From: Bulleidia extructa W1219
GTDB taxonomy: Bacteria; Bacillota_I; Bacilli_A; Erysipelotrichales; Erysipelotrichaceae
Assembly: GCF_000177375.1 (NCBI RefSeq)
Contig: NZ_ADFR01000002.1
Span: 62,001-126,000, forward strand
DNA length: 64,000 nucleotides
Direction of reading: 5' to 3'
Position numbers and translations under genes: made by a program. Below are positions 1 through 64,000 of the stretch, piece after piece (the stretch's first letter is position 1; each line of letters opens with the position of its first letter). Under the pieces are notes generated by a model that was given only the letters and a program-made list of their open reading frames with translations, was not told the DNA's origin and did no database searches.

Positions 1-168
1 GACGCCTTACAAGTTTGGAAAGACGGTATGGACGCTATGATCGATAAAATAAAGCCTTCTGTGATACTGGTATATGGTGGTAAGTTGGAATATGCTTATA
101 ATGAGGATATAGAAGTGAAATATTTTAAAAATAAAGTAACAGAAAGGATGAAGCATGAAAAGAAATGA
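1..168 (+). CDS. C-terminal end of a DUF4417-type protein (partial)
   Basis: The window opens inside a reading frame that runs to a TGA at 166-168. The visible 55 residues contain a WKDGMDAMIDKIKP stretch followed by VILVYGG, which resembles the C-terminus of DUF4417-type proteins, found in phages, plasmids and Firmicute accessory regions; their biochemical role is not known. The frame overlaps the next small ORF by 14 bases, as in compact phage-like gene strings. The family call is from memory of the motif and only the last part can be seen, so it is moderate at best. Confidence 0.5.
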   Translation, partial: DALQVWKDGMDAMIDKIKPSVILVYGGKLEYAYNEDIEVKYFKNKVTERMKHEKK

Positions 169-427
169 TTTTATAAAGAACTTAGAATTTACCGGCAAAT
201 ACATTCTTTACTATAAAAACAAAGAAATTGAGATATATGAGGATTGTATTCTTGGAATTGATGGAAAAAGAAAACGATATAATAGTTTTAAGGAATTATT
301 TGACATAGATATTTTTGATAAAAAAATTGGTGATATAGTAGATGAATTAAAAAAGTATGATAAATCATGCCACTATCATATTCCAATAATGATGTTTGAT
401 GAAAGCGGTAATGAAGTAATTTTATAA
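155..427 (+). CDS. hypothetical 90-residue protein
   Basis: I do not recognise this protein. It is small, rich in Lys, Glu, Asp and Ile, has no signal peptide or membrane segment, and ends with a Cys-His-His cluster (SCHYHIP) near residue 71. It starts inside the last codons of the preceding DUF4417-like gene, which suggests translational coupling. Phage-derived or accessory origin is inferred from the neighbour, not from its own sequence. Confidence 0.45.
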   Translation: MKRNDFIKNLEFTGKYILYYKNKEIEIYEDCILGIDGKRKRYNSFKELFDIDIFDKKIGDIVDELKKYDKSCHYHIPIMMFDESGNEVIL

Positions 428-433
428 ATATCA

Positions 434-460
434 AAAGGCGCATAAACAGCGCTTTTTATT
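434..460 (+). terminator. weak stem-loop after the 90-residue ORF
   Basis: A short inverted repeat (GGCGC then GCGC, loop ataaaca) is followed by a T-rich stretch. It probably ends the transcript of the two preceding ORFs; the stem is only four to five pairs. Confidence 0.4.
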
Positions 461-476
461 TTGAAAGGAAAAAATA

Positions 477-542
477 ATGGATGGAAGAGGTGCGAGTATA
501 AAGATAAAAAGTAAGGAAGAAACTAAAAAAGAGCTATTTTAA
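477..542 (+). CDS. 21-residue ORF, possible phage-gene remnant
   Basis: A 21-codon frame starts at an ATG preceded by GAAAGGAAA and ends with TAA. It begins MDGRGASIKIK and has no downstream continuation. The good ribosome binding site and abrupt end suggest the 5' end of a longer gene cut off by a rearrangement; an IS3-like end lies just beyond it. Functional status is doubtful. Confidence 0.25.
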   Translation: MDGRGASIKIKSKEETKKELF

Positions 543-555
543 AGTGAACCTCCTC

Positions 556-587
556 AGTCATTGTCCAACTTTTAGGATTCACTTCAT
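556..587. mobile_element. possible terminal repeat of an IS3-family element
   Basis: The stretch reads ATTGTCCAACTTTTAGGATT then CACTTCA. IS3-family elements often end in a TGTCCAACTTTT...TTCA-type inverted repeat. No transposase frame lies on either side, so this would be an orphan end marking an old insertion or deletion. Similarity is by eye only. Confidence 0.3.
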
Positions 588-607
588 TTCTAGCTCGTTT
601 TACCTTC

Positions 608-2059
608 TTATTCTTTCTTTAATTTTTCCGGATATTTTAATTTCGGTAAATCAACCCCTGCTTTAACAATCCCGTTTTCAACAATCAGATCGTCAGCCGC
701 AATTTTAACTAAATCATCTCCATTAATAGAAACCACATAATTACCCAAGAAATATCTCACTTGATTTTCTGAAACTCCATAATGTTTCGCTAAGAATCGA
801 CACTTAGCTATCATTTCTTCTTCGGTATCTATCCTATCTTCAATCACATAATGATGATTCACTTTATATTTCAAAAATGCGACCACTTCTTTTGCCGTAA
901 TCCCTTTGAAACGACCTTCTTTTTCCATCGCAATTAAATCCGGGATACTCACCGCATGATAATGTGAATCGTGCAACCAGTAGAAATACCGACCACTTTT
1001 ATCAGGTTTTATGATACCAAAAACCGGTAAACCATCTGTCACTTTTCCATAATGAGTCATTTTTTTCAAATTCTTACTTAGAATTTTTTCTACTCTCTTA
1101 TCCAATTTTTCTTTTACATCTTCATAGGTAAATAAGTCTGTTTCTTTAACTTTTGTATGTCCTCCATGATTGGATTTTTCTTGGATATATTCCGCCTTTG
1201 GAAACATAGATCTTGGATTTTCTTTTGTAATACCAATTTCTTTTCCATTTTCGTACACATGCCAATGGTCTCCATGATCCACAATCTTGGTAATATTTCT
1301 ACCCTTTAATTTATTCAGTGTTAAGACTCCTACAACCGGTCCTAATTTTTTATTAGGAGTGTCCGGTTTTGGCAAAACAGCTTTAGGATTCGTTGGCTTA
1401 GAAGAATGATTCCCTTTATATTCCCCCACTTTTGCTTTTGGGTAAAAAGGGCGCGGATCTTGATAACTAATAAATTCACCGCCATCTGTTGTATAAATAT
1501 GCCAATGATCCCCATGTCTTAAAATTTTATAGACCGTAGACTTTTTAGCTAAATTCTGAATGGAATGTGTTGGTTTTCCACGATGAGATCCCTTGTATTG
1601 TCCAATTTTAATTTTCTTAAACAAAGAAGACGGATCTTGATAGGTCAAATATTCTTTCCCATCTGCGGTATAAACATGCCAATGATTCCCATGTTTCTTA
1701 ATACTAACCACCCTTTTACCTTTTAATTGTGCCAAAGTAAGAACTGAAACCAATTCTAATCCACCGGTATCCTTCAAATTAGCCGGATTGGTATATGTAA
1801 TATGTTCCTTACCATCTTTAGTGAACACATGCCAATGATCCCCGTGTTTAATCACTTTAACAATATTAGATTTTTGAATGTGATTATCATCTACCAAAAT
1901 AGTAGTAGTGGTATCTTTTTCATATGTTGTCACCTTTGGTTGCACGAATTCCTTCTTTTTCGACTCTGTATTAGAAGCCACTTTTTGATGAAAAGTACAC
2001 GCAGTCAAAGAAAGAACAGCTAAAATAGCGACACTTGTTTTTTTATAAATACGATTCAT
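608..2059 (-). CDS. histidine-triad lipoprotein (Pht-like) of the zinc operon
   Basis: A 483-residue exported lipoprotein with a lipobox ending LTAC at Cys21. Four HG(D/N)HWH triads lie near residues 72, 123, 182 and 262, each within a repeat of about 60 residues, and a fifth variant HDSHYH is at 363-368. HxxHxH triads are the zinc-binding signature of streptococcal Pht proteins, which capture zinc at the cell surface and pass it to the AdcA-type binding protein. The gene is the last of four, 11 bases after the permease, with AAGGAAT before the ATG. At 483 residues it is shorter than most streptococcal Pht proteins (about 800-1000). The family and zinc role are well supported by context; the exact partner is inferred. 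Confidence 0.85.
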   Translation of the reverse strand: MNRIYKKTSVAILAVLSLTACTFHQKVASNTESKKKEFVQPKVTTYEKDTTTTILVDDNHIQKSNIVKVIKHGDHWHVFTKDGKEHITYTNPANLKDTGGLELVSVLTLAQLKGKRVVSIKKHGNHWHVYTADGKEYLTYQDPSSLFKKIKIGQYKGSHRGKPTHSIQNLAKKSTVYKILRHGDHWHIYTTDGGEFISYQDPRPFYPKAKVGEYKGNHSSKPTNPKAVLPKPDTPNKKLGPVVGVLTLNKLKGRNITKIVDHGDHWHVYENGKEIGITKENPRSMFPKAEYIQEKSNHGGHTKVKETDLFTYEDVKEKLDKRVEKILSKNLKKMTHYGKVTDGLPVFGIIKPDKSGRYFYWLHDSHYHAVSIPDLIAMEKEGRFKGITAKEVVAFLKYKVNHHYVIEDRIDTEEEMIAKCRFLAKHYGVSENQVRYFLGNYVVSINGDDLVKIAADDLIVENGIVKAGVDLPKLKYPEKLKKE

Positions 2060-2070
2060 ATCTATTCCTT

Positions 2071-2865
2071 TTATTTTCTCCTTACCAACATTGCGAAGAT
2101 CAGAAAAGTCACCGCAATCAACACAATCACAGATCCTGGTTTCAAATTTGCGTAATAAGAAACCAATAACCCTATGTAAACAAATAATACCGATAAACCA
2201 ATGGATAAAAATAAAGTGGCCTTATAAGTTCTCGCAAATTGCATGGCACAAATTACCGGAATAACTAATAAAGATGACACAATCAAAGATCCAATAGTTT
2301 TAGCTGACATTGATATGGCGATCGCACTTAAGAAAGTAAATACAAACTGAATACGTTTTGCATTTACCCCTAAAATAGGCGCCGCTTTAGGATCAAATAC
2401 ACTTAAATATAATTGATCATAAATCCACCTATATAACACGATTACCACCATTGCAATTCCTAAGACTAAGTAAAATTCATCATCCGAAATTGTTACAATT
2501 GACCCAAATAAATAAGAACTAATCGAATTACTATTTCCTGTAAAACTGGAGAAAATACCCGCTAACCCGATGGAAGCCGCCAAAATGATGACTGTCGATA
2601 TTTCTTGATAAGATCTTAATTTTTGTTGAATAAATTCAATGCTTAAGCCTGCTATCACACAAGCTATAATAGATCCTAGTAAAGGATTAATCCCCATACA
2701 CAAACCAATTGCAACGCCCGCCAATGAAGAATGAGCTAATGTATCTCCCATCATAGATAACCGTTTCAATAGAATCGGAAACCCCATACAAGGAAGAATG
2801 ATGGCTAATAATGTTCCAACAATGAAAGCTCTTTGCATGAATTCATAATGAAACAAATCAAGCAT
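2071..2865 (-). CDS. zinc/manganese-type ABC transporter permease (ZnuB/AdcB family)
   Basis: A 264-residue protein with eight to nine hydrophobic segments, typical of the ABC-3 permease family that moves zinc or manganese across the membrane. It carries the LAHSSLAGVAIG stretch and a central cytoplasmic loop (DPKAAPILGVNAKR) typical of these permeases. Its start overlaps the end of the ATPase gene by 8 bases, indicating translational coupling. Zinc rather than manganese is inferred from the histidine-triad gene downstream and the His-rich loop of the binding protein. Confidence 0.9.
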   Translation of the reverse strand: MLDLFHYEFMQRAFIVGTLLAIILPCMGFPILLKRLSMMGDTLAHSSLAGVAIGLCMGINPLLGSIIACVIAGLSIEFIQQKLRSYQEISTVIILAASIGLAGIFSSFTGNSNSISSYLFGSIVTISDDEFYLVLGIAMVVIVLYRWIYDQLYLSVFDPKAAPILGVNAKRIQFVFTFLSAIAISMSAKTIGSLIVSSLLVIPVICAMQFARTYKATLFLSIGLSVLFVYIGLLVSYYANLKPGSVIVLIAVTFLIFAMLVRRK

Positions 2866-3508
2866 ACATAATCTCCTCCCATTGTCCCCTCACCAGACGG
2901 AGAATTCGATCAACATGAATTTGAACATCTTGCAGATGATGGGTCACCATTAAAATCGTTTTCCCCTCTTTCTTCAATCGTTCTAACATTCGATAAAGTT
3001 CCTCTGAAAATAGCTGGTCCACTCCTGAAGTTGGCTCATCCAAAATAATCAATTTCGCATTTTTAATCAGTGCTAATAAAATAGCGACCCGTTGAAGTTG
3101 ACCACCCGATAATTCATTGAGCATTTTATGACCCTGTTCTTCTAAATTCACCAATTTAAGGTAAGAACCATAGTCTTTTCCTTTTTTTAAAAAACGCAAA
3201 TGAATCTTGACCACTTCTATCACTGTGGTGGGAAAATTACGATAATTCATGACTGAATTCTGTGAAATATAAGCAATATCTTCATAATGGGGCTTTTCAT
3301 TCACTAAATCTCCAAACAACCGGATTTCACCTTGCTGAGGTTTTAAATTTCCAAGAATCAGATTAAGCAAAGTACTCTTTCCGGCTCCATTTTCCCCAAC
3401 CATCGCAACGAACTCTCCTTCATTTATTTCTCCATTTAAATGTTGTAAAATCCATTCCTGATGATCATAGGTAAAACAAACATTGGATAGTTGAAGAATT
3501 TTATTCAT
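2858..3508 (-). CDS. zinc/manganese-type ABC transporter ATPase (ZnuC/AdcC family)
   Basis: A 216-residue cytoplasmic ATPase. Walker A GENGAGKST is near residue 38, the signature LSGGQLQRV near 134 and Walker B LIILDEPTSG near 153, followed by a switch His (MVTHH). It powers the neighbouring permease. It overlaps both the upstream binding-protein gene and the downstream permease gene by 8 bases, so the three genes form one coupled unit. Confidence 0.93.
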   Translation of the reverse strand: MNKILQLSNVCFTYDHQEWILQHLNGEINEGEFVAMVGENGAGKSTLLNLILGNLKPQQGEIRLFGDLVNEKPHYEDIAYISQNSVMNYRNFPTTVIEVVKIHLRFLKKGKDYGSYLKLVNLEEQGHKMLNELSGGQLQRVAILLALIKNAKLIILDEPTSGVDQLFSEELYRMLERLKKEGKTILMVTHHLQDVQIHVDRILRLVRGQWEEIMYA

Positions 3509-4457
3509 GAAACGATTTCACCAAATTTTCTAAGTTCTTTTCCATTAGTCCAATATATCCCAATTTTTCTTCTTCGCCTGTAATGCTTTCCAAAGTATAT
3601 AGGACATCTGTGCGAACTCCCACTTCTTTTGCCAAAGTTTTAGCCACTTTCGGTGTTGCCTTCCCTTCAAAGAAAATCACCTTGATTTTATGCTTCTTTA
3701 CAAAATCAGCCAATTTTTTCAACTGTTGAGCGGTTGGCTCTTCTTCAGGAGAAATACCGGCGATAGCGGCTTGTTTTAAACCATAATCCCTCGCTAAATA
3801 ATTAAACGCAGCGTGTGATACTACAAAATGTTTCTCTACGTTAGCTGGAAGTTTAGCAATTTCTGAACTGAATTTTTCATCAAGTTTCTTAAAATCAGCC
3901 AAAGACTTTTCTAAATTTCTCTTATAAAAATCTTTATTTTCAGGATCTAAATTCGATACTTTCTCATAAATACTCTTTAATTCAAACATCGCATTTTTCA
4001 CGCTTAACCATGTATGAGGATTCACCTGATGTTCTTCTTTTCCATGTTTTTCTTTGTCATGATCGTGACCATCCTGAGAAGTAGCTTTCAATAAAGTCAA
4101 TCCAACGGATAAGTCCAAAAACTTGTTATTATCTTTCACGGTTTTCTTTAAAGCCTCTATAAATGACTCCATTCCTGCTCCATTATAAATAATTAGATCC
4201 GCCTTGGAAATTTCAGCCATATCTTTTGTCTGAAGCTCATAGTCATGAGGTTCTTGATCTCCTTTGATAATTTGACGAACCTCCATCTTATCCCCGACAA
4301 TACGATTTGTTAAATCTCGAACGGGATAGAAAGTTGTGTAGATCACCTTCTTCTTTTGTTGTTTTGTCTCACTCTTCGTCACTTTACTAGAACAGCCAGC
4401 CAATCCCAAAGCCGTCACCAGAAAAACACCCAGTAATTTTTTTATCAAACAATTCAT
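3501..4457 (-). CDS. zinc-binding lipoprotein (ZnuA/AdcA family)
   Basis: A 318-residue substrate-binding lipoprotein with a lipobox LAGC (Cys22). It has cluster A-1 features: EPHDYEL, NPHTWLS and VSHAAFNYLARDYGL supply metal-ligand histidines, and an acidic, His-rich loop (GHDHDKEKHGKEEH) near residue 133 is characteristic of zinc rather than manganese binders. It ends without the ZinT-like domain of streptococcal AdcA. First gene of the operon, with GAGAGGA before the ATG; the upstream region carries palindromic operator candidates. Confidence 0.92.
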   Translation of the reverse strand: MNCLIKKLLGVFLVTALGLAGCSSKVTKSETKQQKKKVIYTTFYPVRDLTNRIVGDKMEVRQIIKGDQEPHDYELQTKDMAEISKADLIIYNGAGMESFIEALKKTVKDNNKFLDLSVGLTLLKATSQDGHDHDKEKHGKEEHQVNPHTWLSVKNAMFELKSIYEKVSNLDPENKDFYKRNLEKSLADFKKLDEKFSSEIAKLPANVEKHFVVSHAAFNYLARDYGLKQAAIAGISPEEEPTAQQLKKLADFVKKHKIKVIFFEGKATPKVAKTLAKEVGVRTDVLYTLESITGEEEKLGYIGLMEKNLENLVKSFHE

Positions 4458-4615
4458 TTCGTCCTCTCTTTCCCTAATTTAATAGTTGAATAAAATCAAC
4501 CCAATATCACAAATATACTCATCTATTTTTCTCTCGTCAACCTTTATTATTCAAAAATATCATTTTTCTTAAAATATCGATAAAATAAGGCTTTTCGTCA
4601 TATTATTTGTTCATA

Positions 4616-4629
4616 TGAGTGATTATTCA
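4616..4629. promoter_or_regulatory. imperfect inverted repeat, second operator candidate
   Basis: TGAG-TGATTA-TTCA has the same half-site spacing as the perfect palindrome at 4649-4670, with one mismatch in the left half. Two sites about 33 bases apart suggest cooperative repressor binding upstream of the zinc operon. The cognate protein is unknown. Confidence 0.4.
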
Positions 4630-4648
4630 AACAAATATATCAACTTTT

Positions 4649-4670
4649 TATTTGAATATATATTCAAATA
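4649..4670. promoter_or_regulatory. perfect 22-bp palindrome, likely metal-regulator operator
   Basis: The core TTTGAATATATATTCAAA is flanked by TA on each side, giving a perfect 22-bp dyad. Its TGAA-N6-TTCA centre matches the 12-2-12 layout of ArsR/SmtB-family operators and does not resemble the AdcR box (TTAAC-N2-GTTAA) or a Zur box. It lies between the zinc operon and the deacetylase gene. That it controls zinc uptake is inferred from position. Confidence 0.55.
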
Positions 4671-4813
4671 TTATACACTTAAAATACCACATTATATTCA
4701 AATGTTAATTTCTATTCATTTTGCTTTATAATAAAAGTAAACTTACGGATAGGAAAACAAATCATTCTATTACTAAAATATATAAACTCCAATATCCCAG
4801 AAAGGACGTCAGC

Positions 4814-6248
4814 ATGAAAAAACATTCTTGGGCAAAGTGGCTTCTCATCAGCTTATTATTCACCATAATCATTTATGGCATTTCCTTTGTTTTTTCAATA
4901 AAAAACAATTGTTTTTGAATCTATGCCTTCATCAACCGTCGACTACAAATCTTCCTATGATGATTCACACACAAAAGCTTATGAGAGATGGTCTCTTTTA
5001 CCGTTCTATAAAAAAGAAGTTCCCTTTACCCGTAGCGGTCATGTGGATACCACAAAACTAGGTTCTTATACCCTGCGATACAAAGTCGATCAAGGAAACC
5101 TTAAAAAAGAAGTCATTCAAAATGTTCGAGTGGTTGACCGTGAAGCACCAAAAATTCAATTAACTCATAAACCGAATTCTTATACGCCTATTGGTCATGA
5201 TTACCAAGAAGAAGGCTTCACTTGCATGGATAATTACGATGGTGATTTAACCAAACAAGTCAAAAAAGAAATCAAAGACGGTGTGGTCTATTATAGTGTC
5301 CAAGATAGTTCGGGAAATATGACTAAGGTAGAGCGAAAAATCATCTATGATGATCGTAAAGGTCCACAAATTCAATTACTTGGTGGAAAAGAAATCCAGT
5401 GGCCAAAAGGTCAAAAATGGGTAGATACTTACCAAGCCATAGATGATGTCGATGGTGATGTTACTAAAAATGTGCGTGTTTCAGGAACGGTCAATGTCAA
5501 TCAAGTGGGTGATTATAACCTCAGCTATCAAGTAGAAGATGCCCATCATAATAAAACTGAGCTGAAACGAATTGTCCATGTAGTCGAACCTTCCAAAATG
5601 ACCAAATCCAATGAAAAAACCATCTATCTCACTTTTGATGATGGTCCTAGTCGTTATACAGAAGAATTATTAGCTATTTTAGCCAAGAACCAAGTAAAAG
5701 CCACTTTCTTTACAACTTCTTGTGATAAAACTCATCTTCACATGATTCGCAAAGAAGCGGAAGCTGGACATACGATAGCCTTACATACTTATACTCATAA
5801 TTACCAAAAAATTTATTCTTCTAAACAAGCCTTTTGGAAAGACTTCTATGCACAGATGAATACTATTAAATCCCAAACAGGGAAAGGAACTAAGTTATTT
5901 CGTTTTGCAGGAGGCTCTTCCAATACAGTATCACGAAACTATACAAAAGGAATCATGCGTGAATTGGTAAAAGAAATAACGCTAAAAGGCTATGTCTATT
6001 TTGATTGGAATGTTTCCTCAGGTGATGCCGGTAGTACCACTTCCTCCGATGGGGTTTATAACAACGTCATTCGTCAAATCAAGGCCAACACAAAATACCA
6101 TTACCCTTCTGTCGTTCTCCAACATGACACAAAACTTTATTCCATTCGTGCTGTAGAAAGAATCATTAAATGGGGAAAAGCTAATGGCTATACTTTTGCG
6201 ACATTGGATACTCATTCTTTCGCCCCTCATCATCCGATTGCTAATTAA
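4814..6248 (+). pseudogene. PgdA-like polysaccharide deacetylase, interrupted by a frameshift
   Basis: Translation from the ATG at 4814 (AAAGGA upstream) gives an N-terminal membrane anchor that ends at TGA 4916-4918. The rest of the protein is in another frame, opening after a stop at 4899 and usable from ATG 4923. Removing one A from the A6 run at 4900-4905 joins anchor and body. The body has Ig-like/DUF5011-type repeats and then a NodB deacetylase domain with TFDDGPS (about 5632), HTYTH (about 5785), RFAGGS, DWNVSSGD and LQHD motifs. PgdA-type enzymes de-N-acetylate wall glycans and give lysozyme resistance. The ATG at 4923 lacks a good ribosome binding site. Decay, phase variation or sequencing error are all possible. 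Confidence 0.8.
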
Positions 6249-6272
6249 AAGGGATTTCAAGATCCCTTTTTT
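6247..6272 (+). terminator. terminator of the deacetylase gene
   Basis: AAAAGGGAT and ATCCCTTTT flank a short loop and are followed by more T. The stem starts inside the stop codon of the deacetylase frame. Confidence 0.8.
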
Positions 6273-6402
6273 GCAAAACTTCCACCCCTATCCCTCATCC
6301 GTCTTCTTTTCCTTTTGTATACAAGATTATATCTAGAACTTTTCTTGAAAGTATTTTCTACCATCTCCTATAATAAGAAGAGAAAGGTCTATTTATACAT
6401 TT

Positions 6403-6747
6403 ATGCAATTACTTGTTCATATTACCAATCACGAAGAAAGTGTTTCTCCTATTTTAGCAAAAATGATGGAATCGGGTTTTCATGGTGCCAGTGTCTTAGA
6501 TTGTGAAGGCATGTTAGCTAATTTAAACCATTCTGACGAAGTAAAAACACTATCCATGTTTGGAGGTTTACGGCAATTTTTAAATCCCGAACGTCCTCAA
6601 AATAAAATTATTATGGTTGTTCTCAAAGACGAACAAATTCAAACAGGAATTGAAATTATTCACCAAATTTCCGGTGATTTAAAATTACCAAATAGCGGTG
6701 TTTTATTCTGCTTACCAGTTACACGATGGGAAGGAGTCACCGATTAA
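6403..6747 (+). CDS. P-II-like (GlnB-fold) regulatory protein
   Basis: A 114-residue protein with the beta-alpha-beta-beta-alpha-beta pattern of P-II-like sensors: MQLLVHITN, a helix ending GFHGASVLDCEGM, a flexible T-loop-like stretch (residues 40-60), then KIIMVVLKDEQI and a second helix. Such proteins bind small effectors and control a neighbouring transporter or enzyme. The conserved tyrosine T-loop of true GlnB is absent, so this is a P-II-like variant rather than a nitrogen regulator. Its stop codon shares one base with the start of the antiporter gene (TAATG), implying coupled expression and functional partnership. Confidence 0.65.
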   Translation: MQLLVHITNHEESVSPILAKMMESGFHGASVLDCEGMLANLNHSDEVKTLSMFGGLRQFLNPERPQNKIIMVVLKDEQIQTGIEIIHQISGDLKLPNSGVLFCLPVTRWEGVTD

Positions 6748-7916
6748 TGAGTCTTACCTTCCCTCTTGGTCTTGCTATTTTGGTGGGATTATTATTAACG
6801 TTAGTTACCAAAAAAATCCAACTGCCAAATGTAACAGCTTATATTCTCATTGGTGTTTTGATAGGACCTCATCTACTTAATATCCTCAATCATGAAACCT
6901 TAGCATCTTTAGGTATCATTCCTGAAGTTGCTTTAGGTTTTATTGCCTTTTCAATCGGCGATGAATTTGAGTTAAAAACCTTAAAATCCATTGGGAAACC
7001 GGCCCTAATCATCACTCTTTTTGAAGCATTGGGAGCTGTCTTAATTGTGGATACAGTCACTTTATTGTTAGGTTTTCCACCAGCAGAATGTTTGATTCTT
7101 GGGGCTTTAGCTGCTTCTACAGCTCCCGCCGCCACTTTAATGATTGTCCGTCAATATAAAGCAGACGGTCCTTTAACCAGAATGTTATTACCGGTGGTCG
7201 CAGCTGATGATGCCATCGGTCTAATTACGTATTCCATTTCAATTTCCATTGCGATTGGCATGATGAATCATCAAGCCTTTTCTTTGGTGAATACCATTCT
7301 ATTTCCAATTGTCAAAATCATAGCTTCTCTGGTTTTAGGCATCGTCTTAGGACTCATTCTATCTTTTATCCACCGGTATTTTCAAATTGTGATGAATCGT
7401 ATGTCACTATGTATTAGTTTTATCCTAATTGCTTGTGCTTTAGCAAAAAGTTTTGGACTAAGTGATCTATTAGTCTGCATGGCTTTAGGTTCTTCCTATG
7501 TGAACACCCGAAAAGATGCTCAAAAAGTACTGTCTTCCATCAATGATTGGACTTATCCTCTTTTTATTCTTTTCTTTGTGTTATCCGGTGCCGAGTTAAA
7601 TCTATCCGCTTTACCAAAAGTCGGTATCCTAGGCATTCTCTATATCTCACTCCGTTTTGGTGGAAAATGGTTGGGATCTTATGTCGGTGCAAATATTTCA
7701 AAACAACCATCCGTTGTTAAAAACTATATCGGCTTTGCGTTAATGCCTCAAGCCGGTGTGGCTATTGGTTTGGCTACTTTAGTCATTAAAGATATGCCTG
7801 GTGAATTGGGAATGGAAATTCAAACCATTATTCTTTCCGCCACCTTGATTTACGAACTAATCGGGCCATTGTCTGCTAAGTTTGCCTTAACACAAGCCAA
7901 TGAAATTCATGCTTGA
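6747..7916 (+). CDS. CPA-type cation/proton antiporter
   Basis: A 389-residue membrane protein of about eleven to twelve segments with features of the CPA2/Kef-NhaS family: LPNVTAYILIGVLIGP near the N-terminus, a LAASTAPAATLMIVRQYKADGP stretch and a membrane acidic pair (VVAADDAIGLI) expected for proton-coupled exchange. I chose the ATG at 6747 because AAGGAG lies ten bases upstream and the start overlaps the P-II-like stop; an earlier ATG at 6726 would lie deep in that gene. There is no C-terminal TrkA domain, so the small P-II-like protein may provide the regulatory input instead. The ion (Na+ or K+) cannot be told from sequence. Confidence 0.85.
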   Translation: MSLTFPLGLAILVGLLLTLVTKKIQLPNVTAYILIGVLIGPHLLNILNHETLASLGIIPEVALGFIAFSIGDEFELKTLKSIGKPALIITLFEALGAVLIVDTVTLLLGFPPAECLILGALAASTAPAATLMIVRQYKADGPLTRMLLPVVAADDAIGLITYSISISIAIGMMNHQAFSLVNTILFPIVKIIASLVLGIVLGLILSFIHRYFQIVMNRMSLCISFILIACALAKSFGLSDLLVCMALGSSYVNTRKDAQKVLSSINDWTYPLFILFFVLSGAELNLSALPKVGILGILYISLRFGGKWLGSYVGANISKQPSVVKNYIGFALMPQAGVAIGLATLVIKDMPGELGMEIQTIILSATLIYELIGPLSAKFALTQANEIHA

Positions 7917-7941
7917 TCTCAATAAATAATTTTCTATATAT

Positions 7942-7972
7942 AAAAACACCATTCATTTCAGATGGTGTTTTT
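7942..7972. terminator. bidirectional terminator between convergent genes
   Basis: AAAAACACCAT and ATGGTGTTTTT form an 11-bp stem that can end transcription of the antiporter gene and of the convergent gene at 8029. Confidence 0.85.
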
Positions 7973-8028
7973 ATACCTATAGGTGATCATCCAATTCCTT
8001 TCAACAATCAAAAATTCTAGCATTTTTC

Positions 8029-8520
8029 CTAATCAACATCACATATAAGGGCTTTCCCTGTTTCATCTGGGAATAGAAGACATAACTTCTCAATCAGTAC
8101 ATCTAATTCCTCTAAATCACAACTTTTTATATCAATTCTTTCATTGTTTCTAAATTGCAACGCATAACCAAAATATTTCCCTTTCACAAATAATGAATGA
8201 ATCAACATTGGTTCAATGGCATATAATTCATGAAAAAACACTATCTTTTCTTTTTTGTTTCTTTTTAAAACAATTCCATTTTCAAAAAGTTTTACCTCTT
8301 GCCATAAATCAAACTCTGTCGGCAAAATAAATTTTCTTTTCCCTTTTGAAACAAAAATCAAATTTCCTAACTCTGTTACCGTTGGAATCGGAACACTTCC
8401 CATCGCAAAAATGATTGTTTTTAATTTATAGGAAGGACCAACTGGTGGTTTTACAACTTTCTTTATCAAAAAGGCTCCCAATATAGCCAATAAACCGATC
8501 ACTAAAAATTTTTCCATCAT
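8029..8520 (-). CDS. hypothetical membrane-anchored protein, possible PH-like domain
   Basis: A 163-residue protein with one N-terminal membrane helix (residues 4-20) followed by a mainly beta-strand region and a C-terminal helix, a layout seen in small bacterial PH-like (bPH) proteins. No catalytic motif is visible. It is followed by the shared terminator and lies 29 bases downstream of the deoxyribosyltransferase-like gene, so the two may be co-transcribed. I do not recognise a named family. Confidence 0.55.
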   Translation of the reverse strand: MMEKFLVIGLLAILGAFLIKKVVKPPVGPSYKLKTIIFAMGSVPIPTVTELGNLIFVSKGKRKFILPTEFDLWQEVKLFENGIVLKRNKKEKIVFFHELYAIEPMLIHSLFVKGKYFGYALQFRNNERIDIKSCDLEELDVLIEKLCLLFPDETGKALICDVD

Positions 8521-8549
8521 TCCTCCCTTTTTATTTATCTCAATTTATA

Positions 8550-8885
8550 TCAAAAATTTTCTAAATAAGAAACTTTTTTACCCGTTTTCTTAGCATAGGC
8601 GATTTCCGACTTAGTACTATCTCCAATATACCCGTTCTTATTGATAACAAATATTTCATCTGCCATATCAATCTTTCTTTTGTGCATGTCATCCAACATT
8701 TCTTTCGTTTTAGTCAATGTTCCTTCATCCATATTTTCCCAGACTTCCTCATCTCCTGAATGCCCAAATAACCCCACACTAATTACAATCTTACCAGCTA
8801 AAGTAAGTACTTTTTGAGCTTGCATAAATTCATTTTTGAAACGTGTACTGCCACATAATGTAACAACTGGATACTGATCTACCAT
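8550..8885 (-). CDS. nucleoside 2-deoxyribosyltransferase-like protein
   Basis: A 111-residue Rossmann-like protein. The N-terminal VVTLCGSTRF motif, the central ADEIFVINKNGYIG and the following STKSEIAYA helix, whose Glu corresponds to the catalytic acid of the family, match small nucleoside deoxyribosyltransferase-like/DUF4406 proteins. These cleave or transfer N-glycosidic bonds of (deoxy)nucleosides or nucleotides; the substrate here is unknown. The ATG is preceded by GGAGGG. Confidence 0.65.
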   Translation of the reverse strand: MVDQYPVVTLCGSTRFKNEFMQAQKVLTLAGKIVISVGLFGHSGDEEVWENMDEGTLTKTKEMLDDMHKRKIDMADEIFVINKNGYIGDSTKSEIAYAKKTGKKVSYLENF

Positions 8886-9111
8886 ATAACCCTCCTTTAT
8901 TTTCTATTACTTTATCTAACATGTTTTAGTAAATTAACCGGAATGGCTTCTTGTTGTCTTCCCTCTATTTTAAACTAAATTGGCGAATATCAATCAAATC
9001 TAAGCTCCTAAATAAGTATAAAAAGAATGCGATGTAGAATAGAAAAAACCATCACTAACCAGACTGCCTATCATCAAAAAAAGATTCTTAAATATTTCTC
9101 TAAAAACTCTA

Positions 9112-10299
9112 TCATTTCATATCTTCAATTTTCAGTTTCCGATCATGTATCACCGGCTTCCATTCCGCCTTTTTGCGACATAAATTTAAGAATATCATGG
9201 GAATAAATAACATCACAAATAATGGGAAAAATACAATTCCCTTCCAAACCCTTATCAGTTTTGTACCATTTTTTCTGACTGCCAAGCATTGCACCCATAC
9301 AATCAATCCATAGACAACTAGTAGGATCCAACCAATTGATCGAAATAGCCACTGTACAAAACCATCTTGAAAAAGACACATACCAATCAGTACCACCAAA
9401 GCAATCAGAAATAAAATTGGTGCCACCAATATCACAAACATATCCAGGCAAACAAAAGAGTGCTTCCTAACTCCCTCTTTAAGCAAGCAATAAGCATAAC
9501 GCCGCATACACTGTAACTGTCCAAAAACCCAACGTCTTAATTGAATCCACGCCATTTTGATAGTGGCTGGATATTCATCATATACAAAAGCTTCATGAAC
9601 GTAGCCAATTCTCTCTCCTTTTAATGCTGCAATAGCGCTTAACTCAATATCTTCTGTCAATAATTCAACCGGAAAACCATACTCTTTCAAGAATGACCTT
9701 TTCATCATCCAAGCCGTTCCATTTAGAGAAGCACTATGTCCTTTTTGCATATGGGCATGATTAAATACCATATTTTGTAAAATATAAAAAACTTCATAAC
9801 AAGAACTTAGCCAACTATCTTGAATATTCTTCCCCGTTCTTCTTCCTTGATAAAGTTGATATCCATGTCCATAGGCTCGATTCATCTGTTCTAAGAATTG
9901 TGCATCCGCCAAATTATCCGCATCTAAAATAATATAAGCCTCTATTTTTGAATCTGATTGCAGTTTCTCAAAAGCAACCTTTAATACTTCCGCTTTTGAA
10001 CGAACCTCTCGATCCATATGAATGACTCTAGTCCCTTGATTTAAAGCAATCTTTTCTGTCTGATCTTGACTATTATTGACTAAAACATAAATATCATATG
10101 CGGTATTCGAATACTCTTGTTTCTGAAGCGATTCTATTAAAGGACCTATGACCTGCTCTTCGTTTCTAGCCGGAATTAATATCGCAAAATGGTGTTGGAT
10201 AGAGGACTTTTCATAAACCATAAAATCCTTTCTTAAAGAAACTAAAAAGATATATAGAAAATACAATAGGATCAAAATCACTACCACCCAAAATATCAT
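9112..10299 (-). CDS. membrane-bound family 2 glycosyltransferase
   Basis: A 395-residue GT2 enzyme. One N-terminal membrane helix precedes the nucleotide-sugar domain (AILIPARNEE near 39), a DAD motif at 126-128, TED at 215-217 and QLRRW at 253-257, followed by three membrane helices. The D, DxD, ED, Q(x)xRW combination is that of processive or semi-processive polysaccharide synthases such as hyaluronan and poly-GlcNAc synthases. It stands alone between non-carbohydrate genes, so its polymer cannot be named; a surface glycan or glycolipid is likely. Confidence 0.8.
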   Translation of the reverse strand: MIFWVVVILILLYFLYIFLVSLRKDFMVYEKSSIQHHFAILIPARNEEQVIGPLIESLQKQEYSNTAYDIYVLVNNSQDQTEKIALNQGTRVIHMDREVRSKAEVLKVAFEKLQSDSKIEAYIILDADNLADAQFLEQMNRAYGHGYQLYQGRRTGKNIQDSWLSSCYEVFYILQNMVFNHAHMQKGHSASLNGTAWMMKRSFLKEYGFPVELLTEDIELSAIAALKGERIGYVHEAFVYDEYPATIKMAWIQLRRWVFGQLQCMRRYAYCLLKEGVRKHSFVCLDMFVILVAPILFLIALVVLIGMCLFQDGFVQWLFRSIGWILLVVYGLIVWVQCLAVRKNGTKLIRVWKGIVFFPLFVMLFIPMIFLNLCRKKAEWKPVIHDRKLKIEDMK

Positions 10300-10459
10300 G
10301 TCATTTCCTTTCTAATCTTTTCAAAACCAAATTCTTTTTCACTATGATTCATCATAAGAAGAGATCGCTAGAGTTCATCATCCCAACTACATCCATCCAT
10401 ATGAGTCTGATTCCAAATGATGATCAGTCAAATTTCCACTAAAAGTCTCCAATCTGAAG

Positions 10460-11023
10460 TCAATATTCTAAGAATGAATGTTCGTATTGAATACCTATTT
10501 CCACCTGTTTACGAGCTTCTAAACCCAGAGAGGTTTCAACAATCGCTAAGGCAAAATCAATAGTTGCCCCCATTCCACGTCCTGTTATTATATGACCATC
10601 TTGAACAATAAGAGACTGTTGATATTCACCTTCAAAACCATCTTCATTAAATCCCGGATAACAGGTATATTTCTTACCTTTAAGCAAACCCATATGACCT
10701 AAGATTGAAGGGGCTGCACAAATGGCACACGCCAATCTTCCTTGTTCAATATGCTTTCTAAAAGCCAGTTTCAATGTTTCATTCGCTTCTAAATTAATGG
10801 TTCCCACTTTCCCGCCAGGCATGATTAGGATGTCATAATCCATTGGTTGAATCTCTTTAAATAAGCGATTGGCTTGCACCGCCACACCATGGGAACTTTC
10901 TACACTTAAATCATCGTTCATGGATATCATGTCAATATCCATTCCCGCTCTTCTTAGTAAATCAACGGTAATCAAAGCCTCACACGTTTCAAAACCATTC
11001 GCTAAAAAAATTGCTGTTATCAT
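10460..11023 (-). CDS. DJ-1/PfpI family protein
   Basis: A 187-residue cytosolic protein of the DJ-1/ThiJ/PfpI superfamily. The N-terminal FLANGFETCEAL, central MPGGKVGT and nucleophile-elbow Cys102 in CAICAAPSIL are diagnostic. Members act as deglycases, glyoxalases, chaperones or redox sensors; YajL-like is the nearest type by eye. It lies 25 bases downstream of the low-molecular-weight phosphatase gene with AGAGGA before its ATG, so the two probably share a transcript. Confidence 0.85.
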   Translation of the reverse strand: MITAIFLANGFETCEALITVDLLRRAGMDIDMISMNDDLSVESSHGVAVQANRLFKEIQPMDYDILIMPGGKVGTINLEANETLKLAFRKHIEQGRLACAICAAPSILGHMGLLKGKKYTCYPGFNEDGFEGEYQQSLIVQDGHIITGRGMGATIDFALAIVETSLGLEARKQVEIGIQYEHSFLEY

Positions 11024-11048
11024 CTTTTTCCTCTTTTCTTTTTTATTA

Positions 11049-11507
11049 TCAAGCTTCTGTAGTTAATTTTTCAAGCCAAACTTGTAATCCATGCTCAATC
11101 TGTTGATATACCCCTTCAAAATTGCCACTATACCATGGATCTTCAATATCTTGTCGATTTAACAGCAAGGAAATTTTGCGGTCCGGATCTTTCTTAAACA
11201 GGTTCATTAAATTCTTATAATTTTGTTGATCCATACAAATAAGGTAATCGTAATGATGATAATCATCCCAATTGACTTGACGAGCTCGCTTATCAGAACA
11301 ATCAATGCCTCTTTTTTTCAATAAATCTTTAACAGGGGGATAGACCGGATTTCCTATGCCATTCCATATTTCTTCTGAACTGGTGGCAGCCGAATCAATC
11401 TCAAATAATTGACTCATTCCTTTTTCTTCCACCATTTCTTTAAACAAGAATTCTGCCATTGGGGAACGACATATATTGCCGTGGCAGATAAAAAGTACTT
11501 TTATCAT
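11049..11507 (-). CDS. low-molecular-weight protein tyrosine phosphatase
   Basis: A 152-residue phosphatase starting MIKVLFICHGNICRSP; Cys8 and Arg14 form the CX5R phosphate-binding loop and the general-acid loop is seen as IEDPWYSG. It dephosphorylates phosphotyrosine, often on capsule regulators or arginine kinases. An open frame extends upstream to 11564, but I chose the ATG at 11507 because AAGGAG lies ten bases before it and the family begins directly with the beta strand of the P-loop. Likely in an operon with the DJ-1 gene. Confidence 0.9.
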   Translation of the reverse strand: MIKVLFICHGNICRSPMAEFLFKEMVEEKGMSQLFEIDSAATSSEEIWNGIGNPVYPPVKDLLKKRGIDCSDKRARQVNWDDYHHYDYLICMDQQNYKNLMNLFKKDPDRKISLLLNRQDIEDPWYSGNFEGVYQQIEHGLQVWLEKLTTEA

Positions 11508-11569
11508 TGTTATCATTCTCCTTAACTTATTGTGACCTATCACACTTTTTCTTAATATATTCAAATAAA

Positions 11570-12568
11570 TTATTTTTTTATTTCTTCGATGATAGCTTTG
11601 CCATGAATATTAACTTTAACTGGTGTTAATATATTGTAATCATTTAATTCCTCAATTGTTTTAGGTCTAAGTTCTACTATTTTATCCAACTCTATATTGG
11701 TATAAACATAATAAGCCGGGATCTTCATTTCCCTAGATCTCTTTTTTCTCAATTCTATTAACCTATCCTTTAAATCATCACAAACTTGATTACTTATATG
11801 ACTACAATAATTTTCTTTATAGTAATCGTAATAATTAATAGCCTCTTTAATGGATATATTGATATATGATTGAGCTGTTTTCTCCATACTATTTTTGGTA
11901 TCAAAAAGCTCGCCATTTTTTCTATGGTTTAAATCATATTCTATTTGTCTTATTAAACCATCTGCCCGCAATATCTTGTACTTCATTGCCTTTGGCGCTT
12001 TACTGGTATTTAAGATTGTATCTTGATTAGCCACCACCACTAATACCTTACGATAATCATCAAAGTATTTTGAAGCAAATAGTTTTTTGATAGTCGAAGA
12101 ACCACTATCCCATATTTTTCTTAATACTTCTCTTTGAGCTTCCACTTGCCTCAAAGGAGAATTCATTCCCTTTTTAACTTTTTTACCATTAATAGTCAGT
12201 TCTCTTATAAAATCACCTTTATCAGTTACAGTAATATTTCCCACTAAATTTTTGCACTCTATGTAATAAGTATAGACGGGAGTTATGATGACATAATCAA
12301 TTTGAGCTGTTAAATCTTCATACTTTACCTTAATATCTCTCAGTACATACATTCCAATATGTGCTTTTTTTAATTGATATGCAATTTCATCTTCTCCATC
12401 TAATCCTCTTTTAATAGTCATCATTTCACTTAAAAGTTCTTTATTATTTGGATATTCATCACTTAATTTTTTCAAAGCATTATACCTGTCTTTTAAATCA
12501 CTAGTTTCTTTATAAAAAACTGTCTCCTTAAATCTAAAAGCATCAGTCACTAAATCTATTAATCCCAT
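11570..12568 (-). CDS. NERD (nuclease-related) domain protein
   Basis: A 332-residue protein with the nuclease-related domain at residues 55-170: GLDGEDEIAYQL, then IDYVIITP (Asp91) and YIECKN (Glu104, Lys106), the core acidic/lysine residues of this restriction-endonuclease-like fold. The remainder is helical and charged without recognisable domains. NERD proteins are widespread, sometimes attached to helicases or kinases and suspected to handle DNA; no partner is fused here. No signal peptide. Confidence 0.75.
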   Translation of the reverse strand: MGLIDLVTDAFRFKETVFYKETSDLKDRYNALKKLSDEYPNNKELLSEMMTIKRGLDGEDEIAYQLKKAHIGMYVLRDIKVKYEDLTAQIDYVIITPVYTYYIECKNLVGNITVTDKGDFIRELTINGKKVKKGMNSPLRQVEAQREVLRKIWDSGSSTIKKLFASKYFDDYRKVLVVVANQDTILNTSKAPKAMKYKILRADGLIRQIEYDLNHRKNGELFDTKNSMEKTAQSYINISIKEAINYYDYYKENYCSHISNQVCDDLKDRLIELRKKRSREMKIPAYYVYTNIELDKIVELRPKTIEELNDYNILTPVKVNIHGKAIIEEIKK

Positions 12569-12597
12569 TTATATCACCTATTCACCAATATAACACA

Positions 12598-12624
12598 AAA
12601 AAGGTGGGCTTTTCACACCACCTT
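12598..12624 (-). terminator. stem-loop between ula operon and NERD gene
   Basis: AAGGTGG and CCACCTT flank an 8-9 base loop, with an A-run to the left that reads as a T-run on the minus strand. It lies between the ula genes and the NERD gene and would stop ula read-through. Confidence 0.65.
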
Positions 12625-12757
12625 ATAAATCCTTAGAAATTCACCACTAACCCTCTTTGCTCAATTAAGTATAAATGAATTTCCTATCACAATACTAAAA
12701 ATATAGATTTAAAAACAAGGTTTGAAAACCATATTCCATAACCTTGCTTATCTATTT

Positions 12758-13606
12758 TTAAAACACTTGATCCAACTGTTTCCTTAGAAAAGAAGCGGCT
12801 TGCTTACAAATGTCTTGCCAATTTTCTTGCCCCGTATACCAAAATTCTCCCGTAAACATTCGAACACCCATTTCCTTTAGGACAATAATATCTTTTACAT
12901 AGTCTGTATGTCCTGTCCCAAATGGTATTTCCCGATATTTACCCGGAACCGTTTCCTTTAAATGAGCCGCTAGAATATGTCCATTCCCTTTAGACAAATC
13001 CTCTACCACTGAAGTTCCATATATCTTTTCAGCATTCGTCAGATTCCCTATATCTGGATAAATTTGCAAGTAAGGACTATGAACATATTTCACATACTCC
13101 ATAGCCTTCTCCACTGTATCCATAAAAGGAGTCTCCATGGTTTCAAAGCCTAATAAAATCCCAGCTTTCGCAGCCATGATGGTTGCTTTAATTAAATTGC
13201 TCTTAAATCGTTCCTTCGTATCCTCATTTCCTTCTTTATAGTAGACATCATAGCCAGCCAACTGAATGATATGTACACCAATATCTTGAGCTAAATCAAT
13301 TGCCTTCTCCATGATTTCTAAACTACGTTTTTCTATCCATGGATCCAGATCACCTAACGGGTACTTACGATGTCCACTTAAACACATCGTATGAATCGGA
13401 ACACCCGTTTGAAAAATAGCCGCTTTTAATTCATTTCTTTCTTTTTGACTCCAATCTAAACGAGCTAATTTTTCGTCCGTTTCATCAATGGATATTTCTA
13501 ACCAATCAAATCCCGATTCTTTGCAAATACGTAGTTTTTCCTGCCATGACAACTCTTTTGGCATGGATTTTTCATACATTCCTAAACGATACTCTCTATT
13601 GCCCAT
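12758..13606 (-). CDS. ulaE: L-xylulose/L-ribulose-5-phosphate 3-epimerase (UlaE)
   Basis: A TIM-barrel sugar-phosphate 3-epimerase that interconverts L-xylulose 5-phosphate and L-ribulose 5-phosphate in L-ascorbate catabolism. It begins [16 protein letters not shown], contains the [10 protein letters not shown] and [10 protein letters not shown] strands and the metal-binding Glu/Asp/His pattern ([27 protein letters not shown]). An upstream ATG at 13624 is open, but GGAAAG lies ten bases before 13606, which I take as start. The gene overlaps ulaF by about 11 bases and is last in the ula operon. Confidence 0.88.
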
Positions 13607-14285
13607 AATACGCATTCTTTCCATGTTTTCGCAAATAATGTTTATCTAACAATTCTTTCTGCATACTTCCGGCTTGTGGATTAAGAGATAACGCATGATA
13701 ATTCATAAAGCAAACTTCTTCCAAAACCACGGCATTATGCACGGCATTGAATGGATCTTTTCCCCATGTAAATGGTCCATGACTATGTACCAGCACAGCC
13801 GGTATATCATCCGGTTCCTTGTTTTGAAATGTTTCTACAATGACATTACCCGTTTCCAATTCATATTGACCGGCAATTTCTTCACTCGTCATCTTGCGGG
13901 TGCATGGAATCTCTCCATAGAAATAATCTCCGTGTGTTGTTCCCATAGGCTGTACACCAATGCCTGCTTGGGCAAAAGAAACAGCCCATTTACTATGCGT
14001 ATGAACAATTCCTCCAATATGTGGAAAACTGCGATATAGAACAAGATGTGTGTCAGTATCTGAGGAAGGCCTATACTCGCCCTCTACTTTTTCTCCTGTT
14101 TTCACATCGACAACCACCATATCTTCCGGTTTTAATTGATCATACTCCACCCCAGATGGTTTAATGACCATCAATCCTTTTTCTCTATCAATACCAGACA
14201 CATTACCCCATGTAAAGACAACCAATCCATTCTTTGGTAGTAACATATTCGCTTCATAAACCTTCTTTTTTAATTCTTCCAACAT
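13596..14285 (-). CDS. ulaF: L-ribulose-5-phosphate 4-epimerase (UlaF/AraD family)
   Basis: A 229-residue class II aldolase-fold epimerase making D-xylulose 5-phosphate for the pentose phosphate pathway. Metal-ligand histidines appear in [15 protein letters not shown] and [10 protein letters not shown], with WGNVSGID and KPSGVEYD for phosphate binding, as in AraD/UlaF/SgbE. Context (UlaE overlapping, UlaG and PTS upstream) assigns it to ascorbate rather than arabinose use. It begins one base after the propeller gene ends. Confidence 0.9.
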
Positions 14286-14286
14286 A

Positions 14287-15336
14287 TTAATCTCCTACTG
14301 TATACAAGGCAATTTCATTCGTTTCACGATTGGCTGCAATCATTTTATCCACACTACCATCTTTAAAACACAATACATTGGTTGGCCCTGCACCCTCATC
14401 TAGTTGGATACTCTTGTATGTCTTCTCCTTCTTGTCATAGTACAAGGCATTCAATTCCAATTCATTTCTTCGATACCCATATATTCCATACATGACAGAT
14501 TTATAATACAACGGATAGATAGCATGTAAAAACGGCATTTTACGAGAATCTTCCCATACTTTTTGATACAAACCATCCACCAGTTTATATACCGATAAAG
14601 TATCCCCGTGGAATGGCGCAAAAGTCATCAATTCTTTTTTGCCATCACCATCCAGATCTACATACAACATATCAGAAGCAGGATCCTTCGTAAGCTGTTC
14701 ATAAGTCCATTCTTCTTTTGGACAAGCAGGTGGAATAATCTTGAAGATACCATTATCCGTACCAACCAAAACTATTTCATACCCATTTTCTTCTCCTTTA
14801 AAGAAACCGTGGTTTTTTGTTAGACCACTGATTAATGGCATTAATTCTAATTCATGCTCTTCATCGTATCCGGATAGATCTTCTGGCATTTGAGCAACCC
14901 AAACTCGTCCGGGGCAAGTCCAATCATCTTTAAATGCATGTGCACTTTTTAATGTACAAGCCACTAGATAAGTATACCCATTACGCCTGATCGTTCCAAA
15001 ACGATGAACAAATGGTAATGTGGTTAAAATATGCTCATCCCACTTTCCATCCCGTCTTGTATAATAAGCGATTTTTGAATCCGCTCCATTATTTGGTGAA
15101 TAGAATTTCCATGTTGCCAATAAAGTTGGATATAGTTGATTTGGGTACTGTTCTAACGACATGACACCGCCTGGACCATCCCATAATTTTTCAATATAGT
15201 TCCCTTCGTAATCGTACAAATAAGCAGGATCTTCTTTTTCAGCCGCACAAGCCAAATAGTGTCTTCCATCCCATTCCACTTTCGCCAAAGCATAGCACTT
15301 ATTCAACTCACCAATTACTTTCTTACTTACTTTCAT
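14287..15336 (-). CDS. beta-propeller-like (FG-GAP/VCBS) protein inside the ula operon
   Basis: A 349-residue soluble protein without signal peptide. It is built from repeated short beta-strand blades; one carries [13 protein letters not shown], a calcium-binding loop of the FG-GAP/VCBS repeat type. Its place between the PTS IIB gene and ulaF suggests a role in ascorbate or related sugar-acid catabolism, possibly as a lactonase or sugar-acid binding protein, but no catalytic residues can be named. It is not related by eye to UlaD, the step missing from this operon. A hairpin with a T-run just upstream may lower its expression relative to the PTS genes. Confidence 0.6.
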
Positions 15337-15351
15337 GATGAAAACCTTTCT

Positions 15352-15380
15352 AAAAAGCTACTGCATGGCAGTAGCTTTCT
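15352..15380 (-). terminator. intra-operon hairpin between ulaB and the propeller gene
   Basis: AAAGCTACTGC and GCAGTAGCTTT form an 11-bp stem with a three-base loop, followed on the minus strand by TTTTTA. It can act as a partial terminator or RNA processing site separating the transport genes from the catabolic genes. Confidence 0.75.
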
Positions 15381-15383
15381 TAT

Positions 15384-15677
15384 TTATCCCGCAAAGCCCG
15401 CTTCTTTTAAAAGCGCTTGTGCTTCTTTATCGGATAACACATTCTTCATGCCACAAATCTTGACGCCCTTCTTTTCTGCATCCACAAACATATTTTTAAA
15501 GTTCAATGGACAAAATACGACATCATATTGTGCAGCAGCACTCTTCCCTTCTGAAAGAGAACAGTGGTGAATATTGGATACTTCAATTCCCAGATCCTTA
15601 CATGCCTTTTCCACACGCATCTTCATCATCAACGATGTGCCGGCTCCATTGGCACAAGCCACTAATACTTTAATCAT
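15384..15677 (-). CDS. ulaB: PTS ascorbate-type EIIB (UlaB)
   Basis: A 97-residue EIIB with the phosphorylated cysteine at position 8 in KVLVACANGAGTSLM, the P-loop of the ascorbate (SgaB/UlaB) family. It takes phosphate from EIIA and passes it to the sugar during uptake through EIIC. It follows the EIIC gene by 7 bases. Confidence 0.9.
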   Translation of the reverse strand: MIKVLVACANGAGTSLMMKMRVEKACKDLGIEVSNIHHCSLSEGKSAAAQYDVVFCPLNFKNMFVDAEKKGVKICGMKNVLSDKEAQALLKEAGFAG

Positions 15678-15684
15678 GTTCTAC

Positions 15685-17145
15685 TCACTCCTTTTTAACT
15701 TTTTCTTTATAAGCTTCATAATCTTCAACACATAAGAAATAAGTATCCGGATGTTTGCGATATTGTAATTGAGGGATCAAAATTAAGATCACGATAATCA
15801 ATCCTAATCCAACAAAGCTTAAATATTTCATAATCACCGTGAAAGTTGGCCATAGAACTGCCCAGTCCCACATACCTAAATATCCACCATGAGCCGCTAA
15901 ACCTACCCATCCTGCAATCAAGGCACTACCAAACACTTGGCATAAGCCGGAAATAAATGGGAATAACATAGCTGCTTTAACGCCACCTTTATTATTGGCA
16001 TATACTGCAATAGTCGCATTATCAAAGAATACCGGTACAAATCCTGCGATAACAATGGTTGGAGATTTCAACAACAATAATGTCATAATAGCAATAAATT
16101 GACCTAAAGCACCAAATAAGAAACCAATCGTTACAGCATTTGGACTACCAAATCCATAAGTCGCCGCACAATCGATACCAGGAACAGCTCCAGGTAAGAA
16201 AGTATTGGAAATACCTTGGAAAGAATTGGTCAATTCTGTTACGAAAGTACGAACACCAAGCTGTAAAATAGCCAAATAAACCGCAAATTTCAAGGAAGTA
16301 TCAATGACATACATAAAGAAACTTGCACTTTCTTTTAAGACTTTTGCATGAACAAAGTAATCTTTACCTAAAACAGCCATAATAGCTCCAAAGAAAATGG
16401 TCATCAAAATAGCGGTTGAAACCATGTTTTCATTGAAAATAGACATAAAACCAGGTAATTGAATATCTTCAATGCGCTTTGAATTCTTCTTATTGCCAAA
16501 TAATTTCTTAGAAAGATAGGTAAATAAAGCAACCCCAAACATTTGTTGGTGAGCAATACAGAAACCACCACCATCTGTTAAATCCTGTGAAATTTCAACC
16601 GTCAAGTTAGAACCAACAGCCCAATATAAGCCAAGAATCAAAGACATCACAATCAATATTGGCGTTTCCCCAAGTTGTGGGAAGCAGAATAAGATTAACC
16701 AGAATGCCGTTGCGGCTTGTTGCATCTGCACATGTCCCGTTGTAAATACAGCACGCAATTTCGTATACTTATTAAACTTAACCAATACTAAATTAAAGAT
16801 AAAGGCAATCAATAACAGAAACATAACTTGTGAAAAGCTTCGCCCAATCCCTGCCATGGCTGACTGTACCGCATTTTGTCCAAAGTATGGATCAATCACC
16901 ATTGCATGCAAATTGAAACGATCTTTCAAACCGACCAAAATAGGTCTGAAATTACTAACCAATCCGCCTGAACCAACGCTTAAGATTAAGAATCCGACGG
17001 TCGCTTTAATAAAACCAGCAAGTGAATCATACCATTTCTTCTTTTGAAGAATGTAACCAATCAAAACAATTAAACCAATAAAGTATGCCGGCTTGGTTAA
17101 AATATTATTGGCAAACCAAACCCAAATATTATACAAAAAATTCAT
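15685..17145 (-). CDS. ulaA: PTS ascorbate-type EIIC permease (UlaA)
   Basis: A 486-residue membrane permease with about eleven segments, of the SgaT/UlaA family, which imports L-ascorbate and releases L-ascorbate 6-phosphate. Typical stretches include the N-terminal NILTKPAYFIGLIVLIGYILQKKKW, GGFCIAHQQMFG and PGIDCAATYGFGSPNA. It is flanked by the IIA and IIB genes with 8 and 7 base gaps, so the three PTS components are separate and equimolar in the operon. Confidence 0.92.
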   Translation of the reverse strand: MNFLYNIWVWFANNILTKPAYFIGLIVLIGYILQKKKWYDSLAGFIKATVGFLILSVGSGGLVSNFRPILVGLKDRFNLHAMVIDPYFGQNAVQSAMAGIGRSFSQVMFLLLIAFIFNLVLVKFNKYTKLRAVFTTGHVQMQQAATAFWLILFCFPQLGETPILIVMSLILGLYWAVGSNLTVEISQDLTDGGGFCIAHQQMFGVALFTYLSKKLFGNKKNSKRIEDIQLPGFMSIFNENMVSTAILMTIFFGAIMAVLGKDYFVHAKVLKESASFFMYVIDTSLKFAVYLAILQLGVRTFVTELTNSFQGISNTFLPGAVPGIDCAATYGFGSPNAVTIGFLFGALGQFIAIMTLLLLKSPTIVIAGFVPVFFDNATIAVYANNKGGVKAAMLFPFISGLCQVFGSALIAGWVGLAAHGGYLGMWDWAVLWPTFTVIMKYLSFVGLGLIIVILILIPQLQYRKHPDTYFLCVEDYEAYKEKVKKE

Positions 17146-17153
17146 ATTATCCC

Positions 17154-17609
17154 CTAATTATATTTTTCGATGACCTTTCTTAAATCATCATCATTTTGTA
17201 CTTCTAATAAATCCCGAACGATTTCTTCGTTCATCAAAAGTTCTGACAACTGCATCATATTTTCTAAATGTTGATCACTATTGACAGCCGCAAGCGTAAA
17301 GAATAATCTTGCGTCTTTTTCTCGATCATGCTCATCAAAAACTACCGGTGTTTCTACTTTCATAAAACCAATTCCTGTTTTATAAACACCTTCTGCACCA
17401 AGCGTGGAGTGTGGCATAGCCACGTCTTTGACTAATACAATATATGGTCCATATTCCGTAACGCATTGAATGATAGCCTCAACGTAACGTTCATCTATAA
17501 ATCCTTCTTGGATTAAAGTTTCTCCACATCCTTGAATCGCCTCTTGCCACGTCGAAAATGATGTATGATAGCTTGTCAAATGGTTGTCTAAAATATCTTG
17601 TAACAGCAT
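17154..17609 (-). CDS. ulaC: PTS EIIA, ascorbate/mannitol-fructose type (UlaC)
   Basis: A 151-residue EIIA; the phosphorylated histidine is His67 in DVAMPHSTLGAEGV. It relays phosphate from HPr to UlaB. The frame is open to 17669, which would overlap ulaG by 46 bases; I chose ATG 17609 because GAGGGA sits six bases before it and family members begin with this helix (LLQDILDNHL). Follows ulaG by 14 bases. Confidence 0.88.
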   Translation of the reverse strand: MLLQDILDNHLTSYHTSFSTWQEAIQGCGETLIQEGFIDERYVEAIIQCVTEYGPYIVLVKDVAMPHSTLGAEGVYKTGIGFMKVETPVVFDEHDREKDARLFFTLAAVNSDQHLENMMQLSELLMNEEIVRDLLEVQNDDDLRKVIEKYN

Positions 17610-17623
17610 GATCATTCCCTCGT

Positions 17624-18688
17624 CTACAAAATACTTGGGAACGGAACGTTGCGTTTCTTCGTGAAGCAATCTTCAAAGCCACGACGATAATGAAATTTCA
17701 ATAAATCTTTATCTAATGGCCATGTATACTTTCCTCCTACATCCCATATAAATGGATGGAATTGGTATTTCAATACATCTTTCTTGAAATTGTATACCAA
17801 CATAATTTCTTCCGGATCCGCTTTCATATTCGTCCAAACATCATGATGCAATGGAATGATCACTTTTGCTTTAGTGGCTTCACCCATTCTACACATATCC
17901 ACTGAAGTCATCTTATCCTGACATCCAACCGGATTTTCCCCATAGGCTCCAAAAGCAATATCAATATTATATTTCTTTCCAATATCCGCATAACAAATAC
18001 TGTAGTGTGAATCACCTGTGTGATAAACCGTACCGGCTGGCATTTCAATAATATAGTTTACCGCTTTTTGATCCATATTGGTTGGGCAAATACCTTCAAT
18101 ATCTTCACCAACCTCCGTTGTCACAAGACAAGTACGATCATACGATTCTAACACATGTATTTTTGTGTCTTTAATCGTAATGACATCACCCGGCTTAACC
18201 ACTCGACAGCGATCTTTCGGTACACCCCAACCCAACCATTTCTTCACACATTCTTCCGGTCCGATAAATGGCACATCAGGACTACAATTCTTCAAAACAG
18301 CCGCCGCAAAGAATGGATCAATATGGTCATTATGATAGTGTGTTGCTAATACAGCATCACATTTTGTGACACCAAATGGATCATATACAATTGGTGCCGC
18401 CCGCAAATTCGGTTGCAGATTTTCAACGCCCATCATATTCCGCATTTGATGGTATGGAGCCATGGACGAAACCTTTTGTGTTCTCTTTCCATTTCCAAAC
18501 CATAGATCAATCGCAATATTGGTGTCATTTTCTGTCTTAAACCATACTCCAACACAGCCTAACCACCACATAGAAAAAGTTCCCGGTGCAACAACTGTGT
18601 TGTCAATCTCTTCATTTAGCCATGTTCCCCACTCAGGAAACGCTCCCAAAATCCAAGATTCCCTTGTAATTTCATCTACTTTTGGCAT
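17624..18688 (-). CDS. ulaG: L-ascorbate-6-phosphate lactonase (UlaG)
   Basis: A 354-residue metallo-beta-lactamase-fold hydrolase, the same length as E. coli UlaG. The metal-binding motif HYHNDH is at residues 117-122, with later ligands in HTGDSHYS and LHHDVW. It opens the lactone ring of L-ascorbate 6-phosphate to 3-keto-L-gulonate 6-phosphate. It is the first gene of the ula operon, reading away from the divergent DeoR-type regulator. Confidence 0.92.
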   Translation of the reverse strand: MPKVDEITRESWILGAFPEWGTWLNEEIDNTVVAPGTFSMWWLGCVGVWFKTENDTNIAIDLWFGNGKRTQKVSSMAPYHQMRNMMGVENLQPNLRAAPIVYDPFGVTKCDAVLATHYHNDHIDPFFAAAVLKNCSPDVPFIGPEECVKKWLGWGVPKDRCRVVKPGDVITIKDTKIHVLESYDRTCLVTTEVGEDIEGICPTNMDQKAVNYIIEMPAGTVYHTGDSHYSICYADIGKKYNIDIAFGAYGENPVGCQDKMTSVDMCRMGEATKAKVIIPLHHDVWTNMKADPEEIMLVYNFKKDVLKYQFHPFIWDVGGKYTWPLDKDLLKFHYRRGFEDCFTKKRNVPFPSIL

Positions 18689-18898
18689 TTTTACCTCCTC
18701 CTCTTATATGCTTTAATCATAACAATTGCCATATCAATTATCAAAAAATTATATGTTTATTTGACTGTTTATATGATTATTTATAAATATCTAAGCGTTT
18801 TCTTTTTGTTTAATGAAAATTTATATCCTTTTACATTTTATTTATACGAACGTTTATTCATTAAATGATATACTATTACTAAAATGAGGAATAAAAAT
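18689..18898. promoter_or_regulatory. divergent ula control region
   Basis: This 210-bp AT-rich spacer separates ulaG from its regulator. It contains an 11-bp dyad TCATT-A-AATGA at 18858-18868 and several GTTTAT/TTTAATGA half-site-like words (near 18757, 18770, 18810, 18853), plausible DeoR-family operator elements. The operator assignment is by position and repetition only. Confidence 0.5.
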
Positions 18899-19714
18899 AT
18901 GAAAGTTGATTATAAAATCGTACAACAAAGACGGAATGATATCATGATGTTGATACAAAAGCTAGGTCATATTACCGTCAAACAATTAATGAACGACTTT
19001 AATGTTTCAGAAATCACTATTCGACGTGATTTACAATATTGGGAAGATAAAGGAGCTATCATACGTTATCATGGCGGGGCCAAAATCATTCAGCACATGG
19101 TTCATCACGATAATAGCAACTTTACAAACAGTCGTTATAAGCATGCCATCGCTAAACTTGCAGCAAGCTATGTCGAAGAAAATGATACGATTTTTATTAA
19201 CACCAGTTCAACCGCCTTGCTGATGCCACAATACATTATGAATAAACGTTGTACGATTATTACCAACAATGCCAAGATGGTATTAGTCAAACATAGTCCG
19301 CTCATTAATATTGTTCTAACCGGTGGCGAATTACGTTATCCTAAAGAGGCTATGGTTGGTGATTTTGCTTTGAATAATCTATCCAAAGTGCGTGCTAACA
19401 AATGTTTCTTAGGATGTAGTGGTATTAGCAGTGAAAGTGGCGTGACGACCGCTATTTTCTCTGAAACATCCATTAATGAAACCATGATTCAAAATACATT
19501 AGGAAGTGTATTTATTTTGTGTGATTATACAAAAGTCGGTCAAACACACAACTATATCTCAGCCAATATCCATCAAATTCACCATCTCATAACAGATATC
19601 AACGCCTCGGAAGAAGAGTTGACTCGTATTCAAGAACTACACCCCAACAGCCTCATCCATAAAGTAGAACCGCTCAGTTCCATTGCTATATATCAAGAAG
19701 AATCATTTCACTAG
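18899..19714 (+). CDS. DeoR-family regulator of the ula operon (UlaR-like)
   Basis: A 271-residue repressor with an N-terminal winged helix (HITVKQLMNDFNVSEITIRRDL) and a C-terminal sugar-phosphate-sensing DeoRC domain (IFINTSSTALLMPQY; ILTGGELR; FLGCSGISSESG). DeoR-type proteins such as UlaR respond to phosphorylated sugars. I chose the ATG at 18899 over the one at 18884 because TGAGGA lies nine bases upstream. Divergent placement next to ulaG makes control of the ula operon very likely. Confidence 0.85.
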   Translation: MKVDYKIVQQRRNDIMMLIQKLGHITVKQLMNDFNVSEITIRRDLQYWEDKGAIIRYHGGAKIIQHMVHHDNSNFTNSRYKHAIAKLAASYVEENDTIFINTSSTALLMPQYIMNKRCTIITNNAKMVLVKHSPLINIVLTGGELRYPKEAMVGDFALNNLSKVRANKCFLGCSGISSESGVTTAIFSETSINETMIQNTLGSVFILCDYTKVGQTHNYISANIHQIHHLITDINASEEELTRIQELHPNSLIHKVEPLSSIAIYQEESFH

Positions 19715-19715
19715 A

Positions 19716-19752
19716 AAAGGTATGTATATTCTCTATACATACCTTCTTTTAT
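19716..19752 (+). terminator. terminator of the DeoR gene
   Basis: AAGGTATGTATA and TATACATACCTT form a perfect 12-bp stem around TTCTC, followed by CTTTTATT. Confidence 0.85.
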
Positions 19753-19819
19753 TCCTCAAAGTCAAACAATCTGATCACTCTCTACCATTTTATAAAACAG
19801 CCCATCAATGATTTCATCT

Positions 19820-21214
19820 TTAAACTATTTTCATAATCTGAATTAATAATGCCCAAGCAAGCCCATAATAGGTAATAACAGCCACCAAATCATTGATTGT
19901 GGTAATCAAAGGACCGGAAGCCACAGCCGGATCTATTTTCAATTTGTTAAAAAACATTGGAACCAATGTTCCTACCAAGCTCGAAATGATGATAGCAACC
20001 AGAAGAGATATCCCCACACATCCGGATATCAAAAAAGCCGTTCCGAATGAATACCCTTTAAACAAAGCAATATAGCCACCCAAACAAATCAGTGCCAGTA
20101 TTCCAAGCAATGCACCATTACAAAATCCTACCCTCATCTCTTTGAATATTAAAAGAAGTTTATCTTTACTATTAAGATTTTCATCCATTAATACTCGTAT
20201 AGTGACCGCAAGAGATTGCGTACCAACATTTCCGGCCATATCCAAAATCAGTGATTGAAAACAGATGACAATCGGCAAAACAGCCACAACACCCTCAAAC
20301 GTTCCGACAACTGTAGAAACCCCCATACCAAGAAATAATAAAATAATTAACCATGGAAGTCTTTTTTTCACACTCTCTTTAGTGGTTTCATTTAAATCTT
20401 CTTCCGCTGATAAACCGGCCAATTTGGCATAATCTTCTCCTAATTCATCATCAACCGCTTCAATGACATCTTGCGCTGTAATAATGCCAATAATCTTTTT
20501 ATCTTTATCCAAAACAGGCAATGAATCTTCCGCATAATTTTTGATTTTTTCAATGCTGTCTGAAATTTTTTGATGGTCTAGTAAATACGGATAAGCATAA
20601 CTGATTAAAGTACTCAATTCCACCGTTTCTCTAGCGATGATCAAATCTTTTAAATCAATTGCTCCACAAAAACAACCTTGATCATCCACTGCATAGATCG
20701 TAATGATATTATCATTTTCTCCAGCTTGTCTCACCAATTCGTGCATAGCTTGACGAATGGTCAGATTTTGTTTGATACAAATATAATTAGTGGTCATTAA
20801 GCTACCAATTTCATCATCATCGTATAAGTTGATCAATCGGATATCCGTTTTAGTTTCATGATTAATTCTTGGACGAAGTTTATCTTTGATACTTTCGTCT
20901 AACTCTTCCCAAAGATCGACCGCATCATCCGCATCCATTTCATTGATCATATTAGCCAATTGATCCATTCCGATTTCTTCAATATATTGATCAATATCAT
21001 CCACATAAGGAATGATTTCAGCCATCCATTTAATACCAAGAGCACTATATAAAAGTTTCCTTTCCTCTTGGCTTAATAGTTCAAAACTTTGAGCAATATC
21101 ATTGTCATGATAATCCGTCAATTTTTCTCTGATTTCATCTGAAGACTGAGCTGTTTGAATGATTTCAACGATTTTCTCTGTAAAAATTGGTTCTTTTAAT
21201 ACTTCTTTCTTCAT
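19820..21214 (-). CDS. mgtE: magnesium transporter MgtE
   Basis: A 464-residue magnesium channel/transporter. The N-terminal superhelical domain (residues 1-135, with MDADDAVDLWEEL) and two CBS domains (about 136-260) sense cytosolic Mg2+, and five membrane helices follow, including the MAGNVGTQSLAV pore signature. The length is typical. An unusually long leader with a candidate small ORF and a nested stem-loop lies upstream (separate entries) and suggests RNA-level control. Confidence 0.93.
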   Translation of the reverse strand: MKKEVLKEPIFTEKIVEIIQTAQSSDEIREKLTDYHDNDIAQSFELLSQEERKLLYSALGIKWMAEIIPYVDDIDQYIEEIGMDQLANMINEMDADDAVDLWEELDESIKDKLRPRINHETKTDIRLINLYDDDEIGSLMTTNYICIKQNLTIRQAMHELVRQAGENDNIITIYAVDDQGCFCGAIDLKDLIIARETVELSTLISYAYPYLLDHQKISDSIEKIKNYAEDSLPVLDKDKKIIGIITAQDVIEAVDDELGEDYAKLAGLSAEEDLNETTKESVKKRLPWLIILLFLGMGVSTVVGTFEGVVAVLPIVICFQSLILDMAGNVGTQSLAVTIRVLMDENLNSKDKLLLIFKEMRVGFCNGALLGILALICLGGYIALFKGYSFGTAFLISGCVGISLLVAIIISSLVGTLVPMFFNKLKIDPAVASGPLITTINDLVAVITYYGLAWALLIQIMKIV

Positions 21215-21239
21215 ATTAATCCTCCTCTACCTGAAAAGC

Positions 21240-21320
21240 ACATAAAAATCCATCGTATCCTTCCCTCATATATCGATATATATGAGCAATAAAATTATGC
21301 CTAACGATGGATTAAGACTT
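21240..21320 (-). promoter_or_regulatory. structured 5' leader of mgtE
   Basis: On the minus strand AATCCATCGT (near 21313-21304) pairs with ACGATGGATT (near 21256-21247), closing a loop that contains a 9-bp hairpin CTCATATAT/ATATATGAG. The closing stem is directly followed by TTTTT, so the fold could end transcription. AGACTT beside the leader-peptide stop can pair with AAGTCT just before the closing stem. I looked for the M-box core and see only the shared CGTTAGG, so the class is unassigned. Confidence 0.5.
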
Positions 21321-21373
21321 CTCAAATAGAACAAAAACGATATATTTATAAACAACTAAAACAATTCTTAAGT

Positions 21374-21415
21374 CTACCTCCATCCATATATACTTCGCTG
21401 CTCACAACCGTCCAT
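21374..21415 (-). CDS. candidate 13-residue leader peptide upstream of mgtE
   Basis: A short frame encoding MDGCEQRSIYGWR with a TAG stop. A strong AAGGAG lies seven bases before the ATG, an ideal site in a region with no other use for it. The stop codon touches a sequence that can pair with RNA next to the mgtE stem-loop. Leader peptides that sense Mg2+ through ribosome stability are known for enterobacterial mgtA; the role here is inference. Confidence 0.4.
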   Translation of the reverse strand: MDGCEQRSIYGWR

Positions 21416-21528
21416 ACATCTTCTCCTTAACTAACTTTTTCTACGATACATTCTAAAAATACGTAAACCTATTTAACACTATATCACAAAGACTCTTTTC
21501 TCCACAGATAAAAAGCTTATCTATTACA

Positions 21529-22875
21529 TCAAAAACACGATTCACCATTTTCTTCCTGATCATTCAACTCAATGAAAAAGATGACTCCTATTTCATTTTT
21601 AGCTACTTTATAGTTGATTTTATAATTCAATAATAAATTTTTGACGATATACAACCCCAGCCCATTGCTATTCTCCTTATTCAAATCAAAGTTGATATCA
21701 AATATCCTATCTAGATCTAAATCTAGAGTCTTCTCATATGAATTTTCAATATACAACCACTTTCCATCCGTCCCAATATTAATGACACCATATTCCTCTG
21801 TGTACTTAATTGCATTGCCTATCAAATTGGATAAAATAATTTTCAATGCTGTTTTGCCTATATAAAGTGTTTCATCGGATAAACAATTAGTAACGTCAAT
21901 ATTTTTTTGATTAGCTAATACTTCATATTTTTCCAACACCTCTTTCAAAATATCATTGATCTTCACGACTTCTTCATCATTTTTTAAATGTTCTAATGAA
22001 GAAACCGATAAAATTTGGGAGATATTTTTTGTCAATCCATCTACAATATCAATACAACTATTGATATAAGTATCTCTATTTTTATATTTACCAATATTGT
22101 ATTTCATATTTTCTAATATAATCTTAAGACTGGCCAAAGGTGTTTTAAGTTCATGAGAAGCCCCTCTAAAAAAATCATATTTCAGTTTTTCTAATCTTAC
22201 GATTTCCTTATTTTTAATTTCTAAATCATCAATAGATTCTAATAAAGTTGAATACAAATTGTTGATTTGTGCTTTTAGCTGCCCGACTTCATTGGTGGAA
22301 TTAACCTGTAGAATAGCCCCTCTATCAATTGTCATCATTTTATCCGTAACCGATTTTATTTCTTGTATATTGTTTTTAATAGCCTTGGCATACATCAGAG
22401 AAATAATGATTGAAAACAAAAAAGAAATAAATAAGGAATAAGGTAAAAATTTAAAACTGAGATCCTTCGCATCTTTTTGCATATCGGCTGTAGAAAGAAA
22501 ACGTATCGTTATCTTTTTCCCTGTATTTAATACAATTTCTCTTTCTTCAATGACTAAAGAATTATGATCACTTTTTAAATTGATATTACTGCTTTTTTCA
22601 ATCTGTATCTCATTTTTCCTATTTTTTCCTTTTATAAAGGCTTTTATTTCACTATTTTTAGAATAAAAATCCAATGCTTGTTCTAAATATTGAATATCTT
22701 TCCCTCTCATTTTACTGGAAATTTCATCCGCTTTTGAATTAATTTCTTGTTTCCTAACTTCTAAATAAGTATGTGGAAAAACTAAAAACACCAATAAATG
22801 AACCAAAATAATCAATAAAGCCAGAATAGAAAATGTTTGTATAAACATCTTCGGAAATATTTTTAAATTTTTCAT
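21529..22875 (-). CDS. vncS: sensor histidine kinase (VncS-like)
   Basis: A 448-residue membrane kinase. Two membrane helices (about 10-33 and 143-165) bracket an extracytoplasmic sensor, followed by a HAMP-like linker, the phospho-acceptor His241 in FFRGASHELKTPLASL and a HATPase domain (NLIGNAIKY; NSNGLGLYIVKNLL). The FRGASHELKTP wording and gene order match VncS of the pneumococcal vex/vnc locus. The start overlaps the response regulator's end by four bases (ATGA). The symbol is by locus resemblance; the signal sensed is unknown. Confidence 0.85.
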   Translation of the reverse strand: MKNLKIFPKMFIQTFSILALLIILVHLLVFLVFPHTYLEVRKQEINSKADEISSKMRGKDIQYLEQALDFYSKNSEIKAFIKGKNRKNEIQIEKSSNINLKSDHNSLVIEEREIVLNTGKKITIRFLSTADMQKDAKDLSFKFLPYSLFISFLFSIIISLMYAKAIKNNIQEIKSVTDKMMTIDRGAILQVNSTNEVGQLKAQINNLYSTLLESIDDLEIKNKEIVRLEKLKYDFFRGASHELKTPLASLKIILENMKYNIGKYKNRDTYINSCIDIVDGLTKNISQILSVSSLEHLKNDEEVVKINDILKEVLEKYEVLANQKNIDVTNCLSDETLYIGKTALKIILSNLIGNAIKYTEEYGVINIGTDGKWLYIENSYEKTLDLDLDRIFDINFDLNKENSNGLGLYIVKNLLLNYKINYKVAKNEIGVIFFIELNDQEENGESCF

Positions 22876-23528
22876 TTTCTCTCCAATTTATAACCGACAT
22901 TTCTAATGGTAACAATACAATCTAATTCCAATTTTTTCCTTAATTCTTTAATATACACATCAATGACACGATCATACGGAATTTCTTCCGTATCTTTCCA
23001 TACATTATCAATAATTTGTGTTCTTGTTAAAGCGTGCCCTTCATTATCCAATAGGTATTTCAATATTTCTAATTCTTTGGCGTTTATATCAACGTCTTTA
23101 TTTTTTAATTTGGCTGTATAGCTAGTGAAATTCACTTCTACATTCTTGTATTCAAATTTTTCGATTTGCCCAAAATGTTTCTTAATCAAAGAATCCACAC
23201 GAGCTTTTAAGACCGGTAAAGAAAAAGGTTTTTCAATGTATCCATCTGCCAAACTGGTAAAGGCGTCAATTTTATATTCTTCATCACTAAAAGCTGTTAA
23301 CATTAAAATTGGTAACGCACTTTTTTCTCTGATTTTCTTCAAAACTTCCAAACCATTCATAAAAGGAATTTGAATATCTAAAATGACTAACTGAATATCT
23401 TGATGTTCAAAATGAAATAAAGCTTCTCTTCCATCTTTTGCTTCAATCATGCGATAACCAAATTCAGACAAATATTCACATATTCCATCCCTTATTATTT
23501 GATCATCTTCTACCACAAGTATTTTCAT
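22872..23528 (-). CDS. vncR: OmpR-family response regulator (VncR-like)
   Basis: A 218-residue regulator with receiver domain (acidic Glu7-Asp9, phospho-acceptor Asp51 in LVILDIQIP, Lys near 102) and a C-terminal winged helix (LTRTQIIDNVWKDTEEIPYDRVIDVYIKELRKKL). It pairs with the overlapping kinase gene. A strong terminator separates it from the upstream ABC permease, so it probably also has its own promoter. Tandem 11-bp repeats before the ABC operon are its likely binding site. Confidence 0.87.
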   Translation of the reverse strand: MKILVVEDDQIIRDGICEYLSEFGYRMIEAKDGREALFHFEHQDIQLVILDIQIPFMNGLEVLKKIREKSALPILMLTAFSDEEYKIDAFTSLADGYIEKPFSLPVLKARVDSLIKKHFGQIEKFEYKNVEVNFTSYTAKLKNKDVDINAKELEILKYLLDNEGHALTRTQIIDNVWKDTEEIPYDRVIDVYIKELRKKLELDCIVTIRNVGYKLERK

Positions 23529-23620
23529 AAGTCATCCCCCTTTTCCATGTAGAGCATAATTCTTATCGATCCAATTTTCAATCATAAGATAAAAAAGTTC
23601 ATACAATACATATATATCAT

Positions 23621-23656
23621 AAAATTATCGGTGCAGGATTGCACCGATAATTTTTA
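23621..23656 (-). terminator. terminator between vex3-like gene and vncR
   Basis: AAAATTATCGGTGCA and its reverse complement form a 15-bp stem with loop GGAT, overlapping the stop codon of the permease gene and flanked by an A/T run. It can decouple transporter from regulator expression. Confidence 0.8.
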
Positions 23657-25030
23657 TTTTGTATCAATTAATAATTCTTTTGGATTTTTCTTTAGAATAC
23701 CCGATGAAGATATGATCAATGAAACAATCAATACCAAGGCCATAAATAGAACCACATAGATCATGGATTTTGGTAATATATGAACATCTAAGCTTGTAAG
23801 AGTTTTATTAAAGCCATCTACTTCAGCTCCACCACCAAGTTGACTAGAAGAGGATTGCTTCGCTATTTGTTTTGCAATATCTCCGGTTACTTTCTTTAAT
23901 ATATTATTTCCAAGCATTTTACCCGTATAATCCGCCAAGAAATAAGATCCTATAAACGCCGGTATTGATATAAACATTAATTCAATAACAAACTGCCCAA
24001 AAATTCTTACTTTTGATATTCCTAACGATAACAAGACCGCAATTTCTTTCTTTCTCGCATTCATCCATAAGAATAACAAGAGCGAAACAACTACGCCTGC
24101 GAAGATCAATGATCCAGCAAACAACTTATTAGCAATAGAATAAATACCCGATATAGATTGTTGCAAGGCAGGGAAGTTCGATGAACTCTTAACCAAATTG
24201 TATTGTTGCCAATTGATATCTAATTTTCCAAGATCTTTGATGACTTGATCTAAATTTTTATTTCCTTTTACAAAGAAAGTAGCGTCTTGGTACACAGCTG
24301 TTTCTTCTGTATTACCATACACCTTTGCGGCTGTATGAACGTCTGTGATTAAAGTATTTTCATAAAGCTCTTGGGCTGCACTGACACCACCGTTATTGTG
24401 CCCATCAAAAAGACCTTTAATTTCTACTTCTACTGTTTCATCAGCGCCTTTTTCATTATCTGCATCAAACAAATTAGACTTAACTTTAATTTTATCTCCA
24501 ACTTTCAACTTATTCTTTTTAGCCAAATCTTTATGCATCAAGATTTTATTTTTATCGTTGTTTGTCAAATGTTTGCCTTCTACTAATTTATAGGCTCCTG
24601 ATACAAATTTAGTTTCTTTTGAAGAATCATTGACTCCTGTCAACATAACAGTTCTTTTAAAATTTTTCGCTCTTTCTGGAGATTGATTTTCAAGGGTTTC
24701 TTGGGTATGAATGATATCATATCCAACTAAATCAGCAACACTGTTGATTCTTTTTACATAATGGTCAATATCTTTTGAATCTGATATTTTTTTGATATCT
24801 TGCCCTTTTACATTACCCCCTCCTCTAGGAGTACCCTGATTTGCTCGTCTATTGATTTCCATAGAAAAGCTATTCGTTATATTACCAAAAGTCTCCTCTG
24901 AAGCTCTATTAGTAGCATCCTTAATTGATAAACTGATCAAACTAAGGGCTGACATAGATAGAATAATTAATAATATGATTAATGATTTTAGACTTTTTCT
25001 TGTCACATACGCAAAAGCATTTTTGATCAT
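23654..25030 (-). CDS. vex3: FtsX/MacB-type ABC permease (Vex3-like)
   Basis: A 458-residue permease with one N-terminal membrane helix, a large extracytoplasmic MacB-PCD-like domain (residues 40-290) and three C-terminal membrane helices with the FtsX-type LLFLWMNARKKEIAVLLSLGISKVRIFGQFVIE coupling region. It forms a transporter with the adjacent ATPase and the second permease, as Vex1-Vex2-Vex3 do in pneumococcus. Gly/Arg-rich stretches occur near residue 65. The substrate is unknown; peptide or lipid export is usual for the class. Confidence 0.82.
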   Translation of the reverse strand: MIKNAFAYVTRKSLKSLIILLIILSMSALSLISLSIKDATNRASEETFGNITNSFSMEINRRANQGTPRGGGNVKGQDIKKISDSKDIDHYVKRINSVADLVGYDIIHTQETLENQSPERAKNFKRTVMLTGVNDSSKETKFVSGAYKLVEGKHLTNNDKNKILMHKDLAKKNKLKVGDKIKVKSNLFDADNEKGADETVEVEIKGLFDGHNNGGVSAAQELYENTLITDVHTAAKVYGNTEETAVYQDATFFVKGNKNLDQVIKDLGKLDINWQQYNLVKSSSNFPALQQSISGIYSIANKLFAGSLIFAGVVVSLLLFLWMNARKKEIAVLLSLGISKVRIFGQFVIELMFISIPAFIGSYFLADYTGKMLGNNILKKVTGDIAKQIAKQSSSSQLGGGAEVDGFNKTLTSLDVHILPKSMIYVVLFMALVLIVSLIISSSGILKKNPKELLIDTK

Positions 25031-25041
25031 TGATAATCCTC

Positions 25042-25686
25042 CTAACTACTCTTATTCACTTTTCTCAATTTTTTGCCACTCAGCTCTAATGTCGTATCGG
25101 CTGCAGCAGCTACTTCCGGACTATGAGTCACCACTATGACACACTTATTTCTTTCTTTAGCTAATCTTTTTAATACTTCTATGATTTCGCCTGCTGTACC
25201 ACTATCTAAATTTCCCGTAGGTTCATCCGCCAAAATAATAGGAGCTTCTGAAACAAGGGCTCTGGCAATCGCCACTCTTTGCTGCTGACCACCAGAAAGT
25301 TTCATCACATTTCGTTTTATTTGGCTTTTGTCCAATCCCAATTCAAATAATATCGTTTCAGGTGCTTGACTGTTCACCAATCGAATATTCTCCAATGGAG
25401 ATAAATAATCAATCAGATTATAATTTTGAAACACTAAGGAAATGTTGTTTTTTCTATGATGACTATATCCTTTTTCCTCTATATCTTCACTTTCAAATAA
25501 AATCTGACCATTACTTGGTGTATCCAACCCGGCTAACAAAGAAAGAAGCGTTGACTTACCGGCACCAGACTTACCGATAATGGCATAAAATTTTCCTCGT
25601 TCAAAACTTTGGTTGACTTGTGATAAGATTTTCTCTCTGGAATTTTCATAGCTATATGATACATTCTTAATTTCTAATACATCCAT
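25042..25686 (-). CDS. vex2: ABC transporter ATPase, MacB/LolD type (Vex2-like)
   Basis: A 214-residue ATPase with Walker A GKSGAGKST (near 38), signature LSGGQQQRVAIARAL (near 130), Walker B IILADEPTGNLD (near 150) and H-loop VVTHS. The DEPTGNLD wording is typical of the MacB/LolD/FtsE group that works with FtsX-type permeases. It lies between the two permease genes with 10-11 base gaps. Confidence 0.9.
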   Translation of the reverse strand: MDVLEIKNVSYSYENSREKILSQVNQSFERGKFYAIIGKSGAGKSTLLSLLAGLDTPSNGQILFESEDIEEKGYSHHRKNNISLVFQNYNLIDYLSPLENIRLVNSQAPETILFELGLDKSQIKRNVMKLSGGQQQRVAIARALVSEAPIILADEPTGNLDSGTAGEIIEVLKRLAKERNKCVIVVTHSPEVAAAADTTLELSGKKLRKVNKSS

Positions 25687-25696
25687 ATGTGTTCTC

Positions 25697-26980
25697 CTAA
25701 CTTATTCTTGATAATATTTCTTTTGGTTTTTTGATTAAAATCATGGCAGACGCAATAATGACAGATCCCGCAATAATAACGATTAAGATACCATAACTTT
25801 GTATAAAAGTAATAAAGTTATCTATACCGCTTCCACTATTCAGCAGATTATTAGCCAGTGTTCCTGTATTATCAGAACTGATAAACCCACCAACAATTTG
25901 ATTTAACACCAAATTACCAAATAACAAAGAGGCTACTGTAGCCGGTATTGATATGAAAATCAACTCCAATATAAACTGGGTGACAATCTTCATTTTATTA
26001 ACTCCGATAGATAAGAGGATTCCAATTTCATATATTCTTTCTCTCAACCATAAAATCAATATTAAGGAAAGAACGATAATGCCTCCCACCATAATGGCAT
26101 AAGTCATAATCTGAATAATATGCTTAATGCCTCCTAAAGATTCTAAAGCTTCTTTGAATGCATTGTTATCTTTAGCAACCACATACTTTGACCAATCAAC
26201 ACCGATATCTTTAACCTTCTTGATGACTTCATCCATACTCTTTGGACTATCTGTAAATAGCGTAAGCTTATTAACAATTTTGTTGTTTTCCTTTACACCT
26301 AGTGCTTTTTGACTGGATTCATAATCTACAAACATTGTATTTTCACTAAAATCAGATGACAGACCTGTGTATTTTTCCTGCTTTTTTCCTGAAAAAATAC
26401 CAATAATTTCAAATGTATGGGTTTTTTTAATGGATTTGTTTTGACTCATTTCAACAAATTCCAAATCAATCTTATCTTTTAATTTCAAATTATTTTTCTT
26501 GGCAAATTCCTCATGTACCAGAATCTTATCTCGATCATTTTTCTCAATACTTCTGCCTTCTTTAATCGTGAAGACTCCACTGCTGAATAAAACATTTCTT
26601 TTTGTATTATTTGTAGCTTCTATTGATACAACATTTTTTAAGTCTTTAGATAAATCTTCTCGTTTGATTTTTTGTTCACTTTCAACCACTTTTGCTTTAG
26701 TTGGTTTTGCCAACCCGACATATTGAGGAACAATTTCCTGAATTTCTTTTATGCCTTGAATATTTTTAAATTGATTCATATCAAAATATCCATTAGCTGA
26801 TTTTTTAGTTATAGACACAGACGAATTAGAAGACTTGTATAAAGATTTTTCTAAATTGTCGCTTGATTTCGTGATACATAAACACGCATATAAACACGAA
26901 AGAACTACTGTTAAAATAATAAAAACAATCAATGTTCTATTCTTTTTTCTAGAAACATAAGCTATAGCATTTTTTACCAC
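25697..26980 (-). CDS. vex1: FtsX/MacB-type ABC permease (Vex1-like)
   Basis: A 427-residue permease, first gene of the operon. One N-terminal membrane helix, a lysine-rich extracytoplasmic domain and three C-terminal membrane helices including LILWLRERIYEIGILLSIGVNKMKIVTQFILELIF. It resembles the 23654-25030 permease in layout and is its heterodimer partner. Direct repeats that overlap a putative -35 region lie 70-95 bases upstream. Confidence 0.82.
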   Translation of the reverse strand: MVKNAIAYVSRKKNRTLIVFIILTVVLSCLYACLCITKSSDNLEKSLYKSSNSSVSITKKSANGYFDMNQFKNIQGIKEIQEIVPQYVGLAKPTKAKVVESEQKIKREDLSKDLKNVVSIEATNNTKRNVLFSSGVFTIKEGRSIEKNDRDKILVHEEFAKKNNLKLKDKIDLEFVEMSQNKSIKKTHTFEIIGIFSGKKQEKYTGLSSDFSENTMFVDYESSQKALGVKENNKIVNKLTLFTDSPKSMDEVIKKVKDIGVDWSKYVVAKDNNAFKEALESLGGIKHIIQIMTYAIMVGGIIVLSLILILWLRERIYEIGILLSIGVNKMKIVTQFILELIFISIPATVASLLFGNLVLNQIVGGFISSDNTGTLANNLLNSGSGIDNFITFIQSYGILIVIIAGSVIIASAMILIKKPKEILSRIS

Positions 26981-27039
26981 CTTTATGTTCTCTCCTTTCT
27001 ACCACTTGATTGCATAACTACTTTTTCTTATGCCTAGTT

Positions 27040-27074
27040 ATTCTATCTTGGTTTTATGAAATGTTTATGAAATG
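27040..27074 (-). promoter_or_regulatory. tandem 11-bp repeats and promoter of the vex-like operon
   Basis: TTTATGAAATG occurs twice back to back at 27053-27063 and 27064-27074 (CATTTCATAAA twice on the minus strand). A -10-like TAGAAT lies at 27045-27040, so the proximal repeat covers the -35 region. Direct repeats with 11-bp period overlapping the -35 are the usual site for OmpR/PhoB-type activators; VncR is the obvious candidate. Confidence 0.6.
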
Positions 27075-27122
27075 AAAAAATATTTATACTATTTTTTACC
27101 GACCTAAAAATCTCTACCTCAT

Positions 27123-27150
27123 AAAAAACCGACTGTTTTAGACAGTCAGT
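27123..27150 (-). terminator. terminator after the 119-residue membrane protein gene
   Basis: GACTGT and ACAGTC around a five-base loop, with GGTTTTTT following on the minus strand. Confidence 0.75.
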
Positions 27151-27194
27151 CATTTTTCTTTCATTCAAATCCAATACATGATACTGAATTTCTA

Positions 27195-27554
27195 TTATCT
27201 ATTTTCATTCATAAGCTTGTTTACTTCAGCTTTTATCCATTGATTCTTCAACGGAACAATTACCATGAAAGGAAGAATCGTAAAAGGAGAAACAGATAAA
27301 ATACCGACTAAAGCAGTTACTATATAAGTGCGTGTTCCTGCATTAATCTTATTTAGCAGATTTGATAGCCAATTTAAAAAAGCTCCATCTCCAATCATCA
27401 ATAACGAAACAAACTCCAACAAAAATATCACCAGAAATACAATCATTATTTTCAAAGCCACTCTCTTACATACTTCCATTTTCTTTTCCATACTAATATT
27501 TTCTGAACCTGGTATATGACGAAACCATTTTTCCGCTCTTTCTTCTTTTGTCAT
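27195..27554 (-). CDS. hypothetical two-helix membrane protein
   Basis: A 119-residue protein with a charged N-terminus (residues 1-30) and two long hydrophobic segments (about 34-55 and 75-102). I recognise no domain. It has its own terminator and a GGGGAGG-like site before the ATG, so it is probably a real monocistronic gene. Confidence 0.55.
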   Translation of the reverse strand: MTKEERAEKWFRHIPGSENISMEKKMEVCKRVALKIMIVFLVIFLLEFVSLLMIGDGAFLNWLSNLLNKINAGTRTYIVTALVGILSVSPFTILPFMVIVPLKNQWIKAEVNKLMNENR

Positions 27555-27906
27555 AATATGACCTCCCCATCAATCACTCTTTAACCATTCTTTATTTTTG
27601 TTTTGATACTTATTTCAATTTCAATGAAAACGAACAAGGAAATTATAGCATCTTCTATTCACAACACAAATAAGAATCAGATGATTACTTCATACCATCT
27701 TCCTGACACCCTAAAAATAGGCATCTATTCGTTATCTTATTTTGCTAAATACCATCGTTATATAAAGCTTTTTCTCTATCACTTTTCCAAAAATCACCTA
27801 TATTTTCCCTATTTTTTTGATAGAAAGACGCATAAGTCAGAACATCAAACGATAGAGGTAACAAGAGCACCATGACTCAAACCAACAAATCGCTGCTTCT
27901 GATTTT
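27555..27906. other. 352-bp spacer without a supported gene
   Basis: An open frame on the plus strand (27603-27875) exists but has no ribosome binding site and an unremarkable composition. I see no terminator, RNA or repeat that I can defend here. Confidence 0.4.
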
Positions 27907-29256
27907 TTATTCCGTTGTAAGCTGAATAAGATGCTTATATTCTCTTATCAGCAACATAATAGCAATTAAAATAATAACAATGTCATTCAAAGGCAATGCT
28001 AACCATACTCCAAGAACATTTCCTTTCAATAAGCGAGGCAATATCAGTACTAAAGGAACGACAAGTACCAGTTGCCTTAATATCACTAATATTCCGGCTT
28101 GTTTTGCTTTTCCAATGGCTTGAAAATAGGTGACTGTCATGATAAGCACTCCATAGGTAGGAAATATACAGTACATAAGTCGAAAATTGGTTAAACCCGA
28201 ACTCACAGTGGATGAATCAGTGATGAAGGCAGATAATATTTGTACCGGAAAAAATTCGATGATCGTAAAGAAAAGTCCGGCAAGACAAGTAGAACCTATC
28301 ATAAATACATTCATCAGCTTTTTAACTCGTATATACTCTTTAGCTCCGAAATTTGTTCCAACAGCAGGCTGCAACCCTTGACTCATACCCCATATCGGAA
28401 CAAATGCCAACTGCATCACTCTTTGAGCGGCTCCCATAAGAGCTATCTGGCTTCCTCCGCCAAAATGCACAGCTGTATTATAGACAACTGTCATTTGAAC
28501 CAGCATCATAATTTGCATCAGCATAGCACTCATTCCCACAGAGAAAATTTCAGGCAATAAATCTTTGGCCAGTTTTAATCCATGAAAACGGATCACCGGA
28601 CTTTTTTTCAAGAAGTATAGTAAGGTTACTAAAGCCTGAATCATTTGCGAAATCACAGTTGCTATTGCAACAGCCTGTGGTCCTCGAGATGGCATAAACC
28701 GAATAAATACAGGATCCAATATAATATTTAGGATAGCACCGGCCGCCATGATTCCCATTGCGATTTTCATACGTCCCTCTGCTCGAATGATCATATTGGC
28801 ACCCTGCATAAAATTTACGAATATGGAGCCAAGATAGACAGTTCTTAAATAAGAAACCCCCATCTTTAATACCTCTCCATCAGCACCGGATAAACGCAAA
28901 AATTCAGGAGCAACTATCATACCGATAACCATCACTACCGATGATAAAATAATCACCAAGAAAGTAAGATTTCCCATAATCTTATCAATGGTCTCTTGAT
29001 CTTTTTTCCCGATAGCTCTAGAAAGTACAGATCCTGATCCTATTCCTAACAAAACGGCAATTGCATTATTAATCAGTACAAACGGTGATGCCGCGGAAAC
29101 TGCACTCATCGCATTAGTCCCTACCATCTGTCCAACATAAATGGAATCAACAAAGGCATATAAACCCACTATCAGTTGACCTAAAATAGCGGGTAAACTA
29201 AGACTAATCATTAACTTCCAAGGATTTTCCGTCAATAATTTATCACGAACATCCAT
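27907..29256 (-). CDS. MATE family multidrug efflux transporter
   Basis: A 449-residue protein with twelve membrane segments of the MATE family, DinF/NorM-like in bacteria. Recognisable parts are PAILGQLIVGLYAFVDSIYVGQMVGTNAMSAVS at the N-terminus, GIGSGSVLSRAIGKKD, and the repeated second half (GMSQGLQPAVGTNFGAKEY). It exports cationic compounds in exchange for Na+ or H+. It lies at the end of the ECF gene group, just after the exporter remnant, with AGGAGG before the ATG. Confidence 0.9.
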   Translation of the reverse strand: MDVRDKLLTENPWKLMISLSLPAILGQLIVGLYAFVDSIYVGQMVGTNAMSAVSAASPFVLINNAIAVLLGIGSGSVLSRAIGKKDQETIDKIMGNLTFLVIILSSVVMVIGMIVAPEFLRLSGADGEVLKMGVSYLRTVYLGSIFVNFMQGANMIIRAEGRMKIAMGIMAAGAILNIILDPVFIRFMPSRGPQAVAIATVISQMIQALVTLLYFLKKSPVIRFHGLKLAKDLLPEIFSVGMSAMLMQIMMLVQMTVVYNTAVHFGGGSQIALMGAAQRVMQLAFVPIWGMSQGLQPAVGTNFGAKEYIRVKKLMNVFMIGSTCLAGLFFTIIEFFPVQILSAFITDSSTVSSGLTNFRLMYCIFPTYGVLIMTVTYFQAIGKAKQAGILVILRQLVLVVPLVLILPRLLKGNVLGVWLALPLNDIVIILIAIMLLIREYKHLIQLTTE

Positions 29257-29324
29257 TATAAAATCCTCCTTATTTTTTATATTTGATTTATATTTATTCT
29301 GTATTTACGACAAGAATCACTACT

Positions 29325-29610
29325 TTAATTAAAAATTTTAACTACTTCTATTCCTCCTATATATTCAACAGTAGTGGCAACCATAGCTTTAATGGCTTTA
29401 ATAAATCCAGCATAACGCTTCTCATCATCTTTTATCATTCCCATATAACAAATCATTCCAATGAAAAAAGCTATGATTGTCATAATCGTCATCAGTATGA
29501 TCGATTCCAACCCCTGCACCAAGAATAGCAAAAACAACTAAACCGCCAAGCAAACTTTTACAAGACTCAGCAAATTAAAATAAACGATGCACTGTTTTTT
29601 TATGATTCAT
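29325..29610 (-). pseudogene. remnant of an ABC exporter gene
   Basis: The start overlaps the EcfA stop (ATG at 29610, AGGAGGG upstream): MNHKKTVHRLF, then an in-frame TAA, then residues LLGGLVVFAILGAGVG typical of the first membrane helix of an ABC exporter. A frameshift follows and the next block ends AMVATTVEYIGGIEVVKIFN, which matches the helix 4-5 region of exporters (compare AEYVRGIPVIKAF at 55900). The ATPase half is gone. The intact ancestor would have been a further gene of the ECF operon. Confidence 0.75.
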
Positions 29611-31063
29611 TCTGATACCCTCCTGTTAAAATATCCTTTTCGATATGTTCCTTATTCTTCAAATCAGCCACTATGTTTCCACCTGACAACAGCAAAACTC
29701 TAGAACATATTGTTTTTATAAATTCAATATCATGCGTAATAACAAGTAGAATTTTCCCCTGTTCAGAAAGATGCCCTATCATAGTTCCTACTTCTTGCAT
29801 ACTTTTTAAATCAAGACCACTAGTCGGTTCATCAAAAATAAGAATTTCTTTATTGCAAAGCAAACTGATGGCCACTGCTAGTCTTTGTTTCTGCCCTCCT
29901 GAAAGTGACAAGGGATGCCTGCCTTTCAATTCAGACAGAGATAACATTGATAACGTTTCATCAATATCACTCTCATTTGAGACTTTAGTTCCAAGTGTAC
30001 ATTCAGTTTCTACACTATCCGTAAAAAGTTGATGACCGACATCCTGCATAACCATGTAAGATTTTTTAATCCGTTCTTTTGCACTTAATTTTTGGCCATT
30101 GATACATATATTTCCTGATTGTTGTTTGAGTAGACCACATATAGTACGCGCTAATGTTGTTTTCCCTGCTCCATTGGCACCGGTAATTGCGATGATTTCT
30201 CCACCATTTACAGTGAAAGAAATATTTTGCAAAATGATATGATTTCCATATTTGACTTGAATGTTTTTCAACTCTAAAATACGTTCGGAAATATTTTTAA
30301 CCTTACTATTTGTTTCTATTTCAGAAAATTTTCGACACCTAAGTCCCTTACTTTGAATCTGTTTAATAGGCAGTTTACAAAAATCCTGTACGCTCATATC
30401 CTGAACAATTTGACCATCTTGCATGAATATGACTCTATCTACAATATCCATTAAATACCACAAGCGATGTTCGGCAATGATCACCGTTTTTCCTTGTCGC
30501 TTTATTTTTTCTATCAGTTTTTTCAGTTCAAGCACAGCATAAAAATCCAGATTGGAAGAAGGCTCATCCAATACAAAAATATCAGGATTAGTAGCATATA
30601 CAGATGCAAAAGCGATTTTTTGTTTTTCTCCACCGGAAAGTTCAAAAATATTGCGACCTCTTAATTTTTCGATATGCAACTCTTTAATCACCCTTTCCAA
30701 GTGTTGTTTTAATTTTTCAGATTCAAGTGTTCTGTTTTCCAATCCGAAAACAATTTCACTATCTGTATCTGTATTAAAAAACTGTGTTCGTGGATTTTGA
30801 AAAACCGTACCGACGCTATCGGAAAGAGTTGAAATTTCAGTCTCAGCAACATTCATGCCTTTCACTGTTACTTTGCCTGAAATTCTTCCTTCAAAAAAAT
30901 GGGGAATCAATCCATTCACTAACCTTGTTAGTGTCGTTTTTCCACATCCAGATACACCACACAAAAGAACACATTGTCCTTTTGAAATATTTAAGTGTAA
31001 TTCCCGTAAAGATTCTTTTTCCAAATCCTTGTAAGAAAAAGAGAGTTTTATCAATTCAATCAA
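29600..31063 (-). CDS. ECF transporter double ATPase (EcfA-EcfA')
   Basis: A 487-residue protein with two complete ABC cassettes. First half: Walker A GVSGCGKTT (near 37), signature LSGGEKQKIAFA (near 141), Walker B LDEPSSNLD. Second half: Walker A GANGAGKTT (near 293), signature LSGGQKQRLAVA (near 392), Walker B IFDEPTSGLD. It supplies energy to the EcfT/S-component vitamin or metabolite uptake complex. It overlaps ecfT by four bases (ATGA). Confidence 0.9.
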   Translation of the reverse strand: MIELIKLSFSYKDLEKESLRELHLNISKGQCVLLCGVSGCGKTTLTRLVNGLIPHFFEGRISGKVTVKGMNVAETEISTLSDSVGTVFQNPRTQFFNTDTDSEIVFGLENRTLESEKLKQHLERVIKELHIEKLRGRNIFELSGGEKQKIAFASVYATNPDIFVLDEPSSNLDFYAVLELKKLIEKIKRQGKTVIIAEHRLWYLMDIVDRVIFMQDGQIVQDMSVQDFCKLPIKQIQSKGLRCRKFSEIETNSKVKNISERILELKNIQVKYGNHIILQNISFTVNGGEIIAITGANGAGKTTLARTICGLLKQQSGNICINGQKLSAKERIKKSYMVMQDVGHQLFTDSVETECTLGTKVSNESDIDETLSMLSLSELKGRHPLSLSGGQKQRLAVAISLLCNKEILIFDEPTSGLDLKSMQEVGTMIGHLSEQGKILLVITHDIEFIKTICSRVLLLSGGNIVADLKNKEHIEKDILTGGYQNES

Positions 31064-31764
31064 GGAAACACACCCCCTCGTAAAAAGTTAAACAACATCA
31101 CACCAATAATTCCTATATATATCATTACAATCAACGCATCCCAGACTGAAAAACAAACCTTCTCTATACAACTACGTTTTCCTACGTGATCAATGCCCCT
31201 TGTGATTGCAGCCTGAGTGATTTCATCTGAAATTTTAGATGCAGATACCAACATTGGTACATACACATATTCCATGATTCTGATCGGATGTCTCAGAAAT
31301 CCTATCAAAGAAGCATTTATCCCACGAAGAATCATAGCCTCTTTAATATAGTTCCATTCTTCAGACATCGTCGGGAAGTAACGCAATGTCACAGAAAGTG
31401 CAATTGTAAAACCTTTAGAAAAACGCAATCGACTAAACGCCACCAGAAAAGTACTTACTTTTGTCGTATGTATTAAAAATGATCCCAGCATAAAACAAGG
31501 AATCAATTTTCTCATATAGACATCAAACATATAGAAGATGCCGGCGATGGTAACGGGTAATTTCGATACCACAAACAGTTGTAATATCAATAACACCATA
31601 AAGAAAATTCCCTGTTTTATAGCCATTCGAAACTCTTTTGCCTGTAAAAGCAACCATACAGGAATGATTATAAATAGGCATTCTATGACAATGCTTTCAT
31701 TCAGAAAAACAGAAATACTGGTTATGGATAAAATCAGTAATTTTGTTCTGGGATCTAAAACCAT
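31060..31764 (-). CDS. ECF transporter transmembrane component (EcfT)
   Basis: A 234-residue membrane protein with about five hydrophobic segments and the two coupling-helix ARG-like motifs (ILRGINASLIG and AITRGIDHV) that dock on the ATPases. It begins with the conserved LDPRTKLLIL. It starts directly after the S-component gene. Confidence 0.88.
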   Translation of the reverse strand: MVLDPRTKLLILSITSISVFLNESIVIECLFIIIPVWLLLQAKEFRMAIKQGIFFMVLLILQLFVVSKLPVTIAGIFYMFDVYMRKLIPCFMLGSFLIHTTKVSTFLVAFSRLRFSKGFTIALSVTLRYFPTMSEEWNYIKEAMILRGINASLIGFLRHPIRIMEYVYVPMLVSASKISDEITQAAITRGIDHVGKRSCIEKVCFSVWDALIVMIYIGIIGVMLFNFLRGGVFP

Positions 31765-32364
31765 CTAGACAATCCCCACTTTTTCAAAATGTTTTCTCAA
31801 CATTTTTTTGCCAATAAATCCTCCAATAATGGCACAAATCACCGTCCCTAAAATCATTAAAGGGATAATCCACCAATTGGCTCTGATAACATGAATAATT
31901 CCTGCAAAAGAAGAAACGTCCCCTTTTCTACGCATAAATTCATCAAACTGTACCGGCAATATAACCATAGGAATATAAGCCCCCATTGGAGATATCGCAA
32001 ATACACAATAGGCAAATAAATTCTTTCTAAATGATTTGAAATTTCCTGTTGAGCAAATAAAATCTGCTATAAATCCAAAAATGACAAAAAACAAAGACAT
32101 CATCCAAAACATACCGGTTATCAACAACAAAAGACCAGCCAGTATACCAAGTATGGAAAGTGACCCTCGTTTCGGTATTTTAGCGATATATAACATAAAA
32201 ATACTACCTGCGAATAAAGCAACTATCATTGGCATAAACGGAAAAGTAATAGGTGTCATTTGCGCCAAACCGCCTATCACAAAAGCCACCACAAAATAAA
32301 TAAGTGAAAAAACACCTATGGAAATATAATCTCTTGTTAACAAAACAGTTTCATGCTCTTTCAT
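31765..32364 (-). CDS. ECF S-component, MptD/Trep_Strep-type integral membrane protein
   Basis: A 199-residue integral membrane protein with five to six helices, typical of the Trep_Strep/MptD group of putative ECF substrate-binding subunits (PITFPFMPMIVALFAGSIFMLYIAKIPKRGS; NWWIIPLMILGTVICAIIGGFIGKKMLRKHFEKAG-like end). Its substrate is not established. I chose ATG 32364; the ATG at 32376 directly abuts AAAGG, leaving no spacing. First gene of the ECF operon; an inverted repeat precedes it at 32394. Confidence 0.75.
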   Translation of the reverse strand: MKEHETVLLTRDYISIGVFSLIYFVVAFVIGGLAQMTPITFPFMPMIVALFAGSIFMLYIAKIPKRGSLSILGILAGLLLLITGMFWMMSLFFVIFGFIADFICSTGNFKSFRKNLFAYCVFAISPMGAYIPMVILPVQFDEFMRRKGDVSSFAGIIHVIRANWWIIPLMILGTVICAIIGGFIGKKMLRKHFEKVGIV

Positions 32365-32393
32365 AATGAACAACATCCTTTCTCAATAAAAGC

Positions 32394-32409
32394 GTTAGTC
32401 TTAACTAAC
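32394..32409. promoter_or_regulatory. GTTAG-N6-CTAAC operator before the ECF operon
   Basis: GTTAGTCTTAACTAAC is a 6-4-6 inverted repeat in the 56-68 base gap between tetR and the ECF operon. The same GTTAG-N6-CTAAC architecture stands before the ABC-exporter tetR at 57419-57434. This suggests one TetR-type regulator controls both. Confidence 0.6.
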
Positions 32410-32432
32410 TTAAATATTAAAATTTTTAAGGC

Positions 32433-33047
32433 CTATATAAGCCTTAAAAGTCCAGACCATCCAGAATTAAAGAAAATGGCTAGTTCTTCCACATATTCAA
32501 TCGCCTGTTCCCTTGTCATATCATGAACCACCGTTTCAAATGCGGCTGTGAAATAGGCACTGGTAATCATATGATGAAGCTCATGGCTAACACTTCCTGT
32601 CATTTTCCCTTGCTTTCTAAGGAGATCATAGTATTTCTCTGTACGAGATACATCCAATTCAACCAACTCATGAATATAATCCGCGTATTTTGTACCTTCA
32701 GAACAACAAATGATCAGTTTAAATTCTTCAAAATGATCGTAAATATAATTCACAAAATGAAGAAGATATTGCGTAGATAATTCCCTACTTTCATTCGTTT
32801 TATTTTCAGGGATCAAATCAAAATGTGCATCCTGCGCAACTTTGAATTGTTCTATTAAGTGATCTGCCACATCGGAAACAAGTGCTTCAAATAAAGCAGC
32901 TTTATCCGGATAATATCCATAAAAAGCACCCTTTGTAAATCCAGCTTCTGCTACAATTTTTCTAAGGGATGCATCCTTAAACCCTTTTTTCAAAAACTCT
33001 CGTTTGCCAACTTTTAATATTTTTTGTTGTGTTTCTGATATTTTCAT
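32433..33047 (-). CDS. TetR-family regulator of the ECF operon
   Basis: A 204-residue TetR protein: N-terminal helix-turn-helix with DASLRKIVAEAGFTKGAFYGYYPDKAALF (residues 23-52) and an all-helical ligand domain. It is the first gene of the ECF group and has a perfect palindrome 16 bases upstream of its start, which is probably autoregulatory. Ligand unknown; likely a compound linked to the ECF or MATE transporters. Confidence 0.85.
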   Translation of the reverse strand: MKISETQQKILKVGKREFLKKGFKDASLRKIVAEAGFTKGAFYGYYPDKAALFEALVSDVADHLIEQFKVAQDAHFDLIPENKTNESRELSTQYLLHFVNYIYDHFEEFKLIICCSEGTKYADYIHELVELDVSRTEKYYDLLRKQGKMTGSVSHELHHMITSAYFTAAFETVVHDMTREQAIEYVEELAIFFNSGWSGLLRLI

Positions 33048-33062
33048 GGAATACCTCTACAA

Positions 33063-33083
33063 GTATATACCGGCGGTATATAC
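33063..33083. promoter_or_regulatory. perfect palindrome upstream of tetR, likely autorepression operator
   Basis: Two 10-bp arms, GTATATACCG and its reverse complement, around a single G. A second GGTATAT-like copy follows at about 33088-33098. TetR proteins usually bind such 15-21 bp dyads overlapping their own promoter. It differs entirely from the GTTAG-N6-CTAAC site before the ECF genes. Confidence 0.65.
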
Positions 33084-33105
33084 CACTGGTATATTACCAT
33101 ATATG

Positions 33106-33362
33106 TTACTTTCCATCAACAATTCTGGAATAAGCAACTCCCCTTTTTATAAGACTCTTTTATTTGAATGGAAGTAGTTGGAAAATCGAAAAACGATTTA
33201 TTATCAAACATAAAAAGCAGCCAGCTCTACCATTTTGGTTTTGCATGCCGCTAGATTATCTATCCATTATCATTCACAACATATACACTTCTTCTATCAA
33301 TATAGTCATCTAATCCTTACTTTTTCAATCAGGAAAATATGTTCTCATATCCAATCATCCAT
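33106..33362. other. 257-bp spacer upstream of tetR
   Basis: No gene, terminator or RNA that I can support. A plus-strand frame at 33235 has no ribosome binding site and lies mostly in simple AT-rich sequence. Confidence 0.35.
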
Positions 33363-33878
33363 TCACCTATATTTATACTCTATTTTTCTTTTCCTAAAAT
33401 CTTTTATGAGATCGTCATGTAATTTTTGAAGATCCGTTCGAATAAATCCTGCAATTCCAAGGCGAAACTGTTGCCTCAACCTCTTACCCTTTAACTTGAC
33501 CAATACTTTAAACCCATAACTGCTGTCTGCTTGCCTATACTTTTTAATTGTGATATTTTCTATTTTTTCAATTGGAATAGGAGAAAATCTCGAATGAATG
33601 TAAAGTTTATCTCCAGAAAAATAATAACATTTAGCTCCAGTATGTTTGTAAGTTAAATAAAACCACAAACTCGCTGATGTTACATATATAAAATAACCAT
33701 ACCAAATCACAATGAACGATATGAGAAGATAAGTAAAAATTTGGAAAAATAAAAATGCCTCTTTTTTAATGATCATCCTCAAAATATCCTCATTCCATGT
33801 CCAAAGACCAACTATAACAGGTAAAATGACAAGTACCATAAATACAACATATAAAATAAGAATGCCTCTTTTTTTCAT
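33363..33878 (-). CDS. hypothetical membrane protein with PH-like tail
   Basis: A 171-residue protein with two membrane helices (about 6-27 and 43-72) followed by a beta-rich, basic cytoplasmic region (residues 80-165: YYFSGDKLYIHSRFSPIPIEKIENITIKK), the usual look of bacterial PH-domain (DUF304-like) proteins. Function unknown. It is flanked by other small genes on the same strand but with sizeable gaps. Confidence 0.5.
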   Translation of the reverse strand: MKKRGILILYVVFMVLVILPVIVGLWTWNEDILRMIIKKEAFLFFQIFTYLLISFIVIWYGYFIYVTSASLWFYLTYKHTGAKCYYFSGDKLYIHSRFSPIPIEKIENITIKKYRQADSSYGFKVLVKLKGKRLRQQFRLGIAGFIRTDLQKLHDDLIKDFRKRKIEYKYR

Positions 33879-33921
33879 AAACGCAAAACACTTCTCCTGC
33901 CTACCACTTATTTACCTTAGC

Positions 33922-34359
33922 TTACCTCTTTGACATATACTTTTGCACTTCAGCAAAAGTCAATTTTCTCACTTGCGTATTCGCATACTCTTTATATTCT
34001 TCCACTATAAAAACCGGTTTCATTTTCTCACAATTTTTCTTCTTATTCTTGTTTAAGTAGAGCTTTAGTTCTTCATCATCTACAAATATTTTATAAAAAA
34101 GATGTCCTTTTTCATTTCTCAACTCATAAATACCACAAGCTTTTTGATTTGTATAATCAGCCGTTCTTAAATACAACTTCGCTATCTCTAAGGATTTAAA
34201 CGGAAAATTCCATCTTTGAAGTCCTCTACTAGATTCCTTTTCAATACAAATACAACGCCCACATGTTCCACAAATGTATTGTGTATGGTGATTCAAACAA
34301 TCGAGAGGATGTAATAACGGAGTTTTTCTATTGTCTATTGCATAACACTCTTTGCACAT
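33922..34359 (-). CDS. hypothetical Cys-rich protein (putative zinc-ribbon)
   Basis: A 145-residue soluble protein. The N-terminus MCKECYAIDNRKTPLLHPLDC and ICGTCGRCICIE provide four or more Cys pairs that could hold one or two zinc ions, followed by an alpha/beta region with a lysine-rich loop (LNKNKKKNCEK). I recall similar uncharacterised Firmicute proteins but no function. Start with TTGAAGAAAAAA upstream, a modest ribosome site. Confidence 0.5.
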   Translation of the reverse strand: MCKECYAIDNRKTPLLHPLDCLNHHTQYICGTCGRCICIEKESSRGLQRWNFPFKSLEIAKLYLRTADYTNQKACGIYELRNEKGHLFYKIFVDDEELKLYLNKNKKKNCEKMKPVFIVEEYKEYANTQVRKLTFAEVQKYMSKR

Positions 34360-34609
34360 TTTTTCTTCAAGTTCCTATTTCCATTATAATGCATAAGCCT
34401 CATTTTTAAATAATCATTAAATGATCTCTTCAATACATCGTAAATGATCCACAAACACTTATGACACGAAAAAAGCTGTCATATTTATTTCAAGATCATC
34501 CGTTGAAATACTATTTATCAGAATAAAGAAATTTCTTTGAGACATAAATTCTTGCCATAAATGGAATATATCAAGTATCTTCAACACTCTACCATATTTC
34601 TTACTGATG

Positions 34610-35107
34610 TCACTTTTTCCAAGGGATACATCTGTTTACTCTTTGGCAATAATGGATATACTCTTCACCATATAAATCATATAACCATTTTTCTTCTGTA
34701 TATTTCATCAACATCGTCATAAAAGCCCAATACACAAATGGTAAAAAAAGCAGTATAAGATTAGCATAAATACATAAAATTCCTGTACAAACAAACATGA
34801 ATGCACTATAGATTGGATTACGGACATACGCATAAACCCCTGTTATGATGAGTTGATTTTTCTTAACATAAGTGTCAATTTTATCAAAAAACACCGCTTT
34901 CAAATACAGGATCACACCAAGCAAGATGCTAATAATACCCAATATTCTAAATAGAATTTCTAATTTTGGTATACCTATAAAAGGAATCCTATTCATAATA
35001 GAAAGAGCGATTCCGACAACGGTCAAAATGATAATAACCACAACATATAACGGACCTATCCCCATAATTGGTAAATGTTTATTTTGTATTTTTTTCTCTC
35101 TCATCAA
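34610..35107 (-). CDS. isoprenylcysteine-carboxyl-methyltransferase-like (ICMT/PEMT) membrane protein
   Basis: A 165-residue integral membrane protein with four to five helices and the C-terminal S-adenosylmethionine-binding signature of this group: GVYAYVRNPIYSAFMF followed by EEKWLYDLYGEEYIHYCQRVNRCIP. Bacterial members methylate small lipids, phospholipids or unknown acceptors. The gene appears monocistronic. Confidence 0.75.
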   Translation of the reverse strand: MMREKKIQNKHLPIMGIGPLYVVVIIILTVVGIALSIMNRIPFIGIPKLEILFRILGIISILLGVILYLKAVFFDKIDTYVKKNQLIITGVYAYVRNPIYSAFMFVCTGILCIYANLILLFLPFVYWAFMTMLMKYTEEKWLYDLYGEEYIHYCQRVNRCIPWKK

Positions 35108-35337
35108 AAGTATCCCACCTATTAAGTAATTTTAATCATTTATGAGTTAACCATGTAGCACAAATACTTACTTTGACATCATTATCAATCTATCCTATTT
35201 ACTTTCTACCAATCCCTTCTTCAAAGAACATTGGACCATTTTTACTTCTGAATACAATCCGACCAACCCTATTCTTGAGTCAACAGAAATGAAGCACTTT
35301 AAGTATAGATATTAATGATTCAACTAATTGATCAAGT

Positions 35338-35871
35338 TCAAAATCTATCTTTTAAATCCAAATACATCTGGTAATACTTATTAATACACTCTTTCCGGAA
35401 AGGATCTTCTTCCTTTTCCATCATCTCGATTAAATTCTCCATAGATCTTTCAACCACTTCCTTTAAGTCATCTGAATAGACATATTCTTCTCCATGATCT
35501 CGATATTCATCTTCATCTAAAATCACATAGCTTCGATCGGGAAATAATTTAACATCTAAATCATAATCCACATTCTTGATAGCCTCTCCATCATATAAAC
35601 TGGGAGAAGCTAAGTTACAATAATAATAAATGCCACTATGACGAATCATAGATATCACATTAAACCATCTCTTCTTATAAAAGAAACAGACCGCCGGTTC
35701 TCTGGTAACCCATTTACGCCCATCTGATTCAATTACCCATGCACGATCTGTAACAGCCACTATTTTTTCTTCATCTGCTTCTAAAACAAAAGCCTTACAC
35801 CAGGTTCTATGTAGCGAACCATCATGTTTAAAAGATTGGACATAGACTGTATCTTTAACTTTTGGATTCAT
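35338..35871 (-). CDS. DUF402 / UPF0374-type nucleoside phosphatase
   Basis: A 177-residue protein of the UPF0374 family (B. subtilis YgaC, staphylococcal Ntdp). The DUF402 core is visible in WVTREPAVCFFYKKRWFNVISMIRHSGIYYYCNLASP and NVDYDLDVKLFPDRSYVILDEDEYRDH, with the acidic residues that bind divalent metal. The staphylococcal member hydrolyses nucleoside tri- and diphosphates and affects virulence-factor expression. Likely monocistronic. Confidence 0.78.
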   Translation of the reverse strand: MNPKVKDTVYVQSFKHDGSLHRTWCKAFVLEADEEKIVAVTDRAWVIESDGRKWVTREPAVCFFYKKRWFNVISMIRHSGIYYYCNLASPSLYDGEAIKNVDYDLDVKLFPDRSYVILDEDEYRDHGEEYVYSDDLKEVVERSMENLIEMMEKEEDPFRKECINKYYQMYLDLKDRF

Positions 35872-35950
35872 CTAGTCTCCTTCCTTTTTTCGTTTTTTAT
35901 TCTACTCCAAACCACCAAAATTGTCGAAATATGACTTTTTAGAGTAAACT

Positions 35951-36409
35951 ATGGATATGACAATTCTAGAGCAACAAACACGATCTCTTTTAGAAGAGAC
36001 AGATTTCATAGCCGCTACAAGTAATCTGACGGCTTTTATGAATCAATTATTTCCTAATATAAATTGGATCGGGTTTTATTTTGTAAAAAATAATGAACTG
36101 GTTTTAGGACCATTCCAGGGAAAAATAGCTTGTACCCATATCCCATTTGAAAAAGGCATTTGTGGAAGATGTTATCGTGAAAAAAGATTACTGAACATTC
36201 CCGATGTTTTAAGCATTCAAGATCACATTGCTTGTGATAGTGCATCACGAAGTGAACTTTGTATTCCCATTCTGAAAGAGAATAACTGTATCGGCATGCT
36301 TGATATAGATGCTCCCATTAAAAATCGCTTCACTAAAGAGGATGAAAAAAAGGCATCCTTGATCGTTTCTCTTTATGAGAAAGCTATTCAAGAACACCGT
36401 TGGTTTTAA
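35951..36409 (+). CDS. msrC: free methionine-(R)-sulfoxide reductase (GAF type)
   Basis: A 152-residue GAF-domain enzyme reducing free Met-R-sulfoxide. The three redox cysteines of the family are all present: Cys61 (KIACTHIP), Cys71 (GICGRC) and Cys95 (HIACDSASRSE), along with the INWIGFYF signature. An extra Cys74 follows the second. The gene is convergent with the AAC(3)-like gene, overlapping it by four bases at the 3' ends. Confidence 0.9.
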   Translation: MDMTILEQQTRSLLEETDFIAATSNLTAFMNQLFPNINWIGFYFVKNNELVLGPFQGKIACTHIPFEKGICGRCYREKRLLNIPDVLSIQDHIACDSASRSELCIPILKENNCIGMLDIDAPIKNRFTKEDEKKASLIVSLYEKAIQEHRWF

Positions 36410-37215
36410 CGATACAAATCAAACACACTTGAATTTTCTAAATACCGAGTAGCTTCATCAATAGCCGCTGTAGCGGAAAAGAGCATCACTTTGCAGCCAC
36501 AAATCGTGGTTTCTCTAAGAAGCTCTTTTTTTCTTAAAATCTGCTCGACTTTTACAAAATCATCGCTATCTAGTTGAAGATCTAAATATTCTTTCCATTT
36601 AGAACCTTCTTTTGTGTCTACCATAGCTCCTTGAATTTGAATTGGGCGACAATCTGAGCGATATTCTGCTAAATGCAGTGCGGTACAACTGGACAAGTCT
36701 ACTCCCATCAATAAAATATATCCCTTTAATTCATATAAGCGAGCGGCTGGACTTTCTTCACTCAATGGAAAATGCAAAGATTGACCGTTCACCAGTAATT
36801 TAGCATACCTACCCCAAGCCGCATAAGAAAAACTCGGATGTTTCGAACTGACTACACCTTCTCGATGCTGAAAATTTAAGACCACAGAACCCATATAGTG
36901 AGTATCCGAACTTTCCGGATCGAAGGCGGGAATTTCTTGACGCACCGTTTTCCAAAGTTCTGGTGAAATAGGAGGATATTGCCAATCACTAGGCTCACTA
37001 TTATCCGCTACTTGCGTTGGCATTAAAATCGTTCCCCCGTTTTGACACAACTCTAAAAGACCATCCACAATGGTTTTCGCTCCGCCCACTACATAATTAA
37101 AAGCTGACATTTTGGTATGCACCTCTAAAATTTGGCTACCGGTAATCCCCAACATTTGTAAACCGGAAATCAATTTTTCTTTGGTCAATACTTCAGAAAG
37201 TTCGGTTTCATTCAT
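36406..37215 (-). CDS. aminoglycoside N(3)-acetyltransferase-family protein
   Basis: A 269-residue protein of the AAC(3)/antibiotic acetyltransferase family: LEVHTKMSAFNYVVGGAKTIVDGL (acetyl-CoA pocket) near residue 30, GGTILMPTQ, FDPESSDTHYMGSV and a C-terminal TALHLAEY carrying the conserved His. True AAC(3) enzymes modify aminoglycosides, but many family members are not resistance factors. It starts exactly where psuG ends, so it is third in the psuK-psuG operon, which argues for a metabolic acceptor instead. Resistance should not be assumed. Confidence 0.75.
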   Translation of the reverse strand: MNETELSEVLTKEKLISGLQMLGITGSQILEVHTKMSAFNYVVGGAKTIVDGLLELCQNGGTILMPTQVADNSEPSDWQYPPISPELWKTVRQEIPAFDPESSDTHYMGSVVLNFQHREGVVSSKHPSFSYAAWGRYAKLLVNGQSLHFPLSEESPAARLYELKGYILLMGVDLSSCTALHLAEYRSDCRPIQIQGAMVDTKEGSKWKEYLDLQLDSDDFVKVEQILRKKELLRETTICGCKVMLFSATAAIDEATRYLENSSVFDLYR

Positions 37216-38120
37216 TATTTATAGTACTCCTTAGCAATATCACAGCCTACCCTTGCATTATTAAATACCAATTGAATATTGGAATTCAACGATTCACCAC
37301 CTGTTAATTCAGCCACTTTTGCTAATAAGAAAGGAGTGGCTTCTTTACCATGAATACCTTTTTCATCCATTTCAGCAATAGCTTGATCAATTACGCCATG
37401 AATCACTTTTGGATCCATGCTGTATTCTTCCGGAATTGGATTAGTAATTAATACACCACCATTTAAACCTAACTCTCTCTTGGCATGAATCATAGCTGCC
37501 GCTTCACTGGCATCCTTCAAAGAATAATCAACTTTTAGACCGGATGTTCTGGTATAGAAAGCAGGTAACTCTTCTGTTTGATAGCCAAACACAGGAACAC
37601 CCTTTGTTTCTAACACTTCCAATGTCTTCGGTAAATCTAAGATAGCCTTCGCACCTGCACAAATAACAGTTACATTTGTATTACCTAACTCCTCTAAATC
37701 AGCACTAATGTCAAAGGTTAGCTCAGCACCACGGTGAACACCACCGATACCACCCGTCACAAAGAATTCAACACCTGCCATAGCCGCAAAAATCATGGTT
37801 GTCGCAACCGTAGAAGCTCCCCATTCCTTCTTCGCAACAATAGTAGGAATATCACGACGGGACACTTTCGTAATGGATAAACCACGTTTCCCAAATTCTT
37901 CAATTTCTGCCCGAGACATCCCCACCACCGGTTCTCCTTCAATGATACCAACCGTTGCTGGAATACAGCCCTGATCACGAATGATTTGTTCAACCTCCAA
38001 TGCAGTTTTTACATTTTGTGGGTAAGGCATACCATGAGAAATGATGGTGGATTCTAACGCAATGACCGGCTTTCCCTCTGCAATAGCTTTCGCCACTTCT
38101 TGACTTGTTCTTACTTTCAT
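37215..38120 (-). CDS. psuG: pseudouridine-5'-phosphate glycosidase (PsuG)
   Basis: A 301-residue enzyme that splits pseudouridine 5'-phosphate into uracil and ribose 5-phosphate (C-C bond). Family blocks: VIALESTIISHGMPYPQN at the N-terminus, GVEFFVTGGIGGVHRGAE, and ESLNSNIQLVFNNARVG at the C-terminus, with the catalytic Glu and Lys within GKPVIALEST/AKAILDLPK regions. I chose ATG 38120 (AGGAGG seven bases upstream) over 38156. It overlaps psuK by four bases. Confidence 0.92.
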   Translation of the reverse strand: MKVRTSQEVAKAIAEGKPVIALESTIISHGMPYPQNVKTALEVEQIIRDQGCIPATVGIIEGEPVVGMSRAEIEEFGKRGLSITKVSRRDIPTIVAKKEWGASTVATTMIFAAMAGVEFFVTGGIGGVHRGAELTFDISADLEELGNTNVTVICAGAKAILDLPKTLEVLETKGVPVFGYQTEELPAFYTRTSGLKVDYSLKDASEAAAMIHAKRELGLNGGVLITNPIPEEYSMDPKVIHGVIDQAIAEMDEKGIHGKEATPFLLAKVAELTGGESLNSNIQLVFNNARVGCDIAKEYYK

Positions 38121-39052
38121 AATTTTTCCTCCTGTATTTTCATACTTTCCATCCATTCACGCACCTTGGCGCTTTCTAAGCTGCGACGTCGTACAGCATC
38201 TTGTTCAATACTAACAACCGCTGCACTAAGACCAAATCGAATGGCCTTACGAGGACTAATCCCTCGAATTCGCTCAGAAACATACGCTCCTAACAAAGAA
38301 TCGCCACCACCTGTTGCATTAGACAGACGAATCGGACGATGACGGTACCAGAACATGCCTTCTGAACTTCCAAGTATAACACCTTGATCGGCCAATGACA
38401 CAATAATCTCTTGAACTCCTTGATTTAAAAACCAAGAAAGACATTGTCTAGCTGTTTCTTTATCTTTTACAAAAATATTTGTCAATGCTTCAGCCTCATA
38501 TTGATTTGGTTTAAACACATTTAAGTGAGGAAGCACCGAAACCAAACGCTTGGATTTTTGAACCGAAACCGGATCGGCTACTAAAAATGATTTAGCCTGT
38601 TTCGTTAAATACTCAATACTTTTTAAATCCAAGTTAGCGTCTAAAATCAAAGCATCTCCTTCATCTAAATCTTCTAACGCTCGATCCAACAAAGCAGTAT
38701 CCATTGCTCTTAAAATACGCATATCGCTCATGGCAATTTTCATATCGCGATTTTGATCTAAGATAGCCATATAAATAGAGCTTGGATACTCTTCAGTTTC
38801 AGAACTTTTGGAAATATCAATACCCAATTTTCGGCAATCTTCTTTCAGCATTTTTGCGTATGGATCAGACGCAAAACAAGTCACAAACTGTACATTTTCA
38901 CCTAACAAAGCACAAATTTGAGCAATATTACGCCCTACTCCACCAAAACTTAAACTAATTTCACCGGGATTAGAATCGTATTGACGAAGTGGTTCTAAAC
39001 TGGAACCACAAATATCAATATTAGCTCCTCCTACAATACAAATTTTTTTCAT
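38117..39052 (-). CDS. psuK: pseudouridine kinase, PfkB family (PsuK)
   Basis: A 311-residue ribokinase-fold kinase phosphorylating pseudouridine at the 5' position for PsuG. The N-terminal CIVGGANIDICGSS and SFGGVGRNIAQICALLG and the C-terminal NATGGGDSLLGAYV (catalytic Asp) are PfkB signatures. Adjacent psuG makes the substrate assignment strong. It overlaps the 39052-39594 gene by one base (ATGA-like coupling) on the upstream side. Confidence 0.9.
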   Translation of the reverse strand: MKKICIVGGANIDICGSSLEPLRQYDSNPGEISLSFGGVGRNIAQICALLGENVQFVTCFASDPYAKMLKEDCRKLGIDISKSSETEEYPSSIYMAILDQNRDMKIAMSDMRILRAMDTALLDRALEDLDEGDALILDANLDLKSIEYLTKQAKSFLVADPVSVQKSKRLVSVLPHLNVFKPNQYEAEALTNIFVKDKETARQCLSWFLNQGVQEIIVSLADQGVILGSSEGMFWYRHRPIRLSNATGGGDSLLGAYVSERIRGISPRKAIRFGLSAAVVSIEQDAVRRRSLESAKVREWMESMKIQEEKL

Positions 39053-39594
39053 TATTTTCCCTTCAATATCTCTTTCAATAAAATCAGATGTTCTTTCACT
39101 TGCTCTTTTTCGAATTTTCCTTGTGATAACAATAGATATGAACTCATCAGGGCATGTTTAATTTCTTCCCTTTGTGATTTTTCTAAAGAGTTTAAGTCCA
39201 ATTGATTTGCCCTAGATAAGATAGATTCCAATTCCATAACCATCGCCATCAATTCCTTCTCTCGAATCGCTTTACTAAATACTTCCAGAAGATTCCAATG
39301 TTGATTATGACTCGTTCTAATGATGACAATAACATCAAAATTCTTTATCCTTCTTTTGATATTTTCAAACAGAGTATACCATTCTTCTTTTGTGATTCCA
39401 TCCATCAACAAGTATTCCCCCGACATTTTCCTATGATCACCTGTTTGATCTTTATCTAAAAGAAAAGCAAGTTGCACTGTTAACTTCAACTGTTCATCAC
39501 CGATTAGTATAAAATCTGTTTTTTCTTGTTGCATGATCTCTCTAACAACACTTATGTTTTGTTCATTTGAACTATACATTAAAATTTTCTTCAT
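39052..39594 (-). CDS. DUF3783-like hypothetical protein
   Basis: A 180-residue soluble protein. The first 120 residues have an alternating beta-alpha pattern ending in TSHNQHWNLLEVFSKAIREKELM, which resembles the DUF3783 domain (a T-x-x-N-x-x-W block followed by an E-rich helix). The rest is helical. It is the first gene of a likely operon with psuK, psuG and the acetyltransferase gene, so a regulatory role is possible, but no DNA-binding motif is seen. Confidence 0.5.
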   Translation of the reverse strand: MKKILMYSSNEQNISVVREIMQQEKTDFILIGDEQLKLTVQLAFLLDKDQTGDHRKMSGEYLLMDGITKEEWYTLFENIKRRIKNFDVIVIIRTSHNQHWNLLEVFSKAIREKELMAMVMELESILSRANQLDLNSLEKSQREEIKHALMSSYLLLSQGKFEKEQVKEHLILLKEILKGK

Positions 39595-39689
39595 AACTGT
39601 TATAATAATACTATATAAAAAGGAACTTACGAAGCATCGTTCTTCCTCAAACCCAAAAAATCAAGTATGATAATCAGAAAGGAGTTCAA

Positions 39690-40076
39690 ATGTCTATTTA
39701 CGAATCAGGTGAAGATTATTTATTGGCTATTTTAGTTATCAAAGAACGAAAAGGTCTCTGTCATTCTATTGATGTAGCGGAAGAAACCGGTTATTCCAAA
39801 GCAAGCGTTTCTATTGCCATGAAAAAATTGCGAGAAAATGGCTATATTCAGATGAATCAAGATGGAACTTTAGAATTGTTAGAAACAGGCCTAGCCATTG
39901 CCAAAAAGATCCATGAACGCAATACAGTGTTGACCGATTATTTTAAACAACTTGGGGTTGATCCGGACATTGCTTATCACGATGCTCATAAGATTGAACA
40001 TGATTTAAGCGATCAAACTTTCAGTAAAATCAAAGAAGAATACCTAAAAATAAAAAATAAGAGAGGCAAGTCTTAA
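39690..40076 (+). CDS. DtxR/MntR-family metal-dependent regulator
   Basis: A 128-residue regulator with an N-terminal winged helix (CHSIDVAEETGYSKASVSIAMKKLRENGYI) and a short dimerisation domain holding metal-ligand-like residues (AYHDAHKIEHDLSDQT). It lacks the C-terminal SH3-like domain of DtxR, as MntR does. MntR-type proteins control manganese or iron uptake; the target is not in the immediate neighbourhood. AAAGGAG lies before the ATG and a clear terminator follows. Confidence 0.85.
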   Translation: MSIYESGEDYLLAILVIKERKGLCHSIDVAEETGYSKASVSIAMKKLRENGYIQMNQDGTLELLETGLAIAKKIHERNTVLTDYFKQLGVDPDIAYHDAHKIEHDLSDQTFSKIKEEYLKIKNKRGKS

Positions 40077-40093
40077 AAAACTTGCTTTTTTTT
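40064..40093 (+). terminator. terminator of the DtxR-family gene
   Basis: GCAAGT and ACTTGC around an eight-base loop, followed by eight T; placed across the stop codon region. Confidence 0.8.
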
Positions 40094-40162
40094 GTGTCAT
40101 TTAAAACACCAGTTCTATTTTCACATACAACAAAAAAAGAAACCTGAAGGCTCCTTACTAAG

Positions 40163-40233
40163 AGCGCGTGATGAGAATCGAACTCACGTATGCAGCTTGG
40201 AAGGCTGCCGTTCTACCATTGAACTACACGCGC
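40163..40233 (-). tRNA. tRNA-Gly (TCC)
   Basis: The minus strand starts GCGCGTG-TA-GTTCAATGG and ends CACGCGC-T. Anticodon loop CTTCCAA gives TCC. The discriminator U73 is standard for glycine. CCA is not encoded. Confidence 0.93.
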
Positions 40234-40241
40234 ATAAGAGG

Positions 40242-40314
40242 TGACTCGGAAGGGACTCGAACCCTCGACCCACTGATTAAAAGTCAGTTGCTCTACCGTC
40301 TGAGCTACCGAGTC
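40242..40314 (-). tRNA. tRNA-Lys (TTT)
   Basis: Acceptor GACTCGG/CCGAGTC, D-arm GCTCAGACGGTAGAGC, anticodon loop CTTTTAA (TTT), T-arm GGGTTCGAGTC. Discriminator A, no complete CCA. Confidence 0.93.
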
Positions 40315-40330
40315 AGACACAAAATAAAGG

Positions 40331-40402
40331 CTGGGGCAGCGAGATTCGAACTCACGCATGAGGGAGTCAAAGTCCCTTGCCTTACCGCTTGGCTATGCCC
40401 CA
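40331..40402 (-). tRNA. tRNA-Gln (TTG)
   Basis: Acceptor TGGGGCA/TGCCCCA, typical of tRNA-Gln (U1-A72), anticodon loop CTTTGAC (TTG), discriminator G. CCA is not encoded. Confidence 0.93.
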
Positions 40403-40438
40403 ATCCGAATTCATTGCGATGAACACAACAAATATAAA

Positions 40439-40523
40439 TGGTGGAGGCGGGTGGTTTCGAACCACCGAACCCAGAGGGAGCAGATTTACAGTCTGCCGCG
40501 TTTAGCCACTTCGCTACGCCTCC
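40439..40523 (-). tRNA. tRNA-Tyr (GTA)
   Basis: An 85-base class II tRNA with long variable arm; acceptor GGAGGCG/CGCCTCC, anticodon loop CTGTAAA (GTA). CCA is encoded. Confidence 0.93.
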
Positions 40524-40527
40524 AACA

Positions 40528-40603
40528 TGGTGCCGACTATAGGAATCGAACCTACAACCTATTGATTACAAATCAATTGCTCTGCCAATTGAGCCAAGTC
40601 GGC
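40528..40603 (-). tRNA. tRNA-Thr (TGT)
   Basis: Acceptor GCCGACT/AGTCGGC, anticodon loop TTTGTAA (TGT), T-arm GGTTCGATTCC. CCA is encoded. Confidence 0.93.
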
Positions 40604-40616
40604 ATTTAGAAAAAAA

Positions 40617-40692
40617 TGGTGGAGGTTAACGGGCTCGAACCGCTGACCCTCTGCTTGTAAGGCAGATGCTCTCCCAACTGAGCTAAACCTCC
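40617..40692 (-). tRNA. tRNA-Val (TAC)
   Basis: Acceptor GGAGGTT/AACCTCC, D-arm GCTCAGTTGGGAGAGC, anticodon loop CTTACAA (TAC). CCA is encoded. This is the first gene of the six-tRNA cluster on the minus strand. Confidence 0.93.
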
Positions 40693-40713
40693 ACAGTTAT
40701 TTGCTGCTTAGTT

Positions 40714-40743
40714 ATACTAACATGCCCCCTATCTATCCGTCAA
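40714..40743 (-). promoter_or_regulatory. promoter of the tRNA cluster
   Basis: Minus strand TTGACG (40743-40738), 18-base spacer, TAGTAT (40719-40714), about 20 bases before tRNA-Val. A good sigma-A type match; the six tRNAs Val-Thr-Tyr-Gln-Lys-Gly probably form one transcript. Confidence 0.7.
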
Positions 40744-40916
40744 CATTTTTTTATGGTTTTTTTGAAAAATTTCAGACATGAATTTCAATCAAAAGATTCA
40801 TTTGTCATGATAAAAAACACTTTATTTCAATACCATTCATTTATCTTTCACCTTCTTTTTTTAGTCAGCAAAGATGTGTTACTATATATTTGTATATCGT
40901 ACATTTGGAGGTATCT

Positions 40917-41348
40917 ATGCGTATCTATAACTTAAATACCCACAATGAAAACAAGCGCTTTTTGCTTTCTATCCTCATTGGTCTACCCGCTTCTATTTTA
41001 ATGGGATATTTGTTTTATCTTGTATCAAGGTGGTTTACTTTCCGTTTAGATATCTTTTACATCGTGATTGCTTATACGATTTCCCTATTATTAAAAAAAG
41101 TAGGTCGAGGCGTTACTAAAAAATTCTCCATTCTAGGGGCTTGTTTAGCTTTTGTAGCTATTATTGTAGGTGATGCACTCATTCTATTTGGGCAGAACGC
41201 TATTAACCTTTTAACAAACGCTATTTTCTTCTCTCAATTTATTCGCATAGAAGTTTATTCTCTAACAGCCAATCTAAATGCTTTAATTGGTCTTTTAATT
41301 CGAGTAAGCGCTATTTATGAAGCCTATTACTATTCTGTATTGTTCTAA
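40917..41348 (+). CDS. hypothetical four-helix membrane protein
   Basis: A 143-residue membrane protein with about four hydrophobic segments and no recognisable motif. I set the start at ATG 40917 because GGAGG lies six bases before it; the ATG at 40890 has none. Its end is separated from alr by only 10 bases, so it is co-transcribed with alanine racemase; a wall-related role is only a guess from that. Confidence 0.65.
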   Translation: MRIYNLNTHNENKRFLLSILIGLPASILMGYLFYLVSRWFTFRLDIFYIVIAYTISLLLKKVGRGVTKKFSILGACLAFVAIIVGDALILFGQNAINLLTNAIFFSQFIRIEVYSLTANLNALIGLLIRVSAIYEAYYYSVLF

Positions 41349-41358
41349 GGAGGAAAAC

Positions 41359-42447
41359 ATGCATCGTCAAACCTGGTTTGAAATTGATTTAGAAAAAATC
41401 AAACATAATGTTCAACAAGTTCAATCTTTTCAACAAAAAGAAGTGATGGCTATTTTAAAAGCAAATGCTTACGGTTGTGGAGATATACAATTAAGTAAAC
41501 AACTGGAAATGATCGGTATCCATTTTATAGGGGTTTCTTCCGTTGATGAAGCTCTTGTTCTTCGTAAACATGGCTTCCAGGGCAAACTGTTAGTTCTAGG
41601 CGGTACTAATATAGAAGATTTAGAAACTCTTATTCAAAATCATATTACTGTCACCGCTTATTCTGAAGAATGGATCGAAAAATTCACACAACATGATTTA
41701 ACCGGTTTAAGCATTCATCTTAAAATTGATACCGGTATGAATCGCATTGGTTTCGATAATGCCGATGAAGCTAAAAAAGCCCTATCTCATCTGCTAGACC
41801 AGAATGCGCAAGTTGAAGGAATTTTCACACATTATTACCAATCAGACCAAGACGAAAAAAATACCGCTCGCCAATTTAAAGATTTCAAAAAAATCGTCAC
41901 TTATTTGAATCATTCATTTTCATATATTCACGCCGATAATTCCGATGCCTCTTTGTATTTTCAAGATAACTTTACCAACATGGTACGCCTTGGGATCGCT
42001 CTTTATGGTTATAGTACACACCATACCGGTCTACAAGAAGCTCTTTCTCTATACACCAAGCCCATCATGATCAAAGTCGTTCATCCTGGTGAAACCATCG
42101 GTTATGGAGCCACTTACAGGGCTCAAGAAGAAGAAATCATCGCCACCTTACCCATCGGATATGCAGATGGTCTACTTCGCATCAATCAAGGAAGAAAAGT
42201 ATATGTAAATGGTCAATACGGAACAATCGTCGGACGCATTTGTATGGATCAATGTATGGTGAAATTAGAGCAGAAAATTTCCCTTGAAGATACCGTTGAA
42301 ATCTTTGGATCCCATATTTCTCTTAACCAAATGGCTTTAGAAACCAACACCATTTCTTATGAAATCATCTCTTTGATCACACCAAGAGTCACTCGTGTAT
42401 ATAAAGATAGTCATACTTCTTGGGAAATGAACTGGCGATACGAATAG
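41359..42447 (+). CDS. alr: alanine racemase
   Basis: A 362-residue PLP enzyme making D-alanine for peptidoglycan. PLP lysine Lys34 lies in AILKANAYGCG; the second catalytic residue is the Tyr in IGYGATYRA; RICMDQCMV and HIKIDTGMNRIGF-like blocks are also present. I chose ATG 41359 (AGGAGG, five-base spacing) over 41317. A terminator follows. Confidence 0.95.
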   Translation: MHRQTWFEIDLEKIKHNVQQVQSFQQKEVMAILKANAYGCGDIQLSKQLEMIGIHFIGVSSVDEALVLRKHGFQGKLLVLGGTNIEDLETLIQNHITVTAYSEEWIEKFTQHDLTGLSIHLKIDTGMNRIGFDNADEAKKALSHLLDQNAQVEGIFTHYYQSDQDEKNTARQFKDFKKIVTYLNHSFSYIHADNSDASLYFQDNFTNMVRLGIALYGYSTHHTGLQEALSLYTKPIMIKVVHPGETIGYGATYRAQEEEIIATLPIGYADGLLRINQGRKVYVNGQYGTIVGRICMDQCMVKLEQKISLEDTVEIFGSHISLNQMALETNTISYEIISLITPRVTRVYKDSHTSWEMNWRYE

Positions 42448-42480
42448 AATCCACTTTTCCAAAATATTGTACTGAATAAC

Positions 42481-42513
42481 GACCAAGCTGACCTATTTCA
42501 ACTTGGTTTTTTT
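42481..42513 (+). terminator. terminator of alr
   Basis: ACCAAG and CTTGGT arms with a 14-base loop and a seven-T tail. Confidence 0.75.
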
Positions 42514-42554
42514 ATTTAGTTATCAACCCATTCAGTATTATAAATTCCCCCACT

Positions 42555-42582
42555 AAAAAAGGTTAGCTTTTACGCTAACCCA
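42555..42582 (-). terminator. terminator of the surface-protein locus
   Basis: GGTTAGC and GCTAACC around TTTTAC; on the minus strand the stem is followed by TTTTTT. It ends the 42588 gene. Confidence 0.82.
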
Positions 42583-42587
42583 ATCAC

Positions 42588-43133
42588 TTAATCATTTCTT
42601 CTTTTATAAATATAGAGACCAATACCGATAATTGAAGCCGTACTAATAAATCCAATAGCAAGAGGCATAACAGAATTCTTCTTTTCTTCTGTTTCTTCCT
42701 TTTTCATTTTTTTATTAGTTGCCCCTTTTTCTTTCTTGCTGGTATCTGTACTTTCTGCTTGATTTTCTTTTTGAGTCTTCTCTTGTTTCTCTTCTTCTAC
42801 TTTAGATGTGGTATCATTTTCAATCTTATCCTTGCTCTTAGAAGCAGAGTCATTTTTCTTCATTTTCGCCACCTTAGAAACTGTTTTCTTAGTAGAAGAC
42901 TTTTCAAAAGAGGCTTCATCTTTAGACGCAGTATCAGCAGCTTTTTTCTGTTTTACTTTCTCTTTATTTTTTTCCAAATAATCCTTATGAGCTTTCAACG
43001 CCAAATGATATTGATGGCGTAATTTATCTCGTTTCATGGCTAATTCATTTAATTTAGCTTCTTTCTTTTCTAACTCTTTTTTAGCCAATTCTAAAGCCTG
43101 TATTGCTTTGACATGATTCTCTTGGGCTATCAT
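42588..43133 (-). pseudogene. C-terminal part of the split SEC10/PgrA-like surface protein
   Basis: A 181-codon frame: heptad-rich helix (residues 1-60), a long Lys/Glu/Ser/Thr-rich wall-spanning-like region, then a hydrophobic segment SVMPLAIGFISTASIIGIGLYIY and KRRND. That ending looks like a sortase-type anchor without LPxTG. It has no signal peptide and no ribosome binding site before the ATG. The frame opens upstream through LKQSSAALM and continues the coiled coil of the gene at 43154 if one A is added near 43160. I therefore read it as the displaced C-terminus of that protein. Confidence 0.65.
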
Positions 43134-43153
43134 TAACGCTGCGCTGGATTGCT

Positions 43154-45685
43154 TTAATTTTCTTTTGCCTTGGTCAAAGTGGCCTCTGTCTTCACCGTAT
43201 CAAAACGATCCACCGCCTTTTTAGCTTCTTCTAATTTATCTTGTTTAGCTTTCAAATCTTTCTTAGCTTCTTCTAACTTACTCTTAGCATCTATGAATAC
43301 CTTATAAGATTCATCAGACGATTTTTTAGCTGATAAATATTCCTGCTTCTTAGCTTCCTCGTTTTTCTTGAGAACTTCAAAATCATGATTGACCTTAGTT
43401 TGTTTTTGGACTAATTCATCGTACTCTTTCCAAACCCGCTTCTCAGCTTCTTCCAGTTGAGCTACTTCTTGTGTTAAGGTTTTTACTTTTTCTTTTGTTT
43501 TTTGTAGCTCAACCTCATAATTTTGCAACTTATTCGTTAAATCCGTTTCTCTATTTTTAAGAATATCAGAAGATTTCTTAGCATCCTCTAATTCCTTAGT
43601 AGCCTTTTGAACTTCTTGTTCAGCCACATCTCGAACCAATTTAGCTTTTTGTGTTTCTGCTTCTGCTTGTTTTAAGCCGGTTTCAAGATCCGATACCATT
43701 TTTTCTTTTTCTTGGACTTCCTTAGTGGCTTTAACTAAAGGTTCAATCGCCTTTCCTAATGCTTCATTAGCCGCTTTAACCGCTTTATCTAATTCAGCTG
43801 TCTTAGCTTCTAATTTGGCAACCTTTTCTTTAGCTTTAGCCACCTTCTCTTGTGCTTTCTTCAATTGAGTTGCACCCTGATTAGTCACCGCTTCATCATA
43901 AGATTTCTTAGCTTTATTGTAAGCCTTTTGTGCTTCTTCCTTTTTTGCTTCCACTTCAGCTTTATACTTAACTAATTTTTCTAAATACCTAGTATCTTCA
44001 ATGCCTTCATGCCCATAATTAGGCTCATTTTTCATACCAAATACTTGGTTCATCAACGTGCCATACTGATTAGCCGTTTTAATACCATCAACAGAACCAA
44101 CCGTCGTATATTTTTCAGAAACAATATTCAAATAATGTCCATCTTCACGTGTAAGTGGTTTGTATCCAAACTTTTGTTCAAATTTAGCGATATACTGATC
44201 ATCTTCCAGTTCATTATTGTCATAAACAAACTTTTCTTCTTCATATAATGCTTTTAAAGCCTTTCCTTTGCCATAGCCTTGTGCTACATTTTCACCAACA
44301 CCTTTAATTAAGTGAGAATGAGCCGACGCATGTTCATCTTTTTCCACAATTTCCTTCGACTTAGCCCCTTGAATTTGTGCAACAGCCATAATATCGTCAT
44401 GGATCATCAATTTTTTTAAGCCTTTAAAGTTGCTATCAGTCGTACGCAACTTGTTCATTTCAATAATTCCCTTAACTCCATCAATCGCATTATCCAATGA
44501 CAATAATGAGTTATTCTCGATAGTTCTAAAAACGCTCTTATACTTTTCTATTAATTCAAGTGCCTTAGTGGATTTATTGGTTTCATAGAATCCAACCATT
44601 CCCTTAGCTACGTTAGCTATTGCCACATCTAGCTGAGACTTAGCTCTATCTAAAGCGTTTTTCAATTCGGCAATCATTTTATCCACATTTAGATTTTTAA
44701 GCTCTTCTTCTGCTTTTTGAACTTCTTGTTTAGCAGCATCCACTTCTTTATTATGTTGATTGATATCGTTGGCCGCTTTCTTTAAATCAGCTTGTGCTTT
44801 ATTTTTAGCTTCTTGTAACTTCTTTTGTTGCTCTTTAGCACGATCCAATACGTTTTTGGCGTCCTTTAAATCTTCTTTCTTTTCTGTTTCAGTCGCTTCT
44901 TTTGTTCCAAATTCATCTTCAGCCACCTCTAACTTTTCTTTAAGTTGCTTAACTTGTTCTTCTTTTTCATGAATTTTTTTCCTGAGCGTTTTCACATGAT
45001 TCTTAATTTCTTCTAATTCTTTTGCGGCCTTAGATTTAAAATGGCTATCCTCCATCTCATCTAATTCCGTTTTAGAAGTATTTAGCTCACCGGTTTTTGT
45101 TTGTTTATTCTTAGTTGCTTGATCCCATTTCGCTTTTGAAGCTGCAACTTCTTTCTCTAATTTTGCTTTTTCTTTTACTTTAGTAGCTGTTTCCGTCTTG
45201 GCTTTTTTATACTCGGAAACTGTTTTATCAGTTGTCGACTTTTTATCATCATAGTCTTTTTGCGCTTTATTTAAACGTTCTTTTTTAGTATTCAACTCAT
45301 CTTGGGCATGATTAGCCTCATCAGTAGCTAATTCCAGTTCAGCATCAGCTTTCTTCCTAGCTTCTCCACTATGAGCCTCTTGATTTGCTTTATCGGCCAT
45401 AGAAAAATCATGTTCAGCACTCACCTTATCTTTTTTAGCCGCTTCTAATGCTTCTTTCTTTATTTTTTCCAATTTCGTTGCTTGATCATAGGTATTCTTA
45501 GCAAGATTAACGGCATTTTGAGCGCCAATTGTTTCTTGAACTGCTTTTTCATATTCACTAGAAGCCTGATTCAACTTGTCTTTCGTTTGTTCAGCTAATA
45601 CAGGGGTTACTTGTGCAATCACTTGACCAGTAGATAAGGTAGCAAGGGTAGCGAGAGTTATTTTTTTCAACTTTTTACGATTCAT
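43154..45685 (-). CDS. SEC10/PgrA-like coiled-coil surface protein, frame lost at the C-terminus
   Basis: An 843-residue exported protein: signal peptide (residues 1-31, ending VLAEQ), a long heptad-rich coiled coil (about 35-345), a globular CAP/SCP-like domain (about 365-565; SAHSHLIKGVGENVAQGYGKG and GHYLNIVSEKY), then more coiled coil to the stop. This is the plan of SEC10/PgrA-type surface-exclusion and adhesion proteins. They are normally wall-anchored, but this frame stops before any anchor; the anchor lies in the next frame (42588-43133). A single missing A near 43160 (GGCAAAAGAAAATTAA) explains the break. Confidence 0.75.
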   Translation of the reverse strand: MNRKKLKKITLATLATLSTGQVIAQVTPVLAEQTKDKLNQASSEYEKAVQETIGAQNAVNLAKNTYDQATKLEKIKKEALEAAKKDKVSAEHDFSMADKANQEAHSGEARKKADAELELATDEANHAQDELNTKKERLNKAQKDYDDKKSTTDKTVSEYKKAKTETATKVKEKAKLEKEVAASKAKWDQATKNKQTKTGELNTSKTELDEMEDSHFKSKAAKELEEIKNHVKTLRKKIHEKEEQVKQLKEKLEVAEDEFGTKEATETEKKEDLKDAKNVLDRAKEQQKKLQEAKNKAQADLKKAANDINQHNKEVDAAKQEVQKAEEELKNLNVDKMIAELKNALDRAKSQLDVAIANVAKGMVGFYETNKSTKALELIEKYKSVFRTIENNSLLSLDNAIDGVKGIIEMNKLRTTDSNFKGLKKLMIHDDIMAVAQIQGAKSKEIVEKDEHASAHSHLIKGVGENVAQGYGKGKALKALYEEEKFVYDNNELEDDQYIAKFEQKFGYKPLTREDGHYLNIVSEKYTTVGSVDGIKTANQYGTLMNQVFGMKNEPNYGHEGIEDTRYLEKLVKYKAEVEAKKEEAQKAYNKAKKSYDEAVTNQGATQLKKAQEKVAKAKEKVAKLEAKTAELDKAVKAANEALGKAIEPLVKATKEVQEKEKMVSDLETGLKQAEAETQKAKLVRDVAEQEVQKATKELEDAKKSSDILKNRETDLTNKLQNYEVELQKTKEKVKTLTQEVAQLEEAEKRVWKEYDELVQKQTKVNHDFEVLKKNEEAKKQEYLSAKKSSDESYKVFIDAKSKLEEAKKDLKAKQDKLEEAKKAVDRFDTVKTEATLTKAKEN

Positions 45686-45879
45686 ATATTCTCCTATCGT
45701 GACTTTATTCTAATTAGTCCGTTGGTTCATTATAATGTATATTCACTTTTTTTCAAATTAAGAAGCTCTATCATTAAAATTAAACAATTTGATATCGTTA
45801 TCCTCTCTTTCTTCAAAATCAGCTATAAATGTATTTTGATCATCAAAAAATGACCTGTTCAAGTCTAACAGATCATTTT

Positions 45880-46635
45880 CTAACAACTACCTCTTTGTCC
45901 ACCATCAATACGGATGATGGAATTATTGATATAACTAGCTTCATCACTAATTAAGAAACGGACCAAAGCTGCCACTTCTTTCGGTTCACCATAGCGTTGA
46001 ACTAGAATTTTTTCACATTCCTCTTTCAAGAAATCCGCATCGTAACCATCTAGTTCACTTTCTGTTCCAATAAACCCCGGTGCTATCGCATTCACATTCA
46101 CGTAAGGAGAACATTGCCAAGCTAAGTTATGAGTCAATGAAATTAAAGCTGCTTTAGAGGCATCATAATCAAAACTCATTGGATAATAACTATTGATTCC
46201 ATTCGTAGAGACAATATTCACAATCTTACCAAACTCTTTTTCAATCATGTGCGGATATACCCGATTGGCACAATTATAAGCACCAACTACATTGACATCT
46301 AAAGTTCTTCGGAATTCCTTTGCTGTTTTTAAATGAAATAAGTTTGATAAATCAATCGCCGCATTATTAATCAAAATATCAACATAACCCAACTCTTTTT
46401 CAACTTGTTTGACCATCCTATCCACTTCTTGTTCTTTGGAAACATCAGCTTGAATCGCCATGCAAGGAACTGAATACTCCCGTTGAATCTCTTCTTTCAA
46501 AGAGAATGCTTCTTTTTTAGAATGATGATAATTGAGGACGATCGCATATTGATTTTTAGCCAATTCTATGGCAATGGCTTTACCAATCCCTTTAGCGGCT
46601 CCTGTAATTAAGACAATTCTAGGCGCGACTGGCAT
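45880..46635 (-). CDS. short-chain dehydrogenase/reductase (FabG-like)
   Basis: A 251-residue NAD(P)-dependent SDR. Cofactor motif TGAAKGIGKA, NNAAI, and catalytic Ser/Tyr/Lys in VSTNGINSYYPMSFDYDASKAAL (YxxxK as YDASK). A FabG-like 3-oxoacyl reductase or related sugar/alcohol dehydrogenase. The frame opens far inside efp; I chose ATG 46635 because the protein then begins just before the first strand. It still overlaps the efp stop by 17 bases, so expression is probably coupled to EF-P. Confidence 0.82.
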   Translation of the reverse strand: MPVAPRIVLITGAAKGIGKAIAIELAKNQYAIVLNYHHSKKEAFSLKEEIQREYSVPCMAIQADVSKEQEVDRMVKQVEKELGYVDILINNAAIDLSNLFHLKTAKEFRRTLDVNVVGAYNCANRVYPHMIEKEFGKIVNIVSTNGINSYYPMSFDYDASKAALISLTHNLAWQCSPYVNVNAIAPGFIGTESELDGYDADFLKEECEKILVQRYGEPKEVAALVRFLISDEASYINNSIIRIDGGQRGSC

Positions 46636-47176
46636 ATTTACCATCAGACGTTGACACAAGAATCTTTTCACCTTGCTCAATGAATTGCGGAACACGAATG
46701 GTAATACCTGTATCCAAAGTGGCATCCTTTGATTGGGTTGAAGGAGCCCCCTTGATGGCTGGAGTTGTTTCTACAACCGTTAACGTTACCTTATCTGGTA
46801 AATCAATGGATAATACGTTACCATCAAAAAACATCAAGGTGACTTCCATACCCTCCACTAAGAAGTTCTTACTATCTCCAACATGATTTCCATCTAATTC
46901 ATACATTTCATAACTCTCTTGATCCATGAAATAATAAATAGAACCATCATTATATGAATATTGAACATCCTTCTTTTCAATCATCGCCGCTTCAAACTTG
47001 GTGGAAGCGTTAAAGTTTCTTTCTTGTGTCGAGCCCGTCTTAAGATTCTTCATCTTAGTTTTTAAAATAGCGGCTCCTTTACCCGGTTTCACGTGTTGGA
47101 AATCTAAAACCACCCATGGATCATTATCTACTAATACGGTTAATCCCGTTTTAAAATCACCTGCTAAAATCGCCAT
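46619..47176 (-). CDS. efp: elongation factor P
   Basis: A 185-residue EF-P that rescues ribosomes stalled at polyproline. Three beta-barrel domains; the modified-lysine loop is HVKPGKGAAI with Lys33 at the tip. No YjeA/EpmA-type modification gene is seen in the window. AGGAGG precedes the ATG. It overlaps the following SDR gene. Confidence 0.95.
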   Translation of the reverse strand: MAILAGDFKTGLTVLVDNDPWVVLDFQHVKPGKGAAILKTKMKNLKTGSTQERNFNASTKFEAAMIEKKDVQYSYNDGSIYYFMDQESYEMYELDGNHVGDSKNFLVEGMEVTLMFFDGNVLSIDLPDKVTLTVVETTPAIKGAPSTQSKDATLDTGITIRVPQFIEQGEKILVSTSDGKYASRA

Positions 47177-47250
47177 AAAATCCTCCTATACTGATTTTGT
47201 TCATCCTAATTTTAATCTTTTCGCCTCATTCACGCAATGACAAGTCTTGG

Positions 47251-48462
47251 TTAGAAAATGGTGAGCTTTTCCTCTTTATGCGACTTAATGTACTTTGTCC
47301 ATTTGATATAACCATACGTTGTATTGGTTAAATATCCTAATTTTAAAACCAATAACACATACTGTCCCAACATGATATTCATCGAGGCTTCTAAAATAGC
47401 ACTAATATACCAAGCCACCCATTGTTCACGAAAACGGAATAAAATAAACAAACCATTCGCTATCCCAACCGCCGTTGCACAAGCGTCTAGGTATGCAATC
47501 CATGTCGCCATAGAACGATTCACAAAATCTGTTCGAATATCCAATCCACTGATAAAGTATCCTACCACTACAGTAAACACAACAATTCCGGTTAACACAA
47601 GCACCTCTTGCCAGCCCGTTAAACGACGAACAATGGTTAAATCTTTCTCTTCTGAATCCTCATGTTTTGACCAGTTGATAAAGCTGATGATATCAATCGG
47701 TATCCAGAACAATAAAGTCACCACCATCGACGCAAAACGATACATTAAAACCAAATTAATGGCAATTTCTACCAACTCAACCGCAACTGAAATCATGAAA
47801 TTATATTTATTTTGCTTAGAAATCAATAATTCACACAAAATATTGAGAAAGGTATCCATGAGATATAGCCACATGATGATAATTCCATTGACTCCATTCG
47901 CACTTTTTTCCGGAAAAGCAACCGCAAAAATAGTCGCCAATACCATGATAGATAAAAACCACGACTTCTCATAAGTACTAAACATGTGCCCAAAGACAAT
48001 CATAATCAACACCGAAACAGCCAAAATAGTCAAAGAAGAACACAGGTTAAAAATAGCCATCGTTTTTTCAGCCATTTTTTCTCTATAAGTTGCTTGTACC
48101 TTCTCTAAACTAGGATTCTTTTCTGCAAAGAATAAATTCGTCCCATCTTTACTTTGATATTGATAAGCTTGAATCGTATCTTTCGCTAAATTTTCATACT
48201 CCTCCTTGGAATAATTCACAATCATTTTAGAATCTTTACGTCGATAAACCACCTCAAATACTGTTGCATTATCATCAAAATCCTCAGCCTCTTTATCACG
48301 TGTCATTTCCAGTTGGCCAACGTATTTTATCGTTCCAACAGCAGCGTGTAATTTGACATATCCTAACCATCCGGACACAACAGATCCAAGCATTAGTAAC
48401 ACAAATACAATTGTGCCCAGTTTCACCATTTTTTTAGAAAAATCTACTCTGATTTTCTTCAT
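47251..48462 (-). CDS. PnuC-like transporter with long N-terminal extension
   Basis: A 403-residue membrane protein. Residues 170-400 look like PnuC vitamin-precursor channels (nicotinamide riboside/NMN type): WFLSIMVLATIFAVAFPE, LLFWIPIDIISFINWSKHED, VRRLTGWQEVLVL and the C-terminal GYLTNTTYGYIKWTKY. The first 170 residues are unusual: one membrane helix, an extracytoplasmic acidic domain of about 100 residues (YVGQLEMTRDKEAEDFDDNATVF) and a second helix. Typical PnuC proteins are 200-260 residues. The extension might bind the ligand or process a nucleotide outside the cell. Substrate not assignable. Confidence 0.7.
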   Translation of the reverse strand: MKKIRVDFSKKMVKLGTIVFVLLMLGSVVSGWLGYVKLHAAVGTIKYVGQLEMTRDKEAEDFDDNATVFEVVYRRKDSKMIVNYSKEEYENLAKDTIQAYQYQSKDGTNLFFAEKNPSLEKVQATYREKMAEKTMAIFNLCSSLTILAVSVLIMIVFGHMFSTYEKSWFLSIMVLATIFAVAFPEKSANGVNGIIIMWLYLMDTFLNILCELLISKQNKYNFMISVAVELVEIAINLVLMYRFASMVVTLLFWIPIDIISFINWSKHEDSEEKDLTIVRRLTGWQEVLVLTGIVVFTVVVGYFISGLDIRTDFVNRSMATWIAYLDACATAVGIANGLFILFRFREQWVAWYISAILEASMNIMLGQYVLLVLKLGYLTNTTYGYIKWTKYIKSHKEEKLTIF

Positions 48463-48649
48463 GTATAAACCCCATTTCTTCCTATTTTTTCAATCCGAAT
48501 CTCAGCTATTATACTATAAAATTGCATCTTTTAATGCGACACTTTTTTACTATCTAACCTCTATTCGTCCCAACTAACTACAAACACCAAATCTCCTTTT
48601 GAGAAAACACTTCCCATAATCAGCACACGACTTCACATAATTAATCTCC

Positions 48650-48677
48650 TTTACAATTCAAAAGGGGATGATAAAAT
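48650..48677 (+). promoter_or_regulatory. ftsH promoter
   Basis: TTTACA (48650-48655), 16-base spacer, TAAAAT (48672-48677). Transcription would begin inside or next to the CIRCE element. Confidence 0.7.
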
Positions 48678-48681
48678 AGTT

Positions 48682-48708
48682 TTAGCACTCTATAAGAAAT
48701 AGTGCTAA
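48682..48708. promoter_or_regulatory. CIRCE element (HrcA operator) upstream of ftsH
   Basis: TTAGCACTC-N9-TAGTGCTAA differs from the consensus TTAGCACTC-N9-GAGTGCTAA at one position. It lies directly after the -10 box and before the ftsH ribosome binding site, so HrcA binding would block transcription. Confidence 0.85.
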
Positions 48709-48720
48709 AGAGGTGACAAT

Positions 48721-50598
48721 ATGAATATGAATTCTAACAATCATAAACAACGAAAACCGTTGCTGTATTACTATTCATTGGTCATGCTCGTATTAATTTC
48801 TTTGAATTTAATCTTGCGGCCACTTGTTCAGCAACAAAACATTAAAGAAACATCTTACACAACTTTCATTGAAAAAACCAATAACAATCAAGTCAAAAAA
48901 GTTCGTGTTGAACAAAACCAAATCTACTACGAAGTACATAACGATAAAACCATTTATAAGACAGGTATCGTCAATGACCCTCAATTGACCAAGCGTCTTT
49001 ATGACCATAAAGTCGATTTTTCTTCCACCATTAAAGAACCAAGTAATACTTGGTTAGATATTTTGATTGCTTGGATTTTCCCAATTCTAGGGGCGACTTT
49101 CTTAATTCGTATGTTAATGAGGAATGCTGCAAGAAACGGTTCCGACTCCTCCTTTGGAGGTATGGGTGGTATGTTTAATTTTGGCAAATCAAATGCTCGT
49201 GTGCATGAAAAATCTAAAGAAGATATTCGGTTTAAAGACGTAGCGGGTGAAGATGAAGCAAAAGAAAATCTACAAGAAATTGTTAATTATTTACATGATC
49301 CAAACCAATATAAATCCATTGGGGCAACCATGCCGAAAGGAATTCTTTTAGTCGGTCCTCCCGGAACTGGTAAAACGATGCTAGCCAAAGCAGTAGCTGG
49401 TGAATCCAATGTGCCATTTATTTCTATTTCCGGTTCCGAATTCATCGAAATGTTTGTTGGTATGGGAGCTTCCAAAGTTCGTGACTTATTTAAAAAAGCA
49501 AAAGAAAAAGCACCTTGTATTGTCTTCATTGATGAAATTGATGCAGTTGGTGGAAAACGTACTGCCGGTCATATGGGTGGCAATGATGAACGAGAACAAA
49601 CTCTAAACCAGTTACTGACGGAAATGGATGGCTTTGAAGAAAACAATGGTATTGTAATCTTAGCAGCAACCAACCGTCCTGAAAACTTAGATCCGGCTCT
49701 TCTTCGCCCAGGTCGTTTTGACCGCCGAGTGCCGGTTGAACTACCTGATTTACAAGGTCGTGAAGAAATCTTGAAAGTTCACGCTAAGAAAGTAAAAACC
49801 GAACCAGATATTGACTATAACATGATTGCTCGTATTGCCTCTGGTGCATCAGGTGCTGAATTGGCAAATATCATCAATGAAGCTGCTTTACGGGCAGTTC
49901 GAGAACACCGTCAAGCTGTTAGTCAAAGGGACTTAGAGGAAAGCATTGAGGTCGTCTTTGCAGGCTATCAAAAGAAAAATTCGATTTTGACCGATAAAGA
50001 AAAAATGGTCGTCTCTTACCACGAAATAGGACATGCCCTTGTAGCTGCCTTGCAAACTCACAGCGCACCTGTTCAAAAGATTACTATTATTCCTCGTACT
50101 TCTGGAGCACTTGGTTATACTATGCAAGTCGAAGAAGGAAATCATCCTTTATATACCAAAGAAGAGCTGGAAGCAAAAATTGCGATCCTAACTGGCGGTC
50201 GTGCTGCTGAAGAAGTGACTTTTGGTTCTATTACAACCGGAGCTTCTAATGATATCGAGCGAGCTACTCAATTGGCTAGGGCAATGATTACTCGTTATGG
50301 TATGTCCGATTTCGATATGGTTGCTATGGAATCGGTTCAAAACAAGTATTTAGGTGGTGACACATCCATGGCTTGTTCCGATGCAACAGCCGCTGAAATT
50401 GATAAAAAAGTGGTAGCCCTTGTTAAAAAACAACATGAATTAGCGAAATCTCTATTAACTGAACATAAGCAAGATCTCGATAAACTAGCTCAATTCCTCT
50501 ATGAAAAAGAAACCATCACAGGAGATGAATTCATGAATATCCTAAATGGTGAATCCGAGCAAGAACAGCCTCAAACAGATGAAAGCCAAGATCAATGA
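48721..50598 (+). CDS. ftsH: ATP-dependent zinc metalloprotease FtsH
   Basis: A 625-residue membrane protease that degrades misfolded and short-lived membrane proteins. Two N-terminal membrane helices (about 17-33 and 111-131), AAA domain with Walker A GPPGTGKT (212-219), Walker [14 protein letters not shown] region ([21 protein letters not shown]) and the zinc motif HEIGH (434-438). Its promoter carries a CIRCE element, which places it in the HrcA heat-shock regulon. A strong terminator overlaps the stop. Confidence 0.96.
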
Positions 50599-50610
50599 TC
50601 TTGGCTTTTC
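50582..50610 (+). terminator. terminator of ftsH
   Basis: AAAGCCAAGATCA and TGATCTTGGCTTTT form a 12-bp stem overlapping the stop codon. Confidence 0.85.
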
Positions 50611-50635
50611 TATTCTCAAAAATAACACCTATTTT

Positions 50636-51070
50636 CTAACCAATATGATTTAATAAATTCACTCTTCTTTGGTGACGACCACCTTCAAACTCCGTTTCTA
50701 AGAAAATGTCTACGATCATCTTTGCTAATTCAGAACCAACAACCCTAGCACCAATTGAAATAACTTGGGCATCATTATGTTTCCGAGCCAACATAGCTGA
50801 ATAAGGTTCACTACAGGTACAACAACGAATACCAGGCACTTTATTACAAGCAATCCCGATCCCAATACCGGTTCCACAAATAGCAATACCTCTTTCCACT
50901 TTACCGCTCATAATCTCTCTGCTTAAAGTTTCTCCATAGGCCGGATAATCCACTGATTCTGTTGAATCGGTTCCATAATTTATCACCTCATACCCTTTTT
51001 GAATCAAATGATTCATCAATTCTTGTTTCAATTCTACAGCGCTATGATCTCCTGCAATCCCAACTTTCAT
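50636..51070 (-). CDS. rpiB: ribose-5-phosphate isomerase B
   Basis: A 144-residue RpiB/LacAB-fold isomerase converting ribose 5-phosphate and ribulose 5-phosphate. GIAGDHSAVELK at the N-terminus (phosphate binding), the GTGIGIGIACNKVPGIRCC catalytic loop with Cys, and HNDAQVISIGARVVG are family hallmarks. It overlaps lgt by four bases. LacA/LacB are alternatives, but they occur as adjacent pairs, which is not the case here. Confidence 0.9.
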   Translation of the reverse strand: MKVGIAGDHSAVELKQELMNHLIQKGYEVINYGTDSTESVDYPAYGETLSREIMSGKVERGIAICGTGIGIGIACNKVPGIRCCTCSEPYSAMLARKHNDAQVISIGARVVGSELAKMIVDIFLETEFEGGRHQRRVNLLNHIG

Positions 51071-51828
51071 CCAATCACCACCTTTCGTTTATTTTCAAGC
51101 ATTAGTAAACCAACTCCACCTGCCACAACAAATAAACTAATAAATTGAGAAGTGGATAAGAAACCAACCATACCGCGAATCAAGTCACCTCGAATAAATT
51201 CAACCAAGAAACGACCAAAACCATATAAAATCAAATACCAAGCACCTGTCTTATTTGATTCTTTTGACTTAGTTAATACATAGTATAAAACGCCAAAAAT
51301 AATGAAATTTCCTAAGGAAGAAATCAATTCCGTCGGAATGACTTTAATTCCAGCACCAGGTCCTAAAGAACCTGCCGGAAACGTTACCCCATACCAAGCA
51401 TCTGTCGGTATTCCATAACAACATCCTGCCAAAAAGCAGCCAATTCGACCAAATCCTTGAGCTAAGGCAATACAGGGAGCTAATACATGAAAATAAGTTA
51501 AAAAATCTAAATGATAATGACGACAATATAAATAACCCGCCAACGCACCGGAAAGAATTCCTCCATACACCACAAATCCTTGTGAACCCAAAGTCGCAAT
51601 TGGATTTGCCATAAATCCTTTTAAATCCGTTAAAATAAACAAACCCTTTGCTCCAACAAATCCAACAATCACACATAAGAAAATTAGATTATCTATTTTA
51701 TTCGTTTCTAAATGAAATCGCTTCGCTAATCTTTCCGCCATCCAAAAGGCCGCTAAAATTCCCACGGCAATCATAACACCATAGCCATGAACCGTCACTG
51801 ATCCGATTTTAAACCAATCATTATACAT
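51067..51828 (-). CDS. lgt: prolipoprotein diacylglyceryl transferase
   Basis: A 253-residue integral membrane enzyme that transfers diacylglycerol to the lipobox cysteine of lipoproteins, including the several encoded in this window. The Lgt signature appears as GFGRIGCFLAGCCYGIPTD, with VKYGGILSGALAG-like and the C-terminal FGRFLVEFIRGD arginines. I chose ATG 51828 (GAGGA six bases upstream) over a GTG at 51840. It overlaps the DUF308 gene by eight bases. Confidence 0.94.
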   Translation of the reverse strand: MYNDWFKIGSVTVHGYGVMIAVGILAAFWMAERLAKRFHLETNKIDNLIFLCVIVGFVGAKGLFILTDLKGFMANPIATLGSQGFVVYGGILSGALAGYLYCRHYHLDFLTYFHVLAPCIALAQGFGRIGCFLAGCCYGIPTDAWYGVTFPAGSLGPGAGIKVIPTELISSLGNFIIFGVLYYVLTKSKESNKTGAWYLILYGFGRFLVEFIRGDLIRGMVGFLSTSQFISLFVVAGGVGLLMLENKRKVVIG

Positions 51829-52426
51829 TTTTTTCCTCACTTTCTTTTATTTTTTCAACAGGAGTTGAATGATCTATCCTCTCAATCGCTTTTTTATAAG
51901 AACTTTCCAAAAAGAAAATCGCAAACAAGTCTGATATACCCGCATAAATCAACCCAATACCGATAACTATAAATAACACCTGCCGAGATTGGTGCCCAGC
52001 TAATAGAAAAATAATCACTAACCCAAGGATCAAAGCCACTACTGACAAAACCAAATAAGTCATCGCTTGATTGGATTGGATCCTTTGTGCAACAACAGCT
52101 CTTTGAAGTTTCATTAGCCCGCTTGCCATAATGACTAAGCCCAGTAAAATAGGGATTAAACTCAAAATCAAGTCTTTTTGAATAATGATAACTAAACCAG
52201 CCAAGATGGATAAAATACCAAACGCAAAATCATTTCGATATAAAATTTTATGAACATCTAATACAAAGTAAGTTGTTAACAAAATAATACCAATAACCGT
52301 AAATATAGCCCCCACACTAATAGATAACAACTGTGCACTCATACCCGGAAAGAAAGTCATCAAAGTACCAATTAAGATATATAGGGCAGCCGAAAGTATC
52401 GACATGTTTTTTGATTCTGGAAACAT
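51821..52426 (-). CDS. DUF308/HdeD-like membrane protein
   Basis: A 201-residue membrane protein with six hydrophobic segments arranged as repeated helix pairs (LLSISVGAIFTVIGIILL; FGILSILAGLVIIIQ; SLIPILLGLVIMASGLMKLQRA), the usual DUF308/HdeD pattern. Function is unknown; E. coli HdeD relates to acid resistance. The tail is charged (KIKESEEKNV). It heads the operon DUF308-lgt-rpiB, with AGAGGTG before the ATG. Confidence 0.78.
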   Translation of the reverse strand: MFPESKNMSILSAALYILIGTLMTFFPGMSAQLLSISVGAIFTVIGIILLTTYFVLDVHKILYRNDFAFGILSILAGLVIIIQKDLILSLIPILLGLVIMASGLMKLQRAVVAQRIQSNQAMTYLVLSVVALILGLVIIFLLAGHQSRQVLFIVIGIGLIYAGISDLFAIFFLESSYKKAIERIDHSTPVEKIKESEEKNV

Positions 52427-52522
52427 AAATTCACCTCTTTATTACCTATTGTATAATAAGATACTTCAAAATATCTATCTTTGTTCTCTATCGTTTAAAT
52501 TTTCTGCTAAACTTCAAAGAGA

Positions 52523-52572
52523 TTAACTCATCCGTAGGATTTCCTTGATGACTAATCCTACCAAGGAGTTAA
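52523..52572. repeat. nested inverted repeat with pseudoknot potential
   Basis: Outer arms TTAACTC (52523-52529) and GAGTTAA (52566-52572); inner arms GTAGGATT (52534-52541) and AATCCTAC (52554-52561). In addition TCCTTG in the inner loop (52542-52547) can pair with CAAGGA (52562-52567), an H-type pseudoknot geometry that competes with the outer stem. It lies about 100 bases upstream of the DUF308 start on the minus strand. Function unknown. Confidence 0.55.
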
Positions 52573-52920
52573 AGCATATAGAATCCACAAGGTGAATTGA
52601 ATTGTATAGCTTGACCAATGCTTGTAAAGAATAAATATTTAAAAACCACTCCCGATCTAATCATGAACAATATAAGGTGATGTCAATCTTAATTCAGCCA
52701 TTTAAAAGCTTCATAAATTAGTGCAAATAATATCCCAAAAGTATGGAAATAGCCACTTTTTTAGTTTTAAGTGAAACGAGAGCATTTTAAGCAAAAAATA
52801 TATTGATATACTTTTTATATCGTAAAAATAATCCGTTCCTCTATGAGTCTATACCTTCGCTTTCCCCACCCTTTTCAATTCTATATTCTCTGCAAATTTT
52901 ATTTTTTGACATTTTCATAT

Positions 52921-52955
52921 CAAAAAAGCAACCAAAAACAAACTTTTAGTTGCTC
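52921..52955 (-). terminator. terminator of the ABC exporter operon
   Basis: On the minus strand AGCAAC and GGTTGCT arms are followed by TTTTTT, about 85 bases after the stop of the exporter gene. Confidence 0.65.
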
Positions 52956-53038
52956 TAAACATCATCTGAATATTTTTGAAAAGCTCTTAAAAACTAAAGT
53001 TAAGAAAGCCACCTTTTTTTCAGAAAGCATTCGTTACT

Positions 53039-54775
53039 CTATAATTTCCAATTAGCCGCTCGTTCACGTGCGTTGATGAAAGATGAATAAATACCTTCTT
53101 CCTTTATCAAATCACTATGCTTCCCCTCTTGTACCAATTTACCACCATCAATCACTAAGATTTGGTCTGCTTTTCTTACAGTAGAAAGCCTATGAGCAAT
53201 AGAAATCACGGTATGTCCTTTAGACAGCTCTTCAATAGCCGCCAAAATTTCATATTCATTTTCAGGATCAACTGAACTGGTTGCTTCATCTAAAAGAATA
53301 ATTGGTGCATTTTTAAGCAAGGCTCTAGCAATAGAAACCCGTTGCTTTTCACCGCCAGAAAGTGAACTTCCACCCTCACCAACCATGGTATTATAGCCAT
53401 CCGGAAGCGCCATAATGAAATTATGACAATGTGCCTTTTTAGCAGCTGCCACCACTTCTTCATGACTTGCCTGTGGATTAGCAAAGCGAATATTATTCTC
53501 TATCGTATCTTGGAAAAGATACACATCTTGAAAAACAAGAGAAAGATTTTTAAGCAATTTTTCAACCTTGTATTCTCGTATATCCTTACCTCCTAATCGA
53601 ATAGCACCACTATCAATATCATAAAAACGGGATAATAAATTGATAATCGTTGTTTTTCCGGATCCTGAAGGCCCTACTATAGCCGTTCTTGAGCCTTGAG
53701 GAATAGTAAACGATATATCTTTTAAAACCGGATTACTTTTATCATAACTAAAATTTACCTGATCAAAAACAATATTTTGATTTGCTATGACTTCTAAAGT
53801 ACCATCATTTATTTCAGGAATATCCAAAACCTCATCTAAATACTGCATATTAGCAGGATTTTTCACCATCAAGATAGCCGCATTTTCAAGCTGCTTCAAA
53901 CCACCGAAAATCATAAAACCAGCTGCCGAAACCGTCAGTGCTTGTGGTAATAAAACCTCTCCTTTGGTATAAAGATAACAAGAAAGTAATGTAACAAGTA
54001 AGCTGGAAAGGTTGATAACAGTTATAAAAATTCTTGAATAAGCGACAAAGACCACCTCAAAATGAATTTGCGCACGCCGAAGTTCCTCAGAAGAATTTTT
54101 CAATTTAGAATGAACTTCTTCCACCACTCCTGCATCAGCCAATGGAAAGCTACGCAACACAGGAATACCACAAATACTATCAATAAGAGCATCACTCACC
54201 TTGGTAATTGCGGCATGTTCTCGAGTAACCTCTTTCTTAGACTGATTGACCATAAGAAATACACAAAACCAAATCAGAGCTAAGCAAATCAGCGTCAAAA
54301 AGCCAATTTTAATATTGACACCAAACATCCCAACTAAGAGGAAAAAAGATATTGAAGCACCAGAAATCGCAAAATCAATACTCATCGAAGAGTAGTTTTC
54401 AAGACTTTTCATAACATTAGTAAATGCTGCCATGATTCTTGAAAGACTCTGCTCAGCAAAATAACCCATAGGGGCTTTTTTTAATTTTTCACCAACTATC
54501 AGTCGGTAATCCTTAAAAATGCCAAAAAAGACTCCATCACTAAGACTACTTTTTGCCCAACCTGTTAGAAAATTAAACAAGAAAGACGCAAACAACACTC
54601 CAAAAATCATCCAAATATGAGCTTTGGTCGTTTCTTTCATCCAGCTAAATGAAAGAAAGAGGGCAAAAAAACCAAATAAGACAGAAGCGTTCTGTAGAAA
54701 AATAAAGAATATTCCAGCTTTAAGACGATTTTTATACTGGCCAGCTAATTTAAACGATAATTTAATAAACTTCAT
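53039..54775 (-). CDS. ABC exporter half-transporter (heterodimer subunit 2)
   Basis: A 578-residue fused membrane-ATPase exporter. Six membrane helices (residues 15-310), then Walker A GPSGSGKTT near 367, Q-loop, signature LSGGEKQRVSIARAL near 474, Walker B IILLDEATSSVDPENE and H-loop SIAHRLSTV. It begins three bases after its partner gene, so the two form a heterodimer. This type of paired exporter next to TetR is associated with drug, peptide or metallophore traffic; substrate unknown. Confidence 0.88.
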   Translation of the reverse strand: MKFIKLSFKLAGQYKNRLKAGIFFIFLQNASVLFGFFALFLSFSWMKETTKAHIWMIFGVLFASFLFNFLTGWAKSSLSDGVFFGIFKDYRLIVGEKLKKAPMGYFAEQSLSRIMAAFTNVMKSLENYSSMSIDFAISGASISFFLLVGMFGVNIKIGFLTLICLALIWFCVFLMVNQSKKEVTREHAAITKVSDALIDSICGIPVLRSFPLADAGVVEEVHSKLKNSSEELRRAQIHFEVVFVAYSRIFITVINLSSLLVTLLSCYLYTKGEVLLPQALTVSAAGFMIFGGLKQLENAAILMVKNPANMQYLDEVLDIPEINDGTLEVIANQNIVFDQVNFSYDKSNPVLKDISFTIPQGSRTAIVGPSGSGKTTIINLLSRFYDIDSGAIRLGGKDIREYKVEKLLKNLSLVFQDVYLFQDTIENNIRFANPQASHEEVVAAAKKAHCHNFIMALPDGYNTMVGEGGSSLSGGEKQRVSIARALLKNAPIILLDEATSSVDPENEYEILAAIEELSKGHTVISIAHRLSTVRKADQILVIDGGKLVQEGKHSDLIKEEGIYSSFINARERAANWKL

Positions 54776-54778
54776 ACC

Positions 54779-56698
54779 TTATTCCTCCCCTAAATATTGT
54801 TTCCAAAGTCTTGCATACAGTGGCTCTTTCATTAATTCATCATGTCTTCCTTTTGCTACAATTTGGCCTTTATCCATTAAGATAATTTGATGAGCTTGCT
54901 TGATTGTATTCAGTCTATGTGCGACTATCACAAGATTTTTTCCCTTTACAAGATGAGATATTGCTTCTTGAATAAGAGCTTCATTTTCCGGGTCAGCATA
55001 AGCGGTTGCTTCATCTAAAACAATGGTGGAAGCGGGTTTTAAAATAGCCCTAGCAAGTGTTATACGTTGGCGTTCACCACCCGACATTGCACCACCTGCC
55101 TCGCCTGCTTTGGTATTGTATCCATCCGGCAGTGCCATAATAAACTCATGACAATGAGCAGCTTTGGCCGCAGCAACGATTTCTTCTTCCGTCGCATTCG
55201 GTTTGCCAAGACGAATATTATCCCTGATGCTGACATCAAATAAGAAGTTGTCTTGTGAAACAAAAGAAACCTCTTCGGCCAGTTGCTTAAATGAAATATC
55301 TGTTGTGTCTACCCCACCAAGAGAAATTGTACCTGATGACTGATCCCAAAAGCCTACTAAAAGTTTTGCAATGGTCGACTTTCCGCTTCCAGAAGGGCCT
55401 ACAAGTGCAGTTACTTCCCCTGGCTTAGTTACAAAGGAAATATTATGTAATACTTCATTGCCATCGTGATAAGAAAAACTTACTTTTTCAAATTCAATTC
55501 CCTTATTACTGTCAATAACCACCCTGTTTTCAGCATCAGGGCGCTTTTGAACAGGCATATCCAACAATTCTTTGATTGGTACCCAGTTGCTAGAAGCCAT
55601 CTGAAAAAGTTCAAAGCTCATCATGATGGCAAAAGCCTGCGGTAATATAGAAATGGGAAGGATTAGTGATAATAACAAAGTTTCCATGCTCATCTGACCT
55701 TGTCCGTAAAAATAAAAGGCTAAAGGCATACTCACCAGCTGTGGCGTCATCATTGCAGCGGTCATTAAGGCTCTACCTAACCAACTTTGTTTCCACCACT
55801 TCATCGTAGAAAAATGATAAAATTTCACGGCATCAGAAAATTTCCCATAAGAAAGCTTATCCTGTGCAAAGGCTTTAATGACTGGAATCCCACGAACATA
55901 TTCTGCACTTCTGTCAGCAACATTAGCATAGCTGGATAGCCAAACAGCCATCCTAGCACGATATTGGTACATCATCGCTGCCATACCGATAATGACAATA
56001 GGCAATGGTGCAAAAATAGATAAACCTATCCGCCAATCCACAAAAAATAAAATGATGACACAAAGTATTGGGTGTAAAAGCCGACTTGGTAATTCAGGCA
56101 TAAGATGAGCCACCCAGTCTTCCATATCCGCCACTCGCTCCATAATAATCACCTTAATTTTACCAACAGGATTATCAACCAAATATCCCATTGGAATCAC
56201 TTTTAGTTTTTCAAATAAAGCTTGCCTGAGCCTTGCAAGTATAGAAAAAGATGTTTTATGAGAAATAATAGTACTGAATCCAGTCAATATGAAATAAAGC
56301 AACAATGAAGCCATTGCCAAAAAAGCATATTTCAAAAGTTCATCAAAACCGATCGGAATGCCACCGGCTCTTTTTATAAGCCAGCTAGCAGCGTAAGCAC
56401 TGAAGAAATAAGTAGCAAAGCTAAAAAGCTCTCCAACACAGGCAAGAATAACGGAAATACGCATCCACCCTTTACACTCTGGAGCAATATTCATCAGCTC
56501 CTTGCTCAAGCCACCTATACTGATTTGCGCCTGCTTTTCACTTTTCTGCATATCATCCTTAATACGATTCAGAATTTCATCAGGAACATCCAGATTTAGA
56601 CTTTTGACCTCTTTCATTAAATCTTCCGTTTGTTTGACTTCCTTACTATCCAAAGTATGATGAAACTTTTCATCACAATGACACTTCTCATTTTTCAT
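54779..56698 (-). CDS. ABC exporter half-transporter with Cys/His-rich N-terminus (subunit 1)
   Basis: A 639-residue fused exporter. A cytoplasmic N-terminal extension of about 75 residues starts MKNEKCHCDEKFHH, a possible metal-binding cluster. Six helices follow, then Walker A GPSGSGKST, signature MSGGERQRITLARAIL (Met for Leu), Walker B IVLDEATAYADPENE and H-loop VAHRLNTI. The AEYVRGIPVIKAF block is the intact counterpart of the remnant at 29325. I chose ATG 56698 with AAGGAG eight bases upstream; a GTG at 56707 is the alternative. Confidence 0.87.
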   Translation of the reverse strand: MKNEKCHCDEKFHHTLDSKEVKQTEDLMKEVKSLNLDVPDEILNRIKDDMQKSEKQAQISIGGLSKELMNIAPECKGWMRISVILACVGELFSFATYFFSAYAASWLIKRAGGIPIGFDELLKYAFLAMASLLLYFILTGFSTIISHKTSFSILARLRQALFEKLKVIPMGYLVDNPVGKIKVIIMERVADMEDWVAHLMPELPSRLLHPILCVIILFFVDWRIGLSIFAPLPIVIIGMAAMMYQYRARMAVWLSSYANVADRSAEYVRGIPVIKAFAQDKLSYGKFSDAVKFYHFSTMKWWKQSWLGRALMTAAMMTPQLVSMPLAFYFYGQGQMSMETLLLSLILPISILPQAFAIMMSFELFQMASSNWVPIKELLDMPVQKRPDAENRVVIDSNKGIEFEKVSFSYHDGNEVLHNISFVTKPGEVTALVGPSGSGKSTIAKLLVGFWDQSSGTISLGGVDTTDISFKQLAEEVSFVSQDNFLFDVSIRDNIRLGKPNATEEEIVAAAKAAHCHEFIMALPDGYNTKAGEAGGAMSGGERQRITLARAILKPASTIVLDEATAYADPENEALIQEAISHLVKGKNLVIVAHRLNTIKQAHQIILMDKGQIVAKGRHDELMKEPLYARLWKQYLGEE

Positions 56699-56744
56699 AT
56701 CAATCACTCCTTTTTATTCGTATCAACCAGTTTATGCCTCAATA

Positions 56745-57350
56745 TTATTTTATTTTGCCTTCATCGTGGCGATCCATAAATAGTTTTACTATTTCAACAA
56801 AAAATTCTCTATTCTTCACAAAGCTATCCCTTGCTCCATCCAAAATTTCGCATCCTAGAACAATTGTATTCATAAAAAAGATTAAAAAATCGTTGGCTAG
56901 ATACATGTAATCACTGTTTTTTGCCTCTTGAACTCCTAAATATGTAGCACTTAGGGTTTCCTCAACCAAGATGGGAAATAATTTTTTTAAATCTTCATTA
57001 TTTTTTTGCGCCTGAAGATAGATGACATATACACTTATCAGTTCGTTGTCATCGAGCACTTTATCCACAATGATCTGCGCTATAGCATTTTTATCCAATC
57101 CTCCTGAATAATCCTTCAAAAATTCTTTCATCTTATCTACACGATATGCTATACCTTCTTTCATTAAGTCATGTAATATTTCCACCTTATTTTTATAATG
57201 GTAATAGACACCTCCTCGAGATAAGGATGTTTCGGTAATAATATCTTCCATTACCGTATCAGCGAATCCTTTCTTCAAAAAGACTTTTTTAGCTACATCT
57301 AATATTTCTTTTTTTCTGATTTGACCAGCTTTTTGCTTTTTGTCTTCCAA
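56745..57350 (-). CDS. TetR-family regulator of the ABC exporter operon
   Basis: A 201-residue TetR protein with helix-turn-helix TVMEDIITETSLSRGGVYYHYKNKVEIL (residues 31-58) and a helical ligand domain. It starts with TTG, preceded by GAGGAGG at seven bases. It is first in the operon with the two exporter genes. Two inverted repeats upstream are operator candidates, one shared with the ECF operon. Confidence 0.85.
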   Translation of the reverse strand: MEDKKQKAGQIRKKEILDVAKKVFLKKGFADTVMEDIITETSLSRGGVYYHYKNKVEILHDLMKEGIAYRVDKMKEFLKDYSGGLDKNAIAQIIVDKVLDDNELISVYVIYLQAQKNNEDLKKLFPILVEETLSATYLGVQEAKNSDYMYLANDFLIFFMNTIVLGCEILDGARDSFVKNREFFVEIVKLFMDRHDEGKIK

Positions 57351-57374
57351 AATAGCCCTCCTCTTACGGTCAAT

Positions 57375-57400
57375 AAAAACCGACAGCTTTGTCGGTTTTT
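57375..57400. promoter_or_regulatory. 11-bp dyad in the tetR leader
   Basis: AAAAACCGACA and TGTCGGTTTTT with loop GCTT, 25-50 bases upstream of the TTG start. It could be a terminator-like attenuator (T-run on both strands) or a regulator site (ACCGACA-N4-TGTCGGT). Sequence alone does not decide. Confidence 0.5.
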
Positions 57401-57416
57401 ATTTTAACACCGGTCC

Positions 57417-57436
57417 TAGTTAGCGTCAACTAACTA
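57417..57436. promoter_or_regulatory. GTTAG-N6-CTAAC operator before the exporter tetR
   Basis: TAGTTAG-CGTCAA-CTAACTA is a perfect seven-base dyad around a six-base spacer. The core GTTAG-N6-CTAAC equals the dyad upstream of the ECF operon at 32394-32409. Placement upstream of tetR fits an autoregulatory TetR operator. Confidence 0.65.
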
Positions 57437-57934
57437 AGAAATAATAGTTAATTTTAAAAGCTATTTCCCTATTTAACCACTATGATATGTGTCATAAATC
57501 TATAATCACTTTATAAATTAGATTCTTTATCCACTTTATTTACTCTCATTCCAAATAACCCAGCACACGAAATAAAAATATTTACACCACAAGAAGTAAT
57601 TGAAAAGCCTATAACAATCATGGGCGAAGTTGTGGAAAGAAGATTCTTAAAAGTGGTGATAAGCTATGACCAATCATGCCAATATATCCAACTATATTCA
57701 TGAAGTTTTAAACTATTATATTTTGCTAACAACTATAGATTTTTCAACATATAATAGAATCATGGAAAAACTACCATCTTATATTACTGGAATTATCATT
57801 TGGTTATTTATTATCTATCTTACTTATAGACATTATGCTGTTCCAATACGTAAGTATAAAAAAGATACCAAAATCACATGTAAACGAGAAGAAAAACCAA
57901 AAAACTTGAAATAAGAAAAATCAAAGAACAAACA
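57437..57934. other. AT-rich accessory stretch with decayed reading frames
   Basis: No complete gene is convincing. A plus-strand frame through about 57545-57700 (IFTPQEVIEKPIT...) lacks a start and ends in TGA; a frame at 57762-57914 encodes a single membrane helix and a basic tail but has no ribosome binding site. They look like remains of accessory genes. Confidence 0.4.
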
Positions 57935-58081
57935 ATGGCAAAAACTATTGTTAAACATGCTAATAAAGGTCAACCTGATGTTGATTTCGTTAAAATTGAC
58001 ATTAGTTCTGCTCATCAAGGTGATAATATGGCACATGAACCCAGAAGATATAACAAAGAAGTACTATTGAAAAAGTATTAA
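57935..58081 (+). CDS. small ORF upstream of the Abi unit
   Basis: A 48-codon frame starting MAKTIVKHANKGQPDV and ending LLKKY. It has normal amino acid composition but a weak ribosome site (AAAGAAC). I do not recognise it. It ends six bases before the -35 box of the putative small RNA, so it is unlikely to be part of that unit. Possible fragment of a larger mobile-element gene. Confidence 0.25.
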   Translation: MAKTIVKHANKGQPDVDFVKIDISSAHQGDNMAHEPRRYNKEVLLKKY

Positions 58082-58086
58082 AAAAG

Positions 58087-58115
58087 TTGACAAAAAAAAT
58101 CTAAATGTATAGAAT
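58087..58115 (+). promoter_or_regulatory. strong promoter for the Abi-linked small RNA
   Basis: TTGACA (58087-58092), 17-base spacer, TAGAAT (58110-58115): a near-consensus sigma-A promoter. Transcription should start around 58121, well before the terminator at 58161 and the Abi gene at 58219. Confidence 0.75.
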
Positions 58116-58120
58116 GAGCT

Positions 58121-58195
58121 TACTTAAAAGCTGTGGAAACTTGTGAAGCCCATTTGCGAGAAAAGGTCTACTCATTTGAGAAGACCTTTTTCTTT
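58121..58195 (+). ncRNA. putative small RNA upstream of the Abi_2 gene
   Basis: About 75 nt between a near-consensus promoter and a strong intrinsic terminator, with no ribosome site or sizeable frame. Fold by eye: CUUGUGAA (58140-58147) with UUUGCGAG (58153-58160), loop GCCCA; then the terminator hairpin. The order promoter, small RNA, terminator, toxin-like gene recalls type III toxin-antitoxin systems and ncRNAs reported beside AbiF-type genes. No tandem repeats typical of ToxI are seen. RNA function is inference. Confidence 0.55.
58161..58195 (+). terminator. terminator between the small RNA and the Abi gene
   Basis: AAAAGGTCT and AGACCTTTT pair, extended by CTCA/TGAG after an A-A mismatch, and TTCTTTT follows. 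Read-through would be needed to express the Abi gene from the same promoter. Confidence 0.85.
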
Positions 58196-58218
58196 TATAT
58201 CCACAAGAGGAGAATGAC

Positions 58219-59187
58219 ATGAAAAAATTCAATTCAGTTGATGAGCAAATCGAAAAACTAAAATCGAGAAATGTTAACATTTCAAATGAACAAATCGCAA
58301 GAAGATATTTAGAGCTCAACAACTACTATAATGTTATAAATTGTTGTGCACGTCCTTTTTTGCAAAATAAGGGAAATAGTGAAATGTATAAAGACGGTTC
58401 GAATTTTGATGAAATTATAGCTATCCATAAATTCGAAAATGCCATTAAACAAGATATACTAGAAAATTTACTATTAATTGAAAAACATTTGAAATCAACA
58501 ATTGCACATGTTTTTTCAAAATATCACCAAGAACCTTTTTCTTGTTTAGACAAAGATAGTTATAATTTCAACACCTGCACAATTTTAGACATTTCTACTC
58601 TAATTTCATTGATTTCTAAGAAAATCAATGAGCAAACAAAGCAGAAAGAGCCGAATTCTGTCAAGCACTATATTCGAGATCACAAAGATATCTCGATGTA
58701 TGTTTTAATTGATCATTTTACTTTTGGAAATATTGTATCAATGTTTAAAATTATGAAATTTAAAGAACGCGCAGAAATCATAGGTACATTTAACAAATTA
58801 TTATCTGAAAACATAGATGGCGTTGTTTTAAATATTTCTCCTCATAATTTTGATACAATGCTAGCCAACCTGTTATCTTTACGAAATACAACGGCACATA
58901 ATTCAAGTTTATTCTCATTTAGCACCAGAGCAAATATCTCATACATTCCAGCCCTTCATGATAAATATAGAATCAATGCAACCTCATCAAAGCAAAATCT
59001 ATATAGTAACCTTATCACTTTTGCATGTTTTCTACCAAGCAACGATTTCAAAAAATTTTATAATTCAATTTTGAAAAGAAGCAAAAAACTGAATAATAAA
59101 CTACATACAATTAGTGTTAATGAAATATACATGAAATTAGGTTTCCCTATTGGTTTTCACACATATCCAAATTTAATGCAAATATAA
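58219..59187 (+). CDS. Abi_2 family (AbiD/AbiF-type) abortive-infection protein
   Basis: A 322-residue soluble protein of the Abi_2 family, part of the HEPN ribonuclease superfamily. Conserved blocks: IARRYLELNNYYNVINCCARPF (24-47), FENAIKQDILENLLLIEKHLKSTIAH (72-97), DHKDISMYVLIDHFTFGNIVSMF (154-176) and the HEPN RX4H motif RNTTAH (222-227). These proteins stop phage propagation, probably by cutting RNA in infected cells. GAGGAG lies before the ATG. The small RNA directly upstream is the likely antitoxin or cofactor. The position beyond ssrA and AT-rich composition suggest horizontal acquisition. Confidence 0.85.
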   Translation: MKKFNSVDEQIEKLKSRNVNISNEQIARRYLELNNYYNVINCCARPFLQNKGNSEMYKDGSNFDEIIAIHKFENAIKQDILENLLLIEKHLKSTIAHVFSKYHQEPFSCLDKDSYNFNTCTILDISTLISLISKKINEQTKQKEPNSVKHYIRDHKDISMYVLIDHFTFGNIVSMFKIMKFKERAEIIGTFNKLLSENIDGVVLNISPHNFDTMLANLLSLRNTTAHNSSLFSFSTRANISYIPALHDKYRINATSSKQNLYSNLITFACFLPSNDFKKFYNSILKRSKKLNNKLHTISVNEIYMKLGFPIGFHTYPNLMQI

Positions 59188-59273
59188 CAATAAACTCAGT
59201 TGCATAAATTTGATTACAAGGTTAACCATCTATTAAGAAGCGAAAAATAGTACCTAATTACAGTTAGATATGT

Positions 59274-59300
59274 AAAAAACCGCCATTTCAAGCGGTTTTT
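59274..59300. terminator. bidirectional terminator between Abi and tmRNA genes
   Basis: AAAACCGC and GCGGTTTT around CATTTCAA, with A-run and T-run on either side; serves the Abi gene and the convergent tmRNA gene. Confidence 0.8.
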
Positions 59301-59311
59301 ATGTTATATAG

Positions 59312-59668
59312 TGGAGCTGAGGGGAGTCGAACCCCTGTCCAAGAGAAGTCCCACATTCGAGCCTCTACAGTTTAGTTACTTTGTCATAAGACGAATACTT
59401 TTAAAGTCACCAAAATATATTCGAATTTACCTATTCATTGTCGAAGGAATAAGCTAGGTTATTATTCCTCGTATCCGTTTTTTTACACTATTGAAAGAAG
59501 ACGGCTACTCTTCCAATAGGGCGCTGCGAACGCCTCTAGCGTTAAATTAAGCAGCGAATGCGAAGCTTGCGCTTCTATTTGTATTTGCGTTTAATTTGTT
59601 TGATGATTAGGTCATCACTCCACTGCCACCCGAATCAAACATTAACCTGTCGAAACCTTGACAGCCCC
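59312..59668 (-). ncRNA. ssrA: tmRNA (ssrA)
   Basis: The minus strand begins GGGGCTGTCAAGGTTTCGACAGG and ends GGACAGGGGTTCGACTCCCC plus TCAGCTCCA; GGGGCTG pairs with CAGCTCC as the acceptor, and the T-arm is intact. CCA is not encoded. The tag frame at 59588-59547 reads (resume GCA) ANTNRSASFAFAA then TAA. tmRNA rescues stalled ribosomes by trans-translation; smpB lies just upstream. Confidence 0.95.
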
Positions 59669-59701
59669 ATAAGATAACTATAGGTAACTTTTCTTTGAAA
59701 A

Positions 59702-60154
59702 TCAATAGCGCTTTAAAGCTTTCGCCATTTCCCTCTTCGCATCTCTTTCCTTTTGGCTTTCTCGTTTATCATGAAGATTTTTACCCTTAGCCAATGCAAC
59801 CTCCAATTTAGCCTTGCCGTTTTTTAGATAAATACGAACCGGAATCAATGTATATCCCTTCAAACGAACCTTTTGATCCAAGCGTTGAATTTCCAACTTA
59901 TGCAATAACAGCTTGCGGTCTCTTGTCTCATCCACATTGAAAATATTGCCATACTTATACGGAGAAATATGCAGCATCTTGACCCAAGCCTCCCCCTTAC
60001 GAATGGTAATATAAGAATCCTGAAACTGAACCTTTCCCAAGCGAATGGATTTAATCTCTGTACCCGTCAGCACCATACCACACTCAAAACGATCTTCTAA
60101 GAAATAATCATGTGCAGCACGACGATTGAACGCCACTACTTTTATAGAATCCAT
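59702..60154 (-). CDS. smpB: SsrA-binding protein SmpB
   Basis: A 150-residue OB-fold protein that carries tmRNA to stalled ribosomes. Typical blocks: NRRAAHDYFLEDRFECGMVLTGTEIKSIR, DSYITIRKGEAW and the basic C-terminal tail KGKNLHDKRESQKERDAKREMAKALKRY. I chose ATG 60154 with AAGGAG seven bases upstream; a TTG at 60172 would overlap rnr. Linked to ssrA, its functional partner. Confidence 0.96.
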   Translation of the reverse strand: MDSIKVVAFNRRAAHDYFLEDRFECGMVLTGTEIKSIRLGKVQFQDSYITIRKGEAWVKMLHISPYKYGNIFNVDETRDRKLLLHKLEIQRLDQKVRLKGYTLIPVRIYLKNGKAKLEVALAKGKNLHDKRESQKERDAKREMAKALKRY

Positions 60155-60168
60155 ATTTCTTCTCCTTA

Positions 60169-62448
60169 TCAATGACCGGAATGTTTTTTCCGTCTTTTTT
60201 TAGCGAAAGACTCTCGCTTTTCCTTTTTACGCTTTGGAGGCGAGGAATGAAATTTGAACTTTCGATCTCTTGGATTATCCCAATACGAAAAAGATTTTTC
60301 TTCCCTTTTATGTCTTTCCAAATTCTTTTTCAAACGAAAATCTTGACCCTTTTGCCTTGGAAGAACCAATTCAAAATCCACATTTCCCTTTTGTTTATTC
60401 GCTGCAACCACTTTAACTTTTACCGATTGGCCAACCCGATATACAACCCCGTTTCTTTTCCCAACCAACTCACTACGATCCTCATGAAATAAATAATAAT
60501 CCCCTGGAATGGAACGTGTTTGGACTAAACCTTCTACTGTATTTTCTAACTGTACAAAAAATCCAAAATGAGTCACACCTGTAATGATTCCATCAAAATA
60601 TTCGCCAAGATGATCTTGCATATATTCCGCTTTCTTCATATCCAAACAAGCGTATTCTGCATCACTACAATTTCTTTCTTGGATAGAAGCGTGTTCCGCA
60701 AATTCCCGATTGCGACGATTATCCCAATCTTTATCTTTCTTCTGATTTTCACCAAACATATATTTCCATAGCATACGATGAACGATTAAATCCGGATAAC
60801 GGCGAATCGGAGAGGTGAAATGTAAATAATCTTGTTCCGCTAAACCAAAATGGCCAATATCCCGAATATCATACCGAGCTTTTTGCATAGTTCTTAACAT
60901 CATCATATTCAAAATAGGAGCACTGTTTTCATCCTGAATACTAGTCAAAAATTGTTGTACATCTTTTGGCTGAACATTTGATGTTTTAAGGGTAAATGGT
61001 TTTCCTAATATCTCGGCTAAATGACGATATTCTTTCAATCGTTTAGCACTAGGTTCCTCATGAACCCGATAAATTCCCGGAATTCCATACTCCTTTAAAT
61101 ATTTAGCCACCGAAACATTGGCTACTATCATACAATCCTCGATTATTTCTTCAGCAACACCTCTTTGTTTTGGATAAATATGGATTGGTTTTCCCCTTTC
61201 ATCCAAGTCTATTCCCGTTTCTGGATGTTCAAAATTAATAGCTCCTTTATCTACTCTTTGATGACGAATAGCATCCGCACAATCTAACAATACTTCAAAA
61301 AAGTTACCCATATCCGCATATTCTTGAATGACACTTTCATTTCCAATGAGGATTTGATTGACCTTGTTATATGTCATTCTCCGCTTCGAACAGATAACAG
61401 AAGGGTACACATCGTATGAAACAATTTCTCCCTGCTTTGATATCTGCATTTCACAAGTTAACGTCAACCGATCCACTTGTGGATTTAAAGAACAAATTCC
61501 ATTAGATAATTCATGTGGCAACATTGGTACCACACGATCCACCACATAGGTCGAAAAAGACCGTTGTTGGGCTTCTTGATCCAAAGCAGTATTTTCCTGC
61601 ACATAACTCGATACATCCGCAATCGAAACCCACAAATGGTAACCATTTTCATCCTTTTCAACCGATACAGCATCATCAAAATCTTTGGAACTATCCCCAT
61701 CAATTGTTACAAATATTTGATTTCTTAAGTCCTTTCTTCCAATAAATTGAGAGGGATGTACTTCCTGGGAAATAGATTTAAGTTCTTCTAAAACCTCTTC
61801 CGGAAATTCCAAAGGAATTTCATGATCCACCAAGATAGAAGCAATATCCGTTCCCGGATCATCCTTATGACCAATCACTTTTAAAACAGTCACATCCAAA
61901 GGATCACCATAACGTGTAATATGACCAACTACTTTTAAACCATCAATCGGCAGAAAATCCTTAGAATACGATAAGCGAACTTTTCTTTCTTTCAGTCGCT
62001 CATCATCCAATCCCAAATATACTTTTTTACCTTTGGTAAAAATTGTACCGACAACGGTATCTTTTGCCCTCTCTTTAATAGCAATGACTTTTGCAAAAGG
62101 TAAAATCTTCAGAGCTTGAATCAAAACAAGATCTCCATTCATGGCCGTAGCCAAATCAGGAGCTTCAATTCGATATGAATCCTTGTCCTCTATATCCACA
62201 AAACCAACGCCCATTCGATTAACAGACAACCGTCCTTCTATCACTTTTGCTTGACTTTGTGTTAAAAATTCATTACGAGCATTGCGGAAAATAAAATATT
62301 CTTGTTCCATTTTCTCTAAAACATGATTCAACCGAATAAAATCCGCTGAAGAGGTCATCCCAAAAGATTCCAAGAGATGAGAAATCGTATGTTTATACCT
62401 TGGTTCTGTTTGTAAATAACGTAAGATTCTTTTTTCTAATTCTTCCAT
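60169..62448 (-). CDS. rnr: ribonuclease R
   Basis: A 759-residue 3'-5' exoribonuclease. N-terminal winged-helix and cold-shock domains (1-200), RNB catalytic domain with IFVTIDGDSSKDFDDAVSV (near 240-260), the FGLAEQDYLHFTSPIRRYPDLIVHR block, an S1 domain (YFDGIITGVTHFGFFVQL) and a Lys/Arg-rich tail. RNase R degrades structured RNA and non-stop mRNAs tagged by tmRNA; secG-rnr-smpB-ssrA order is common in Firmicutes. Confidence 0.96.
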   Translation of the reverse strand: MEELEKRILRYLQTEPRYKHTISHLLESFGMTSSADFIRLNHVLEKMEQEYFIFRNARNEFLTQSQAKVIEGRLSVNRMGVGFVDIEDKDSYRIEAPDLATAMNGDLVLIQALKILPFAKVIAIKERAKDTVVGTIFTKGKKVYLGLDDERLKERKVRLSYSKDFLPIDGLKVVGHITRYGDPLDVTVLKVIGHKDDPGTDIASILVDHEIPLEFPEEVLEELKSISQEVHPSQFIGRKDLRNQIFVTIDGDSSKDFDDAVSVEKDENGYHLWVSIADVSSYVQENTALDQEAQQRSFSTYVVDRVVPMLPHELSNGICSLNPQVDRLTLTCEMQISKQGEIVSYDVYPSVICSKRRMTYNKVNQILIGNESVIQEYADMGNFFEVLLDCADAIRHQRVDKGAINFEHPETGIDLDERGKPIHIYPKQRGVAEEIIEDCMIVANVSVAKYLKEYGIPGIYRVHEEPSAKRLKEYRHLAEILGKPFTLKTSNVQPKDVQQFLTSIQDENSAPILNMMMLRTMQKARYDIRDIGHFGLAEQDYLHFTSPIRRYPDLIVHRMLWKYMFGENQKKDKDWDNRRNREFAEHASIQERNCSDAEYACLDMKKAEYMQDHLGEYFDGIITGVTHFGFFVQLENTVEGLVQTRSIPGDYYLFHEDRSELVGKRNGVVYRVGQSVKVKVVAANKQKGNVDFELVLPRQKGQDFRLKKNLERHKREEKSFSYWDNPRDRKFKFHSSPPKRKKEKRESFAKKRRKKHSGH

Positions 62449-62466
62449 AAAACAACTCCATCATAC

Positions 62467-62493
62467 AAAAAACCGGTAGGATTACCGGCTTTT
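62467..62493 (-). terminator. terminator between secG and rnr
   Basis: CCGGTA and TACCGG around GGAT with flanking A/T runs; on the minus strand TTTTTT follows. Some read-through to rnr is likely. Confidence 0.75.
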
Positions 62494-62725
62494 ATTTAAC
62501 AACACGAATTGCAACAACTAGGATAAAGAAGATAACACCGAGAACCAACGTCATATTAGAAATCACTTTCTCAGATCCTCTTTCCTTTTGATTCGCAAAT
62601 AAGTTCAGTCCACCGTTTCCTGTAAACGCTCCAGAAATACCATCAGACTTACCACCTTGTAACAACGTTAAGACGATGATCAAAGCGGACACAATCATTA
62701 AAATTGGATTTAATACATTTGCCAT
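62492..62725 (-). CDS. secG: preprotein translocase subunit SecG
   Basis: A 77-residue membrane protein with two helices (about 5-22 and 55-74) and the intervening GGKSDGISGAFTGNGGLNLFANQKERG, the SecG signature. It is a small accessory subunit of the SecYEG channel. AGGTGG precedes the ATG. Confidence 0.92.
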   Translation of the reverse strand: MANVLNPILMIVSALIIVLTLLQGGKSDGISGAFTGNGGLNLFANQKERGSEKVISNMTLVLGVIFFILVVAIRVVK

Positions 62726-62780
62726 TTATACCACCTTTTTATCATAAGCATTATAGCATCTACTTTCTATTTCAACAACT

Positions 62781-63416
62781 CTAGCCCGCTTTACAACCGG
62801 ACTTATCACTATTACAACCACCCACTTGATTTTTTTCTTGAGCTCGCTTATTTTGTTTCACCAATTGAGCTAAACGTTCTTTCAGAGAAGCTCTCTTTTC
62901 CGATGTCCAATAATCTTTGGTTTCCATACCACTCACTTCACTGGTTTCATTATCAAAACCAACAATTTTACCCTGCTCCACAAATAAGACCAAAGGCACA
63001 TAAATCACTTGTTTGCCATCGTTATCGTACTTCACAATTTTCTTACCTGTTGTGTTATTTTTTTCCAAAATAGTCGCTACTTGGTCATAGAAAGTGCGAT
63101 CAGATTTCTTTTGTTCATAAATATTAAAGTACTTCGTTTTTAAAGAAGCCATTTTTAAAACTTCATTTAAATCGGGATAATAGGCTTGACACCATTTACA
63201 TTCCGGAAATCCTAGTGTTAAAACACCAGTTCCATGCTTTAAAAAGTTCAAAACATCTTCTTTTTTCATCTGTTCAAACTGATGATCTTTCGGTAAACCC
63301 GTATAAGAAGTCGCTAAATTTACTTCTTCTTTTTTTTCTGTTGATTTAGTCACCGGTTTTCCACAACCCATCAATAAAACACCGATCAAAGAAAAACATA
63401 GCCATTTTTTACACAT
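62781..63416 (-). CDS. thioredoxin-fold lipoprotein
   Basis: A 211-residue exported lipoprotein (lipobox LLMGC, Cys18) with a thioredoxin-like domain: LTLGFPECKWCQAYY carries the CxxC pair at Cys73 and Cys76. A further Cys pair sits at the C-terminus (GGCNSDKSGCK). It probably reduces or oxidises disulfides of surface proteins, like TlpA/bacteriocin-accessory-type thioredoxins. The cis-proline before a beta strand appears as IYVPLVLFVEQGKIVGF. It lies between eno and secG, without clear coupling. Confidence 0.78.
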   Translation of the reverse strand: MCKKWLCFSLIGVLLMGCGKPVTKSTEKKEEVNLATSYTGLPKDHQFEQMKKEDVLNFLKHGTGVLTLGFPECKWCQAYYPDLNEVLKMASLKTKYFNIYEQKKSDRTFYDQVATILEKNNTTGKKIVKYDNDGKQVIYVPLVLFVEQGKIVGFDNETSEVSGMETKDYWTSEKRASLKERLAQLVKQNKRAQEKNQVGGCNSDKSGCKAG

Positions 63417-63477
63417 AGCACTTAGCCCCTTCTAATTTGGTTCGAATATACCACACTTTCCTTTTTAAGTCTAACTA

Positions 63478-63508
63478 AAAAGAAGATCTCCTAAAAGAAA
63501 CCTTCTTA
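63478..63508 (-). terminator. possible terminator of eno
   Basis: AAGAAG and CTTCTT arms with a 16-base loop and a T-run on the minus strand; short stem, moderate support. Confidence 0.45.
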
Positions 63509-63518
63509 CTGAATCTCC

Positions 63519-64000
<482 letters not shown>

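Follow-up and report, generated by a model that had tools for sequence, protein, structure and literature searches.

The window, the whole 64,000-nucleotide stretch analyzed here, carries a unit in the interval from a TetR gene to ssrA (tmRNA; 59309-59668, minus strand). Along the + strand, a promoter is followed by a non-coding transcript, a terminator, and an Abi_2/HEPN open reading frame, arranged as follows.

58087-58115, + strand: sigma-A type promoter, TTGACA-17-TAGAAT (11/12 consensus bases, the best in the region; same placement in most Abi_2 loci)
58122-58198, + strand: predicted short non-coding transcript of ~75 nt, its ends inferred from the promoter and terminator (MFE -20.3 kcal/mol; conserved hairpin plus terminator)
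58130-58158, + strand: conserved antitoxin-type RNA motif (best match of the R2 covariance model in 64 kb; covariation)
58161-58199, + strand: intrinsic terminator, stem 58161-58190 and U-rich tail to 58199 (14-nt arms 93% complementary; fold)
58205-58212, + strand: ribosome-binding site AAGAGGAG (from sequence; ATG 6 nt downstream)
58219-59187, + strand: Abi_2/AbiD-F HEPN protein of 322 aa, a predicted RNase toxin (Pfam, PADLOC, phmmer, structure model)

The first-pass annotation had described a near-consensus promoter, a terminator between a short RNA and the Abi_2 gene, and a transcript free of open reading frames, and our analysis agrees on each, including the coordinates. In the terminator, two 14-nt arms (58161-58174 and 58177-58190) form an inverted repeat with a U-rich tail behind it, and about 20 nt separate the U tract from the ATG of the Abi_2 ORF. 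A consensus terminator scan overlooked this terminator, probably owing to an A/A mismatch between the arms. ATG ORFs are absent from the transcript, and a small encoded peptide was ruled out, since the only two frames start with GTG (24 and 29 codons) and both cross the terminator. An 82-aa ORF with no significant Pfam match (57666-57914) lies between the TetR gene and the RNA gene. The unit sits just past the 3′ end of ssrA, a placement that recurs at the locus of one relative (L003:812-1196). An Abi_2 gene beside ssrA was absent from all 11 other same-genus ssrA loci examined, and a search for an ssrA attachment-site repeat adjoining the module found none.

The 322-aa protein matches Pfam PF07751 (Abi_2) with an E-value of 1.1e-27 and 98 bits against a curated cut-off of 25.6, and PADLOC names it AbiD (E 1.1e-37). 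Its HEPN RX4H motif, which had been proposed as the active site, is RNTTAH at residues 222-227, and R222, N223, and H227 are invariant in an alignment of 24 sequences. Querying the genome contigs with the single protein found no relative; querying with an alignment did. Against solved structures, phmmer returned a sole sequence match, the PbAbiF dimer with its ncRNA (8vz6; E 2.2e-8), and an AlphaFold2 model of the protein (pLDDT 92.5) matched the same entry with a Foldseek E-value of 9.4e-11 and a Z-score of 21.9 over 282 residues. Judged by this model, the Abi_2 protein is related to PbAbiF in structure. Cas13d chains came next in the structure comparison at a Z-score of about 8, a weak value for a helical protein; the similarity is consistent with the published Cas13 link, and we claim no more from it.

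The upstream RNA had been described as a region of about 75 nt that folds into two hairpins. The span 58116-58200 has a folding energy of -24.3 kcal/mol (z -3.4), matched by none of 200 shuffles, and the two-hairpin fold is real and conserved, although the hairpin favored by that span alone (58140-58160) is not the one supported by covariation (58130-58157). The covariation-supported fold, consisting of the latter hairpin and the terminator, is also the one of lowest energy for 58122-58198. Taken alone, the conserved hairpin is weakly stable (-2.8 kcal/mol), and the rival hairpin at 58140-58160 is close in energy. Across the family, the hairpin has a G-C/G-C clamp and an outer stem of 4-6 bp, whose 3′ side may carry a one-nucleotide bulge. 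An internal loop, asymmetric at about 3 nt versus 1, then leads to a 3-bp inner stem and an apex of 3-5 nt; the typical core is CUCUACGGRG. The window motif follows this plan with a GC clamp, a 4-bp stem bearing a 3′ U bulge, an internal loop of AAA/C, and an inner CUU-GUG-AAG hairpin.

Conservation of the hairpin was assessed with two covariance models, both built with the window left out. For the R1 model, from 7 sequences, 58130-58159 was the second-best site of the window (E 2.2). The R2 model, trained on 23 relatives, ranked 58130-58158 first in 64 kb at 18.0 bits (E 0.0014), with the runner-up at 11.7 bits, and in the whole 1.42-Mb, 16-contig genome this was the sole match at E<=1, so that no second copy of the motif was found in the window's own genome at that limit. 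The covariation score was 0.512 compared to 0.271 for shuffled alignments (reached in 0/500), structures slid along the alignment scored <=0.107, and 97.4% of cells were paired; RNAalifold derived the same hairpin structure unaided. Adding the window to 30 other distinct sequences gave 0.534 against 0.262, in an alignment fitted to the model and biased in its favor. When R2 was run on both strands of 90 Abi_2 loci (339 kb), all 36 matches lay directly upstream of Abi_2 and on the strand of the gene. The first-pass annotation would have been refuted by a fold not conserved upstream of other Abi_2 genes; the fold is instead conserved, covarying, and, in these loci, confined to that position. The window motif is a low-scoring member (18 bits versus 30-46 for most); it has a single U-U mismatch, and its apical loop is shorter. 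Its inner element is the same in L132, a locus from an uncultured Clostridia bacterium outside the R2 training set (AAACUUGCGAAGC vs AAACUUGUGAAGC), in which the outer arms are paired differently. A generic structural descriptor was rejected as a sole search for being too permissive, at 10.8 matches per kb.

The short transcript matches no RNA family in Rfam, either at gathering thresholds or at E<=10. RF03085, the abiF RNA with a score threshold of 37 bits, has no match in the window up to E 10, and it likewise matched 0/20 Abi_2 loci at gathering and 0/9 loci up to E 10, strong R2 members included; the positive control, C. difficile phage phiC2, matched at 37.6 bits. The two RNAs also differ in the internal loop, which has 1 nt on the 5′ side and 6 nt on the 3′ side in RF03085 and about 3 and 1 in the family of the window. 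By these sequence-based searches, the window RNA belongs to a family that is separate from RF03085, uncatalogued, and found across Bacillota. Because RF03085 does not match it, its link to the experimentally tested antitoxins comes from its position and from the protein family, and not from the sequence of the RNA.

The order of RNA gene, terminator, and toxin gene, which the first-pass annotation had likened to that of type III toxin-antitoxin loci, extends well beyond the window. In a simple consensus scan, used only to contrast Abi_2 genes with controls, a promoter followed by a terminator was found upstream of Abi_2 in 84 of 117 distinct regions and upstream of other ORFs at the same loci in 8 of 289. 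At several loci of relatives of the window protein (L003, L004, L040-L044, L053), a single toxin gene is preceded by two complete promoter-RNA-terminator cassettes in tandem, of which the distal one ends in a terminator of its own. We also observed at least two other sequence types of Abi_2-linked RNA, in some of which the motif and terminator appear to be merged (L015, L050, L120, L122-L125, L128-L131; also L014, L016, L033, L047). The window genome itself carries a second Abi_2 gene (L002; G000:C8:127525-128091) preceded by a different hairpin and terminator, an arrangement similar to that in a same-genus relative (L022).

The R2 motif also occurs apart from any toxin gene. Among 311 whole genomes of the order, R2 scored at least 28 bits in 12. 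An Abi_2 ORF came next in four of these, the contig stopped just past the RNA in two (L161, L166), and no Abi_2 ORF lay downstream in six (L156, L157, L165, L167, L159, L162). In L156, L165, and L167 the motif (1501-1529 when oriented) is beside a phage integrase gene of PHROG 1 or 23783. The L157 motif, at the same oriented coordinates, is integrase-adjacent by sequence resemblance to L156, and its contig stops after the motif; a similar sequence, L238 (motif 174-202), runs on without Abi_2. In L159 the motif has a phage transcription regulator on one side and an HNH endonuclease on the other, and in L162 it lies in an apparently ordinary chromosome. In both L165 and L167 a second hairpin of another Abi_2-RNA type directly follows the motif; upstream hairpins with the loop GUUGGYAGC were noted there as well.

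Exact-pattern scans of IMG/VR recovered the motif on 59 contigs, with an Abi_2 ORF within 1.5 kb downstream on 1 of them; these contigs are not independent events, because about 40 of the 59 (within L200-L251) are near-identical streptococcal phages. In phages of S. agalactiae, the motif scores 34.0 bits and stands amid tRNA and tRNA-like sequences upstream of terminase genes, with a partly mispaired outer stem; these copies include L205:7784-7812 (- strand) and L253:4289-4317. A tRNA-like sequence precedes it in L194 (123-151), L207 (159-187), L213 (7776-7804), and L239 (2846-2874, - strand). Further toxin-free phage motifs were seen at L198:7569-7597 (- strand) and L195:11417-11445. Pattern matches in L209, L217, L226, and L244, where the phage DNA looks protein-coding, were treated as chance.

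The window locus is very probably an AbiD/F type III-like toxin-antitoxin module of phage defense, in which the RNA would bind and restrain the HEPN toxin. The locus itself provides the parts in their order, an RNA fold that covaries and is tied to Abi_2, the protein fold, and an invariant catalytic motif; from its relatives we infer transcription, RNA-protein binding, toxicity, neutralization, and a phage trigger. The first-pass annotation had left the RNA as antitoxin, guide, or activator. The antitoxin role is the best supported, because the experimentally studied relatives work in this way (PMC12373285; 8vz6), and guide and activator roles are less so; since the mechanism is published for the same protein family, we interpret the locus as a module whose antitoxin is the RNA. 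In C. difficile, AbiF is toxic and arrests growth, R202 and H207 are needed for toxicity, and the RCd22 RNA neutralizes AbiF in trans by direct binding while also limiting transcription (PMC12373285). That locus has the order promoter, RNA, terminator, abiF, and its transcription mostly ends at the terminator (PMC12373285). PbAbiF, according to the structure entry and the accounts that mention it, is an RNase toxin whose dimer was solved bound to its ncRNA (8vz6; PMC12373285, PMC12737573). By analogy, the single promoter in the window would yield mostly a ~75-nt RNA that halts at the terminator, with rare read-through producing the Abi_2 mRNA. The protein, an HEPN RNase fold that presumably functions as a dimer and has R222/H227 as active-site residues, would be held inactive by free RNA bound to it by way of the conserved hairpin (58130-58157). 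During phage infection, loss of the short RNA or increased read-through or translation may then disturb this state and free the toxin to cut cellular RNA and stop growth.

The main rival of the antitoxin reading is that the RNA is a cis-acting leader only: as an attenuator or sensor, it would hold toxin levels low through its terminator, with no protein binding. A terminator does sit between promoter and gene both here and in most relatives; the short RNA of abiD1 stops at such a terminator, with control assigned to the 5′ region and to translation (PMC2661086), and deletion of RCd22 raised abiF mRNA 17-fold (PMC12373285). RCd22 nevertheless acts in trans (PMC12373285), and in the window family the conservation and covariation lie in a hairpin distinct from the terminator, whose internal loop and apex contain conserved unpaired bases, as a protein-binding RNA would be expected to have. 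A leader would need neither the two RNA cassettes often seen in relatives, the distal one separately terminated, nor motif copies without any Abi_2 gene, and these tandem cassettes and toxin-free copies argue against cis attenuation as the sole role. We consider that explanation improbable.

A Cas13-like function, with the RNA as a guide or activator leading the HEPN nuclease to a target RNA, draws on the Cas13d resemblance in the HEPN part of the fold and on the proposal that Cas13 descends from AbiD/F (PMC12165695). The resemblance is weak at its Z-score of about 8, however, the protein has one HEPN motif, and the transcript passes at once from the conserved hairpin to the terminator with no spacer-like segment; AbiF relatives are, moreover, reported as non-guided toxin-antitoxin systems (review PMC12737573). 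We consider a guide or activator role very improbable. That the pair is a decayed remnant, inserted near ssrA and no longer working, would fit the 11 ssrA loci lacking Abi_2 and the low motif score, and yet the 322-aa ORF is intact with an invariant active site, the promoter is near consensus, the terminator and ribosome-binding site are intact, and the RNA arms are still largely paired; we regard this as the least probable of the explanations, and a most unlikely one.

With the RNA read as an antitoxin, the toxin-free phage copies suggest decoy antitoxins, by analogy with pseudo-ToxI (as outlined in PMC3475682) and with solitary-repeat RNA anti-CRISPRs (as outlined in PMC10651486); anti-addiction or regulatory roles are possible. 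An RF03085 match is carried by one cyanophage (PMC9964418). We tentatively put at somewhat under an even chance the combined proposal that the window RNA represents an uncatalogued family of AbiD/F antitoxins and that phages and prophages have captured its motif as solitary "anti-Abi" decoys. These copies are of greater interest than the window module itself and would make counter-defense against AbiD/F directly testable. AbiD/F proteins are widespread anti-phage toxins and proposed Cas13 ancestors, and their RNA partners have been represented by one small Rfam family only; the R2 covariance model widens the RNA side to many Bacillota genera and supplies a testable RNA element.

Among known systems, CRISPR-Cas13 has two HEPN domains in one protein and a crRNA array, whereas the window protein has one conserved RX4H motif in 322 aa and no crRNA-type repeat array was found at the locus. 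The type III system ToxIN shares with the window an RNA gene, a terminator, and an RNase toxin in one transcription unit; it differs in having tandem short repeats and a ToxN-type toxin in place of an HEPN toxin. As had been noted before, the upstream region contains no tandem short RNA repeats of the ToxIN/CptIN/TenpIN kind, only a single motif. L. lactis AbiD1 (pIL105) confers phage resistance, and transcription from the abiD1 promoter yields a 50-nt RNA that stops at a terminator ahead of the gene (PMC2661086). The window protein is named AbiD by PADLOC, and a short terminated RNA lies upstream in both; the 50-nt RNA was ruled out as a member of the window's RNA family, as it has no R2 match. 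The PbAbiF-AbiFr pair (8vz6; Zilberzwige-Tal et al. 2025), as represented by that entry, shares the modeled fold over 282 residues (Z 21.9), the RX4H catalytic motif, and a small ncRNA partner, at 20% identity in a comparison of the proteins only. AbiF-Cd/RCd22 of C. difficile prophages (PMC12373285) has, like the window, a promoter, an RNA with a hairpin motif, a terminator, and an Abi_2 HEPN gene, the layout of an AbiF-ncRNA system with its structured ncRNA directly upstream of the toxin gene and conserved along with it. RCd22 is ~100 nt long with two abiF (RF03085) motifs, whereas the RNA of the window carries a single motif from a different sequence family. The window protein is 24% identical to phiC2 AbiF. 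Novelty is lower than the first-pass annotation had estimated because the AbiF-ncRNA system is already published: the kind of module is known from AbiD1, AbiF-RCd22, and PbAbiF, and the RNA family is what differs.
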